A stretch of 64,000 nucleotides of DNA, taken from assembly GCA_022592445.1 (NCBI GenBank), contig JABYQR010000254.1, positions 1 through 64,000 on the forward strand, written 5' to 3'. The stretch is from Cytidiella melzeri (lineage: Eukaryota; Basidiomycota; Agaricomycetes; Polyporales; Irpicaceae). A program made the translations under genes and the position numbers. The notes under the pieces were generated by a model. It did not search any database. It was not told the DNA's origin and saw nothing but the letters and a program-made list of their open reading frames with translations. Positions 1 through 64,000 of this stretch are shown here, in pieces; within the stretch, counting starts at the first letter, position 1, and each line of letters opens with the position of its first letter.

Positions 1-707
1 TCCGGCTAGGAGTGTTACCGGACCTAACCCTAACCCGGGTCACGTGACATCCTGCCTTATTTATCAATAGTCCAGACCCAAACCCTAGACTCAATCTGGA
101 GCGGTTTCAGATCAACCTAGGCTATTGTTCTATTGTTCAACTTCCATTGATAGGGATTCCCCAGGGATTCCCCAGGGATTCCCCAGTCCTTATTGTCCTA
201 TTGTCTTCCGTCTATTGTCTTTTGTCTATTGTTAGGGATTCCCCCAGTTCCTATTGTTCTATTGTTCCTGATTCTATTTGTTCTATTGTCTATTGTTCTA
301 GTCCTATTGTTCTATGCACCCTGGTCCTTGACAGTTACTCAGGTCCCTGACAGTTACCCTGGTCTCTTATTGTTCTATTGTTACTCCAGCCCCACAAGTT
401 ACTCCAGTCCCTAGTGTGGGAACTGGTGCACAGACCACCCAGACACAGTATATATAGTACCCCTTACCCTCCCTGGTTCTGCATCTTGACCTCTTCGTCA
501 TTTGCACTGCCAGGTGAGTTACTCAATGTAACCTAGTATAAGCTTGATATTAACTTCGTCATTTGCACTGCCAGTATCCGGCCTCAGTGCCTGCTTGCTT
601 GCTCATCATCGACTCTGACCTCGTTGTTGTTGTTGGAGATCCACCCCTTCCTCTCTACTTCACTCCCTTTTTAGGGTTATCAAAATAGCAGCAGTTGCTC
701 CGCAACA
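1..707 (+). repeat. LTR, family X, copy 1 (left end outside window)
   Basis: A near-identical sequence occurs in reverse complement at 32183-32900, so this is a dispersed repeat. It has LTR character: a TATA-like run at about 450-458 followed by a pyrimidine-rich leader, short tandem words (GGGATTCCCCAG; TATTGTTCTATTGTTC), a repeated segment around CATTTGCACTGCCAG (503-516 and 561-574), and a terminus ending in CGCAACA at 707. Directly after 707 the sequence is a piece of G2 LTR, so the repeat appears inserted there. No coding potential was recognised; the small open frames are low-complexity translations. No partner LTR or internal region is visible, so it is a solo LTR or the end of an element beyond the left edge. 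Confidence 0.7.
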
Positions 708-757
708 ATATGCCCTAGTGATGCCATTTCAATAATCAACCAATAGCAACTAGCGTT
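708..757 (-). repeat. G2 LTR fragment
   Basis: Reverse complement of this stretch matches the part of the G2 LTR around 37297-37340 (GCTATTGGTTGATTATTGAA and the following GGCA-CACTAGGGCAT) with a few substitutions. It is only about 50 bp, cut on the left by LTR family X. Confidence 0.65.
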
Positions 758-1176
758 AGCAAGGCCGACAAGTGGCAAGTACAATTCCTGAAGATTGAAT
801 GAAATATTACTTTGTGAGCCAGATTTGTAAGTAAACTTGGTGCTGGTAGCAGCCTGAACAAGTAACTTTGTTAGGAACAGCTTCTACAATAAGTAATGTA
901 TAGTACATTAGTAGTTTGTCTTCACTAGAGCACACAATCATTCATGAAAGAAGAGGGACTGTGCTGTATTGTTTGAAGTGCAACAATGGGTGTGAGTACA
1001 AAATTAAAACTAGCGTTAGCAGGGCTGGCAAGCGGCAAGTACGATTCCTGAAGACTTGATAAATTTCTCACAATATCATATATATCAATAAATCAGAATT
1101 CAATATCACGCAGGTTTTACATGTCTCACAATATCATAGATATCAATAAATTAGATGTCATTATTGCGCAGATATC
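758..1176. other. Non-coding stretch with short direct repeats
   Basis: No gene recognised. A block of about 55 bp starting AACTAGCGTTAGCA occurs twice, at about 747-801 and 1007-1061, with roughly six differences. Two tandem copies of a block starting TCTCACAATATCATA lie at about 1070-1158. It is AT-rich and probably the decayed 3' flank of the Helitron-like sequence to its right. Confidence 0.5.
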
Positions 1177-3939
1177 TTAAACATCACAAGATGTGCAAAT
1201 TGCTACAGTACTGGTTAACCAAGTGTACATAGACTGGTGACTGCAACAATTGTGTATGTCAACAACATTGTACTTCCTTGTCCGACCTTGGGATGCGTAG
1301 TCCATCATGCCAAACATTACTATTACTGGCACTTGTACACGGTTTATAGTTCTTTGCACGCCATCAGGATGCTGACAAATCATGTTTATACGTTCTGCTG
1401 TGACAGGTTCTACATCAGGTTCCAATCCATCTAGTTTGATTGGTATTGGTGGTGAAGTTAGCTTTACAAACAACACATCTAATGTGCTGTGATTTGCATC
1501 TATAGGCTGAGATTCCCACCCAACTACAACACCTTCTGCTCCATTAGTCACACCACACTCTGTTGCTTTGTTCTTCTTAATCACAATAGGCATTCCTATA
1601 CAAGTACCTAATTTGCCAGGATGGTTTCCAGTATTGCTTGGAGGCAATGACCAAAACACAGCTTGATCATGTGGACGAAGGCAGTCAGTATTCCGTGATG
1701 GATCTGCTTTTGTTTTACAGATCTTGCTCAAAAGCTTTGTCTCATCATTGTTGGAGCTATAACAATCTACAGAGTAAAAATAACTCAGAGTTTGACGGGC
1801 CTCTTGCAAGAATTGTTCTGCTCCTCTGTCATTGAATTTATCTCTACTTGCATTGTAAGATGTTATAGTTGACACGTCACGGAACACAGTATTTGACCAC
1901 TTTTGTCAATTTTTTGAAATACCAGCTATTCTAGTCTGCAGAAAAGTAATATCTTCTTTGGTACAAGACTTGTATCTTAAGTTTTCTAGCAAAGTGCAGA
2001 ATTGTGCATCTTCATCTATCTGTGAATTTTGTCTCATGTTGGTGCGTAAGATGACCACAGTGGTAAACTGATGCCATATTGCTTTACCTAAAGCAGCTTG
2101 CTGATCCTTATGAGACTGTGCTGTATGGATAACAGACTGAACAGTACTTGAATAGAGGGTGTTTCCTGTTGATACTGGGGGAAGCTGTGCAAAGTCTCCC
2201 ACAAAGATGACATGTTTCCCTCCAAATGTTTCAGTCTCATTGTCCAAGGCCATACACATTTGTCCGCTAATATTGTATAAGTTGAAACAATCAATCATTC
2301 ATATCTCATCCATAAATATGTACTCTGCATACTGCAAGTAACTTTTAATTTCACTTAGAGCACCTAGTTGTTCAGTTTTTACAATAAGGGTTGATACCTA
2401 GCATAAACTAATAAGTAGAACCACCAATCAGCGATGCAGCTGATCCAGTAGGTGTCATACAAAGGAACAATAAGCTTAATTGTGACGGGTATAAAAATGT
2501 ATCAATGACTTAATAACTTGAAATTTCCTGTACCAGCCATTCCACCCAAATACATCTTCAGCTAGGACAGTTTTTCAAGTGTTGAGTGATTTGCTATGAT
2601 TTTGAAAGCCCTGGTCTGTTCAGTGTTCGATGTATAGCTTTCAGTGTTCGATGTATAGCTACTTATGATTTCATTGATAAGGGAGCGATCTTCCTTAGAT
2701 GCTGCTTCAAGTATCTTTTCATCATATGGAATATCGATGACTTCTACAAGATCAATAGAATGGTTGTGCTTTTTTATTGCCTTTGATGCAGCTACCTGTC
2801 CTTGTTGATTGCTCAAAATTTCATCTTTGGTCTTGTTCAATAATTGTTGCCAATGATAACAGCTAGGTGTTGTATCATCTACTGTTTGATATCAACAGAG
2901 TGGTCATCTGCACTCAAAACCCCACTCCTTTTGAGCATGTCTTTAGTATCCATCATATGTTCTAGCTGTAATATTGTTGATCTGTCGATAGGTCCCATGT
3001 CTGTTACATTATACTCATCAAAACCACATTGTTCTGAATCAAGTATATGTTAAAACTATATATAATATAATATGATATGATATGTAGTTTCCCACGCCTT
3101 ATTACAAGGACGCTTTAGGTAGCAGAGTTCCCACAGTCTTAGTATGGGAATTATGCAGCCGTATATGGACACTCTAGTAGTAACCATCACATTAGCTGAG
3201 ACGTACAGATATGGGTTGTAGTAATACTATACATATATGTACGCCTGTGTTCTAGTAGCATAGGAAATGACATGGAAAGCACGTATGACTCCAGAGGATG
3301 CCTAAAGCATACATCTGAGGACAAGTACTAGCATGAGTCATTTACTCATTATGTACGCCTCTGGTACAAGTGCTGATCCTAGTCATACAATGAGTCATGC
3401 ACTCATAGCATGAGTCATGCATGAGTCATGCACTTAGTAATACAGTAGAATAGCTGAAGTAGACATGTATAGTAGTCGCTTACATAAGTAGATACAGACA
3501 TGTATATAAGCAGAGCTGCTGAAGCAGCAAGAATAATAAGACTCATCTTCGAAGCTTAACAGCCTCTACCCCTCGCACACATATTCCACTTTGTTAGTAT
3601 ACCAATGAATTCTTCTTCAGTTCCGTCTAGCATGTCATTACCAAAGTATGGTCCCATAGAAACAACATCTAGAGTTTTTGTTTCTTGTTGTGCTGCAAAA
3701 TCATCTCCGGCATCATAACATTCATATCGCAGATTGAAATTATTTGTGATATACGTGTATTGCTGGGGAAATTTGTAGATATTGAACTCATCACTTGTAG
3801 TCAAGTCTTTTGACTTTAACTCTAAACACGAGCGCCATGGTTTGAAAAGTGCCAGCATAGTCATACAGTAGTCTTTATGATTGCCTTTATCTTCTTGCAG
3901 TAGGATACCATCTACAAAGTCTACGCGCCTGATCCCCAT
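1177..3939 (-). pseudogene. Helitron-type PIF1-like DNA helicase, decayed and split
   Basis: Superfamily 1 helicase remnant of the type carried by fungal Helitrons, reading leftwards. 3939-3602 encodes a stretch with MLALFKPWR, a motif I recognise from fungal Helitron helicase proteins. 2840-2562 ends in a Q-motif-like EQTRAFKIIANHS. About 2550-2530 encodes GGMAGTG, the Walker A start, where a small deletion shifts the frame; PTGSAASLIGGSTY follows in another frame. 2298-1906 has GDFAQLPPV (PIF1 motif III) and LRTNMRQ. 1887-1177 holds the C-terminal GMPIVIKKN segment and a late-motif region. A solo LTR (3048-3596) interrupts it. No Rep/HUH nuclease domain is visible, so the Helitron assignment rests on the helicase alone. 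Non-functional: several frameshifts, stops and the insertion. Confidence 0.75.
3048..3596 (+). repeat. Solo LTR, family S, copy 1
   Basis: 549 bp beginning TGTTAAAACT and ending CTTTGTTA, flanked by a perfect 5-bp direct repeat GTATA (3043-3047 and 3597-3601). A second copy lies inverted at 46267-46810 with its own 5-bp duplication, so the boundaries are supported twice. It contains a TATA-like GTATATAAGCAGAGC near 3493-3507. No internal retrotransposon sequence is attached. It sits inside the helicase remnant and so is younger than it. The non-canonical 3' terminus (TTA rather than CA) leaves some room for another kind of small element. Confidence 0.75.
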
Positions 3940-4420
3940 TAAGGGTGGTTCAAGACACTGACAAATGTCTCATAGAAGGTGCCAATAAGTAACAAAGTGA
4001 AGGCTACATGGAGATATCAGGAGAGCCACTTGAAACGAGGAACAAAGTGACGCACAGTCCAATAGATGCTCTTGTCCACTTGATTGAGGAGAGAGTGTCT
4101 ATCCCCAAGAGAGATACATGAGATTACAACTACAGCAAACCACCAAACATGTCGGCCCTGCACCACCAAGCCTACACAACACCACAAGAGCAATGCGGTA
4201 TTGCACAATGCCACAACTGTTGCATCATATGAGCAAATATAGCCCTGCGTGTATAGAACAATAGGAACAAACATGTACTCACTGGTTCTGTCATTTCAAG
4301 ACCGAGTACAAAGCTGACCTTGAGGATTGATGAGTGAGCTATAGAGGTGAGAGTTCAAGTGTATGGAGGTGAGAGGCGAGTGGCAAACGGAGGGAGCACT
4401 GTCCTCATGTACCACAAAGT
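3940..4420. other. Intergenic, nothing recognised
   Basis: No convincing coding, repeat or RNA signal. A short open frame on the minus strand (4274-4017) has no recognisable domain and is probably chance. Confidence 0.4.
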
Positions 4421-4680
4421 GTAACTCGGTGCTGACAAGAAAGTGTTTCTGTCCTCATGGGCCACGAAGCGTAACTCGGTGCTGACAGGAAAGAGCTTAT
4501 GTCCTCTTTTGAACAAAACGCGCATTTCTGCGCGTCTTGTTCAAAAGAGGACGTAAGTGTGATTACGCGCGCTCTGATGTCAATGAGGTGAGCCAACAAT
4601 GACGATATACACGACTTACTGTGCTAAGCTGCTCTCTGCATCACCCACCCATCTACTAGTCGCCCTCGCCGACATTGCAA
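4421..4680 (+). repeat. Repeat R1, copy a, with long hairpin
   Basis: First of three copies in the window (also about 6893-7570 and 13062-13660, all in the same orientation). Shared words in order: AACTCGG-GCTGAC, a hairpin around CATCCTCTTTT, GTGATTACG-GCGCTC, TCAATGA-GTGAG, ACTTACTGTG, CTCT-TGCATCACCCACCC. In this copy the hairpin is 4501-4552: 23-nt arms with one mismatch and a 6-nt loop. The AACTCGG start occurs twice (about 4427 and 4470), an internal duplication. It lies directly upstream of the pantothenate synthetase fragment. Confidence 0.65.
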
Positions 4681-4800
4681 TGGATCCAATTTCGGAAACG
4701 CAAAGAGCAGAGGAGGAAGTCGAGCAAAACAAGATTGACGGGGCTGGTGAGGAGGGAAGCAAAGGATCAGAGGAGGGTGAAGAAGTCAGTACACCTCGAG

Positions 4801-5869
4801 ACGACGATGGGTGCTCTACATGAGGGACACGCTTCACTCGGTACGAAGAGCTTGATACTTTGTACCGTACACCCATCTAACTTTTCTCTTGCAAAGTTCG
4901 TAAATCGTTAGAGAGCAACGACCTCACTGTTGTCTCTATCTTTGTCCACCCCGCCCAATTCGCCCCACACAAAGACCTTTCAACCTACCCCCGCACACTC
5001 CCGCACAACCTCGCCGTCATACATTCCCTCTCTGTCCCCGCACTTGCACCTCTCTCCCAGTCCGGCCTTCCCATCACCCGCACTCCCAGTGCCGTCTTCC
5101 TCCCCTCTGTCCGCGACATGTACCCCTCCGGCATCTTGCAAGACGTCTCCACCCAACAGGGCACCTTTGTCGAAGTCATAAAGTTCAGTCACCAGATGGA
5201 GGGCACGACCCATCTGACGTTCTTCAGAGGCGTCGCAACGATCGTCACAAAACGTTTCAACACCATTGAGCCCACCCGCACATACTTTGGACAGAAAGAC
5301 ATCCAACAAGCTCTACTCCTGTGCAGACTTACTTGCGACCTGCTCATGTCGCATCTGACACCTGATAATTTGTTCATCGTGCCCACAACTTGGTGCGTTC
5401 CCTTTCTGCCTTTTTGATTTCCTTCCAACAACCTATTCCAACAAAAATCCAGTGACACGGTAACGAACCTGGCGCTATCCTCCCAAAATGGGTAGCTCAC
5501 CCCGCACGAACACACCCACGCCGCGCCCACACTGTATGCTGCGCTCCAAACCGCCCGTGCCGCCTGGTTGTCCGACTCCCGACACAACAAACGCGAGTGC
5601 GTGTCCCTCGCGCTGGAGTTGGTGGAGAAGCAAAGGGCGAGGGGGAGGAGATCACGCTGGATTACCTGGAGATGAACGACCCGGAGACGGTCGAAGTGCT
5701 CAACGACGGTCTGGATCGCGCGCGTTGGGAGGAGGAGGGGAAAGGGAAGAAGCCTGGAAGACCGGTGATATTGAGCGGGGCGATGTGGGTGGGGAAGACG
5801 AGGACGAGATTAATCAATAATTTGGTGCTGGGGGATGCTATGTCTTTGGGTGATTTGGCCAGTACGTAG
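4801..5869 (+). pseudogene. PAN6: Pantothenate synthetase (pantoate-beta-alanine ligase), 5'-truncated copy
   Basis: The family condenses pantoate and beta-alanine to pantothenate with ATP. The first recognisable block is TMGALHEGHASL, the nucleotide-binding HIGH-like region. Then come VVSIFVHPAQFAPHKDL, the substrate region FFRGVATIVTKRFN with YFGQKDIQQALLL, the block NLALSSQN (normally followed by an open tract), and the C-terminal SGAMWVGKTR-LINNLVLGDA. Introns are retained: 4841-4896 (GTACGA...AAAG) and 5393-5452 (GTGCGT...CCAG); both join the frame correctly. A TAG at 5493-5495 interrupts the protein where a tyrosine codon is expected. The N-terminus upstream of the first motif is missing or replaced by sequence beside repeat R1. 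Retained introns indicate a DNA-level copy, not a retrocopy. Confidence 0.8.
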
Positions 5870-6177
5870 GACCTAGCTACAGTGCATGATACCCACTATG
5901 CATCAAATGGGAAACGGATTCATGCCAAGGTTCAGTTCACATGCGGTTTTTCTCATCTTTGCCATTATATGCTCGGAGTGGACACTCAATGATGGAATCG
6001 CAACTCGACTATTGACTATTGAACTGGAGACTAAAACCTCTAGGACAAAAAGATGGAGATGATATGCTGCAAGTACAAAAAAGTGAGATGTGTACGTGAG
6101 ATGCCAGTCTGAATGCAAATGGAGAGAGAAAAACCATGATGAAGCGAAGTACAACTCCTTAGATCAAGGGAAAGCCC
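5870..6177. other. Spacer between two captured gene fragments
   Basis: About 300 bp with no recognised gene; it separates the 3' end of the pantothenate synthetase fragment from the 3' end of the HMG-CoA synthase fragment, which point towards each other. Confidence 0.5.
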
Positions 6178-6861
6178 TTACACCGTCGTCGTCGTCTCCT
6201 TCGGCTTGCGCAAGTACTGTCTCCTATACTTCCCATCCACATGCTCGAGATAGTACCCACCCGGCCAAATGTTCTCCACCGACCCCTCCGGAGTCCACGT
6301 CTTTGACAGATGATGGTGCTCCCTCAACTGAGCGTGTTGACATACTCCTGGCACGGGACGACCTTCATCTTCCCCAACCTCTCTACCAAATCAAGCTCAT
6401 GCCTGATTTGAGACGTGTCGCCCTTGACTTTAATGGTGAAGAAGCTAGAGGCGAGGCCACTGCCGTACGCGAACATGCTGATGTCGTTTCCCGAGGAACT
6501 CCGCAGGTTTGACGCTCAACACGAGCGAGGCGAGTCCGCAGTAGAGCGATGCGGTGTACATGTTCCCGCACCGTCTCGAGCAACTCATCCTGAGCTCGAC
6601 GTGCGAATCAAATTGGGGCTTGGCGAGGCCAATGAACGTCTTTTCAAGGGACATGTCAAGCAGGGAATCTTTATAATTTTGGGAAAGGACGGCGGAGGGG
6701 TTGGGGACGGAGGTGTATTTGGGGTGAGTGGGGTTTGAGATAAAGTCGTTCCAGACGAGACAGCCATGCGCCTTTTGCACCATTTTGCCGTAGGGGCTGT
6801 GGAATACGGGATAGTCGACGTTGTCGAGGGAAAAGCACACAGCAAGAACACAGCGAAACAT
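6178..6861 (-). pseudogene. ERG13: HMG-CoA synthase, C-terminal fragment
   Basis: HMG-CoA synthase makes 3-hydroxy-3-methylglutaryl-CoA from acetyl-CoA and acetoacetyl-CoA in the mevalonate/ergosterol pathway. The minus strand encodes roughly the last 225 residues, including DYPVFHSPYGKMVQKAHG, LEKTFIGLAKPQFDSHVE, SRRCGNMYTASLYCGLASL and, in shifted frames, SMFAYGSGLASSFFTIKV and WPGGYYLEHVDGKYRR near the C-terminus; the stop is at 6178-6180. The frame breaks twice: about one extra base near 6485, and one missing base near 6327. The protein is cut at its 5' side at about 6861, next to repeat R1 copy b, and the part with the catalytic Cys is absent. This is a decayed partial gene copy, not a working enzyme. 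Confidence 0.85.
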
Positions 6862-6892
6862 CGAAGGAACTTACAGTTCGCGGTCACTGCAA

Positions 6893-7570
6893 TGAGCAAC
6901 TCGGAGCTGACAAGAAAGAGCTTACATCCTCTTTTATCAGAAGAGGATGTAACCGTGATTACGTGCGCTCCGAGGTCAATGAGGTGAGTGGACAACAATG
7001 ATGGACACGACTTACTGTGTTTCAGTGCTCTTTGCATCACCCACCCCTCTACCAACATTATCTCGTTGTTCTACAATTGCTGTGTCAGTGGTACTGCTAA
7101 CCCCAATGTTGTTGTTGGGACTTAGCTTCAACGAGTCGCTCTCTGATGCGCAATGCCAATATCTCAACTCAGGGGACTGCTTGATGCCCCCGCTGCTCCC
7201 AAACCAGCCAACAGTGCATCCGCTCACCCATCTAACAAATACCACACAGAACTTGACAGGGCTTGTCCATGCTCAAATGAAGGATATCAAGGTGCAGACG
7301 GAACTGATGAGAAAACGGGAGGAGAGGGACAAAGCTCCAGCTTCCATGCTTGTCAGACAAGGATTCGCGACCGTCTTTGCAGGTCAGTACCCTAGTGTGT
7401 TATGCAGTGTCCGTGCTGAGCAATGCAAAGACCATGGTGGGCAACGCTCAGACCCATGCATCGCGGGTCAAAACCACAGCTGAGAGGTAAAATCTGGCAT
7501 GCACACACACCTAAAATCATACAAGTAAGTGAAAGCCTTTGCTTGGGCTTGTATAGGAGAGCCAGGGTGA
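6893..7570 (+). repeat. Repeat R1, copy b
   Basis: Second R1 copy. The hairpin is at about 6922-6952 (arms TTACATCCTCTTTT / AGAAGAGGATGTAA). It matches copy c for about 600 bp, further right than copy a does, through a stretch with CTCTCTGATGC, CTCACCCATCT, GAAACGGGAGGAGAGGGACA and CTTTGCTTGGGCTTGTAT. One frame (about 7080-7395) is open and moderately hydrophilic, with no domain I recognise; copy c does not keep it open. Confidence 0.6.
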
Positions 7571-7612
7571 GAGAGAGAGAGCATAGAGTGGATGTGTAGC
7601 GTAGAAACGGGA

Positions 7613-7815
7613 GATTCAGCTCATCACACACATTTGTATGGCAAATAACAAAGTAAATGAAACACCATCAACTCATTACACCGCACTGTTATAAAATTTA
7701 TTACCACCTGTATTACCCCATCAAATTCCCACGGGGGACAAAAAGGTCACATCTGAAAAAGCATCAATGCACTGGCGCGAACTGGAACGATTCTTCTTCA
7801 TTCTTCAGGAATTGT
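7613..7815 (+). repeat. Repeat R2, copy a
   Basis: About 200 bp shared with 15985-16199 and, partly, 9232-9370. Landmarks are AGCTCATCACACACATTTGT, CATCAAATTCCCAC, GGGGACAAAAAGGTCACAT and TTCTTCATTCTTCAGGAA. The boundaries are approximate. Confidence 0.6.
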
Positions 7816-8344
7816 AACAAGTTTGTGGAGTAGAGCATGAAGATGAAGATTGTTTGACATGGGCCTTCTTCTTAATGGTGTTGAAATATGTCAAATAATC
7901 TGGATACAATTTATTTAACTGCAGGAGCAGAATTACAAGTGATTATGTTATTGATAGCAAATTGAATAAATCATATAGCATGAAATAGTTAATTGCACCT
8001 GTGACTTTGTTACCAAAATGTACCTCAGTAAACAACTCTGTTCCTGGTAAGGACCTTGCCAAGCCATCTGGTCATGAATATTGACTGTATTACAGGCATT
8101 TGCTATTGGTGACACCATTGATAGGCAACTTGATCTGGAATAAAGTGACTGTACTACAATTGATAAGGTTGGTTGCAGGTAAAGGAGCCATACATTGATG
8201 AAGGTAGTCACCAATGGTAGCAAGGGGCTTCAACTATCTTGTCATCAATCTGGTGCAGTGTTTGCTGCTGATTCTAGAAAATTACTTGCTTCAAGAATAA
8301 GGGGCTTGAGGGTGTCTCATCAGATCAATTGCCAGAACATGTCA
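7816..8344. other. Unassigned stretch
   Basis: No gene recognised. Minus-strand open frames (8223-7948 and neighbours) show no known motif. It may be a decayed transposon interior, since it lies between repeats. Confidence 0.4.
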
Positions 8345-8790
8345 CGTGTGTCCTGTTAATGTCTGAACTGCCTCACCCCCAATGAAATTGCCACAGGCCA
8401 TGCTCTGATTGTAACTCCCGCCTGGAGAGCAACTAGGGGTTGGGAAACTTGTGGACCAATTGAACACAGCACTGGCTGCTGATGAAACCACGTCCAGCTA
8501 ATGTCTGCACTGCCTCTTCCCCATCAGAGCTGTCACAGGCTGTGTTCTGATTGTCACTCCTGCTTATAGAACAACTTGTGGCTGTGAAACCGTCTAGAAG
8601 AATCAAAGGCGGTGCTCTATGCTGATGCAACCACGTCCTGTGGATATCTGAAACTGCCTCACCCCCATTGGAAATGCCACAGGCTGTGTTCTGATTGTAG
8701 CTCCTGCTTAGAGAGTAACTGACAGTTATGAAACTTTTTGGAACAATCAGATACAGTACTCACTACTAATGCAGCCACAAATTCACATTG
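8345..8790 (+). repeat. Degenerate tandem repeat, ~145-bp unit, three copies
   Basis: Units begin at about 8358, 8503 and 8648. Each contains CTGCCTC-CCCC, then GCCACAGGC-GTG-TCTGATTGT, then a CTCC-GC-T-GAG-AACT block, then GCTGATG-AACCACGTCC or a variant. Units differ by roughly a quarter of positions, so the array is old. Confidence 0.6.
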
Positions 8791-9231
8791 TCCAAGAATG
8801 TAGGGGTGGAGAATTTGTATTTAGCTTCCAAATTACTGGTAATTCTGACTCAGAGCTAATGCTATGTGTGGCATGTCTTCTAATTGTATCCCTTGTTCAG
8901 AAAGCAAGCAATGTCTGTAGATTGCTGCACATGTACCTAACCAGAATTTGACATCATTTGCCAGCAGGAGTAGTGTTTGAATCTGAGTCTGGATGTCTTT
9001 CTTCACTAGACTGGCCATAACTTGCTCAATTCCACCTCAATTGACAGGATGTTTGTACCAGGATGTTGCCACAAGAAAGGGCTATCCAATGGTGAATTGT
9101 ATGTACAGATTTGTACCCATACGCAGTCTGTAAAGATGAAAACTGCATCTTGATTGCAAAAGTGATCTGATACAAAGTTATAAAGGGCTGATAGCAAGGC
9201 CAGTGTGATGCCATCAGCTGGATTCATTGTT
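8791..9231 (-). other. Unrecognised possible coding remnant
   Basis: Two adjoining minus-strand open frames, 9227-9006 and 9018-8833, translate to plausible protein-like sequence (LTLALLSALYNFVSDHF; FIFTDCVWV; LLLLANDVKFWLGTCAAIY). I do not recognise a family. They lie in different frames, so if this was one gene it is broken. Context is repeats on both sides, which suggests a transposon or captured gene. Confidence 0.3.
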
Positions 9232-9370
9232 TTGTTATTGACACTGATACTGTCTGTATTCTGCCATCAAATTCCCACACTTTTGGGGACAAAAAGGTCA
9301 CATGTGAAAAGGCATCAATGTGCTGGAGCACACTGGAACAATTCTTCTTTGTTCTTCAGAAATTGTAACT
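9232..9370 (+). repeat. Repeat R2, partial copy b
   Basis: Shares CATCAAATTCCCACA, GGGGACAAAAAGGTCACAT, AGCATCAATGTGC-like and TTCTTC-TTCTTCAG words in the same order as copies at 7613-7815 and 15985-16199. Confidence 0.55.
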
Positions 9371-9379
9371 ATAGTTTTA

Positions 9380-9605
9380 AGCACACCACCGAGCCCGGAA
9401 ATCAAAAAACCCCGTACCCAACAAACTCAGCCCGCAGGATACTTTCCGATAAGGCAGCCCAACTGATTTATCCACCACCTATAAGCGGAAGTTTATAAAG
9501 CACCATTGAGCTCAGAAATTAAAAAGCCCCGTACTCCTACACATTACTGTTCAATAAGGCAGCCTTCCTACTCAACTGCTTCATCTACCACCTGTATGAT
9601 GACAC
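9380..9605 (+). repeat. Two diverged tandem units of ~115 bp
   Basis: Unit 1 (about 9380-9490) and unit 2 (about 9498-9605) share AGCACCA-GAGC-C-GAAAT, AAAAA-CCCCGTAC, ATAAGGCAGCC and ATC(T/C)ACCACCT in order. No coding potential. Confidence 0.5.
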
Positions 9606-9627
9606 CACCGAGGTATAAATTGAGAGG

Positions 9628-10383
9628 TGTCATGGATGGCCTGACTAGCCCTTAATTTTCGCAATTTACCTCTTGTTTTTATCTATAAAACTCCGGGCTG
9701 CAGCTCAGTTGCAACCTTCCCTGCACAAACTCCTGTGCACGTCTATTAAGCGCCCGTATCACGTGGCTTAGACGCTCCACACGGTCACATTACTTGCTAC
9801 TACGTCACACTGGCATGTGACTTAGCTTAAGTAAGACCACATGGCTACAACCACATGGCTCAGCCCATAGCTAGGGTTTGATGTCATAGATGACGTCCAC
9901 ATAGACTCATTTTGTTCTTTCCTTATTGTTCTCTTTATGGAAGGATGTTCTCACAGGTGTGGGAATGGAATACAATAGTTGGTCTCCTTTTAGATAGATT
10001 CTCTCACGAGTAGAGTTCTTGGCAAGGTCTAGACAATAGCTATTGTTCTCCTTTAGGTAGTTCTTTTGTTCCTTGTTCACACGGCTTCTTGCAAAGCCTA
10101 CCCTTAACATGGTCTGTGCGCAGGTCCCTGAAGTCTATATAAGATGCTGCATGTACGCTCCTAGCCCCCATCTCGACCTCTTGGTCTTTACTGGGCTAGG
10201 TAAGCAAACCCCCTCTGCACTACATAGCTGGTAGTACCCAATACTAACTTGGTCTTTACTGGGCTAGCTACCTGAATAAGGTTTATAGTTGGTGAGAGCA
10301 TCGTGCTACACGCCTGCCACCACCTCGTCGTCGTCGTCCACATCGTGTCCCTAGTTGCTGCGTTGAGCTCCGTCTCCGCGACA
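9628..10383 (+). repeat. Solo LTR of the G3 family, copy A
   Basis: 756 bp from TGTCATGGATGG to CTCCGCGACA, flanked by perfect 5-bp duplications AGAGG (9623-9627 and 10384-10388). Homologous to the copies at 16384-17143, 28187-28927 and 36077-36716. A TATATAAG box lies near 10136. A repeated GGTCTTTACTGGGCTAG occurs twice near the 3' part (about 10182 and 10252). No internal sequence remains, so it arose by LTR-LTR recombination. Confidence 0.85.
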
Positions 10384-10388
10384 AGAGG

Positions 10389-11446
10389 GATGTCACCCCA
10401 AACAACAGACACCTTGCCCGCACAAATGCTATCTTCCAAGTGGGAAGTTGATTACCATTGTTATTCGAGCTGAAGCCAATTGCAAAGATTTCCCGGGTGT
10501 TGCGCGCTTACTGGCACTACTGTGAATCCCCTGCTCAGCTGGCCACAGAGAGCATGCAACGCGCAACTTGTCAAAGCAGAATCTATACTGTGAGGCTCAA
10601 CGTGAGCTGAGGGGACGACAAACTGCACCGTGACAATAGACTCGGAACTCATACTCATACTTAAAACACCCCCACTACCAACGCTAGGCCGGATTTTGAC
10701 AATCTTATTTCTTGAACTTCCATTGCACAACACTTGAAACTTCTCTCACACATGATTGTCTGAGTCAGCAAACTTGTCTAGTCTCCGGATATAACTCCAT
10801 TCCAACCGGGGGGGGGGTGATTTCAATATGAGTAGCACGTTGAATTAAAATCGAATCGAATCAGAGATGTGGTATGATGATACAGATACAGATACAGAGC
10901 CTGAGTGTGCCTATAGTATGTCACCTACCAGTGCTTACTTCACTGAGCATGATGTTATGTTCTTTCAAGCCACAAACAACACCATTGAAGCACTCTGCTT
11001 TCATGAGTGCTAGTGAGCTGTCACATGTGCGGTGGATATCGGCGGCAAATGAAAGCAAAAAGAGACGGTGAGAGCGCCAAGTAGTGTACCAAGTCACTAT
11101 GCATGGTGAGAGTCTAGTATATATAGAACGCTCGTTTCAAGCAGTGTCAGTAGGTGCATTTACATAATGCTGGGGCTAACTTGTCTGTTGATTCAGAATA
11201 CAGTAAACCCTACAGCATGTATCATAAAACACAACCCAAGCCACAAACTTGACATTATTCATACAACCCAAAAAGTCGGAAAACTGCATGCAACAATCAG
11301 AAACCGGCGCTGCAAAGAAAAGAAAAAAAACCAAACCCATCAAACACACCAATCCCACCCAACACGGCATTTCCAAGTCCTCCTCCCCCTCCAAAGATAT
11401 TCAACACAGTATTAGCAAGAGATGCCACACATCGTGATTGTATCCT
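10389..11446. other. Unassigned stretch
   Basis: No gene recognised in about 1 kb. A G-run is at 10809-10816. Short open frames on both strands show no known motifs. Confidence 0.4.
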
Positions 11447-13060
11447 TCAAAAACGCGTGCTCTCCTTGGCCTCCCCCAATCCACCACCACCACCACCAAA
11501 CCCGGCCGTAGCACCTAACCCTGCTGCAGCCCCAACATACGGGCTCTGATACATCTGAGCAACTTGTGTTCTTGCATTCGCCATCGCCTGCTGTACCATC
11601 TCTGCGCTTCTCTGCCTCTGCATGTCTGCCACCATTTGGATTTGCCAGCTTGTGTATATGGCTCTGAGGGATGGGACGGGATGTGTGGGGAGAGAGGAGC
11701 GAGGGAGGGGTGAGGGGAAGGGACGGGATGTTAAGGGGTTGATGAGGTTGAGGAGACTGATTGATGTGGACCAGTACTGTACATTATAGAAAGAGAAAGT
11801 GAGAGAGGAAGAGAGAGAAGTTACTAATGATGGGAAGGAGGAGAGGGAGGATGGTGTATAATAACCTTCCAACTCTCTTCCGGATCAGCGCGTGCTTCAA
11901 AGACACTGGCGTGTAGCCATCCACAATGGTCGAGCACTGTGATCTGCGCCACGAGACCAGCAGTTAGCATGCAATTCACACGGGAGGTGATGAAAATGAA
12001 AAAATAAAATAAAATCCAAGTGCACCGTCTCGAGGTCAGTGCCTGTCACAAGCGTCATCCACACATATTTTTCAGGTTCAATGACACCTGTACTCTGTAG
12101 ACCAGCAATATCGCAGTTGAAGTCCATCCAGAAGAACAAGGTGTTGGCGAGGCAGGAGAATATCTCGCTGGGACGTGCACTCAGAGGGTCTACCAGGCTG
12201 AAGCGGTGCGGTGAGAAGAGTCAGAAAAATCAGTGTCACGTCGCGTTGGTAAAAAAACAACAGGAGTGGGGGGGGTATAAAAAGTAACGGAGATGTGTCC
12301 AGTCGAGCGATAACACAGCAGCAGCAGTTGCAGCTGTGTGTTGAGAAAAAAAAAAAAACACTGTACTGGCAGTTCTATGGAAACAAAAAAAGTGCGTTTA
12401 ATACACACCTTTTGTAGAACCAATCTGTGCTTCCGTACAGACTATCAAAGTGACTGGTGTGTAGCCTGCCCTGCCTCCATGCTGGCCTCCGTACGGGAAG
12501 GACTGGGAGTGCGTTGGTTGGTTCGCTTGAGGGTGTGTCTGTGATTGCGATTGGGTATATTGACACTGCTGCTGCTGAGCTCCGGAGCTGGATTGTGAAG
12601 AGTACAGTGGAGTGGGCACAGACAACGAGTAGAAGGATGCTGATTTTTGCAATTAGTAGTTCATGTTAGTTACATTAGAAGCCTGCAGAGGCTGTGGTGT
12701 CTGTGTGTTGTACGTGTTAGCAGTTGATGTCTGGGATGAGGTGGACAAGCCGTTTGTAGGGGTATACGGGTACTTCATCGCTGATTGTACTGTATTGAGA
12801 GGATTGCTGCCTGAGAGAGAGATCCCCATTTATCACGGGGAACAACTCTGGAGGAGGGTTCGTGTTACTGGTCTTTGAGCGTGAGATTGATTTTAACAGC
12901 TGTCAGCCTGTCTCTTCCCACGGAGCTCTGGACTCGGCACAACATGTCAATGTTTGACACAAACTCTGCCTGTCTTTCAAGAACTCAGAGCAAACTGGTT
13001 CAAGTTCTTGGGGTGGTACAGGATCACTTGGTGGGAGCTTCGCGAGGGAGGAAGTCCTGC
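11447..13060 (-). pseudogene. Fragment of an intron-bearing Gln/Ser/Thr-rich host gene, unidentified
   Basis: Reads leftwards. Segments that look like exons are: about 13050-12960 (KLPPSDPVPP or, in the neighbouring frame, VILYHPKNLNQFALSS); about 12810-12400, Thr/Ser/Gln-rich with QQQQ and repeated QSQ, ending in HGGRAGYTPVT; about 12140-12030 (FFWMDFNCDIAGLQSTG then VIEPEKYVWMTLVTGTDLETV); and 11880-11450 (YWSTSISLLNLINPLT, a helical WQIQMVADMQRQRSAEMVQQ stretch and a Gly/Ala-rich tail). The pieces lie in different frames separated by intron-like or decayed sequence, with a stop near 12660. I cannot name the protein. Its 5' end abuts repeat R1 copy c, as the HMG-CoA synthase fragment abuts copy b, so I read it as another captured gene fragment. 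Confidence 0.45.
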
Positions 13061-13061
13061 A

Positions 13062-13660
13062 AAGAGTAACTCGGAGTTGACGAGAGAGTGTTTACATCCT
13101 CTATTGATTATGGTTCCTAGACGTGGGCGCTATAGTCAAAAGAGGATGTAAACGTGATTACGTGTGCTCTAAAATCAATGACGTGAGTGAAAAACAATGA
13201 TGCACACAATTTACTGTGTTTCACTGCTCTCTGCATCACTGTTGCTCTCTGATGCAGGATGCCGCCATCTCGACCTGGGGTACTGCTTGATACCCCACCG
13301 TTCCCAAACCAACCAACAGCACATCAGCTCACCCATCTGACAAATACCACACAAAGCTCAACAGTGCTCAAATGGAGGAGATCTAAGGGGCAGACAGAGC
13401 TGATGAGGAAACGGGAGGAGAGGGACAAAGCTTGAGCTTCCATGTGTGTCAGACAACAATTTGCAACTGTATTTGGAAGTGAGTAGCCTAGTGTGTTATG
13501 CAGTGTCTGTGCTGAGCAATGCAGAGACGATGGTGGGCAATGCTCAGACCCATGCATTGCAGGTCAAAACCACAGCTAGGAGGTGAGATCTGGCACCCAC
13601 ACACCTAACATCATACAAGTAGGCGAAGGCCTTTGCTTGGGCTTGTATGGGATTCTAATA
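13062..13660 (+). repeat. Repeat R1, copy c
   Basis: Third R1 copy: AACTCGGAGTTGACG, then a CATCCTC...AAGAGGATG hairpin with a longer loop, then GTGATTACGTG, CTCTCTGCATCAC, GAAACGGGAGGAGAGGGACA and CTTTGCTTGGGCTTGTAT, collinear with copy b. Numerous small indels keep no common reading frame open, so the repeat is probably non-coding. Confidence 0.6.
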
Positions 13661-14238
13661 AGTTTACAGTACAGCCTCAATAATCTCACCCTTCCCTCAG
13701 CCAATAATGCACACTGTGGGACAATTGTGTTTGTGTCAATGTGTTCATATAGCACGACGAAGTGCTTCTCAAAGAATTCTGAGGTCTTGTAGATTGACAG
13801 TACGTCATTGTCTTTGACCCAGGTTGCACAGGGGCTCAGGCATGGTGAAACACAATCAGCTCTTACTTTTAGGCCAGACTCTAAGACACACATACAAAGA
13901 CCAGAGAATTTGAAGTAAATTTTCACTGGCAGACTAACATTTGGGACATGTATGTTCAGCAACAACAGCTATCAATCATGTATTGACAACAAAATGAATA
14001 CAAAGGTACTATCACATAGAGCAGGAATGACATGCAAAGAGGGAGAACACTCACCCGTGCCCATAGTTGCCTAGGAAGAATTGCACAGCCCTATAGCTTG
14101 GGCCTCACACATAGTGTAGAGAATGACACATGCAGAAGAGGGTACACTACCCTCTCGTGCAATGGAAGGCATGGTTTCCGAAGCCTAAGTGCGTGAGCAA
14201 ACAAGTGCGCACTAGACATTGCGCAATGTTGAGTACAC

Positions 14239-14278
<40 letters not shown>

Positions 14279-15984
14279 ATGAGCGTGGGAGATGGAGTGG
14301 GAGAGTGGGAGTAAGTGCATGAGAGAAAGAGAGAGAGGTAAAGACGGTCGAATGTATTCAACACGTCTAGAGGCAGGGATGTGATGCGCAGTCGTAATCC
14401 CACTTGCCGTTGTAAGAACCTAAGACACACAAGCAGAGCAAGTTAATCCAGGTGCAAAAGAGAAAGAGCACGATTAGCATAATGACTGTACCTAAGACAC
14501 ACAAGCAGAGCAAGTTAACTACAGGTACAGGCTGTGAGTATATTGCATATGTGAGGGACAATGAAGAATACTCACTCCAGGTGCAAAAGAGAAAGAGCAC
14601 AATGGAGTGTCAGGAGCGGGGGTGAAGGTATATAAGACAGAGCCCTCAGGCGACCCAAAAAGGAAAATCTGTGATACAGATGTGTCCGCGTGAAGAAAGA
14701 ACAATAGAGCAACCATATACGGAAAAGAAAAGAGAGTCCGGTAACTACTAGTCCGTGAGCCGGAGCTGAAAAGCCATTAAGAGGGAGAGCATACCTTGGT
14801 CCTCGCTTGTAGTGTATTATTGTGCAATGAAAACCTACTAATAAGATCCCAACAAGTGCACACAAGATACTGTGTGTTGTGGGGTATGCAACAGAGTGAG
14901 GGAGAGAGAGGTTGAGAGCAAGTGAGACATAGTGGGAGAGGGTGGAAGAGTGTAAGGGGGGAGTCGAGAGAGTGTGAGAGAGAGCCAGGAAAGAGAGAAA
15001 GAGGGGGAGTTGAGAGAGCACAAGTGAGAGCCAGAGAGACAGGAGAGAGAGAGGGTAGATTGGGTGCATAGTGTAGAACACGGCACATTACACAGGATGG
15101 TACACTACCCTCTCGTGCAACATGAACCAAGGAGAGGTGGGAGAGCAAGAGAGAGTGCGAGAGTGAGAAGGTGGGAGCCAGAGAGAGGCGGAGAGGGAGG
15201 GCAAGAATCACAAGTCAAGCTTTCATCGATGGCGCCTAACCTTAACACCGGACTGCAAGCTCGGGCCGACCTGTCAAGCAATCTGATCAGCATGCTGATT
15301 GACTTGCAGTATCTCACAGTGCACCTCACCTCGCCAGCCTTCACCATCTCTTTCACTGTATCTCAACAACGGGGCAGTTTACGCTGTTGTTGGCAATATT
15401 GCACAACATCAAAACTGCAAACCCATACAAACCCACCAGGTGCAGAAGTCAATTGGATTACAAAGCCACAACGTTGAAGGACCGTGTCGGTTGCACAACC
15501 AAGGGCTTACTTGGTGTGTCTGACTTACTCAGTATATTCACATAACAAACACTCACCCAAACCACAGCATCCAAGGGAATTGGCCAAAAATCCCTGTTAA
15601 CAATGCCTGTACTGCTTACATCAAGGTGAGTGGACCATTCACCATTCTATATACCACAAAGTTCTGATCATTTGGCCATTTTGCCATTGGTAACAGGGAA
15701 AACTGGCCTGATGCGGCGGCAGCCGCTTGCAAACTAAGTAATTGGTACAAACCGAATAGCAACCAAATCATGTGATAAACTGCAAAGACAAGATCAGTGG
15801 GGTTTCAAACGGAGTCTGAGCAGCTTTTATCAGTATATTGACTGTATATCCCCAACTTTGGGTCCATCCAAGAAGATTTTGATGTCTGCGTGTTGCCAAA
15901 GGGCAGGACTATCTGATGATGTAAACTTTGTGTCTGTCCATGTACATGTGTTTGTTACAAAAATCAAAAACGGATTGTTGATGG
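13661..15984. other. Purine-rich, repeat-rich stretch without recognised genes
   Basis: Long GA-rich stretches (GAGA runs at 14238-14274; more at 14880-15060 and 15130-15205) give spurious Leu/Ser-rich open frames on the minus strand. Short duplications: CTAAGACACACAAGCAGAGCA at about 14429 and 14491; CCAGGTGCAAAAGAGAAAGA at about 14448 and 14577; GTACACTACCCTCTCGTGCAA at about 14141 and 15100. No domain seen in any frame. Confidence 0.5.
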
Positions 15985-16199
15985 GAAATTTAGCTCATCA
16001 CACACATTTGTATCGTGAATCACAAAGTAAATGAAACCCCATCAAATCATTACACCACACTCTTATGAAATTGAGTACCACCTGTATTACCCCATCAAAT
16101 TCCCACAGTTTGGGGGACAAAAATGTCACATCTGAACAAGCATCAATGTGCCGGCGCGAACTGGACCAATTCTTCTTCATTCTTCAGGAATAATAACTG
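15985..16199 (+). repeat. Repeat R2, copy c
   Basis: Collinear with 7613-7815 (AGCTCATCACACACATTTGT ... TTCTTCATTCTTCAGGAAT). Ends where the truncated G2 LTR starts. Confidence 0.6.
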
Positions 16200-17343
16200 T
16201 CCCCATGATCTGACCCCATGACCCAGTCCCAAGGCTAGACTTTTCCAGAGGCTCTAAGAACTAGGACATCATCTACTAGAATGTTCTACACTATGACATC
16301 ATAGTTCCAGAATGTTCCACAAGGTTCCAGAAAGTTCTATCATGTGATACACAGATAAGGAATGGAGTGCATCAGTGCATCAGATGACACGGAGACGGGG
16401 CTCGACGTGACAAACAGGGACACGAAGTGGAAAACAACGAGGAGGTGGTGGCAGGCGTAGAGCACAATGCTTTCACCAGCTATCAGACTTTGTTCAAGTT
16501 GCTAGCCCAGTAAAGACCAAGTTAGTATTGGGTACTACTAGCTATGTAGTACAGGAGGGGTTTGCTTACCTAGCCCAGTAAAGACCAAGAGGTCGAGATG
16601 GGGGCTAGGAGCGTACATGTAGCTGCTTATATAGACTTCAGGGACCTGCGCACAGACCATGTTGAGGGCAGGCTTTGCACGAAGCCATGTGAACGAAGAA
16701 CAAAAGAACTACCTAAAGGAGAACAATAGCTATTGTCTAGACCTTGCCAAGAACTCTATCCGTGAGAGAATCTATCTAAAAGGAGACCAACTATTGTATT
16801 CCATTCCCACACCTGTGAGAACATCCTTCCATAAAGAGAACAATAAGGAAAGAACAATGAGGAGCCCATGTGGACAGTATCTATGACGTCAAACCCTAGA
16901 TATGGGCTGAGCCATGTGCTTGTAGTCATGTGGTCTTACTTAAGCTAAGTCACATGCCAGTGTGACGTAGTAGCAAGTAATGTGACCGTGTGGAGCGTCT
17001 AAGCCACGTGATACGGGCGCTTAATAGACGTGAAAAGGGAGTGTATGCATAGAAGGTTGCAACTGAGCTGCAGCCCGGAGTTTTACAGATAAAAACAAGA
17101 GGTAAATTGCGAAAATTAAGGGCTAGTCAGGCCATCCATGACATCAGAGACAGAGGGTGCATAAGTGCATCAATGATGGAGTGCGCATCAACCGATAGGC
17201 GCTGAAACAAGCACTAAAATAAGCACCAGATAAGCACCAGATAAGTGCCTAAATAGACACCGGATAAGTGCTGGATGAGCGCCTAAATATTCCCAATAAT
17301 ACTGTTGCCTGCTAAGGCAAGTCTTGTAGAAACATTGAAAATC
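16200..17343 (-). repeat. Truncated 3' LTR of a G2 element, split by a solo LTR
   Basis: Reverse complement begins TGTCACAG at 17343 and follows the G2 LTR (compare 44489-44915) through the GCGCTTAT-like repeats and the TCTATCATGTGATA region to ATGGGGACA, then stops; the last ~300 bp of the LTR is missing. A purine tract (about 17344-17375, read on the minus strand) lies just inside, as expected for a 3' LTR. The copy is well diverged from the full-length G2. Confidence 0.75.
16384..17143 (-). repeat. Solo LTR of the G3 family, copy B, nested in the G2 LTR
   Basis: 760 bp, ends TGACACGGAG...CCATGACA on the plus strand, flanked by perfect duplications TCAGA (16379-16383 and 17144-17148). The surrounding G2 LTR sequence resumes in register on both sides, so this is a clean nested insertion followed by LTR-LTR recombination. 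Confidence 0.85.
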
Positions 17344-17683
17344 TGTGACATTACCCCCCCACCCCCCCCCCCTTCTTGCTTTGAACTCTGTGCAAAGAGT
17401 TTTGAACAAACATCTTGGTCATTGAGTCCACATTTCCCCATTGTCAAGAGGGTGCCTAAGCAGTTCCAAGTGACTCTCGCAGCTTCTACCGACATCGGTC
17501 CACGTTTCACCATTGTCCTAAGCAGTTCCAAGTGACTCTAGCGGCTTTTACCGACGTCCCTGACGGGGTTATCACCTCATTGGCTGATGGTAGTCTAGTC
17601 CGTATCCTCCTCGGTTGCGTCATTGAACTGTGGATGATCATTGATGTGTTGTTTGTCACTTATACACAGTAGATTGTAGCTGA

Positions 17684-20116
17684 TCAAATGGCTTGGGGAT
17701 GATCGTTGTAGAATTTCTTGATTGCTTCTTGAGCGTGTGTGATGTTTTCTACAGGTTCCCATGTGTCATCATTTGGTCCGTAGCCTTTCCAGTGTATGTA
17801 GTAATGAAGCTGTTTGGCACGACCTGTATGTCTCAACTTGAGAATTTTCTCGATTTTGTATTCTTCTTCTCCGTCAATGATGTCTGGCAGAAGCATCTCC
17901 AGCTTTTGGCCTTCAAATTCAGGTTCATTGTACAGTACCAACTTGCTTGCATGGAATACAGGGTGTATCCTTGGTGAACGTTTGGGCCATTCCAGTCTAA
18001 ATGTGACCAGCAAAAGCTATTCAGCAATTTTGAATGGGCCGTAGTCCTTGGCTGACAGCTTATGTCTAGACTTTTGGTAGTCTCTCAGATCCAGCATGGT
18101 CTTATCACCTTTGTTGAAGGGGACCTTCTTAATGTGCTTGTGATAGTACCATTTCATGCATTCAGCTGCAAGTTGTAACACCGCTTTAGCATGCTCTTGA
18201 GCTCGCAAGTGGTTCCACATGATGTCATTCATGTCAGACCTTTTCAGGTCCTTAGTGAGCATTGGACCAGCCCTAGGCAAGTGCTTAGTTCCCTCGTGTA
18301 CTGCATTGTTGTATGCAAACTCAGCTGAGCTGAGCAATCTAGCCCAGTCATCATGTAGTGATAAACGTAACAACACAGGTACTGTTCAAGTGTTTGATTA
18401 ACCCATTCAGTTTGACCATCAGTCTGCAGATGATATGCGGTGGCCATTGTAGATTCTATCCCTAGCATTTTACACCATTTGTGGAATAAATCTGCTGCAA
18501 ATTGTGGACCTTGGTTGGAAACAATCTGCAGAGGTAACCCATGTAGGGTCCAGACTCTCTCAAAGAGTAGAGCTGCAAGACCTTTTGCCAAGAACTCGTT
18601 TACAATAGGGAAGAAGTGTGCCCTTTAAGTAAGGCGGTCTACAACTATGCAGATAGCATTGAAGCCATTAGACTGTAGTATTTGAGTAATCAAGTTGACA
18701 GTCATGATATCCCATGGTTTGGCCGGAACCAGATTAGGGATGAGTGGTACATAAGGCTGTTGCGGACAAGTCTTCATCCGCTGACATGTGTCACAGCCTG
18801 TCACATATTTTTGACATCAGTGGTTAAACCTGGCCACCAGTAGTTTCTCAAGATCAGTTCATACGTTTTCCATCTGCCAGGATGTCCGGCAGAAGGTAGA
18901 TCGTGATGCATCTGGATAATTTGGTGTCTCAGATCTAATTTCTGATCTTTGGGGATGTAGACTTTTCCACGGTATAGGAGTAATCCGTTCTCAAAATTCC
19001 ATGCCTCTAGTGATTCTTGAACTCCCCGGGACTAGAGTTAAGTAAATGCTGAGGGTCCTTGGTAACTTTGTCATTCATGAGTGCTTTCTTAACCCATCTT
19101 GGGATTTTTCATTGTTGATAGGCAAATCATGAGAGTTTTTGATAGCAGAGATTGCAGAAAACTTGGGTTAAGAAGAATGTTGTCCTTGTTATTGGAATTT
19201 AACCCCTCTTCATGATCTGGCCCCCTGGGCAGAGGATCTGCAGTAAGCGTGGTTTTTCCAGGTTTGTGCGGGAGCATGAAACTGAATCGTGTGAGGTATA
19301 ACACCCATTGTGCTTGTCTCCAAATCAGATTCTGGGCATTCCTGAAATATGTCAGGTTTTGATGATCAAACCATATTTCTATGGTTTGACAATACTCTTC
19401 CAGGACACAGATAATAGCCAACAACTCTTTATTGAATATCTCATACTTACATTCATGGACGTTGAGTGATTTAGAGCAGAAGGCTACTGGATGCCACAGC
19501 TTGTCAGCTGGGTCCAGTTGTGATAGTACCGCTTCTGCAGCAAAGTTGCTAGCATCTGTTTTCAGATGAGAGGGTTTTTGTCATCTGGTATCCTCAGAAT
19601 AGGTGCTGACATAAAAGCCTTTGTCAGGCTTTGGAAGGCCTGTTCCTGAGCGTCTTTCCAGATCCAGCATTGGTCCTCCTTGTCAAAATAGTGAGCAGTT
19701 TCGCATGTTCAGCAAAGTCCTTAATGAAACACTGATAGAAGTTGGCAAAGCCTAAGAAGGCTTAGACTTGCTTAACCTTTTCAGGTTGCGGCCACTCAGT
19801 AACTCCAGTGAGTTTGGCTGGATCCATTTCAATGTGTCCGTGAGGAATGATTATGCCTAGGTACTCAATGTGATCTGTTTCAAAAAAGCATTTTTCTGGT
19901 TTGGCAGATAGATCATTCTTGTGTAGACACTTGAGCACTTTCTATGTAACAACGGTTTTTCTTCTTGTCTTCTGTGAAGATGAGAATATTGCTGAGATAC
20001 ACCATGACATGTCCTTCCAAGATCAAGTCACTCAGAATCTCATTTATCATGGCTTGGAACGTTGCAGATGTGTTGCTGAAACCAAAACACATCACCTTGG
20101 CCTCAAAAAGGCCGTG
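17684..20116 (-). pseudogene. G2 pol fragment (reverse transcriptase to chromodomain), decayed
   Basis: Ty3/gypsy pol remnant related to 41750-44250. In order leftwards: RT (20128-19913, GLFEAKVMCFGFSNTSATFQ and MVYLSNILIF, where the catalytic YLDD has become YLSN), RT connection and RNase H (about 19900-19090, with ICVLEEYCQ and DPLPRG), integrase zinc-finger and core (about 19020-18250, with GLPLQIVSNQGPQFAADLF), and a chromodomain (18013-17684, YYIHWKGYGPNDDTWEP). Stops and frameshifts throughout. At 20116/20117 it is cut by the 5' LTR of element G1, so only the 3' half exists here. Confidence 0.8.
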
Positions 20117-20560
20117 TGTCACAATCATGCATACTTTTTCCCTTTTCTTTTTCTTTTATTTTCCATATCTTATGTTATTGATGGCTTAGTTTCCTTATCT
20201 TATCTTATCAATGGCACATGGCTCCTGCATGTGATCAAGTACATGTGACAGACCAGTCACACGATCATAGAAGGTGCAGGAACATTGTGGACCATTGTGG
20301 AACATCACACCATAGCACACCATACGTTCCCACGGCAGTGTTAGGAGTACAGACCTGGTACCACGGGTCCTTGTCTGAGATGTATATAAACCCCCCATGT
20401 AGCTCCCTAAAGACCTCAGATTCTACCTCCTGGTTATTAGGTGATGTCCATCTTGTACTAGGTCTATCACTGTACTAATATACCCTGGTCTTTAGCTCAT
20501 TGTCAGCTGTTCCCTCGTTGTCGTCTCTCCCCCTTTCCTCATCATCATTTTCCCTGTTGT
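20117..20560 (+). repeat. G1 5' LTR
   Basis: Starts TGTCACAATCATGC and matches 26561-26682 for its first ~120 bp. TATA-like GTATATAAACC at about 20379. The right end is not fixed because the 3' LTR is truncated; a TTGTCA near 20558 is a plausible terminus. Confidence 0.65.
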
Positions 20561-20580
20561 CATTGTCCACGTGAGTTTTC

Positions 20581-21402
20581 TTGTTGTTCCCCCTCCTCTG
20601 TCGTGACTTCCTCGCTCTTCATAAGAGTTTGGTTGTGATTTTGACATTAGGTAGAATCTCCGTACGCTCGCCTGGACGTCGCGCAATTGCACATTTCCTT
20701 TCCCCAAAGTTTACCTGGACCCTTGATCTTACTTCTCATGTTGTGGTTGTAGTGCCAAAAGATGTACGTGTCCGTTGCCGCGTACCCAAGTCTTTCTTTG
20801 AAGCTTGCCGAGAACTACGTGAGCAAGGTCATCCTTGCCTCTACACAGAGAAGAACCTCGAAGCCATTATCTCCTATGTCTCACATCATCCCCACTACCA
20901 TCCTCTCGGCACCAGACTCCCAGCCTTTGACCACAAAAAGTTTGCTCGTGACAACAAGTTCATCAAGGAACGTGCGTGCACAGAACGCGTGCAAACCCTT
21001 GCTGACTGAATTGAGAAACCGTCTCTCAAGGATTGCATCTCCCGGGCACCCCCGCCACCTCACCCAGATGCACAACAACCTGTGACACTCAACTTCCACA
21101 AGTTCTCTATCAAAGATCAAGTCAGCATCCTCAAGCGGAAGATCGAGGCTACCACCAGATGCCTCAAGATCCTCATCGAACTCACTTGTGACTGGAATGA
21201 TTTGCAGACAAAGTCAGTCTTGCTACTTAACGACAAACTTCTGTACCTCACCGAACATATGGAGGAAGTACTCTCCACGCGCACACCCGCCCAACTCAAA
21301 GCACTGAATTGGGGCCTGCAGTCAGTGGGACAAATCAACTTCACGCAATTGTGCAAGAGGTTGACAGACGTCACAAGTAGAGTTGCATTTGTAGCAGACT
21401 GA
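20581..21402 (+). pseudogene. G1 pre-gag reading frame, one internal stop plus a frame change
   Basis: Lies between 5' LTR and gag. The first part (to 21009) contains VPKSFFEACRELREQGHP and NLEAIISYVSHHP, which align by eye with the G3 frame (LPPFFLDALAEKHKSG and DLVTVAKYVSKKP). After an in-frame TGA at 21007-21009 the same frame continues through a Pro-rich linker (RAPPPPHPD) into LNFHKFSIKDQ and a helical region ending at 21402. The layout matches the intact 259-residue G2 frame at 38171-38950. I recognise no known domain. Function unknown; its position suggests a structural or assembly role. Confidence 0.6.
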
Positions 21403-21442
21403 GGATATTTTGAGAGACTCCCACTGCAATAGATAGTCATCA

Positions 21443-22863
21443 TTGAGTGCAGTGATCTATTCCACGTCTTTGGTCCCGACGATCTTCAGGATTGTCACAA
21501 TAACGGAGAAGATCACGCGTATATTAAAGTCTGCAAACAACAGCCGTGTCCAAATCAAAGTCAACGGTTTGCACCAGTATCTCGTCACTTTAGAGAAGGA
21601 CAACAATATTCTGGTTACATACCCTGCAATAACAGTCAAATACCGTTGATTGTCGAAGTTCCTGGAGAAGTCAAAGCTCTAGAAGAACCAGAACTTGATA
21701 CCAGTTTAGTCACACCAGTTTCACCCAAAGTTACCACTGCCAAATCCATTCCGGAAATCTCACCAATAACTCCCGAATCACCCACAGTTGTCCCCACCAA
21801 TCCCGCACCTGGTACAATGCCAACACCAGCAGTAGACCCCGCCCTGGTTGCAGCCATTGTAGCTGCAGTTGTGCAAGCAATGCCCAGACCGTAGGTTACG
21901 GTCAATAACAATGACTCCAAGCCCGATAGATACAAGGGAAAACATGGTCGTGACCTGGAACAATTTCTGTTCCAGTGTGAGGCTTACTGGGTGACTGCCA
22001 GTATAACGGACGAGAAAACCAAGGTCCTGACGGCCATCTACCGCCTATCGGAGAAAGCCGCCCAAGGGCAATACCAGTCACAGATCACATGGCTGACAAC
22101 AACGGTGACCTGCCGGCCAACCTTGACATGTGGGCCAAGTTCAAAACCGAACTCAAAAAGTACTTTGGCGATGCAATGGCCAAAGATACCGCCATCCAAG
22201 AGTTGGAGAATCTCTGTGGAGTTGAGAAAAAGAAGAAGAATATGCGTGATGTAGGTACTTATGTCACTGATTTCCAATCCTACGTGGGTCATATCAATGG
22301 GTTGAGCGAGAAGGACAAGGATCCAATTCATCAAGGGTCTCCCTGAGTTTATCTATGGGCAACTGGCAACGGCCAAAACACCTCCAGCCAACTACCAAGG
22401 TTGGATTGATAGGTCTCTGAAGATGGCGGCCGCATATGCCCGCATCAGGGAAACAACGGAAAAGAAAGTTCCGTCTGTTTCCTTGTCAACTACGCCAAGA
22501 CCTACCCAGTCTCAGCCCATGTTTACTCTGGCTCCTCGCCCTTTCAACAGTCCGGTTCCTATGGAGGTTGACGCCTCCAAAATGCAACCAGGTTGGCGGT
22601 GTTACAACTGCCAAGAACTTACCACCAACCCCAGCCACATTGCACGCACGTGCACAAAACCGGCAGTATCATTTCGCCCAGACGCGCAGAATGTCTACTG
22701 GGCATCCACACCATCTTGTGGAACTCGTGTAGCCACTACCAATGGAGAAGCATCTTCTCCTTGGGCCAAAGAAAAGAAGCCTGAGGAAGCACCAAGCTCG
22801 TCAGGCGTGTCAGAGGTGACACTTAGCGCAGTACTAGGAGAGTTGGAGAAACTGAGGGCATAA
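21443..22863 (+). pseudogene. G1 gag, frameshifted
   Basis: A Pro/Thr/Val-rich N-terminal part (21646-21894, ends in TAG) is followed by a capsid-like region (KPDRYKGKHGRDLEQFLFQC, then LDMWAKFKTELKKYFGDAMA and NMRDVGTYVTDFQSYV) spread over three frames, and a C-terminal part with PVPMEVDASKM and a zinc-knuckle-like CYNCQ...HIARTC whose spacing is longer than the usual CX2CX4HX4C. Several indels prevent a single Gag. Confidence 0.7.
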
Positions 22864-22898
22864 AATGCCGACCTCAAGAAGAGAATTGAAGAGGGTTT

Positions 22899-25800
22899 TT
22901 GATTCGGGCCATGATTCGAGCTGTGCAAGCACGCGCCCCACGTTTACCATGTACTAAAAGATTTTCCATGTTCGCATCTGATGTACAAGAGACCGGTTCT
23001 GAATCCGAACATTTTCACGTACCCATCACAGTCTCAGGAGTGCAGAGATCTAAAAACGTTGCAGCAATGATTGATAGTGGAGCCTCGACACTATTCATTC
23101 ATAAACGGTTTTTTCAAGAGCATCATATCAGGACCCAGAAGTTGGAACAACCAATTCCCGTGTACAACATAGATGGAACCCCAAATCAAGATGGGGCTAT
23201 TGACGAAGTTGCCATTCTCAATATGAGGATAGGGGACAATGAGGAAAGGACCATCTTCACGGTTACCGACATTGGACCAGAAGATGTAATCATAGGAATC
23301 GATTGGTTGCGGTGTCACAATCCTACCATTGATCGGTACGAAGGCATCATCAGGATGGATGGATGCCCTGATGCGTGTAAACCTAGGGAACAGATTGAGG
23401 AAACGAAGGAGGTTGCCGCTAAGAGGACAGCTGGGCCTAAACGGAAGAAGAGAACCCCGGGATTACGTAAAGTTGTGGAACAACTTCTGTACTTGCCGGT
23501 GGATACAGAGGAGGCTGAAGAGGACCTTGAGGAGACCACGGAAGGTTCAGGAAGTTTGGGAATAGCCGAATCACCAAAGCTACAGGCACAGGCCACTACT
23601 CAGCTTGGTAGAAAAGGAACTCCCCAATGCATTCTACACACACGTCTGACACCTATGGTTGGGAAGGTGAACACTTGTTCACTCTAGCAAGATACACATA
23701 CTCTAGTCAATTATCTGAGGTTGAGAACTGGGTTAAACTGGTGAAAACCTTTGAGGAGATGGTTCCTGAGCAATATTGACAACACGCTCATATTTTTTCT
23801 GAGACGGAATCTCAAAGGCTGCCAGAACACAAGTCGTACAACCACAGAATTGAGTTGATCCCGGAAGCGAAAGGATTCCATGCAAAGGTTTACCCTCTGT
23901 CCCACCCTGAGCAAGAAGAGCTTGACAAGCTTATCCAAGAGAACCTAGAAAAAGGGTACATTCGACCGTTAAAATCCCCAATGGCATCACCCTTCTTCTT
24001 TGTGAAGAAAAATGATGGAAAGCTACACCCAGTGCAGGATTTCCGGAAGTTAAACGAAGTCACAATCAAAAACAGATACCCATTGCCGTTGATCTCCGAA
24101 CTCATGCATAGATTGTGAGGCGCTAGGTTTTTCTACCAAACTAGATGTCAGATGGGAATATAACAATGTCCGTATCAAAGAAGGTGATGAACGTGGACTG
24201 TTCAAGCCAACCGTCATGTTCTTTGGACTCACAAACTCTCCGGCTACATTCCAGAACATGATGAATGATATTTTGCCGACCTCATTGCAAAACTATGAGA
24301 TCTATGACCGAGAACTCATGGCAATTGTACGAGCCCTTGAAGACTGGCGTCATTACTTGGAAGGGCTACCAGAGAAATTTCCTATCTTCTTTGACCACAA
24401 GAACCTTGAGTGCTGGAAGACAGCTCGTAACTTGACACATTGTCAAGCACATTGGTTGTTGTTCTTCTCATGCTTCAACTTCGAGATCATTCCGAAGCCC
24501 GGAATGTCAATGTAAAAGTCGGATTCTATGTCCCGGCTAGGCCAACATGAGGTCAAGGACAAAGAAGAAAATTTGTCACGAGTAGTCTTAGGGCCAGAGT
24601 TTTTCCGAGATGCTGCTTCTCAAGGGGGGCAGGCTAGCGCACAACCAGACAGAGACCTGTTGAAACATATCCGTGAATGCTCTCTTTGAGAAACCAAGGT
24701 GGCAGAAGCACTTGCCAAAGTCAAGAAACTCGGACCTCGTCTTCTTAGCCGGGGAATCGAAGAGTGGAACGTGGAGAATGGAGTGTTATTGTTCTGGGGA
24801 AAAGTTTATGTCCCTAAAGATGACGAAATCCGAAAGGAACTAGTTCGGAGACATCATGACTTACCTGCCGCCGGACATCTGGGCAGGTACAAGACACTGG
24901 AGTTACTATCTCGGAATTACTGGTGGCCCAGCATGACACGCTTTGTCAATGACTATGTAGACACGTGTGACACCTGTCAAAGAACCAAGACATACCCGGC
25001 TCCACCACGTGGTCCACTCAATCCGCTGTCGAGCCAGTATCGCCAACCGCGACACTAGCCCGACAGAGGCAGGGGAAAGGGACGCTTACCTGTTGTTGGT
25101 TGGTAGGGTTAGGTGTAGGCTTTGGGGGCGAGTAGTAAGAGTAAAAGACGTATGGATTGCCTCGCAGACGTGAGGTTTTTATCTACTACTACAAGCGTAC
25201 AAACAAATGTAAATACAGAGCACGTGAGCGCTAGTCAGCTTTCCATCGCGTTTCGACACAGCGTAACATGCAGTTTCCGACACAGCTCAGCATGTGCTTC
25301 GACACAGCTCAACATCCGCTAGATCTACCCAATGATCCATGGGGAAGTGTCACTACGGAGTTCATCGTCAAGCTACCGCCATGTAAAGGATACAGCTCTA
25401 TCACGGTTGCAGTTGATCAAACAACAGCGCAGGTGCATTGCTATCCATCACGGGAAAGCATGAAAACTCCTGAACACATGCAGGATTATATTGCAAACGT
25501 GTTTTGACTCCATGGTGTACCTCGGCAGATGATCTCAGACCGCAGATTGGTGTTTGCATCCAAGTTTCTCTATATACGATGCACTTGGAGTAAAGTTGTC
25601 CATGTCCACTGCGTATCATCCTCAGAGAGATGGTAAAACTGAATGTATGAACCAAGAGATAGAACAGTATCTCTGAGTGTTCTGCTCCTTCAGACAGGAT
25701 AACTAGGTAGATTGGCTACCAATTGCGGAGTTTGCGCTTAATAGCCAAGTACACTCGTCCACCGGGAAGGCCCCCTTCGAACTGATCTAGGGGTATCTAC

Positions 25801-26549
25801 CGGAGTTCCAGGTGCCTTTGAATCCAGTGTCAAATGTTCCCACAGCAAACAAACGTCTTTGAGCACTACGAGAAGACCAAGAAGACACCAAAGCTGTGTT
25901 ACAACTTACGGCAGAACGCATGAAACAATTCTACAATCATGGAGTAGCAAAAGCTTCACAGTTTAAAGTTGGTAACAAAGTCTATGTGGAACGCAAAAAG
26001 CATCCAAAGGGACAGCCGGTGGCAAAACTAGCACCAAAGCGAGATGGTCCCTACGAGATCTTAGAAAAGATTGTGGATTTGAACTATCGGGTTAAACTCA
26101 CCATTTGAGACAAGCGTCACCCAGTGTTCCACGTGGATAGGCTGCAACCAGCCAAGACGGCAAGTTTGGTCCCTAACTGGGAATTTCCTGAACCGGAGCT
26201 GATTGTGGTTGACAAAGCAGAGGAGTACAAAATAGAACAGATTCTTGATTCAAGGATCTTTGGGCGAAAGAAGGAGTTTCAGTACCGTGTCAAGTGGAAT
26301 GGATACCCAGAATCAGAAAATTCCTGGGAACCAGCAACCAACGTTACTCATGCCAATGAATCTGTCAAAGATTTCCACAGACGACACCCAGGAGCTCCAA
26401 GACCAATTGCTGCATCTTTATTCTTGGCAATGAGTTTCCGACCAATCAATGAGAATTTTGAGAAACTACCTTCAGAAACCTTACGACACATATCCTTGTG
26501 GGAAGATGGAAAAGACTCAACTCCTGCCTTCCAGAGAAAAGGCCTTTAG
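22899..26549 (+). pseudogene. G1 pol: protease, RT, RNase H, integrase, chromodomain, inactivated
   Basis: Aspartic protease with MIDSGAS at 23067-23087. RT N-terminal part 23855-24118 ([20 protein letters not shown]) and 24216-24285 (MFFGLTNSPATFQNMMNDI). The sequence then jumps directly to RNase H (YEIYDRELMAIVRAL) at about 24294, so the YLDD active site and RT thumb are deleted. Integrase zinc-binding HHCC region is at about 24850-24990 (HHDLPAAGHLG, CDTCQRTK). A ~290-bp insertion at 25028-25320 separates it from the DDE core (DLPNDPWGSVTTEFIVKL). The chromodomain is at 26220-26380 (YRVKWNGYPESENSWEP). Multiple stops besides. It cannot encode active RT. Confidence 0.85.
25028..25320. mobile_element. 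Small non-autonomous element inserted in G1 integrase
   Basis: Interrupts pol between NPL and DLPNDPWG codons. The flanking 7-mer ATCCGCT occurs at 25021-25027 and 25314-25320 as a target duplication, and the host frame is restored if one copy plus the insert is ignored. Ends GTCGAGC / GCTCAAC are weakly inverted. The right part has three tandem ~27-bp units around CGACACAGC-(T/C)A-CATG (about 25250-25315). The 7-8 bp duplication fits hAT-type integration. Confidence 0.65.
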
Positions 26550-26560
26550 GAGGGGGGTAA

Positions 26561-26682
26561 CGTCACAAACATGCATACTTTTTCCCTTTTCTTTTCCTTA
26601 TCTTAACTTATTAATGGTTTATTTTCCTTATCTTATCTTATCAATGGCACATGGCTCCTGCATGTGATCAAGTACATGTGAC
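26561..26682 (+). repeat. G1 3' LTR, truncated
   Basis: Follows the purine tract AGGAGGGGGGTAA. First base changed (CGTCAC instead of TGTCAC). Matches 20117-20252 with a short internal deletion, then stops after CATGTGAC, where a hAT-like terminus begins. Confidence 0.8.
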
Positions 26683-28186
26683 TAGTGCTTAGCAAATACC
26701 GTTCAATATTCCAACTGGCCTGTATTTAATGATTACCAATGAATACCAATATCACATGATGTGTATTGAATAATAATGTATTCAATAGTATTGGTATTGG
26801 TTAGTATTGGTATTGATTGGTATGTAATGGTAATTAATGATATAGTCAGTGTTTGGGTGATTCAAGTTCAAGTCCTTGCTCAACTAAGTCTCTGATTGTC
26901 TGGCATTTATAGCTGACACATTGTAAAATGAACTCATGAAGACAGTAAGATGGTATGCATGACAATTGGTATGCACTATAAGTAGCATCACTGATTATGT
27001 TACCACCATCTCATTGGAGCTTGGTATGTTCTGTTGTCTTGCAACTGGACAGTGCTACTACATAGACTTTGAACAAATTGGTACATGTATGCTAATACAC
27101 ACAGGTGGCCACAGCTGCAGTCAATGACATTTACATGCTCCAGATAGACACACCATTGAGATACTCAATACCCCCGCCAAGCCCAATCTGTAACCACTCC
27201 TTTGAGATAACAGTCTTTGATACCTTCCTGGCCCCAAGAGATGAGCGAGAGTCTCTCATAGTGTGCTTGCATGATGAGAATAGCCTCTCAACTGAAACAC
27301 TGACACCAGGAATTGCAAGAATGTCTTGTGCAATGTGAGAGAGGGTAGAAAAGACCTTTGCACAACCCTACATAGGCAAGTTGGTTAGCAAGGACCACAA
27401 TTTTGTCTTAAATGTGGTACATACCTTCCACCAAGTGAGTACATTCTCATCATCCTGAGGAGAATGTGCACCACTGAGGTAAAGCTCTATCTCGGTCTCC
27501 TGATGAGCAGCTGATGTGACTGATGCAAAGGCTATTGCAGATGTAAAGATTGACTTTTTGGCTGGCTGTGCAGATGTGGGTGTGTTGGCAGACTGCAAGG
27601 TTGTGGCAAGAGCAGAAGAATACTGGGGATAAACATCTCTGACTGAGAAGACGCTCTGCTTGAGCAGCTACTGCCTGATCCTAATCTGCTGTCTTAAAAT
27701 ACTTCTGCTGGATAGATGGATGAAGGACTGTGGTTTCAGAGGCATGTGAATGCAGCCTGAATAGCCTAGTGTATAGGTGCTTACCAGCAGCTAGAAGGGG
27801 GAAATTTTTCATTTAACACAATCTGCATATGCTTATCAATCTTTGCAGGTGCCATGGACAATGCCTTTGTCAGATTTAAAGCTGAAGCGTGCATGAAGAT
27901 GACAACTACTGAGATGGTTTTCAACTTATGCTTATTGAGTGGGAGAAGTTGTGGAAGTGTTGGAACTTGCTTCTGTGATAGACTGCCTGTAAATTCTTTG
28001 AATGGCTGTTGAGGTGAAGCGAGAGACAATCAAACAACATGTGATGATAACTAAACTGATTGCTAGTATTTCCACAAGATTCTCTACAAATTGCACCCCT
28101 TTGGGATCAATGTATAACTTGGCTTGCTTCCAAACAGCTGCTGCTCTTTTCTTGCCCTGTAGACCATCAGGCAGTGTGTTCACCCA
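26683..28186 (-). mobile_element. hAT-family transposon remnant (transposase C-terminal half)
   Basis: The minus strand encodes a hAT dimerization region: ELYLSGAHSPQDDENVLTWW at about 27487-27430, then, across an intron or frame change, LSHIAQDILAIPGVSVSVER and LFSSCKHTMRDSRSSLG at about 27345-27230, the hallmark C-terminal hAT block. Upstream parts (28180-27780) include KRAAAVWKQAKLYIDPKG in other frames. The terminus at 26683 reads TAGTGCTTAGCAAATACCG, resembling hAT ends of the CAG/TAG-TG-...-GCAAATACC type, and follows an 8-mer CATGTGAC that could be the target site. AT-rich 26683-27100 is the 3' untranslated/subterminal part. The other half is missing: G3 LTR sequence starts at 28187. 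Confidence 0.75.
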
Positions 28187-28927
28187 TGACACGGAGACAG
28201 GGCTTGACGTGACAAACAGGGACACAATGTGGATGACGACGACGAGGTGGTGGCAGGTGTGAAGCACAATGTGTTTGCCAGCTATCAAACTTATTCAGAA
28301 AGCTAGCCCAGTAAAGACCAAGTTAGTATTTGTACTACCAGCTATATAGTACAAGAGGGGGTGGCTTACCTAGCCCAGTAAAGACCAAGATGTCGAGATG
28401 GGGGGCTAGGAGCATACATGCAGCAGTATATATAGACTTCAGGGACCTGCACACAGACCATGTTGAGGGCAGGCTTTGCAAGAAGCCGTGTGAACAAAGA
28501 ACAAAAGAACTACCTAAAGGAGAACAATAGCTATTGTCTAGACCTTGCCAAGAACTCTACTTGTGAGAGAATCTACCTAAAAGGAGACCAACTATTGTAT
28601 TCCATTCCCACACCTGTGAGAACATCCTCCCATAAAGAGAACAAAAGGAGTCCATGAGAACGGTATCTCTGACGTCAAACCCTAGCTATGAGCTGAGCCA
28701 TGTGGTTGTAGCCATGTGGTGTTACATAAGCTAAGTCACATGCCAGTGTGACATAGTAGCAAGTAACGTGACCATGTAGAGTGTCTAAGCCACGTGATAC
28801 GAGCGCTTAATAGACGTGCAAGGGGTTTGTGCAAAGAGGATTGCAACTGGGTTGTAGCCCCAGGTTTTAAAGATAAAAACAAGACGTAAATTGCAAAAAT
28901 TAAGGGCTAGTCGGGCCATCCACAACA
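28187..28927 (-). repeat. G3 3' LTR (copy C)
   Basis: 741 bp, TGACACGGAG...CACAACA on the plus strand, homologous to copies A, B and D. The adjoining TTACCTCCCTCCTAAA (28928-28943) is a polypurine tract on the minus strand, which identifies it as the 3' LTR. Confidence 0.8.
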
Positions 28928-29194
28928 TTACCTCCCTCCTAAAATTGAGCATCCTCATGAAGCATCACTGTGCTGTGGTGATAGAGGTCTTCTACCCGTC
29001 TACAGGGATTCAGCAGAATTTCCCCGATTGTCTAGTCAGAAGGATGCTAGGAAGTTTCTCCCCTTCTGGCATTGTTGACTCGACGTTACCCGTCAGTGTG
29101 ATGTCCTTGAGATATCCAGACCGATGTGTTTGCCTTCATCCCAGCTAAGATCGTATGTAGATAGATAAATCGTACAAAGGAAAGCAGGATTAGT

Positions 29195-32182
29195 CTAGGT
29201 ATTGAATTCCCAAAAGTGCGAGTGGAGATCCGCAAAGAGTGAAGCTTTGATGACCCGGGGAGCTCCGGGGTTTGCTTTGCAGAAGTTGTCAATTGCTTCT
29301 TGACTATTCTCGAGGTTTTCAACTAGTTCCCAGCTATTATGTCCGTCTGAATACCCTTCCCATTTGACAAGGAATTGCAGTTTCTTCCATCGTCCGTGTA
29401 GCCTGCTGTCTAGCACCTTCTCGACGACGTACTGCTCTTCTCCTTCTATGACAATAGGATCAGGAGGTGGAGGTATATCTTTGCCATTGTCGTGCCAGAG
29501 ACTTAGACGGTTGATGTGGAAGACGGGGTGGATTTGGAGATAGCTGGGTAGATCAAGCTTGTAGTCAAGATCACCGATATGTTTGATGACCTTGTACAGG
29601 CAGGGTTGTCAAGGACCGTGTTTAGGGGTAGCCTGGTGGATCTGGACATTCTTAGTGTTCAGCCAGACCATGTCGCCTACCTGGAAGGTGCGTGGAGATT
29701 GCTTCTCAGATTTGTAGAGTTGCTTCATCTTTTCTTTGCTTAGACAAAGAGCTGCTTCGGTCTCTTTGCATACTCGAGCCATGTTGTCAAGGCGCTCATC
29801 AAGCGACAGGATATTGCTTTGCTTGCCAACTGGTATGGTAAAGTGGGGGCAATATCTGTAGATGACTTCAAACGGTGTTTGTGAGTTACCCACATGTACT
29901 TGCGAGTTGAGTGCAAACTCAGCCGCCGGCAGATGATTGACCCAGTTGTCTTGTCTTTGCTGACAGAATAGACGCAGGTACTGTTCAATATCCTGGTTTT
30001 TGTGTTTGACTTTGTCATTTCCTTGCAGATGATAGGCGGTCGTAAAACCAGTCTCTATGCCTAGGCGGTGATAGAGCACACGCATGAAGCGCGCTGCAAA
30101 CTGGGGTTTTCAGTCAGAGAACACCTTCTTGGGAATGCCGTGAAGTCGGATTACTTCTTTGTAATGTAGATCGGCAATCCCCTCAGCATTAACCTTAGTG
30201 GTAGTGGGGATGATGTGTGTTTGATCGGAGTAATGGTCAACGTAGACCGCAATCAAATCAAATCCCTTAGAGGGTGGCAGCTGAGTGATCAGATCTACAC
30301 CAATGTGTTCCCAAGGTCCGGCCGGAGTTTCCTGAGGCTCTAGTACTGCCTTAGGATGTGGAGCTGACTTGTAACATTGACAGCAATCACAGCCTAGTAC
30401 GCAGGTCTCTATGAAGGCATTCATCTTTGGCCACCAATAGTGTTGTGAGACTAGCTCTATGGTGCCGTTTTTGCCCGGATGACCAGCCGCGGGTGTGTCA
30501 TGGCAAGATTTAACAATTTTGTAACAGAGCTCTTTGTTGTGAGGGATGTAGAGTTTTCCCTTGTATGAGATGAGTCCGTCACTCTCTTCCCATTCGAGTA
30601 AACCGCCGACAAGTTTGCGAGGACCCTTCTTTCAAAGGGTAGCAAGAGCTTGTGCGACTTCTGCTTCTTGTTCCGTGCATTCTCGGATCTTTGATTTGAG
30701 CAGAGAAGCAGTGGCAAGTGCACTGGTAGCAAGGATCCGGAAGTGTTCCGGTTTCAGTACCACCTGATCCTTGTTGTCTTCTTCATCCGTGACAGCGTGT
30801 GAGTGAAGACAAGAAAGAGGATCAGCGTGTATCATGGTGCTGCCAGGCTTGTGTACCAACATGAAGTTGAAGTCAGCCAAAAGCAGTGACCAATGTGCTT
30901 GATGTTGAGTGAGGTGTTGCACAGTCTTCCAGTACTGCAGGTTGGCGTGATCTGTTCAGATCTCAAACGGTTCCTTGAGCCCCTCAAGGTAGTGGCGCCA
31001 ATCTTTGAGAGCTTCGGTGATGGCTAACATCTCCCAATCAAAGATTTCATAGTTACACTCTGCTTCAGTCATAGATGCGGACTGGTAGGCAATAGGGTGG
31101 TAGAATCCATCTTCCTTCGATTTCTGGGAGATGATTCCACCAGTCGCATAGCCCGAGGCATTGACTTCTAGACGTGTAGGGAGTTCAGGGTCCCAGACTG
31201 CCAAGATAGGCTTAGTGGTAAAGACCTTTTTAGCAATGTGAAGGCAGTCTGTCGTGCTGGACCCCAGACAAACAGTATGTCCTTCTTAGTCAGGTTGTGT
31301 AGAGGCCGTGCACGCTTTGAGAAATCCTGAATGAAGTGTCGGTAAAAGTTGGCCAACCCAATGAATCCTCTGACTTCTTTGAGGTTTTCGGGTGTAGGCC
31401 ACGTAGAAACTGCTTGGACTTTGACAGGGTCCATAGCTACTTCGCCGGCGTAAATGATCAACCCGAGGGACTCAATCTCAGATTTCTCAAACTCGCACTT
31501 TTCCGGCCGAAGATACAGATTGTGCTGCTGAAGTCTCTCAAGGACTTCATGGACAACCTTGCAATGCTCCGTCAGGTTGTTGCTCCAGATTAAGATGTCA
31601 TCTAGATAAACAGCCACCTTGCCCTCGGTGACAAGGTCAGCAAAGATGTTGTCCATCAGAGCTTGGAAGGTAGCGGGTGAGTTCGTGAGACCAAAGAACA
31701 TGACCCTAGGTTTGAAGAGTCCTCAGTTGGTAACAAACGCCGCTTTGCACTTGTCTCCTTCTTTGATTCGGACGTTGTGATATCCCCAACAAACATCAAA
31801 TTTGGTGAAGATCTTTGCACCCTTGAGCTTGTTGATAATGTCAGTGGCAAGCGGTAGAGGGTAGCGGTTCTTCACAGTGATGTTGTTTAGTTTGCAATAG
31901 TCCTAAATAAGACAGAGTCTGTTGTCCTTCTTTTTGATGATGAAGACTGGAGAAGTCATTGTAAACTTGGAAGGCATGATGTAACCTTTGGATAGGTTCT
32001 CCGGAATGAACTTGTCAAGCTCGGCTTGTTCGTTCAGGGGCATAGGATAAACTTTCGATTTGATGGTCTCAGGAGCGTCTGGTTTGATATCAATCGAATG
32101 GTCCCAGGGCTGATGCTGGGGTAGCCAATTAGACTCTTCCTTAGAGAAGACTTTAGCGTGTCTATGGTACTCTGATGGAACG
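29195..32182 (-). pseudogene. G3 pol: RT, RNase H, integrase, chromodomain
   Basis: Read leftwards. RT starts about 32140 (KVFSKEESNWLPQHQPWDHS), with [19 protein letters not shown] and NSPATFQALMDNIFADLV blocks; the catalytic YLDD is intact at about 31605 (VAVYLDDILIWSNN). RNase H 31204-30900 (GGIISQKSKEDGFYHPIAYQ, LAITEALKDWRHYLEG). Integrase zinc region 30480-30360 (CVLGCDCCQCYK), core 30340-29800 (WEHIGVDLITQLPPSKGFD; later YHLQGNDKVKHKNQDIEQYL). C-terminal barrel 29700-29610, chromodomain 29416-29195 (LQFLVKWEGYSDGHNSWELV). Interrupted by several stops and frame changes (for example a stop in the RT finger region near 31900), so not one open polyprotein. Confidence 0.85.
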
Positions 32183-32900
32183 TGTCGCGGAGCGACTGCT
32201 GCTATGCTGATAAACCCTAAACAAGGGTGAAGAGGAGAGGAAGTGGAAGTGGAAGTAGATCTCCAATGACGACAACGAGGTCAAAGTCGATGATGAGCAG
32301 GCAAGCAGGCACGGAGGCCGGATACTAGCAGTGCAAATGACAGAGTTAATATGGTATGATACTAAGTTACATGCAGTAACTCACCTAGCAGTGCAAATGA
32401 CAGAGAGGTCAAGATGCAGAGCTAGGGAGGGTAAGGGCTACTATATATACTGTGTCTGGGTGGTCTGTGCACAAGTTCCCACACTAGGGACTGGAGTAAC
32501 TGTGGGACTGGAGTGACAATAGAACAATAAGGGACCAGGGTAACTGTCAAGGACCTGAGTAACTGTCAAGGACCAGGGTACGTAGAACAATAGAGCTAGA
32601 ACAATAGAACAATAGCACAATAGAATAGGAACAATAGAACATTAGAAACTGGGGGAATCCCTGGGGAATCCCTAACAATAGATAGAAGACAATAGCCGAA
32701 AGACAATAGAACAATAAGATCTGGGGGAATCCCTGGGGAATCCCTATCAATGGAAGAGAAACAATAGAACAATAGCCTAGGTTGATCTGGAACCGCTCCA
32801 GACTGAGTCTAGGGTTTGGGTCTGGACTATTGATAAATAAGGCAGGATGTCATGTGACCCGGGTTAGGGTTAGGTCTGGTAACACTCCTAGCCGGAAAAT
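32183..32900 (-). repeat. LTR family X, copy 2, inserted in G3 pol
   Basis: Reverse complement of 1-707 with scattered differences (starts near TCCGGCTAGGAGTGTTACC, ends CGCGACA at 32183). It separates the protease from the RT coding region of G3, and pol-like translation resumes at its left side. I could not find a convincing target duplication, so the outer limits may be off by some bases. Confidence 0.75.
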
Positions 32901-33693
32901 AGGCGCTTAAGGCTGTAAACTTGTGACAAATGTTGGAAAAATCCGGTCTTTGTTGAACTATCCATGTCAGAACAATGTCTTCGAAGGAGCACTGAGTTCT
33001 AGCTTCGTTTGCTTTGGCAGCAAGCTTAGTAGAGTAGGTGAAGCTGGCAATACACCAGACTTCGTTGGTGGTGTCTTGGATGATACCAGCTTTGACCCAC
33101 TGTCTACGTTCTTTGCGATTACCGTCAACCTTCTGGAAAGGTTTGTCAGGAGATTCTTCCGAGCTGCTCGGAATTGTCATTTCTCCTTTTTCCCAGTTAA
33201 CGGTAGGGTTTACGCGTTTGAGCCATGGTAGCCCAAGAATGACATCTTCTGGACCTAAGTCCGTGACCAGAAACTCTGCCTTTTCCTTGTGATCTCCGAC
33301 TGTGAGTGTAAGGCAAACGAAGTGTGTTAATCCGCCAGCTTTATTCTTAGTTCCGTCAATGTTATGCAATGAGATGACCCTTTTTAGCAGGTGCTGAATA
33401 ATCTTATGCTTCTTGACGGACTGGTGACTGATGAATAAAGCCGTAGCTCCTGAATCGATCATAGCAGGAATGCGAATGCTTCTATTCAGACCTTTAACTA
33501 GTACATGTACACGGAAATGAGATGATAACCGATCTAGCAACAATATAGTACACAAGGAGATAGTAGACAACGGGCATGGAGTAGATGTTGTACACAAAGA
33601 AGACGAGGCAGAAGACAAGGAAGGCGACGAAGGAGACAAGGACAGGGTATTGGGGGGACTTGCAGCGGTGGCTATGTCACGGGTCATTCTCAA
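32901..33693 (-). pseudogene. G3 protease region
   Basis: Retropepsin-like domain: IPAMIDSGATALFIS (catalytic DSG) at about 33465-33425, VISLHNIDGTKNKAGG, LGPEDVILGLPWLKRVNP, WEKGEM. The frame is open from the codon nearest 33693 to the family X LTR, which truncates it after about 260 codons. In the intact element it would be fused to RT. Confidence 0.8.
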
Positions 33694-33720
33694 AAAACCG
33701 CATTGATCCTAGCAGCCATT

Positions 33721-35204
33721 TCATCCATTTGCTTCTTCTGGACGTCCAACATGTCCTTGAGCAGCAATCTTAGCATCCTTGTCATTGGATGCGGCTTGCT
33801 CTGGGGTAGTAGTAGTCGACCAGGTCGACCAGGTAGCAGCAACTTTTTGTCCCTTAGGGACGCCTTGAAGTTGTTTCAGGCAAACCGCCCCCCAGTGACT
33901 GGTGCCACCGCAGTGGTTGCAGACCGGGTTGTCTGTGTGCTTCCAGTCCCTCTTTTTGTGGCTCTCAGATCCACAAACTGAGCAACGATTGCCCATCTCC
34001 TTCTTCCATTTCTGGAAGATCTCCTGCTTGCCCAGACCCGCAAAGAGCGCGTCACACGAGGCGGAGAACCGGGACGCTTCGATCTCCATAGCATTGGGAT
34101 CTCGGTACGCTTGCTGGTGGGACTTGCTGTGTCCCAACAAGCTGTCCACCATGACCTTGCTAGTGCTGTTGCGGAGGTCGGCAAGTTGAGCATCGACCGC
34201 TTTGCATTGGTCTTTGAGTGCCTCATAGGTGGTGGCGCGGGTTTGGAAGTACGAGACACATTGCAAGTACTCAGTGCTCAAGCTCGACTTGAGGCGATTG
34301 AAGAGGTCCTGCTGGCTCCAGCCAGTGCAAGGGGCCCATGTCTCAAACTCAGAGATGTGGGCGGCGAAGGTCTTATTGCCCTGCTTCATGTTGGCAATCT
34401 TTGTTTTAGCCTCCATGACAGTGTCAATAGGCTCGAATTTGGCTTTGAAGGTCTCTATAAACGTATCCTAGCTATTGCCAGAAGCTGGTTTGCTGTTTGC
34501 AAGCTCCTCAATGTGAGGACAGGCCCAGTCAGCGGTGTCGTCTTGCATAACAACAGAGCACTGGTGATAAGTTTGTGAGGATTGAAGATCCTCGCGCCAT
34601 TGTTGTCCAACCGGACCTGGCCTTGCGCGTCTTGTGGGAAGAACACTTTTCCTTGATTTTGTGCCCAGACTATGAACACGTGGCAGAAGAGCCTGGCTTC
34701 CGGCAATGTTTTCCCCTTGAAGGAGACTGGCTTTTCTACGATGCTCCATTCCTGGGAGGCCTGAGTGGACGCGGCAGCTGCTGTTAGTTGTGCGGCTGCT
34801 AGGGCAGCTACTTGGTTGGTAAGTTCCACCATTTTCTGTGTCAGAATTCCAAAGATATTTAAAATATCCTGACCGCTCAGGTTGGGTGTGGGGTTGGGGG
34901 CAGCGGGAGCAGCGGGAGCAGCGGGAGCAGCGGGAGCAGCGGGAGCAGCGGGAGCAGCAGCGGTGGTGGGCTGGTTAGAATCCATGTCTTTTTGCGTGAT
35001 GAGATGTAGATTTTCTTTGGTGGGTGTCTGGTGATGTTCAGAGTAATACTCGCTGTTGACAGCTTCAGTTGAGTCTGCCTGAGTGTATCGATTTGGACAC
35101 GGTTGGTCATCACACTCGTAGAATATTCCTCCGTAGAAGTGGTCGTCTGTGACCGTGCTCGAATCAAAGAAGTGTATACAATTATTGCAAGACGTGGTGG
35201 GCAA
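33721..35204 (-). pseudogene. G3 gag, one frame change
   Basis: N-terminal part 35204-34455 includes an Ala/Pro stretch encoded by a 9-bp repeat AGCGGGAGC (34901-34967) and a capsid-like start (WSIVEKPVSFKGKTLPEARL, FCHVFIVWAQNQG). It continues in another frame at 34416-33721 with GNKTFAAHISEFETWAPCTG and ends with two cysteine motifs: RCSVCGSESHKKRDWKHTDN (altered) and CNHCGGTSHWGAVC (CX2CX4HX4C zinc knuckle). A small indel near 34440-34470 separates the halves. The role would be capsid and RNA packaging. Confidence 0.75.
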
Positions 35205-35239
35205 AAACTATGGATTCGCTAGATCCACTCAAAATAGCT

Positions 35240-35930
35240 ATCACTATTTACTACGTTAAGTTGTGCAAGGACTTTCGTAGTTTTTACACATGAAACTTTC
35301 CCAATTGCTTTGCAACCCCAGTCTAGGAGCTGCCACTCGCGGTCTGCTGTGACAGGTGCGAGATCATTGACTCGGTTGAGGAAACAATTAACCTTGTTAA
35401 CAAGTTGAAGCGCAATGGTGGTCGAGGTTGGTGTGGTTCAGGAGTTCTTCAAGCTCCGTGAGAGCTTGCAGGTGAGTGCAGACGGCGGTGAGTTTTGGCC
35501 TGAAGATACCAGCAAGATCTACCGGCAACAACTTTTTAAAGTCAATGAGTACAGGCTTGGGTGCCGCGGGGGCGGGAGTTGGCGCAGAGAGCTTTGCTAG
35601 TTGCTCTGCAAGAGTGAGCTTGTGGATATGTTGCTCAGCTAAGGTGCGGTCATGCTCCTCAGCAGCTTGTTCTCTGTAGGCTTGTGGGGAGGCGCAAAGT
35701 TGTCAGTTTTCCTCGTAACAGGGAACGGTAAGGGTAATGCCTTTGACAGGCGGCTTCTTGGACACGTACTTTGCGACGGTGACCAGGTCTTTGTCAGACC
35801 AGCGATGACGTTGACCGCTCTTATGCTTTTCAGCGAGAGCGTCAAGGAAAAATGGTGGAAGAGACCACTTGAGCTGAGGCTTAGTTGCAGGGAGGTTCTG
35901 CGAAAAATGGGGGCGCGTGTCTTTAGGCAC
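35240..35930 (-). pseudogene. G3 pre-gag reading frame, one internal stop
   Basis: The minus-strand frame contains WSLPPFFLDALAEKHKSG and DLVTVAKYVSKKP, then an in-frame TGA at 35701-35703, then in the same frame HIHKLTLAEQLAKLSAPTPA, a Pro/Ala linker, and LTAVCTHLQALTELEELL. The second half aligns by eye with the G2 pre-gag protein (EKLTLLQRIEE, PTPTPLP, MVTAACQRLEPVLKKLDA). No known domain. Decayed beyond about 35400. Confidence 0.55.
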
Positions 35931-36076
35931 TAAACAACGCGCAGGGGGTAGAAACGGACGACATAGGTGTGGCTCAACAGTATGGAAGGACCAGAGACGT
36001 ACTCGTCAAACAGGAATAAACTTTTTTAAACGGTGGGAATGGGGGAACCCAGGGTTTCACAACGATCTCAACCTAA

Positions 36077-36716
36077 TGACACGGAAACAGGGCTCAACGT
36101 GACAATCAGGGACACAAGGTGGATATCAACGAGGAGGTGGTGGCAGGCGTGTTAGCACAGTGCTCTCACCAGCTATCAGACTTTATACAAGTATCTAGCC
36201 CAGTAAAGACCAAGTTAGTATTGGGTACTACTAGCTATGTAGTACAGGAGGGGTTTGCTTACCTAGCCCAGTAAAGACCAAGAGGTCGAGATGGGGGCTA
36301 GGAGCGTACATGCAGCTGCTTATATAGACTTCGGGGACCTGCGCACAGACCATGTTAAGGGCAGGCTTTGCAAGAAGCCGTGTGAACAAAGAACAAAAGA
36401 GCTACCTAAAGGAGAACAATAGCTATTGTCTAGACCTTGCCAAAAACTTCTGCTCATGAGAGAATCTATCTAAAAGGAGACCAACTATTGTATTCCGTTC
36501 CCACACCTGTGAGAACATCCTTCCATAAAGAGAACAAAAGAAGTCCATGTGAACGGTATCTATGACGTCAAACCCTAGCTATGGGCTGAGCCATGTGGGT
36601 GTAGCCATGTGGTGTTTGTGCAGAGAAGGTTGCTATTAGGTTGCAGCCCGGAGCTTTACAGATAAAAACAAGAGGTGAATTGCAAAAATTAAGGGCTAGT
36701 TGGGCCATCCACGACA
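36077..36716 (-). repeat. G3 5' LTR (copy D), internally deleted
   Basis: 640 bp, homologous to copies A-C but lacking about 120 bp between GCCATGTGGTG and TTTGTGCAGAGAAGG. Outer end CCACGACA at 36716 abuts an old G2 LTR fragment; inner end TGACACGG at 36077 abuts the G3 leader. Confidence 0.75.
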
Positions 36717-36864
36717 CAGAGAGTTCTATCATGTGATACGCAGATAAGGAAAGGAGTGCATCAGTGCATCAGAGACAGATGGCGCATCAATTGATTAGCG
36801 CTGAAATAAGCGCTGGAATAAGCGCCTAATAAGCGCCAGCTAAGCACCTAAACGTACGTCAAAT
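36717..36864 (-). repeat. Old G2 LTR fragment, left part
   Basis: Reverse complement matches the middle of the G2 LTR (TCTATCATGTGATA, GCGCATCAATTGAT, AATAAGCGC units). It is continued on the other side of the full-length G2 element at 45213-45302. Confidence 0.75.
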
Positions 36865-37589
36865 TGTCACAGGTTTTCAATGTTTCTACAAGACTTGCCT
36901 TACCAGGCAACGGTATTATTGGGAATATTTAAGCGCTTATCCAGCGCTTATCTAGCGCTTATCCGGCGTCTATTTAGGCGCTTATCCAGCGCTTATCTGG
37001 CGCTTATCAGGCGCCTATTCCGGCGCTTATTCTCAGTGCCTATCAATTGATGCGCTGATGCGCCCTCTGTCTCTGATGCGCTGATGCGCTCCTTTCCTTA
37101 TTTGTGTATCACATGATAGAACTCTCTGGAACCTTGTGGAACTTGCTGGAACTATGATGTCATAGTTTAGAACATTCCATTAGATGATGTCATAGTTCAT
37201 AGAACCTTCTGGAAAAGTCTAGCCTTGTCTTAGAACAAGCTAGAACAAGTCTAGCCTTGGAGCTGGGTCATGGGGTCAGGTCATGGGGACAAATGCTATT
37301 GGTTGATTATTGAAGTGGCACCACTAGGGCATAGGGCATGCTTAGTAAGGTAGATTACTTCGCTTACTCATGTAGGTATTAGGGGTCTTAGGGTAGTACC
37401 TGGGGTCCTCCCCTTCATGTATATATAGAGGCACTCCTGAGGGCATATCCCCTCAGTCTTATCCACTCTGTTGATAAAGGACTACCTTGTACTCTCCAGT
37501 ACTTCGCTCACCACACCTCTTACACTCTATCTCACTATCTCCCCTTCAAGTTTAACAACTATCTGGTGAGTGTAACCTTAACTGTTACA
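36865..37589 (+). repeat. G2 5' LTR
   Basis: 725 bp, TGTCACAGGTTT...AACTGTTACA. The 5' third carries an array of GCGCTTATC(C/T)(A/G)-type ~11-12 bp units (36931-37040). TATA-like TGTATATATAGAGG near 37418. The sequence just inside (TTTGGATAAGACTGC, from 37590) should be the primer-binding site; I could not match it to a tRNA. Confidence 0.9.
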
Positions 37590-38170
37590 TTTGGATAAGA
37601 CTGCCCCTACTCCCTCACGTCTCTGGACGTGCTGGAGGTTTCTTTCCCTTTCTTCTAGGTCTTGTGCCTGTGCGTGGGCCCCTTTACAAACCCTCTAGAC
37701 ATAGAGGTAGCCGGACCATAGGCTTTAAGTGGTAGTCATGTCTAGGCTTTGCCTTGATGTGCACAACTTGAATCACCCTCTCGCCCGACGCTCCTAGAGC
37801 TGATCAGAGCAGGGGTTGGCATTATGCCAACATGATGAAAGTGTGCCTCCCCACAGGCGATAGTGGAGTCTGGTGTCAGACAGCTCGTTATAAGAGCTAG
37901 ACAACAGGACTTGAAGCCCATGAGTGCCTAGGCACGAAGACGGGTAACTTGTTCTGGCCGGACTTAGGGTCAGTGTAATACTGATCCGCCAACCATTTGC
38001 CGCACGGGTGGAACCGTGACAGAGATCCTATACACCACCGGACCTGGAGAGAGAGTCCAGGCCGACGCCGGCACTACCCCACGCACACACAGGACCTCTC
38101 CTTTATGGAGATTTTGTTCCGCACACCACTGAGCTGACAAGCTCATCACACTTTGTCACACACAGTCACC
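37590..38170 (+). other. G2 untranslated leader
   Basis: About 580 bp between the 5' LTR and the first ORF with no open frame of note; it presumably holds the primer-binding and packaging signals. An ACCATGC start context lies at its right end. Confidence 0.55.
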
Positions 38171-38950
38171 ATGCCTCTCTCCCGCTTCATCGCTGCTAGG
38201 TCTGGCCGCAAGGCCCCCTACTCTGTCCCTGTCCGCAACGAAGTCACTGGACTTCAAGAACGCCTCTCAGTCTCCAAGGAGACTCTTGACAAGTTCAAGG
38301 ATGCTGGCAAGCCTCGCCGGCTTAAGTATCCCGACAACAAGCCTCTCATCAAGAGGATCGACCTCGAGGAGCAGGCTCGCACCACCATCGAGCATGAGGA
38401 GAACCAGGATCGTATGAGACAGGTCTCTCACCTCATGTCTCAACTCAGCCTTCTCGACCGCATCGAGAAGCAGGAGAAGGAAAAGGCTGAAAAGCTTACC
38501 CTTCTCCAGCGTATTGAGGAGCGCAATCAACGCGCTTACATTCCCACTCCCACTCCGCTCCCCGCTTCTCTACACTTCCGTAAGACGAAGCTTATACTTC
38601 GTCAACAGGAATTCGAACCAATGGTCACGGCAGCTTGCCAACGGCTTGAGCCTGTGCTCAAGAAGTTGGATGCATCTTTCGCGAGTGGTGGGCAATCTTC
38701 TAGCCACCAGCTCAACATTCGTCGAGAAAAAGCACAGCTGCTGATCGGTCGTGTCTTCATGATCGAACAATGGTTCAAGGAGAATCATACGGACAAGATG
38801 TCGAATAGGGAATGGAGGATGCTAAAAAAGGACTTGAAGGGTTTAGGCAGGATTAGTTTTATAGACATACATCGGAGATGGGGTTACATACTAGAATTGC
38901 TAGAAGGGCTGTTCGACATGAACGCCTTTGTATATGCGGAAATGGAATAA
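38171..38950 (+). CDS. G2 pre-gag ORF, 259-residue protein of unknown function
   Basis: Uninterrupted ORF between leader and gag, first ATG at 38171 in context CACCATGC, TAA at 38948-38950. It is rich in Lys, Arg, Glu and Leu. Residues about 1-60 are basic; 70-125 form a probable helical/coiled-coil stretch (ARTTIEHEENQDRMRQ; EKQEKEKAEKLTLLQRIEE). A Pro linker PTPTPLP follows near 132-138, then a helical C-terminal half (MVTAACQRLEPVLKKLDA, WRMLKKDLKGLG, GYILELLEGLFDMN). No Cys/His knuckle, no protease or RT motif, no signal peptide. It is the only long frame in G2 without an indel. Counterparts lie at the same place in G1 (20581-21402) and G3 (35930-35240). A role in particle assembly or host interaction is possible but not shown. 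Confidence 0.7.
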   Translation: MPLSRFIAARSGRKAPYSVPVRNEVTGLQERLSVSKETLDKFKDAGKPRRLKYPDNKPLIKRIDLEEQARTTIEHEENQDRMRQVSHLMSQLSLLDRIEKQEKEKAEKLTLLQRIEERNQRAYIPTPTPLPASLHFRKTKLILRQQEFEPMVTAACQRLEPVLKKLDASFASGGQSSSHQLNIRREKAQLLIGRVFMIEQWFKENHTDKMSNREWRMLKKDLKGLGRISFIDIHRRWGYILELLEGLFDMNAFVYAEME

Positions 38951-39120
38951 AATGTATGGGCTGACAAGCCTCATTTTATTTGGTGACAACTTCCTGAAAA
39001 GGATTTAATGTGTGAAAACAACTCTGACAAGAGTTCAATGTGTGAAAAGTGGTGTTTCTCTTCTTCTTATACTAGAAATAGTATTTCGCTTATCCTTTGC
39101 TAACTAAGAAATTAGAAGCA

Positions 39121-40573
39121 ATGGCCACTCAATCTAACGCCGGATCCAACGCTGCCCCCGCTGCTGCCTCTCACCTCACCCACTCTGTTCCTTTGGCAAG
39201 ATCACGCCAATTGTTTACAACCCTTCGGTGGAAACTTTGAGCAGCATATTTCCACAACCTGAACACGGCCCAAAGGGCTTTACTCGTACGGTTGAAGGAG
39301 GAGCAACTGCTGCCATCGTCCATAACATGATGAATCAAATGGTTCTTATCTGGAACAACCAGCTGTCTCTCCTGGAGGATAACCTCCAGGAATACGTCGA
39401 TAAGGTCGCTCAAGACCTATATTCGCAGTCCGCTGCTGACACCCAAGTCCAGCGGATGGACACTGACCTGGATATGGTCAAAACGACGATCACAAATGTG
39501 GTCAACCAGATCAACCAGCTTCCCTTGTCTCAAGGACAAGGAGGATCCTCGCGCCAGCCCAAGATTGGCGAACCCCCGGAGTTCAACGGCACTGACGGCA
39601 AGGTCAAGTTCAACGAGTGGTTGAACAAAATCTCTCTGTGGCTTGTCCACGAGAACGTTGCTACTGACAGGCAACGTATTGCCGTCGCGATGAACCGGCT
39701 CTCAGGCGCGGCGGCTCAATACATGGAGCCGTGGATCAAGAAGCTGACGAAGGGTCAGACAATCGGAACGTGGGAAGAGTTCGAGAACGAGCTCAAGGTA
39801 CATACGGTCAACGGGATGACAAGGAGGGCGCTCGAAAGGAGCTTAACGCCTTGTTCAATAACACGGATCTGGCCACAAGAACTTCGTCAAGTACGCGGAA
39901 CGTTTCCGTACACTTGGCAGGCTTTCTGGATACGAGGACGACTTGCTTATTCACAAGCTCAAGCACGTCATCGAGAAGGACATGAGGCTCGTCATGATCG
40001 GAAAAGATGAAAATCAAATTCCGACAACTTGGCCTCAGTTCCTCGACCTCTTGCTGACATCCACAAGAAGGTCTATCCAGAAAAGCACAGGGCCAGATCT
40101 TTGCGAAGGAAAAGGATACGTCCACTCCTATGGAGGTGGACGCTGCGGATAAAAGAAGAAGAAGAACGAGAAGCGGAACAAGGGCAAAGGCAAGGAGGTG
40201 AACTCGACTGAAAAGTCGGAAAAGTTCTGCCACATCCATAAGTCGAAAGGACACAATACGGATGAGTGCAACCTCAACGGCCTGAAGAAGAAGCCCGATG
40301 AAAGAAGAAGGAGGTGAAGAAGGATGGAAAGTCTTCGGCGCCGAAGAAGATTCGGGCAGCAGATGCCGAGGACTCGGGACGGACAGCGAGGCCGAAGCCC
40401 CTAAGGCTTCGTCGTCTAAAACAAAAAACGTAAATACCGCGCGCCTAGATTGGCGGCTCATATGAGGAGGTTCCAACGGAAGATGATGAACCTTCGACTC
40501 CTCACCCGTCCCCTGACAAGGGTAAAGGGAAAAAGCCGACCAAGGGCAAGGATTTTTTCCGGAGCGTCATGTG
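39121..40573 (+). pseudogene. G2 gag, frameshifted
   Basis: Starts with ATG at 39121 (MATQSNAGSNAAPAAAS). The frame changes near 39190, after which 39213-39830 is open: YNPSVETLSSIFPQPEHG, a coiled stretch, PKIGEPPEFNGTDGKVKFNE (capsid start) and MEPWIKKLTKGQTIGTWEEF. Further frame changes near 39825, 39895, 40025 and 40295 distribute the capsid C-terminal part (GARKELNALFNNTDL; DKDMRLVMIGKDENQIPTTW in corrected reading) and a Lys-rich nucleocapsid tail with PMEVDAADK and FCHIHKSKGHNTDEC, a CX2-3HX4HX4C-type knuckle. All breaks are single-base. Confidence 0.75.
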
Positions 40574-43500
40574 ACTCCCTGCGAACATGAACGCTTAGGC
40601 CCTGATACCCTCGATCTTTGTACCGTAGATACTGTCAAAAATGTAGCGCGTTCAAAGAATTCATTTTTTCTACCGGTTACAATTTGGGTATATGGAAAGA
40701 AAGTGCAGGTCGAAGCTCTGGTAGATTCAGGAGCCACAACCACGTTCATCAGTAAGTCAGTGGTTGAAAGTAACAATCTGGTAACAAATCAACTGGCATC
40801 ACCGTTTAACGTCATCAACGTCGACGGTACTCCCAATAAAGATGGTCAAATCACTCACTCAGTACGTGCATACCTAGAAATAGGTTGCACAGAGCAAGAC
40901 AACACATGCTCGTTACTGATCTCGGTAGTAAACAAATGATTATCGGGATGACCTTCTTACGCCGCCACAATCCGGAGATAGATTGGGCAAATGGCGAGTG
41001 GAGATTTACCAGATGTCCTGAACTCTGTGCCCCAAGAGCTCGTAAAAACATCACTGTAACTCAAGAAGAGATCGATGAACTTGAGTTACCTAAGGGACGT
41101 TCGGTGTCAGACAACCTGGACGGAATAGGAAATGTCGACCCGGACAACCCTCACATCCACTGGATTGACTTAGACGATCCAGAAGACCAAGAAATAGCAG
41201 AAATAATCGCTGAACTTTCTGGAAAGGAAGATGAGGGATTTGAAGACGGCTTTGACGAACAGGAGTCCGTCAATTGGAAACCATTAGTACCGAAATATCT
41301 TTGGGAATTTGGTGACGTCTTTTCAAAGAAAAAATCAGAACGCATGCCGTTACGCAAACCGTACGATCACGCGATCGAATTTGAGGAAGGTGCCTCCCTT
41401 CCCAAAGCGGCTAAACTATACCCGCTGTCTCCAATGGAAAAGAATTCTCTAGATCAATGGATCGAAGAGGAACTCCGAAAAGGTTACATCCGCAAATCGA
41501 AAAGTCCGATTGCAGCACCTGTGTTCTTCGTCAAGAAGAAAGATGGCTCGTTGCGCTTGTGCAAGACTACCGAAAACTGAACGACATCACGGTGAAAAAC
41601 CGGTACCCCATACCTCGCATCAACGATTTAATCAATTCGTTAAGCAAGGCTAAGGTCTTCTCAAAGATTGATCTTAGATGGGGATACAATAACGTTCGCA
41701 TCCGAAAGGGTGACGAATGGAAGACGGCGTTCATCACACACCGTGGCCTTTTCGAAGCCAAGGTGATGTACTTCGGTTTCAGCAACGCACCTGCAACGTT
41801 CCAAGCCATGATGAATGAAATTCTGAGTGATTTGATCTTAGAAGGACATGTCATGGTGTATCTCGACGACATCCTCATCTTCACTGAAGACAAGAAGGAA
41901 AACCGTCGCATCACACAGGAAGTGCTCAAGCGTCTACGCGAGAACGATCTATTTGCCAAACCGGAAAAATGCTTTTTTGAAAAAGATCGCATTGAGTACC
42001 TAGGCATGATCATTTCTCACGGACACATCGAGATGGATCCAGCCAAACTCACCGGAGTTACTGAGTGGCCGCGACCTGAAAAGGTTAAGCAAGTCCAAGC
42101 CTTCTTAGGCTTCGCCAATTTCTATCGGCGTTTCATCAAGGACTTTGCTAAACATGCGAAACCGCTCACTATTCTTACAAAGAAGGACCAACCCTGGATC
42201 TGGAAAGATGCTCAGGAACAGGCCTTCCAAAGTCTGAAACAGGCTTTTACGTCAGCACCCATTCTGAGGATACCAGATGACGAAAACCCTTTCCGTCTGG
42301 AAACAGACGCTAGCGACTTTGCTACAGGAGCGGTATATCACAACTGGACCCAGCTGACAAGCTGTGGCATCCAGTAGCCTTCTACTCTAAATCACTCAAC
42401 GTCCATGAACGTAATTATGAGATATACGATAAAGAGTTGTTGGCTATTATCCGCGCCCTGGAAGAGTATCGTCAACATCTGGAGGGACATCCGATTACCG
42501 TAGAAATATGGTCGGATCACCAAAACCTGACATATTTCAGGAATGCCCAGAAGCTGACTCGGAGACAAGCGCGATGGGCGTTATACCTCACGCGATTTAA
42601 TTTCGTGCTCCGGCACAAACCCGGAAAGACCATGCTTACCGCAGATCCTCTGTCCAGGAGGCCAGATCATGAAGAGGGGGTAAATTCCGATAACGAGGAC
42701 AAAATTCTCCTTAAACCCGAGTTTTTTGCCATCTCTGCTATCGAAAACTCTCATGACTCGCCTATCAACGATGATGAAATCCTAAGACGGGTCAAGGAAG
42801 CACTCATGAACGACGAAGTTACCAAGGACTATCAGCAGTTACTTAACTCTGGTCCTAGGGAGTTCAAGAAATCACTAGAGGAATGGAATTTTGAGAACGG
42901 ATTACTCCTATACCGTGGAAAAGTCTACATCCCCAAAGATCAGAAATTAGATCTGAGACGCCAAATCATCCAGATGCATCACGATCTACCTTCTGCCGGA
43001 CATCCTGGCAGATGGAAAACGTACGAACTGATCTCGAGAAACTACTGGTGGCCAGGTTTAACCACTGATGTCAAGAAATACGTGACAGGCTGTGACACAT
43101 GTCAGCGGATGAAGACTCGTCCGCAACAGCCTTATGGACCACTCATCCCTAATCCGGTTCCGGCCGAACCATGGGATATCATGACTGTCGACTTGATTAC
43201 TCAGTTACCGGAGTCTGATGGCTTCAATGCTATCTGCGTAGTCGTAGACCGCCTCACTAAAAGGGCGCACTTCTTCCCTATTGTAAACGAGTTCTCGGCA
43301 AAGATCTTGCAGCTCTACTCTATGAGAGAGTCTGGACCCTTCACGGGTTACCTTTGCAAATCATTTCCGACCGAGGTCCACAATTCGCAGCAGATTTATT
43401 CCAGGAATGGTGTAAAATGCTAGGGATAGAATCTACGATGACTACTGCATATCATCCGCAGACTGATGGTCAAACTGAACGAGTTAATCAAACGCTCGAA

Positions 43501-44252
43501 CAGTACCTGCGTTGTTACGTTGATCAACTACATGACGACTGGGCTAGACTGCTCAGTTCGGCTGAGTTCGCATACAACAATGCAGCGCACGAGGGAACTA
43601 AGCACTCGCCTTTCTACCTCGAATACGGCAGACACCCTAGAGCTGGTCCAACGCTCACTAAGGACCTGAAAAGGTCTGACATGAATGACATCATGTGGAA
43701 CCGCTTGCAAGCTCAAGAGCATGCTAAGGCGGCGTTACAACTTGCGGCTGAACGCATGAAATGGTACTATGACAAGCACGTCCAGAAGGTCCCTTCAACG
43801 AAGGCGATCAGGTCATGCTAGATCTGAGAGACTACCAAAAATCTGGACATAAGCTGTCAGCCAAGTACTATGGCCCATTCAAGATTGCTGAAAAGCTCTC
43901 GCCGGTCACATTCAGACTGGAATGGCCCGAACGTTCACCAAGGATACACCCTGTATTCCATGCAAGCAAGTTGGTACCGTATAACGAACCTGAATTCGAA
44001 GGCCAAAAGCTGGAGATGCCTCCGCCAGATATCATCGACGGAGAAGAAGAATACGAAGTCGAGAAGATTCTCAAGTCAAGACGTACAGGTCGTGCCAAAA
44101 AGCTTCAGTATTACATACGCTGGAAAGGCTACGGACCGAACGACGACACGTGGGAACCTGTAGAAAACATCACGCACGCTCAAGAAGCGATCAAGAAATT
44201 CTACGACGATCATCCCCGAGCTATTCGCTCAGCTACGATTTACTGTGTATAA
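40571..44252 (+). pseudogene. G2 pol: protease, RT, RNase H, integrase, chromodomain
   Basis: Protease (ALVDSGATTTFISKSVVE at about 40715-40770). After a frame change near 40900, GMTFLRRHNPEIDWANGEW. RT from 41340, frame change near 41555, with FGFSNAPATFQAMMNEIL and an intact YLDDILIF at about 41857-41880. RNase H (LETDASDFATGAV at about 42298; frame change near 42340; LAIIRALEEYRQHLEG). Integrase zinc region HHDLPSAGHPGRW and CDTCQRMK (42975-43110), core start WDIMTVDLITQL (43170), frame change near 43350, then IISDRGPQFAADLFQEW and AYHPQTDGQTERVNQTLEQY. Frame change near 43812, then the chromodomain (YYIRWKGYGPNDDTWEP), stop at 44250-44252. Key catalytic residues are present; only about five single-base breaks separate it from one polyprotein. 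Confidence 0.85.
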
Positions 44253-44488
44253 GTCACGAACAACACACCAAGGATCATCCACGATCCAATGACGCAACCG
44301 AGGAGGGTACGGACTAGACTACCATCAGCCAATGAGGTGTGAACCCCGTCAGGGGCGTCGGTAGAAGCCGCTAGAGTCACTCGGAACTGCTTAGGCACCC
44401 TCTTGACAATGGTGAAAAAGTGGACTCAATGACCAAGGTGTTCGTTCAAAACTCTTTGCACGGAGTTCAAAGCAAGAAGGGGGGGTAA

Positions 44489-45212
44489 TGTCACAGATTT
44501 TCAATGTTTCTACAAGACTTGCCTTACCAGGCAACGGTATTATTGGGAATATTTAAGCGCTTGTCAAGCGCTTATCCAGCGCTTATCCGGCGTCTATTTA
44601 GGCGCTTATCCAGCGCTTATCTGGCGCTTATCAGGCGCCTATTCCGGCGCTTATTCTCAGTGCCTATCAATTGATGCGCTGATGCGCCTCTGTCTCTGAT
44701 GCGCTGATGCGCTCCTTTCCTTATCTGTGTATCACATGATAGAACTCTCTGGAACCTTGTGGAACTTGCTGGAACTATGATGTCATAGTATAGAACATTC
44801 CATTAGATGATGTCATAGTTCATAGAACCTTCTGGAAAAGTCTAGCCTTGTCTTAGAACAAGCTAGAACAAGTCTAGCCTTGGAGCTGGGTCATGGGGTC
44901 AGGTCATGGGGACAATTGCTATTGGTTGATTATTGAAGTGGCACCACTAGGGCATAGGGCATGCTTAGTAAGGTAGATTACTTCGCTTACTCATGTAGGT
45001 ATTAGGGGTCTTAGGGTAGTACCTGGGGTCCTCCCCTTCATGTATATATAGAGGCACTCCTGAGGGCATATCCCCTCAGTCTTATCCACTCTGTTGATAA
45101 AGGACTACCTTGTACTCTCCAGTACTTCGCTCACCACACCTCTTACACTCTATCTCACTATCTCCCCTTCAAGTTTAACAACTATCTGGTGAGTGTAACC
45201 TTAACTGTTACA
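44489..45212 (+). repeat. G2 3' LTR
   Basis: 724 bp, TGTCACAGATTT...AACTGTTACA, preceded by the purine tract. Differences from the 5' LTR include three or four changes in the GCGCTTAT array and a one-base indel in GCGCC(C)TCTG. Confidence 0.9.
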
Positions 45213-45302
45213 CAAATAAGTGCTGGATAAGCGCCTAAAAATTCCCAATAATACCGTTGCCTGGTAAGGCAAGTCTTGTAGAAACATTGAAAATCTGTGA
45301 CA
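45213..45302 (-). repeat. Old G2 LTR fragment, right part (LTR 5' end)
   Basis: Reverse complement begins TGTCACAGATTTTCAATG at 45302 and continues into the AATAAGTGC units up to the G2 insertion site. Together with 36717-36864 it forms the target LTR. Confidence 0.8.
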
Positions 45303-45398
45303 GTACCGGTGGACGGGGGCTTTCTTGCAAATGTCAGCCACACTAACACCTTCATTATGCAGAGTCCAAATTTGGGCCTTTATTTGGTAGGGGTACAT
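45303..45398 (-). pseudogene. Tc1/mariner-like transposase N-terminal fragment
   Basis: The minus strand, from an ATG at 45396-45398, encodes about 31 residues with IKAQIWTLHNEGVSVADIC, resembling the first helix-turn-helix of Tc1/mariner-type transposases (sequence-specific TIR binding). It is cut at 45302 by the old G2 LTR; no catalytic part is found. Confidence 0.4.
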
Positions 45399-46266
45399 TG
45401 CACTGTATGTGTGGTCTAGAGTTGGGAGAGTGTGGGTGGTATGGAAAAAAAGCACAAGAGTGGTGAAGTGGAAGGATTTGAAAAACAAAACAAACCCAAA
45501 TAGTGGTTGTGCGCGTGACAGGCACCTAGCGCTGCGACAGCGCAGATTGCGTACAATGTATGAAAAAAGATTGAATAGTATCCACAGTTTTGAGCAAAGA
45601 GTTGTGCGCTTGCAGTGTTGCAGGACTTTTTTGCTGCTACTGTAGATTTTCCCTATCAGGGCCTGACCGGTGCGGCATCTTGTAGTTGACTACAAATTAA
45701 TCCTCCTGCCAACAACAAATTATTTGCTGTCAAAATAATGCAAAATAAGCACTGGATTATTTCATTCTGCCAGGGGATTGGAAAATAATGCGCCCACGTA
45801 ATGCGGCGCCAATCAGGCCAAGCCGGACTCCCTACCAACACTTTTCAATTAAACATTTACATAAGCATTTCTTGCACCCTAGCAGTCTCGATTGAAATGT
45901 AGTGTTGGGTTCAGTTGCTGATGACAGCCTGTGTAAGCTGGGTTTTGTAGAGTTGTGGTAATATTCTCTGTAGCTCTCCACTTATATAATGTACTTGTAA
46001 CTGAGTGAAAAGCAATTTATATTTGTGTACAGCTACAGGAGTATCAGTACATGTATGCTGTATTCTACAAAGAGTATTCAGTCATTGTGGCGTTGGCTGC
46101 GTTGACCAAGGGCTCTGTCCCTGGATCCCCCCTCTCTTTCTGTTGCCAAAAGCTGAGAAAGCACGCAATTCAAGCTCCGGATTGCACAACATATAGAGTT
46201 CTACACTCACCGTGTGTAACTACCAGGCCTATGCTAATTGGGTGTGGCGCAATTGAGAATGTTGTT
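45399..46266. other. Unassigned stretch
   Basis: No gene recognised. Plus-strand frames at 46005-46269 have no known motif. Probably the 5' flank of the transposase fragment plus unrelated sequence. Confidence 0.4.
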
Positions 46267-46810
46267 TAACAAAGTGGAATATGTGTGCGAGGCGTAGAGG
46301 CTGTTAAGCTTCGAAGATGAGTCTTATTATTCTTGCTGCTTCAGCAGCTCTGCTTATATACATGTCTGTATCTACTTATGTAAGCAACTACTATACATGT
46401 CTACTTCAGCTATTCTACTGTATTACTAAGTGCATGACTCATTGTATGACTAGGCTCAGCACTTGTACCAGAGGTGTACATAATGAGTAAATGACTCATG
46501 CTAGTACTTGTCCTCAGACGTATGCTTTAGGCATCTTTTGGAGTTGTACTACGTGCTTTCCATGTCATTTCCTATGCTACTAGAACACAGGCGTACATAT
46601 ATGTGCAGTATCCTTATAGTGCTATACTACTTAGTCTACACAACCCATATCTGTACGTCTCAGCTAATGTGATGGTTACTACTGGAGTTTCCATATACGG
46701 CTGCATAATTCCCTTATCAAGACTGTGGGAACTCTGCTACCTTAAAGCATCCTTGTAATAAGGCGTGGGAAACTACATATCATATCATTTTATATTATAT
46801 AGTTTTAACA
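46267..46810 (-). repeat. Solo LTR, family S, copy 2
   Basis: 544 bp, inverted relative to 3048-3596 and highly similar. Flanked by perfect 5-bp duplications TTGTT (46262-46266 and 46811-46815). The independent duplication confirms both termini of the family. Confidence 0.8.
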
Positions 46811-46815
46811 TTGTT

Positions 46816-47423
46816 GTTGCCAATAGTTGTGTTGATGGTGGTTCGAGAGCAAAAAAGACAGGCTGTATTGTCAGCCAAGGACGAGTGAGCCAGGACGCAA
46901 TCGGCTTTCTACTTTGGGTGCCAATTGTAAATGCCCCAAAATGTACATACACTAATCGAGCTCCGTTTGAATCAAACAGTGCCAGTCTTAGTTTCGGCCA
47001 AAGCCTTGTTTGAACTTTGAATTAGACTCACACACTTGTTCACAAACATGTGTTTTGTTTTTGCTTTTAGTTTCCTAACATTACAGTGAGAAAGTTTATG
47101 GGTCAGCAGTGAGTGAAAATTTTCATTTTCCTCACACACAGAGAACACACCTATATATTCGTCAGGCGGGCGGTGTTGTTTGTCAATGTAGACAATTGAT
47201 CACATTCCCATTTTTTTATTCCTATTTTCCTATTTTCTTTTCCTTTTTTTTTGAGTCGGGTAGTCAATCACACTACGTCGTTACCTCCACCTTTATCACC
47301 CTCTACAGTGTTAGGACCCGGACCTCTGCACCCCCCCCCCACCCTTGCAAAATTGACCTCTAAGAACGCTTGTCTCAACCAATTCTGCCAATTCCTTTTT
47401 GCATGTGCAGAATGTGTTGTTTT
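46816..47423. other. Unassigned stretch
   Basis: No gene recognised. T-rich tract 47206-47254 and a C run at 47330-47341. Confidence 0.4.
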
Positions 47424-48102
47424 TGCAGGGTTTTGATGCGCGCACGGGAGGGGGCTCGAAAATAAGGGAACACAATGTTATTAGATAGCTACGCAAATAC
47501 AAGGGTTTTATAGTATTTTTAGAGAAATGGATAAGTCAAAAAGAGAATATCGAGACGAGTAATGCACGCGGAATGACGAAGGCAGGCGGCGGAAACAAAC
47601 GGATATAAACAAAAATCAGGCGGAAAACTTAAAATAACAACAGAATGTGTTAGAGTGGATTGGATGATAGGGGCTAGGAATGTGTACACAAAACCCCCAG
47701 TCCTACTGCCCAGCGTGACACTTGCCATATATCTGGGCTGTCACAGTCCACAATAACCGGCGCTGGCTGCGGTAAACAACAACGAACCTGCCCAGCATCG
47801 GTCGAGCGCTACTATGATGAAGCTGAATTTATTGCGTTTAGTAAACGCAAAGCAAGCACATTTCCCACCCAACTGATAATTATTGTTGTTATTTTAGGTT
47901 TTCCGCCTGATTTCTGTTTGTATCCGTTTGTTCCCGCCGCCCACCTTCGTCATTCCGCGCGGATTACTCGTTTCGATATTCCTTTTTCATCCTATCCGTT
48001 TTACTAAAATAATATAAAAACCATGTATTTGCGTAGCTATCTAATAACATTGTGTTCACTTATTTTCGAGCCCCCCTCCCGTGCGCGCATCAAAACCCTG
48101 CA
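47424..48102. mobile_element. Foldback (long-TIR) element, non-autonomous
   Basis: About 215-bp inverted repeats, 47424 to about 47640 and about 47882-48102, start TGCAGGGTTTTGATGCGCGC and stay roughly 90% similar by eye (shared GAACACAATGTTATTAGATA and GCTACGCAAATAC). The centre (~240 bp) is unique and carries no ORF. TTT flanks both ends (47421-47423, 48103-48105), a possible 3-bp duplication in T-rich context. RNA from it would form a long hairpin. Confidence 0.75.
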
Positions 48103-48257
48103 TTTACAACAATTATAAATGCCTCCAATGTAGTAAGTAAGTATATAATATAATAGACCTTTGTTCATGGTTCATGAGAAAACTGGGAATTATGTTATGT
48201 ACTTTTTGTATGATCATCGAAGGCCGTCATCAAAGTTTTTTCCACTGCCGCTATAAT

Positions 48258-49924
48258 AGGGTCGCTCAGAGTTGGCGCAGCCGCGCAGCGCGCAGCTCGC
48301 AGCTCAGGCGTCTACCACCCTAAAGAGGAAGGTGATGTAAGCAGTCACAATCCGTCACGGTCGCATTTGCGGTCGTCGCGGTTGTGTTTCCGCTCAGGCT
48401 TCGAGTGTATAGTGTACCCAACAGGTCGTATAGTTCAGATGTAGATATCTTAAATGCCCAACTTTGATCTATTATAACGCTTTGAAAGCTACCAGCTCGT
48501 CAACCAACTGCTGTTGTTTGTTGTTGTTTTCTGCAAGGATTAACGCTTCTTGAACCTCTCCAACATCTGCCACTTCTTCTTGTCCTGCAAGTGCACCAAT
48601 AAACCTATCTATGTTTTCGCCGCCTTCGATGTCGATGCAAAGATTATGTAGAATGATTGTAATCGTGATCCAGCGGCAAGCTTGCAGATGCTCGTGGTTG
48701 TTGCGGATTGGGACTCGAAGACCTCTCAAGCACTGCCAGCGACCTTTCAGAGCGCCCATACAGTGCTCTGACCAGACACGAAACCCTGCAACAATGGTGT
48801 CAAAGAGCTTGTTGTGTGGATGAAGAGATGCAGGTTTCTTGTGAACAGGAATTGTCCTCTCATTGCAGGAATATGCTGAGTTGGTCCAAGCAAACTCGCC
48901 TTCTTCGAAGAACCAGTCTGGGTACTTCGCAGCTGCAGTATGCTCAAAGGCACTTGCATCGTGTGCTGAACCAACAAGACCGTGCGAGTAATCCACAATT
49001 CGCAATGAACTTGGAATGTTTCCAATCTGAAGAAACAAAAATGAAAATGCTGAATATTACTATGATCTAACACGTACCTGAACATTAAGTCCATAGTTAC
49101 ACTTCCGAGTGTAGTACGCATCGCCATTCTGAGCTGGCTTTGAGCTGAGAACTACAATTGTGCCATCATACATTACCCAACCATTACGCCAGGTTCCGCG
49201 AAAGCCTAAGTGCTCATCCATCCACTTCTTCTCCTTCTCCTTCTCGCCAGGTGTCAGCCTTCGCACAAAGAGATCGTGAAGAGACTCAATGGCCTCAAAG
49301 CAACGTTGCGTATACGCCACTACTGAACCCTCTGAAATTCCTGCCACTCTCGCAATATCCTCCAACGACGCTCCATTGCCATACCGCCCTAAGCGATAAA
49401 GCGTAACAGCTAGCTGCTGCTCGACAGGTGCCTGCGGATTGTTTGACTGGTTGGTGAAAACAGGATGATCATCGATTAAGTTCAGAAGTGTCTGGAAAAC
49501 CTCTGGAGACACGCGAAGCATGTTCTGGAAGTGATCATGGGTGTGAGGACTTTGAGCATACTCCCATGCAAGGTGCAAGTTTGGGACCTTGAGGACAGGA
49601 GGTCGTGCACGAAGATAGCGTGCTTGCATGATGCCAGCAAGAATGCCAACATCAACCTGAAGCTGCATGAGAGCTTCTTCAAGGTTATCAGAAGGATCAA
49701 TGATATCTCGAAGCAGCATGCTTCAAAGATATGCTCGAGTGAGCTCTGTGCGATAGGGAATGTAGGGCATCGAGAAAAGCAGGTCAAAGAAGCATCAATT
49801 ACGGTCGCGCTCGTCTGCGTTACATCTCCGTGACTACCTAATCCGGTAAGCGCCCGTCGGACCGGTCCCATAGCCGGCGCTGCGAACTGCGAGCTGCGCG
49901 GCTGCGCCAACTCTGAGCGACCCT
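48258..49924 (-). mobile_element. Complete PIF/Harbinger-type DNA transposon
   Basis: 1667 bp. Perfect 31-bp terminal inverted repeats (48258-48288 and 49894-49924; they start AGGGTCGCTCAGAGTTGGCG), continuing imperfectly for another ~14 bp. Flanking 3-bp duplication AAT (48255-48257 and 49925-49927), as expected for the superfamily. It encloses one two-exon transposase gene. The second Harbinger protein (Myb/SANT-like) is absent, so mobility may depend on another copy. Confidence 0.88.
48472..49719 (-). CDS. PIF/Harbinger transposase (DDE_Tnp_4), two exons
   Basis: Exon 1 49719-49078, intron 49077-49027 (GTACGT...TTCAG), exon 2 49026-48472; joins in phase at YGLNVQ/IGNIPSS to give about 398 residues. 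The N-terminal helical part ends in an HTH-like region (LEDIARVAGISEGSVVAYTQ, residues ~115-135). The DDE domain has MYDGTIVVL (first Asp, ~194), LRIVDYSHGLVGSAHDASAF (second Asp block, ~222-242), FAWTNSAY, and SEHCMGALKGRWQCLRGLR (Glu block, ~290-308), followed by RWITITIILHNLCID. The usual WTDSAY Asp is Asn here; whether that residue is catalytic or only conserved I cannot settle. The start is the first ATG of the open frame. No frameshifts. Confidence 0.85.
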
Positions 49925-49927
49925 AAT

Positions 49928-50016
49928 AGCCAAACCGACGACGCACTGGCAGTTGTACATATTTCTATAACAGCCTGAGCAACACCTTCGAGTATAGTCT
50001 GGCAGCCAGTCGCATT

Positions 50017-50051
<35 letters not shown>

Positions 50052-50167
50052 ATAGAGTACTAGTACTGGGTACAGAAAAAATCTGTCAGGTTTTTTTTGG
50101 TTTGGTGCGCAAAATGCCACCTCTCACAGCTGCGCAGAGGACCCGCCGGGGGGTTGGGCAGAACACT
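49928..50167. other. Spacer with a 28-bp T tract
   Basis: A run of T from 50019 to 50046; no gene. Confidence 0.5.
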
Positions 50168-50872
50168 AGTACTACTATGGGTTAGGGGGTGTTCGTAAGA
50201 CTTCGGCGCTCAGCACATTGCGCTGGGAACACTCAACAAAATTTGTTTAAAAGTACATAAACCTGTGCGTGTGCATCTTGAAGATAAACCGTAATTTATT
50301 CAAGCGTTTTGAAGAGGAAGAGCGAGCTGCGGCAGGATGCCGGCGAGGGATACAAAAGAGAGGGAGTGTTCGTAAAAACGTCACGGTTGGTCACACCGGC
50401 ATCAGTCGGCAAATTTTCACTCTGACGCCAGACACAACGCGCAAACGCGCCGTTGCGACGAGGCTACAATATGCGTCCTGGCGGAGTTTGAACCGTGCTT
50501 GGTCTCAAAGTCACGCAAGTCTCGACAATGCTCGTAAACACTACTTTACGCATCTACTCAGACATATCGGGCTGCTGGAGCAGGTTGCATGGCAATATTT
50601 GTTACTATGCTCCCGCGAGACGGATTCAGAATATGCACTAGATCACCCCGAATCTCTCCCCATCAGTCCAAGTAGAGTGCAGAAACCCACCGCTTCGTCT
50701 CTAACGACCTCACACCTCATGTTTAAAATATATTTTTTACACCAAAAGAATTCTATAGTAGTCCTCTATTGCTCACAGCAGACTTGTAATATTTGGAGGT
50801 GCGGAATTATCGAACGTGGTAGTGTTCGTAAAAACAGGCGTTTACGAACACCCCCTAACCCATAGTAGTACT
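50168..50872. mobile_element. 705-bp TIR element (MITE-like)
   Basis: Inverted termini of about 31 bp, identical at 50168-50198 and 50842-50872 (AGTACTACTATGGGTTAGGG ...). GTGTTCGTAAAAAC also recurs internally at about 50367 and 50822. One frame (50269-50865) is open for 198 codons but runs into the right TIR and shows no transposase motif; I consider it accidental or an unknown cargo frame. Target duplication unclear because the ends are themselves palindromic (GTAC/TA). Confidence 0.65.
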
Positions 50873-51382
50873 GTAAACGTCCGGACGTTCCGTTCTCACT
50901 CAATAATCCAACCCACAACCCCTAACTTTCCGCGCCGTTGCTGCTGCCACACACACTCCCAACAAAACAAAACAAAACAAAACTTCGCATCTTCCCATTT
51001 GTTTTGTTTTTGTGCACCCCTGCACCCCTGCACCCCCCAAGACTCCAAGTGCTCAACCCAAACGACGATCAGAACACGAACACGAACACGAACACCAAAA
51101 ACAAACACGAACACCGAATACCAATGAGAGCAATAGAGATCGAGATAAGAGCCACACTAAATAATATCATACACAAAGAAACAGAAAAACATAAAAACGC
51201 ATTCAGGTCTACGAGTTGACGAGCGGACGAGCGGACGAGTTGACGGGCAGCAGCAGCAGAAGATTCACAGAAGTGAAAAGTGAGAAAAGAAAAAGAGAAA
51301 GAGAGAAAAGGATAACCCAAGGACTAGCTACAGGCTTCAAGAAAAAAAAACCGAACGCACAAAAAAAAAGCAAAATCGTCCC
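50873..51382. other. 3' flank of the GATA gene
   Basis: Contains AAAAC repeats (50960-50983), a GAACAC repeat (51069-51098) and an A/G-rich tract to about 51370. No gene seen; the minus-strand 3' UTR of the GATA gene should lie here. Confidence 0.5.
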
Positions 51383-53631
51383 TCACGCACCACCCCCCCT
51401 CGACCACCCAAACCCACCCGAACCCGAAGCAGCCGAACTCGAAACGGGCGGAGTCCTCTGCCTCTTCTTCCCATCCAAATCTGAATCCCCCGGGCCAGGC
51501 GACAACGGTCTCTTCAACAAACTCCCCTTTCCTCCACTCCCATTCCCATTCCCTCCACTCCCTCCACTCCCGTTCGTCTTGGTGGTTGTGGTTGTGGTGG
51601 TTGTTGTTGTTGTTGCCTCCCGTGTGTTCACGTTCAACAAGTTCCCAATTGTGCTGCTGCTGTTGTTGTTGTTGTTGTTGTTATCCGCTCTGTCGGCGTT
51701 CCCGTTCGTACCAATTGCAGGTGCAGAAGTAGAAGTAGCAGAAGCAGAAGCAGAAGCAGAAGAAGACGAGGAAGAAGAGGTAGAGGTAGAAGAAGAGATG
51801 CCGTTCGGAGCCTCACCAGGAGGTACGTACTGCTGTGCCGGAGGAGCAGGAACACCAACACCATGATGAGGAACACCAACACCATGATGAGGAGGAGCAT
51901 GATGAGAATCCTGCCTTCCAACCATCAACGGCGCGATACTCGGATGGTCATAATGATGCGGAGGCAAATGCTGTTGTTGCTGTTGTTGCTGTTGTTGGTT
52001 CGCAGGTTGTTGGTGTTGTGGTTGGAGCATAGGCGCAAGCCTCGTCGTCGTCGAAGAAGAAGAAGGAGGAGGAGGGGGAGGAGAGCGAGAAGATTTGAAG
52101 GTGGTAGTGACGATGGGTCCACGTTTGTGCGGGAACTGTTCGGGACGGGGTCGGGAGTGTGTTCGTTCGAAGAGTCCGCATTTGTTGCACAGCTGTGTCA
52201 TTAGAAAGAAAGAAAAAAACCACGGCATTGTTGGAGTTAGCAAAAGTTGTTGTTGTGAACGAGCGAGCGAGAACAATAACAATGAACAATAAAAAGGACG
52301 ATCGGACTCGGACGTGGAATCTGAGATTGGGTGTGTGATGTCGTTGATGGTGATGGATGACAATGATCTTTTTTTGATCGCCATACACCCACAAGGACAA
52401 GCAAATCAAAGCAAAAAACGGAGGAGAACTCACCACTTTCCCAGGAGTAAGACTAGACCTCCTCCAAGTACTCGTATCCGTCGTATTGCAATTAAAACAT
52501 TTCCTCCGGACCCTGTCGTTCAACTTTGTAGCCGCGTCGTTCGTGTACACCAAAAACCCAGGTTGCTGCTGTTGCTGCTGTTGCTCCGAAGAACGATCGC
52601 CGAAAAGCATTTGCACCGACGAAGAGGAGGAAGAGGTATAATAAGGATGAGAGTCAGCGGATACGGATACGTATGTCGGCCGGAGGGGGGTTCGATCGAG
52701 GGAGGAGGAGGAGAGATGTGAAGGATGATGATGTGGATGGGGATGATGTGGATGAGCGGGGGAGGAACCTACCGGTGGTGGACCGTGACCGTAGTGAGAA
52801 GGAGGAGGAGGGTACTGTTGAGGTGGACCTCCTCCTCCTGATGATGATGATGGGGTGGTGTGGGGATGGTTGTTGGTGTTGGTGGGGTCGGATGCGGGGT
52901 ATCGTGCGTGGGGAGGGTATCCGTAGGAGGAGTGCATACCGGGTCCGTTTGGGGGTGGGTAGTATTGTTGTTGTTGCTGAGAGAGACAGAGGTGAGGTGA
53001 GGAAAAGAGATTGGACAGAGAGAGAGAGGGAGAGAGAAACGTACGGGGGGAGAGGGCGACGGTGCGGCAGGGTTGTTGGTGTTGTCGACGGACTGTGTCG
53101 AGGAATTATGTAGTGTGGCGATGGGCGGTGGTGATGGGTGGGAAGAGGCCGGATGCTGATCGTACGGGCGGTCGTCTGGTCTGTAGAGTAGGTGCCCAAA
53201 CGGAATGTCAGATGGAGACCCCGCTGGACGGAGAGAAGAAAGAAGTATGATAATGTAGAGGAGAGATGAAGATGGCGATGGATGATGATGATGATGATGA
53301 GAGAAAAAGAGTGGGCTCACCTCAGGGACGCAGACCTATCTTGAGAGTCGACTCGGTGAGGCATCGAGTGATGTTGGTGGGGGTGATGATGATGGTGGTT
53401 GTGATGGTTTGGTGGAGGGTATCTGGGTTGAAATACTGCTGCGGTGAACCCTGAAGGCTGTTGCTGTGCGGGAAGGAAAGATTGAATCAGTTTTGACGGA
53501 GATGGAAGACGGAAATGGCGTACCCAACGGTTCTCGAGGGCGTACGGACTGGGATGGTAGGTCAAGGGGACGTGGGACGGCGATGTGTCTGTGCGAGGGT
53601 CACCAGCTGGACCGCTGAGCTGAGGGTCGAT
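51383..53631 (-). CDS. GATA-type zinc-finger transcription factor
   Basis: DNA-binding regulator, presumably nuclear. The finger is split by an intron: CFNCNTTDTSTWRRSS (52480-52434 side), intron 52433-52193 (GTGAGT...ACAG), then LCNKCGLFERTHSRPRP. Spacing is CX2CX19CX2C, slightly longer than the common CX2CX17-18CX2C. Upstream exons read leftwards: about 53631-53524, 53463-53321, about 53228-53045, 52976-52434; they encode His/Pro/Ser-rich sequence and a QQQQYYPPP start. The last exon, 52192-51383, is low complexity (polyQ, polyS/A, polyN, polyT, Gly-rich) with a basic GKKRQR near the end. The join between the second and third listed exons does not keep frame by simple GT-AG splicing, so one boundary is off or a base is missing. 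No start codon assigned; the 5' end may extend to about 53950. The regulated pathway cannot be told from sequence. Confidence 0.75.
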
Positions 53632-55910
53632 CTGGTGTTGGTGTTTTTTGTGTGTGTCGAGGGGAGGAGAGGAAGGGGGGGAGGGTTGAGGAGACCTTGT
53701 TGTATTTGATGGGAGGAGGGAAATGAATGAGCGGGAAGAACGGTGATTGTGGAACGGACGTACATCGTGTCAAGAGAGTTCTTTGGGCTGCGATGGTGTT
53801 TTTGGTTATTGAGAAACTGGTCACGAATCCATCATCAACTGATGCCTCGTTGTGGCCCGTGGGAGGGGGGGGGAGAACACACCTCACCTTGCCGTGTCGC
53901 CGCGTGCAGTGAGCTCGTCGTGAGACTGATGCAGTTGTACGCCGTGTTGTGCTCTCGAGTCTGAAGGAGCTGAAGAGCAGGGAACGAGGGGAAATCCAGT
54001 TTTTGATCGCACGTTGATTACAACTCTCACGCTCTTTTTCCCTTTTATTTTTCTAATTCTTTTTCTCCGTCGCCGGTCTCCGGTTCTCTCCGGGCATCAG
54101 GACTGGCGGGCGGCTCGGTGCCGAGAAGAAGGTGATGTGTTGGTGCCTCTGCCGTGTCGAGTGCTCTCACGCACTCTGCTCACCTTATCATCCCGACCCT
54201 GACCCTCTCCCTCTCCCCTCCCCCTCGTCAATGTATTCGATCCAGAGATGCCAACAGAGTGATAAAATCTCGATGCAGATTTGAAACGGCGCGCGTTTTG
54301 TCCGACTTGCAGTGAGATTCGCCGGACGGTCGAGGTCGGAACGAGTTGAGCAGCGACGACGTGGAAGATGTCAGAATGAGCGGCAGCGTCGATTCGAGTT
54401 GGCAATGCATTGTGCTGGAAACGTATGCGGTTTTTTTCGACGGTCGCGTCGGAACTGCGTTTGCATGCGCCGATTGAACGTGTGTAAGATGCGAGATGTC
54501 TGTATCAAACTTTGTTCCAGCCAATGGGTGCGGTGTGGCCACAGTTGCAAACCATCTCTGCCGTCTGTTCCGTGCAATGCTACGGAACAGGTGTGTTAAT
54601 TGACATCCAACTCGTCGAATAAAATACTTGTTATCTGATCTGTACGTACGATGTGGCGTGCCTTCTTTGGTCGTGTGGCCATCGAGTGCACCCGTGTTTG
54701 TCTATCACCCGAACAGAACAACTCGTCACCTCCCACGCAGATCCCATTCCCACGTTACTTTGCCATCGATGGCGCATCATTCAACGACAGCATCTACTCA
54801 CACGACGACGACGGACGACTGCAGCAACCGACGATCCAATCGTGGCCACCGCATCACATCACGGGGCAACCTCCTCGGCTGATATCAATCCTCCACTTGC
54901 TGCGCGAGATGCCCACGCCGGAACTATACACCCCCCGCCCCCCCCTCTTCGCTCTGTACCGACATAGACCACCCCCAAACGTACACCGTGTCTACTGCCA
55001 ACGGAACTTTGGTCATTCGGGAAAATATACACGGTCTCACCCTACACCACCACCTACTTTTTATATTTTTTCTCATTCCCCTCCTTTCTCTGACTCGCTC
55101 GCTCGCTCTCCCAGCCTTCAACCACCTCCATCGATCGGCCGGTGCCTCCACTGTCTGTCTGTCTGTCTGTCTGTCTCTCAAATATCCACTACAGACTGAC
55201 TGTTGGCGCGTCAGTCACACACCGAACCTCCCCTACCCCTTACGAGGTCTGAGCAACGTCATGGGTATCAACTCAGTCGGTATCGATTTTCAATGGACAG
55301 CCGCGCGAGTTGCAGATTGTACAAAGGTTTAGTTTTTATTTGTCCGAGTTGCGGGTTTGGAAACGAATCTCTGAGATCTACACCCGTACCGCCAAAACAC
55401 AAGAACAAAAACACAAAAACCCCACGATTTCAAAGGACGTTGGTGGACTAAAACTAGTATGTTAGTTGTGCCTACATAAGCCTTTGTTATGTTCTCCTCC
55501 TCCTTATATACTCTATACTCTATGTCGCATTCTTTCTTTTTTTTTGGCTGGCTGAGTGTACATATGTAAACGCGCGGATTTGGTGTATGGTGTATAGCGT
55601 ATGGTGTTTGCCGTCGTCCGATCGTATCCGTGGTCACTCGTTCCAACATCCCCCAAAATGGTTGCGCAAGCAACCGAGCACGAACAGTAAGCGAGTCACC
55701 GTGCTAAAGAGGTAATGGATTCTTTTTTCTTTTCTAAAACAAAAAACTGCCGAGGTGGAGAATACGGAGGAATCGCGACAGAACTGAACATAATCGAACC
55801 CTCAAATGGTTTGAATTCTGAACACACACACACACAGAGAGAGAGAGGTTTCCACCTTTTTTTGGGCCATATAATGAACGTCAACGCCGACTCGGAAGGC
55901 CGCTAACAAA
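53632..55910. other. Upstream region of the GATA gene, no further gene recognised
   Basis: Possible 5' exon material at 53890-53960 (minus strand, QLHQSHDELTARGD followed by GTGAGG). The rest is pyrimidine-rich promoter-like sequence with a (CTGT)n microsatellite at 55151-55177 and a poly-T at 55530-55543. Open frames are Ser/Pro/Leu-rich translations of low-complexity DNA. Confidence 0.5.
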
Positions 55911-56056
55911 TAGTCTCGTACCCAGACCCTCAAGCAGACGTCGCCAGGGCTCCTTTCCTGATCAAGCTGCGGAGTTCGAAAAAGACAGTACACTCCGCAG
56001 GCTTGAGGGTCTGGTGTACTTCGCGGAGAGGGGTAGGGATCACTCCCACGTGACGT
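55911..56056 (+). repeat. Left terminal inverted region with nested hairpin
   Basis: Outer TAGTCTCG (55911-55918). Hairpin arms CCAGACCCTCAAGC (55922-55935) and GCTTGAGGGTCTGG (56001-56014) pair perfectly over 14 bp. A second inner pair, CTGCGGAG (55967-55974) with CTCCGCAG (55993-56000), is stacked on the outer one. TTCGAAAAAGA lies in the loop. The 47-bp inner TIR begins at 56010. Confidence 0.7.
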
Positions 56057-56187
56057 CGATAGAGCCCATCATCGAGCGCCTAGATAATTGCAACGTCCGC
56101 GCGACGAGCACTTTGTTTTTCCGTACCACCGCGAATCCATTTTTGTTCCTCCCTTCTGCCTGATACTCGTGCGATAATAGACTCAAC

Positions 56188-59076
56188 ATGCAAGCCTCTG
56201 ATTTTCTTGACAACGGTGACCCTTTTTTCAACCTCGACGACGACGACAACGAATATCACGATGGAGAAGTCGAGCCATTGCCACCGGAAGCCCAGATGCA
56301 TGTCGACAACTCTTTCAAAACCGCGGGAGGGCCGCTTGCTCGAACGACCTTATTCATGAGCCACCTAAGTACCCTTACCAATGCGGATATCGCCCTCAAG
56401 ATGGCCAGCATCATCGAGCATATGGCCTCACTGCAGATGGACGTCACCACCTTCCTACATTTCTTGAGTTGGAATTTGAAGGTACCCGTTGACATGAAGC
56501 ATGAGGAGGGAACTATCAGGTATGTACTCAAATACAATAAGTTGTATCCATTTGACCTCAACTCTCGTCAAGATACGCTCGAACAGCGCTCATGCATAGC
56601 GAACAGCTGCCCGGCATCCTCAAGAACTGGCACAAGCCGCCACGACCACACAGCTGGGGTGTTCGCACTACGGCTGCTCGTAACGCTATGGACGATTGGG
56701 CGTTGGAGAATGTGACGGCACGCATCAATCGCGAGATGCGATTATTTGCGCCTCAGCTTTTGTCGCCGCCGCAGGACATCACTGAAGAATCCCTCCTTGC
56801 CACAAGACTCAAGGACGACATTCCCGCTATGCAAGCCACTCAGCCTACCTTTTGGAAGCTGATGCACTCGCTCTCGTGCACTCCGCTTCAGGCGAAGCGG
56901 AACAAGTACAAGAGCCACGAGCCGGTAAGATTGCTTCTCTCGTACCTCACCAATGCTGTACTGATCAATTTGCAGCGTATTTTCATTATCGGTGCAATGC
57001 TACACTATGGACGTTCCCACCACCGCTGCCGATATCAAAAATTTCTCAGCATCTATCTCAAGGCATCCGGACTTGCTGCGAAGGCAAACGACACCACGCA
57101 CCTCTTCGGACTCACGATGAGTCAGAAGTGGATTTACAAAGGCATCGAGCAGCTGTCCGACTCCAACCGCCAGCGCATGATGGACGACATCATCCGTTAC
57201 CTCTGGTTCGGCGGCCACGACAATCTCAACCTTGCGTTCAAGATCTACGAGCAGCGAGCCAACAAGCAGTCCCACTTCGACAACGGCACTGCGGGGACAA
57301 TATACATCGTGAAGGACACCTCCGTACCACCTCCAAATCGAATTGCGTACATGGAACAGCGAGCACGTGAGTGCAAAAATCCTATCACCGCACTCGAGAT
57401 CTTTCTCAAGGCCCGACACTTTGGACCTCGCCTCTATGAGCAACGCATTCATATAGTACTCAGCATACTCCTCGAAGCCCCCGAGTTTACAGACTGGGAG
57501 CACAAGGCCGATGCTGCGTTAGCCTGTCCCACGCCGGTTCAGCAGCTTCCTATTGGTCTGGAGCATGCTACCGTCCAGCATGTCCTTGACACTGTGCATA
57601 TGGAGGAGGGGACTCAGGAGGGTAACCGCCAAGTTATTGACGAGTGGAAGCGGCAGCTTGGCCTCACGGATGTCAAGGCAAGACAGGAGCCGATGGCGAA
57701 CAGGCTTATCGTTTGGGTAGGCGATCAGCTCACCACGATTCAGCTGCGGTTTGTCAAGAGAGATCGAGTGTTCGATCTCAACTTCATCCAGCGATTCGAG
57801 CAGTTCCTGGAAATATTCGGCTGGTTCCACGCTCAAATTGCCCAAGAGTTCTCGATGCACAAGCAGTATCTCGGCAGCAGCGAGAATCTCGGTCTCAAGC
57901 ACGCATTCGAAAATCTGAACCGCAAAGGGCTCAATACTACGTCAGTGCAAGGTGAGTTCTGCGATATATCCGAGAACTGTTTACTGATGAAGCTCTCATG
58001 CTAGGCAACTTTCATTATACCTTCCGCGAGGCGTTACGGCACACCGCTGAAGCTCGATTCCGAGACGTTTGGACGGTCGCGGCAGGTGTTGAAGAGCTCG
58101 CGGAGCTTCGTCAACGAACACCCCAAGAACTTCGAGATCTCGCGTGCAAGGTGGTTGACGAATACGCCTCTACAGAGGCTCTCGTCAAGCTTCGGCAACC
58201 TGACAAGTCTCGTTCCGCCCAAGATGATCTTTTTGATCTCAGCGTGCAATTCAATCGTGACACACTCGACTTCCTCGACTTGGACGACTGCATCCGAACG
58301 GGTGATGTAGGGCGCATGGAGTATTTACTTCCGCGGCTGCTGTTCCGCTTCCATGGTGGCGGAAACCACAAGTATGCACATGAATTACTCGAGCTGATGC
58401 AAGGCTTGTGGCGCGAGTGGCCCGATGATCTTAAGTACGTACCTGTTCCTTTGAGTACTCACCGCTGAACAATTATTACAGGTCGTTCGTGATGCGCTTC
58501 TGTTGGCTTGCCAACACCACAGGCAAAAAGAACTCATTCCTCGCCTTTGACATGGTGCAGGAACACAATATCCGAGATATTAAGGTACACTTCTCATCCT
58601 TGTCCTCATCGACCGAGCTTACAAGTTTTTAGGTTACATTTGCAACTTTGGGACCGTACGCAACATGGGATTACATCAAGAGGATGTCGGCATCAATTCC
58701 TACGCAACGTAAAATCAAGCATCACGTCGAACGTGAATTCAATCATTTCTGTCGCGGGCTGTCTCACACATCGCCAAGCCACCATGAGGACGTCGTTAAG
58801 CTGCAGGGGAAGTATCACGAGGCGAAGGCGCATGTCTTCAAGCCTGGTCGCCATCTAACATCGAACAACAAGGTTAAGGACGTTATGGCCCTTGGCTCTA
58901 ATCCAAAGACCCTGCAGGCGATGATTGACAGATGGACAGAGAGACGATTGACAGAGAAGTCGGACAAGGAAATATTTGACGATGTAGATACATTGGTCCA
59001 GAGGTACAAGGACTCGATGTCGGTGAGGGCAAACAAGACTCACACAGAGCCAAGCACGAGTGTAGCACAGAATTGA
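56188..59076 (+). CDS. DUF6589 domain protein, candidate mobility protein
   Basis: Exons 56188-56519, 56573-56924, 56976-57951, 58005-58434, 58482-58584 and 58633-59076, all with GT-AG introns of 47-53 bp and consistent phases, give 878 residues. The N-terminus is acidic (NLDDDDNEYHDGEVE). Residues ~90-300 are helical. DUF6589-like blocks: VWVGDQLTTIQLR (~472), FGWFHAQIAQEF and HKQYLGSSENLGLKHAF (~508-535), DLDDCIRTGDVGRM (~645), FHGGGNHKYAHELLELM (~668-684), CWLANTTGKKNSF and MVQEHNIRDIK (~702-728). The C-terminus is Lys/Glu-rich. DUF6589 is common and multicopy in Agaricomycetes; its biochemistry is not known to me. The order D (GDQLT), H (WFH), E (KYAHELLE) could be a nuclease-like active site, but that is inference. 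No stop or frameshift, so recently functional. Confidence 0.85.
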
Positions 59077-59110
59077 TAATATTCATGTACATACAACATT
59101 ATTTGCAGAA

Positions 59111-62100
59111 TCAGCTTGTAGACGAGCGCGGATCTGCTTTCCATCGAAACTTTGAACTGCTTTGAGGCGGTGTTGGATACAGGAAGGGAGTCTGCAAAGA
59201 CGAAGCGACAGGTGTCGATGTAGTGGTGGTGGGGGTATAGTAAGGCTGCCAAAGCGGCGCTGGAGCAATTGTGCTATGAGCTGAAGGCAACGGGTATACA
59301 TGCGCTGGGCTTGTGGGAGAGGTCATGGAAATATGCGACAATGAGGTAACGGATGCTGGAGGACTGGGCATTTGAGTATAGTACATGGGAGGCCAAGGTT
59401 GCAACACAGGCGTATGAGGCGTTAAGGGCAAGTATCCGGGTGTGACATGCTGAGACGTAGCATTGGGTGTATGCGGAACTGATGATGTCGGGCCTGAATA
59501 AGTGGATACAAAGGGAAAGGGGCTGGCTGGTTGTGCTGCAGGAGGAAGATAGACAGGAGTTGCGGGGGCATCAGGAGGGAGATAGACGGGAGTTGCGGGG
59601 GTATGAATAGTGCTGCTTTGAAGAACAAGTGTCGAAGCTCCCATCGGATTGGCATAATAAGCTGGGGATAGCGTTGTAGTCTGTACTTCTCCAGGTTGTT
59701 TGCGCGGCTTTCCTCCTTTTGCAAAGCGCTTTACCTCGCGTTCTCCTGCGCGACGCTCACGTTCTTTTTCTTCTGTGATAGGCTTCATGTGTATCGTTTC
59801 AGCCTTGCGTTCAGCTGCGCGCGATTGTATACCTGACTTGTTTTCTTGAGCCAATCAGCATCCAGTTCTGCAATATGAGAGAGAGCACCCGGGCCAAGCT
59901 CCGAAGCAAAAGTCCAGCCGGGCAGAGCTAGGTTCAGATCGTCCATAGTCCTGATCTTAGCCTCAGATGCGAGAGTAGCTAGTACGTCGTCAGGCAGAAG
60001 AGTTGCTGGCAGAAACCCAGATTGTCGGTCGGATTCACGCCAGTAAGTATCTCGGAAGGCAAGTAGAGCAGTCTTGACGGAAGCTGCGCGGGCGCGGTTG
60101 CGTTTTGGGATCTCGGTCAAGAGCTGCTGCTGAGTGAAGTCATCAGGGCCAACTGGAGGAAGGATAGTAACCTCCGTTAGTCTGGCATTTAGGCGACGAA
60201 TGAGGTTGAGAATCGCAACGTCATGTTCATTGATAGGACAGTCGAAATTGTGGCCTTTGCTGAGCAGACAATTGTCGCAGCAAATGACAATGCGTTCTGA
60301 AGGAATTTGAAAGGTCAGTAGAGCACGTCATGTTTGATAGAACTTGCCTTGCAGCGGCGGATCTGGGTTCTCAAAGTGTTGTCTCATAACCGCGCCACGA
60401 CAGGACTCAGTAATAATGTACTCCCGCATGGTTGGCTCCATCTTCTTGCGATACTCGACGTCGGGATCATTCTCTAAGTCATCTTCTGGCATGTTGGCTG
60501 GATTTGCGATCACATGGTTGCTATCCTCTTGGTCGGCGTGCTGTACCTGTTCAACCCCTTGTGCCTGATCTTCTTGTCGCTTTCGCTTCGGCCGAGGTGG
60601 TACAGCCTCATCTATGTCTTCTTCCTTAACACTCGCCGTCGTGATAGCCCTTGTATTTTCTTTTGCTTGTGAGGCCTGTGGCTGGCGTTTCTTGGTCTGT
60701 TCAAAAACCGACGGCTCGACCAGCATCAAGGAGAAGGCCGACATGCCGTTGCGTCCTGCACGTCCAGCATGCTGTGCCCATTCAACTACACTTCTAGTAG
60801 CCTGAAACTGAATAGTTCGGGGAAGATGTGGAACGTCGAGACCCTACAAATAGGTGAGACATTGATTGCTTTGCATGACATGAAAATATGCTTACCATTC
60901 CTGCGGACTCTGTCGCAATGACTATCTTAATGCCTCCAAGCATAAACAACTGAATGACGAGCTGCTTCACTACGGAATCGCGTGTTGAGATGACAAAGTC
61001 AATTTGCTCCCGAAGAGGTGAGTCGCGAGGGATCTGTCGGAGAAGATAAAGCCAGATTCGGATGGCAAGCTCGCGTGTGTTGACATAGATCAGTGCAGGA
61101 ACCAGTTCATCACCAGCGAGGCCTTCATCCAAGACAAAGTCCAGCGCGCCGTAGTCCGATGGACTCTTGAGTCGACAAACGACTGCGGTGATATTGTGAC
61201 GTTCGTTTCCCAAGTTGAGAACGAACATTCTTTCCCGTGAGAACGCAAGCTTGTTAAGCAGCTCACGGAGCATGTCTGGAGTAAGTGTGGCGGTGCAGAA
61301 AAAGATGGGTTTGCGAGTCATAAGTGAGCGCGTTTTCTCGACTTCACCAAAGTCTCGCCGGAACTCTTTCCCCCATTCCAGAACGCAGTGGGCCTCGTCA
61401 ATCACCGTGGCTACAACATTCTTCATCCAGTACGCGCTTCGAACAAGCAGGGAGAATCGAGGGTGCCGGAAGATCATCTCGGGGGAGGTAATAATGGCCC
61501 GGATCTCGTCGTTCTCAAGTCTCTGATCAAGAAATGGTGAGACAATTCATCTGGGACAATAACTTGACTGACCTTGTGAAGTTCATCGGAATATGTCTCC
61601 CCGTTTACAGCGGCTGCCTCAATTCCCCTGCGACTAAATCTTGCTGCCTGGTATGAGCGCATATAGTGAGTTTTGAGTGTAATTTCGTCTAACAAGGCTC
61701 ACCTGGTCGACTTCAAGCGCATTGAGCGTTGAGATGACAATTATCTTGCTCTTACCAGTAGGGTCCGCAAAGAGCATGAGCATGAACGCTTCTGTCTTTC
61801 CGGAGCCAGTGCTGCAGATCAAACCGGTGTCGATCCCAAGAAATGCAGCTTCGGCGCAGTCTTTTTGATACCACCGAGGAACCATACCACCCGTCCGATA
61901 ACTCAGCTCGGACTCCATTCGTACTTGGGTGATGAACGAGGAGTAACGGCGATCCTTGTCCTTGGTCGCGGCTTCTCTAGCCTCCTCGAGTGTCTGATAG
62001 GAACTAATGTGCTGCTTTGTCTTTGGGCACGCAGGAGGCAAGAGATTTTCGCCCTCAGTTTGAGGCTTTTCTGCATCTTTTACGGAGCTATCAGGACCTT

Positions 62101-62185
62101 GAGTTGTAGTGAGGGCGTTGCGCCGGACAGACTTTGACGTCGAAGACCTCTTATTAGCAGTAGGGAGCGGAGCGGAGCGCATCAT
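59111..62185 (-). CDS. RecQ-like DExH-box DNA helicase with proline-rich tail
   Basis: Exons (minus) 62185-61703, 61647-61573, 61522-60896, 60843-60348, 60296-59838 and 59772-59111 join in phase to 933 residues. Introns are 50-65 bp; the one at 60347-60297 is GC-AG. Motifs: WYQKDCAEA then Walker A CSTGSGKTEA (~122-131), VISTLNALEVDQ, ITSPEMIFRH, DEAHCVLEWG (~226), FFCTATLTP (~260; motif III with TAT for SAT), IVIATESAGMGLDVPHL (~385-403), WAQHAGRAGRNG (~415-426, motif VI). After the core: a Lys/Glu-rich linker, ERIVICCDNC (Cys cluster, possible RecQ-like zinc site), a helical region, and a ~220-residue Pro/Thr/Ser-rich tail. A RecQ-type enzyme would unwind DNA 3'-5'. The last splice (GTCAGG...CACAG, 59837-59773) is the least certain; without it the protein ends after LNARLKRYT. 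Faces the DUF6589 gene with 34 bp between ends. Confidence 0.85.
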
Positions 62186-62566
62186 GATGGAATATAGCAG
62201 TAAACGAGTGGGTTAAAGCATATTATTATAAGCTAATAACCTATAGGAGCTTTTGAGGGAAGGGACCGAGGACAGAGCGAGGGAGAGAGGATGGGAGCGC
62301 AGGTCGCGCGAGCACGATAATAATAAACGCCCGATAATGGACGCGTTGTGGACGCGTCGCGTCGCGTCAGGTAGCTTCAAGTCGTCTGTGGGCTCGGGGA
62401 TTGAGAGTACACACTATTCAACTTTCTTGGCATTAGGTTATGACTATACAAATGAAATGGCCTCCAAGCTTTGTCGATAGGATCGACAGTGGCCAGTCTT
62501 AAATTACTTTACTGTACGGCCACTCGGCGCTTGCAACGGACGTGTGTGTGGTGAATGCGATCAGAT

Positions 62567-62692
62567 ACATCACGTGGGGGTGATCACTACCCCTCTCTAC
62601 GAAATTCACCAGACGTTTAGCTGCCTCTCCGTCTTCTCTTTTTCGAACCCCGCCCCCAAATAGGCAAAGCTAAACGGCTGGTTCCGAGACTA
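62567..62692 (-). repeat. Right terminal inverted region with hairpin
   Basis: Read inward (minus): TAGTCTCG (62692-62685), CCAGCCGTTTAGCT pairing with AGCTAAACGTCTGG (13 of 14 positions), TTCGAAAAAGA between them, then the 47-bp inner TIR 62613-62567. The arm sequences differ from those on the left but the pairing is kept. Confidence 0.7.
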
Positions 62693-62938
62693 ACTACACA
62701 CTACATAATACACACCCCCGGAAAAGGAAGGTGAGGTCAATCGATCGGTGGTGAGGCTTTGATTTACCACAAACACTCGTCACAGCGCACTCTACACCAT
62801 CCATTAATTCCTCTTGACCACAAACACTCCATCCCAGTACTAAACAGTATTACTCGCATACTAAAAAGAAGCTTAGATAGCAGCATGAACGAACAAATCC
62901 AAAGTAAGGGTGTACAGCAGCCACACAGAAACTATAAT
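62693..62938. other. 3' flank of the PEX11-like gene
   Basis: Short non-coding interval between the candidate transposon and the PEX11-like gene; a direct repeat of CACAAACACTC lies at about 62767 and 62819. Confidence 0.4.
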
Positions 62939-63974
62939 CTAATACTTGGCAGTCTTGACAAGTTCCGTTTTGTGACGTTCGTACGTCTTTGCGGTGCTAG
63001 AAAGGATGCGAGCACACGTCAGCCGAGGCATCACAAGAAGACGACGTTTGAAACACCCTCACCTCAGGAAAGCTGCTGTCAGACCCGTGAGCGTTTGCAC
63101 CTGAAGCTTCGCTCGCTTCATCCCAAACACGTTATAGGCTACACAGAGCAATGCATGGATCAGCAAACGAGAACACAGCACAGAAAGGGTTGAATGGCAT
63201 CCTGCACTTACACACAAAGATGAGATCCATCAGCAGCTTCCACCGTGACATGACCATCCAATGATCCTGCCGTTGCAGTCTCCCTAGTTCTTTCGCGTCC
63301 AGCGTGTTTGCCCTCGGGTTTGATTTCGCGGTGGCACCCAGCATCGACTCGTCGTACAGTCGCGACTCGACTACACGCTGCGCTCAGCAAATGACTTAAG
63401 ATCAGAGATATGGCTACGTTACCTTGCCGCTGTTGCTCGGTGATCACGCTCCTTTCTACCGCGTTCTCAACCAAGTTGACGAGCGTGCTCAAGAACCAAC
63501 ACCAATCCGCATAGTAAGCCGCACGCTCCCCCGTCCGTTTTCCTATCAGACCTATCCTCGACAACGTAGCCACGTCGTCCGATAACCCGTTCGCCAGTTC
63601 CAGTAGTGTCGGCGGCGAAGCGTGCAAGAACGTGTGCAGGAGCGGTTTTGACTTATTCTTGGAAGAGCTCTTCGTGGTGTCGAGGCTTCGGTTCTCGGCA
63701 TGCTGTGCTAGGATTTCTGTCAGGGGTGACAGCCAATTGAACAGGATCAGTAACTTTCTGAGAGTTTTTTTTTTGGTTGGTTGTTAGCATTGTTACAAAA
63801 TGACAGGGCACGCTGACAGCTTTACCTCGTCAACGAGAAATGCGCTATGGCACTCTCGAACCGCCGAACCAGCGTCTTCTCCCATATTGGCCGCTGTGCC
63901 AACTTGAGAATGGACGACCGCGACAGCGTCGTGTGGAATATCAGGTACAGTTTCATGCTGTATTGCATTATTTT
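62939..63974 (-). CDS. PEX11-like peroxisomal membrane protein, 5' end outside window
   Basis: Exons (minus) 63974-63826, 63757-63423, 63382-63212, 63138-63063 and 62996-62939 give the C-terminal 262 residues, stop TAG at 62939-62941. PEX11 proteins act in peroxisome membrane elongation and division. Visible features: QYSMKLYLIFHTTLSRSSIL and WEKTLVRRFESAIAHFSLTR at the N-side, KLLILFNWLSPLTEIL, TLLELANGLSDDVATLSRIG with ADWCWFLSTLVNLVENAVER (amphipathic/membrane region), WKLLMDLIFVSYNVFGMKRA and TAKTYERHKTELVKTAKY at the end. The acceptor at 63383-63384 (TGAG) was chosen because the next AG puts the frame out. An acceptor TAG at 63975-63977 shows that coding continues beyond the window. Assignment to PEX11 is by motif memory. 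Confidence 0.65.
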
Positions 63975-64000
63975 CTACACACGCGCGCGCGCGAGTAAAA

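Follow-up and report, generated by a model that had tools for sequence, protein, structure and literature searches.

AcademH was the name given in 2020 (Kojima, Mob DNA 11:15) to those Academ transposons, found in animals and fungi, that encode a helicase (PMC10799480, PMC10045372), and they are described as low-copy elements of Basidiomycota, Ascomycota and Mucoromycota (PMC10799480). According to the published account, AcademH insertions carry duplications of 9 or 10 bp and AcademX insertions duplications of 3 or 4 bp, and AcademX encodes a nuclease in place of the helicase (PMC10045372). KolobokH, which encodes a RecQ helicase, is recorded from fungi only, and Kolobok elements are characterized by TTAA duplications and a C/DxxH motif (PMC9587614).

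The window analyzed here is a stretch of 64,000 nucleotides from Cytidiella melzeri (JABYQR010000254.1, positions 1 to 64,000, forward strand; assembly GCA_022592445.1), a fungus for which a text search found no literature. The source contig, labeled C173, runs on past the window to 69990. Two genes converge inside an element near the right edge of the window, a DUF6589 gene on the + strand and a RecQ-like helicase gene on the - strand. The element and its ends, defined by copies, terminal sequences and a duplication scan, are as follows.

55911..62692, no strand: whole element, 6782 bp
55911..56056, + strand: left end, outermost 8 bp TAGTCTCG, fold-back arms 55922-55935 / 56001-56014, inner inverted block 56009-56056
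62567..62692, - strand: right end, outermost 8 bp CGAGACTA, fold-back arms 62608-62622 / 62668-62682, inner inverted block 62567-62614

Copies and ends of the element

The 48-nt inner blocks of the two ends show 85% complementarity, and a 17-nt block (55969-55985 vs 62637-62653) shows 94%. The genome search returned at least 87 matches to the element in its own genome, including three near-full-length copies besides that of the window (C352, C667 and C168, 99-100% over almost the whole length) as well as diverged and short relatives. Both terminal sequences were unchanged in all three copies, each of which has different flanks, and the alignments to the window break off at 55911 on the left and at 62692-62693 on the right, except that the C352 alignment continues 10 bases beyond the left end. 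Inverted ends by chance are excluded. The preliminary description had placed inverted ends at these positions and had named copies ignoring them as an argument against a mobile unit; the copies found share the proposed ends at different sites.

Elsewhere in the window, several stretches of ~720-760 bp between 9625 and 45212 show 86-91% identity to the same positions next to the C667 copy, indicating that another repeat family is present.

Target-site duplications and insertion histories

A terminal-motif scan of the first 28 loci of the genome, the window copy among them, gave 21 facing pairs, and an exact 9-bp direct repeat was found outside the ends of 11 of these. The duplications are varied in sequence.

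C352 GGTACCAAC, C667 CCTTCCCAC, C159 ACCCTCAAG, C115 GCTCCCTGC
C49 GCTCCCTGA, C132 TATCCCTGG, C151 TATTATCGC, C22 ACCTCTCGG
C112 GATGTGGCG, C141 GTGCTCTCG, C128 CTGAGCCCC

No repeats of other lengths, from 4 to 12, were detected beside the 21 facing pairs. Of the remaining 10 pairs, two are the window copy and C168, six are additional pairings within loci that already have a counted pair, and two, L021 and L022, have a start that looks element-internal; the other 13 of the 28 loci yielded no facing pair. The element is thus multicopy and its ends are fixed, and 9-bp duplications flank most of the related insertions.

At the C159 locus (L006 2849-4151), a 1181-bp relative lies inside the left end of a window-family copy. 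When this relative and one 9-bp repeat were removed, the flanks aligned to the window left end with 93.97% identity over 1393 columns and the de-inserted junction was gapless, which shows the pre-insertion site. Empty alleles were sought for C667 and C141 by searching with the two flanks of each insertion joined; this recovered only their own halves plus, for C667, four short matches at 81-84%, and no empty allele. Two further arrangements were observed: the C159 copy that hosts the relative has its terminal 22 bp repeated in tandem, and at C22 (L019 511-7290) a relative with the duplication ACCTCTCGG has inserted into another member of the family, 24 bp in from that member's end.

The duplication scan detected no target-site duplication at the window copy or at C168. 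To the right of the element, the contig sequence between 62764 and its end (69990) corresponds to C168 (G000:C168:52037-59264) at more than 99%, and the ~70 bases adjoining the element on that side differ between the two. Their left flanks do not run in parallel, the sole match beside the C168 element on the left being 352 bp at 77% to window 50518-50869. The missing duplication and the mixed flanks would both follow from a rearrangement that passed through the element or from misjoining of the contig.

Fold-back structure of the ends

In 20 of the 23 ends examined, the sequence at about positions 10-27 forms an outer arm whose complement, the inner arm, ends at 84-111. The ends with no regular fold-back are C248 R, C22 511>, which an insertion interrupts, and C22 387>, which has no more than a distant arm. 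As a control, each of the 23 ends was compared with 150 dinucleotide shuffles of itself; because the ends are related, these are non-independent tests. The fold-back score was reached by none of the shuffles for 13 ends (0/150 each for the left and right ends of the window copy), by 1-3 for four ends, by 8-18 for C49 R, C132 R, C151 L and C121 L, and by 59-75 for two ends. The arm sequences vary by family with their complementarity preserved (CCAGACCCTCAAGC with GCTTGAGGGTCTGG, ACCAGACGTTAAGG with CCTTAACGTCTGGT, and CCAGACGTCTAGGC with GCCTAGACGTCTGG). We read the fold-back at each end as either two putative transposase sites or a hairpin, and its presence at most ends may be a new feature.

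The DUF6589 gene encodes a predicted DDE transposase

The DUF6589 gene and the codons of its proposed catalytic residues, with conservation counted over 37 DUF6589 sequences, are listed below.

56188..59076, + strand: DUF6589 (PF20231) gene, six exons, 878 aa, predicted DDE transposase
56188-56519, 56573-56924, 56976-57951, 58005-58434, 58482-58584, 58633-59076, + strand: DUF6589 exons
57219..57221, + strand: codon of D310, proposed first catalytic Asp, first strand of the RNase H-like fold; Asp in 35/37
57723..57725, + strand: codon of D478, proposed second catalytic Asp, just past the fourth strand; Asp in 36/37, 1 gap
58382..58384, + strand: codon of E680, proposed catalytic Glu, helix following the all-helical insertion; Glu in 36/37, 1 gap

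The product is identical to the deposited C. melzeri protein P0001 (100% over 100%), and its frame spans 878 aa in three of the near-full-length copies (window, C352, C667) and 275 aa in C168. DUF6589 was its sole Pfam match at E 0.001 or better. The structural model predicts an RNase H fold with an all-helical insertion ahead of the proposed catalytic Glu and with long helices between strands 2 and 3. Its best structural matches were the Hermes, P-element and Transib transposases, at 6-9% identity of aligned residues; with Foldseek alone, the match was not significant. Between D478 and E680, C/DxxH occurred in at most 3% of the 37 sequences at any column tested, and a G lies three residues ahead of H513 in 33 of the 37.

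The profile search, built on 37 of 47 first matches with 10 shorter ones omitted, returned more fungal or unnamed DUF6589 proteins, and no animal protein was named among them. By protein and profile searches, DUF6589 members were found across many mushroom-forming fungi. From the model, the DUF6589 protein is predicted to be an RNase H-fold DDE transposase and is probably the DNA-cleaving and joining enzyme of the element, the role that the preliminary description had proposed for it when suggesting a comparison with nuclease folds.

The helicase gene

The helicase gene lies on the opposite strand.

59785..62185, - strand: RecQ-like superfamily-2 helicase gene, five-exon model, 730 aa in the window copy
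62185-61703, 61647-61573, 61522-60896, 60843-60348, 60296-59785, - strand: helicase exons
~59840, - strand: 1-nt deletion absent from the other three near-full-length copies, ending the helicase frame past its core
59111..59784, - strand: rest of the helicase 3' coding region, in frame in C352 (955 aa), outside the five-exon model of the window copy

The product contains DEAD and Helicase_C domains (Pfam), with BLM and RecQ as the nearest solved structures. The intron boundaries of the five-exon model are present in all four near-full-length copies, and the fourth intron (window 60297-60347) is GC-AG in each of them. Under this model the helicase is 955 aa long in C352, 730 aa in the window, 702 aa in C168 and 213 aa in C667; the window protein ends at 730 aa because of the 1-nt deletion. 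Both genes had been described at the outset as intact with six exons each. This is right for DUF6589, with its six exons and 878 codons, but the 933-codon helicase has to be replaced by five exons and a broken frame; its sixth exon requires an extra intron (59804-59832) directly beside the deletion. At least one copy, C352, which sits between 9-bp duplications, has both frames open.

Recurrence of the gene pair

Among the matches listed in the C. melzeri genome, 120 DUF6589 pieces were grouped into 82 loci, and 85 helicase pieces from the protein search and 96 from Helicase_C were grouped into 118 clusters. By these approximate counts, among the matches listed, a helicase lies within 5 kb of DUF6589 in 48 of the 82 loci, and tail-to-tail in 47, compared to ~2.1 expected from random placement. 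With the protein search alone, a helicase was found within 8 kb in 29/82 loci (28 tail-to-tail), compared to ~1.1 expected, again approximately and among the matches listed. The two genes are frequent neighbors, and the proposal that they form one mobile unit with the ends is supported by the copies, the 9-bp duplications and the recurring pair.

Comparing the window with seven diverged copies, with synonymous sites near saturation, we obtained pN/pS values of 0.20-0.40 for the transposase and 0.30-0.51 for the helicase in six of the seven, with 0.73 over 140 codons in C93. In Irpex rosettiformis, both listed DUF6589 matches are on contigs (536,420 and 358,818 in size) with the same sizes as the helicase-match contigs. 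For nine further species with both matches (seven Mycena, Hygrophoropsis aurantiaca and Leucogyrophana mollusca), no DUF6589 and helicase contigs agreed in size among the matches listed.

A strongly diverged DUF6589 protein adjoins a tail-to-tail helicase at C724 (L039, G000:C724:12000-19500), and by eye YDN, GDQ and the Glu of NELLE are preserved in it. No element ends were recognized at this pair among the 13 inverted pairs reported.

Discussion

Three features of AcademH are found in this element: duplications of 9 or 10 bp (here exactly 9 bp at 11 insertions), a helicase beside the transposase (DEAD and Helicase_C, BLM/RecQ nearest, 47/82 loci paired), and a DDD/E transposase, which is present by prediction only, from the fold and the conserved triad. 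We therefore regard the element as a probable new member of AcademH, a DNA transposon with a predicted DDE transposase. The likeness is to the published description of a helicase-encoding DDD/E transposon with 9 or 10 bp duplications in fungi including Basidiomycota. The overall kind of element was already published in 2020, and the claim of the preliminary description that it was an undescribed type for which no accepted superfamily could be named is not supported.

If the assignment holds, AcademX belongs to one superfamily with the present element and differs from it, as published, in its 3 or 4 bp duplications and in encoding a nuclease and not a helicase. This nuclease is of the XPG type. 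The genome contains 8 XPG_I and 7 XPG_N matches, and none lies within 10 kb of the DUF6589 loci; a text search found no literature joining Academ with XPG and transposon.

It is unlikely that DUF6589 elements are their own DDE superfamily, which acquired the helicase and the 9-bp duplications independently and merely resembles AcademH. The absence of XPG near DUF6589 would fit such an origin, as would the absence of the term DUF6589 from the literature searched and, among the DUF6589 matches listed, of any Academ name or any Pfam domain besides PF20231. However, the helicase, the fungal host and the 9-bp duplications together match AcademH as it has been described, and a second independent origin is less parsimonious. 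We regard as improbable, more so than a separate origin as such, a joint reading in which a separate DDE superfamily has a transposase that reads the fold-backs, as outer and inner inverted sites 45-75 nt apart with family-specific arms and complementarity kept, and a helicase that obligatorily opens them, so that copy-out or repair-coupled replication would multiply the element.

KolobokH shares with the present element a DDE transposase and a RecQ helicase in fungi, to which it is described as confined, but its TTAA 4-bp duplications (PMC9587614) are replaced here by 9-bp duplications of varied sequence, and its C/DxxH is absent; duplication length and motif both contradict this identity, which is very improbable. 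A Mutator-like or hAT-like element that had captured a helicase is, in our view, just as improbable. Duplications of 9 bp are typical of Mutator-like elements, and the predicted fold is nearest to that of the hAT transposase Hermes, yet Pfam at the above threshold gave no MULE domain, and the C/DxxH motif expected of hAT and MuDR is missing, which contradicts both. An RNase H fold in which an all-helical insertion precedes the proposed catalytic Glu is, by prediction, shared with hAT (Hermes), the P element and Transib, whereas the low identity, the lack of C/DxxH, the long helices between strands 2 and 3 and the paired helicase gene set the present element apart from them. The least likely explanation, for which we see hardly any room, is that two host genes lie between chance inverted sequences and were spread by segmental duplication. 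One flank is indeed duplicated, that shared with C168, but the copies occur at different flanks with 9-bp duplications, diverged families have the same gene pair and short relatives share the ends, all of which contradict it.

For an element of the AcademH kind, we propose that transposase subunits would bind the inverted site pair of the fold-back at each end and would cut next to TAGTCTCG, and that the 3' ends would be joined to the target strands at positions offset by 9 bp. Unwinding of the ends, or of the gapped or forked product, by the RecQ-like helicase might help the insertion to be repaired or replicated. Short relatives in which these ends are retained without the full gene pair would be moved in trans.

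PF20231 is listed by databases as a family of unknown function, and the probable function given to it here may be new. With a DDE transposase and a recurring helicase partner, many hypothetical proteins could be relabeled as transposon genes. C352, with both genes open and a 9-bp duplication at its ends, would offer a direct way to test what the helicase does in AcademH-type transposition.
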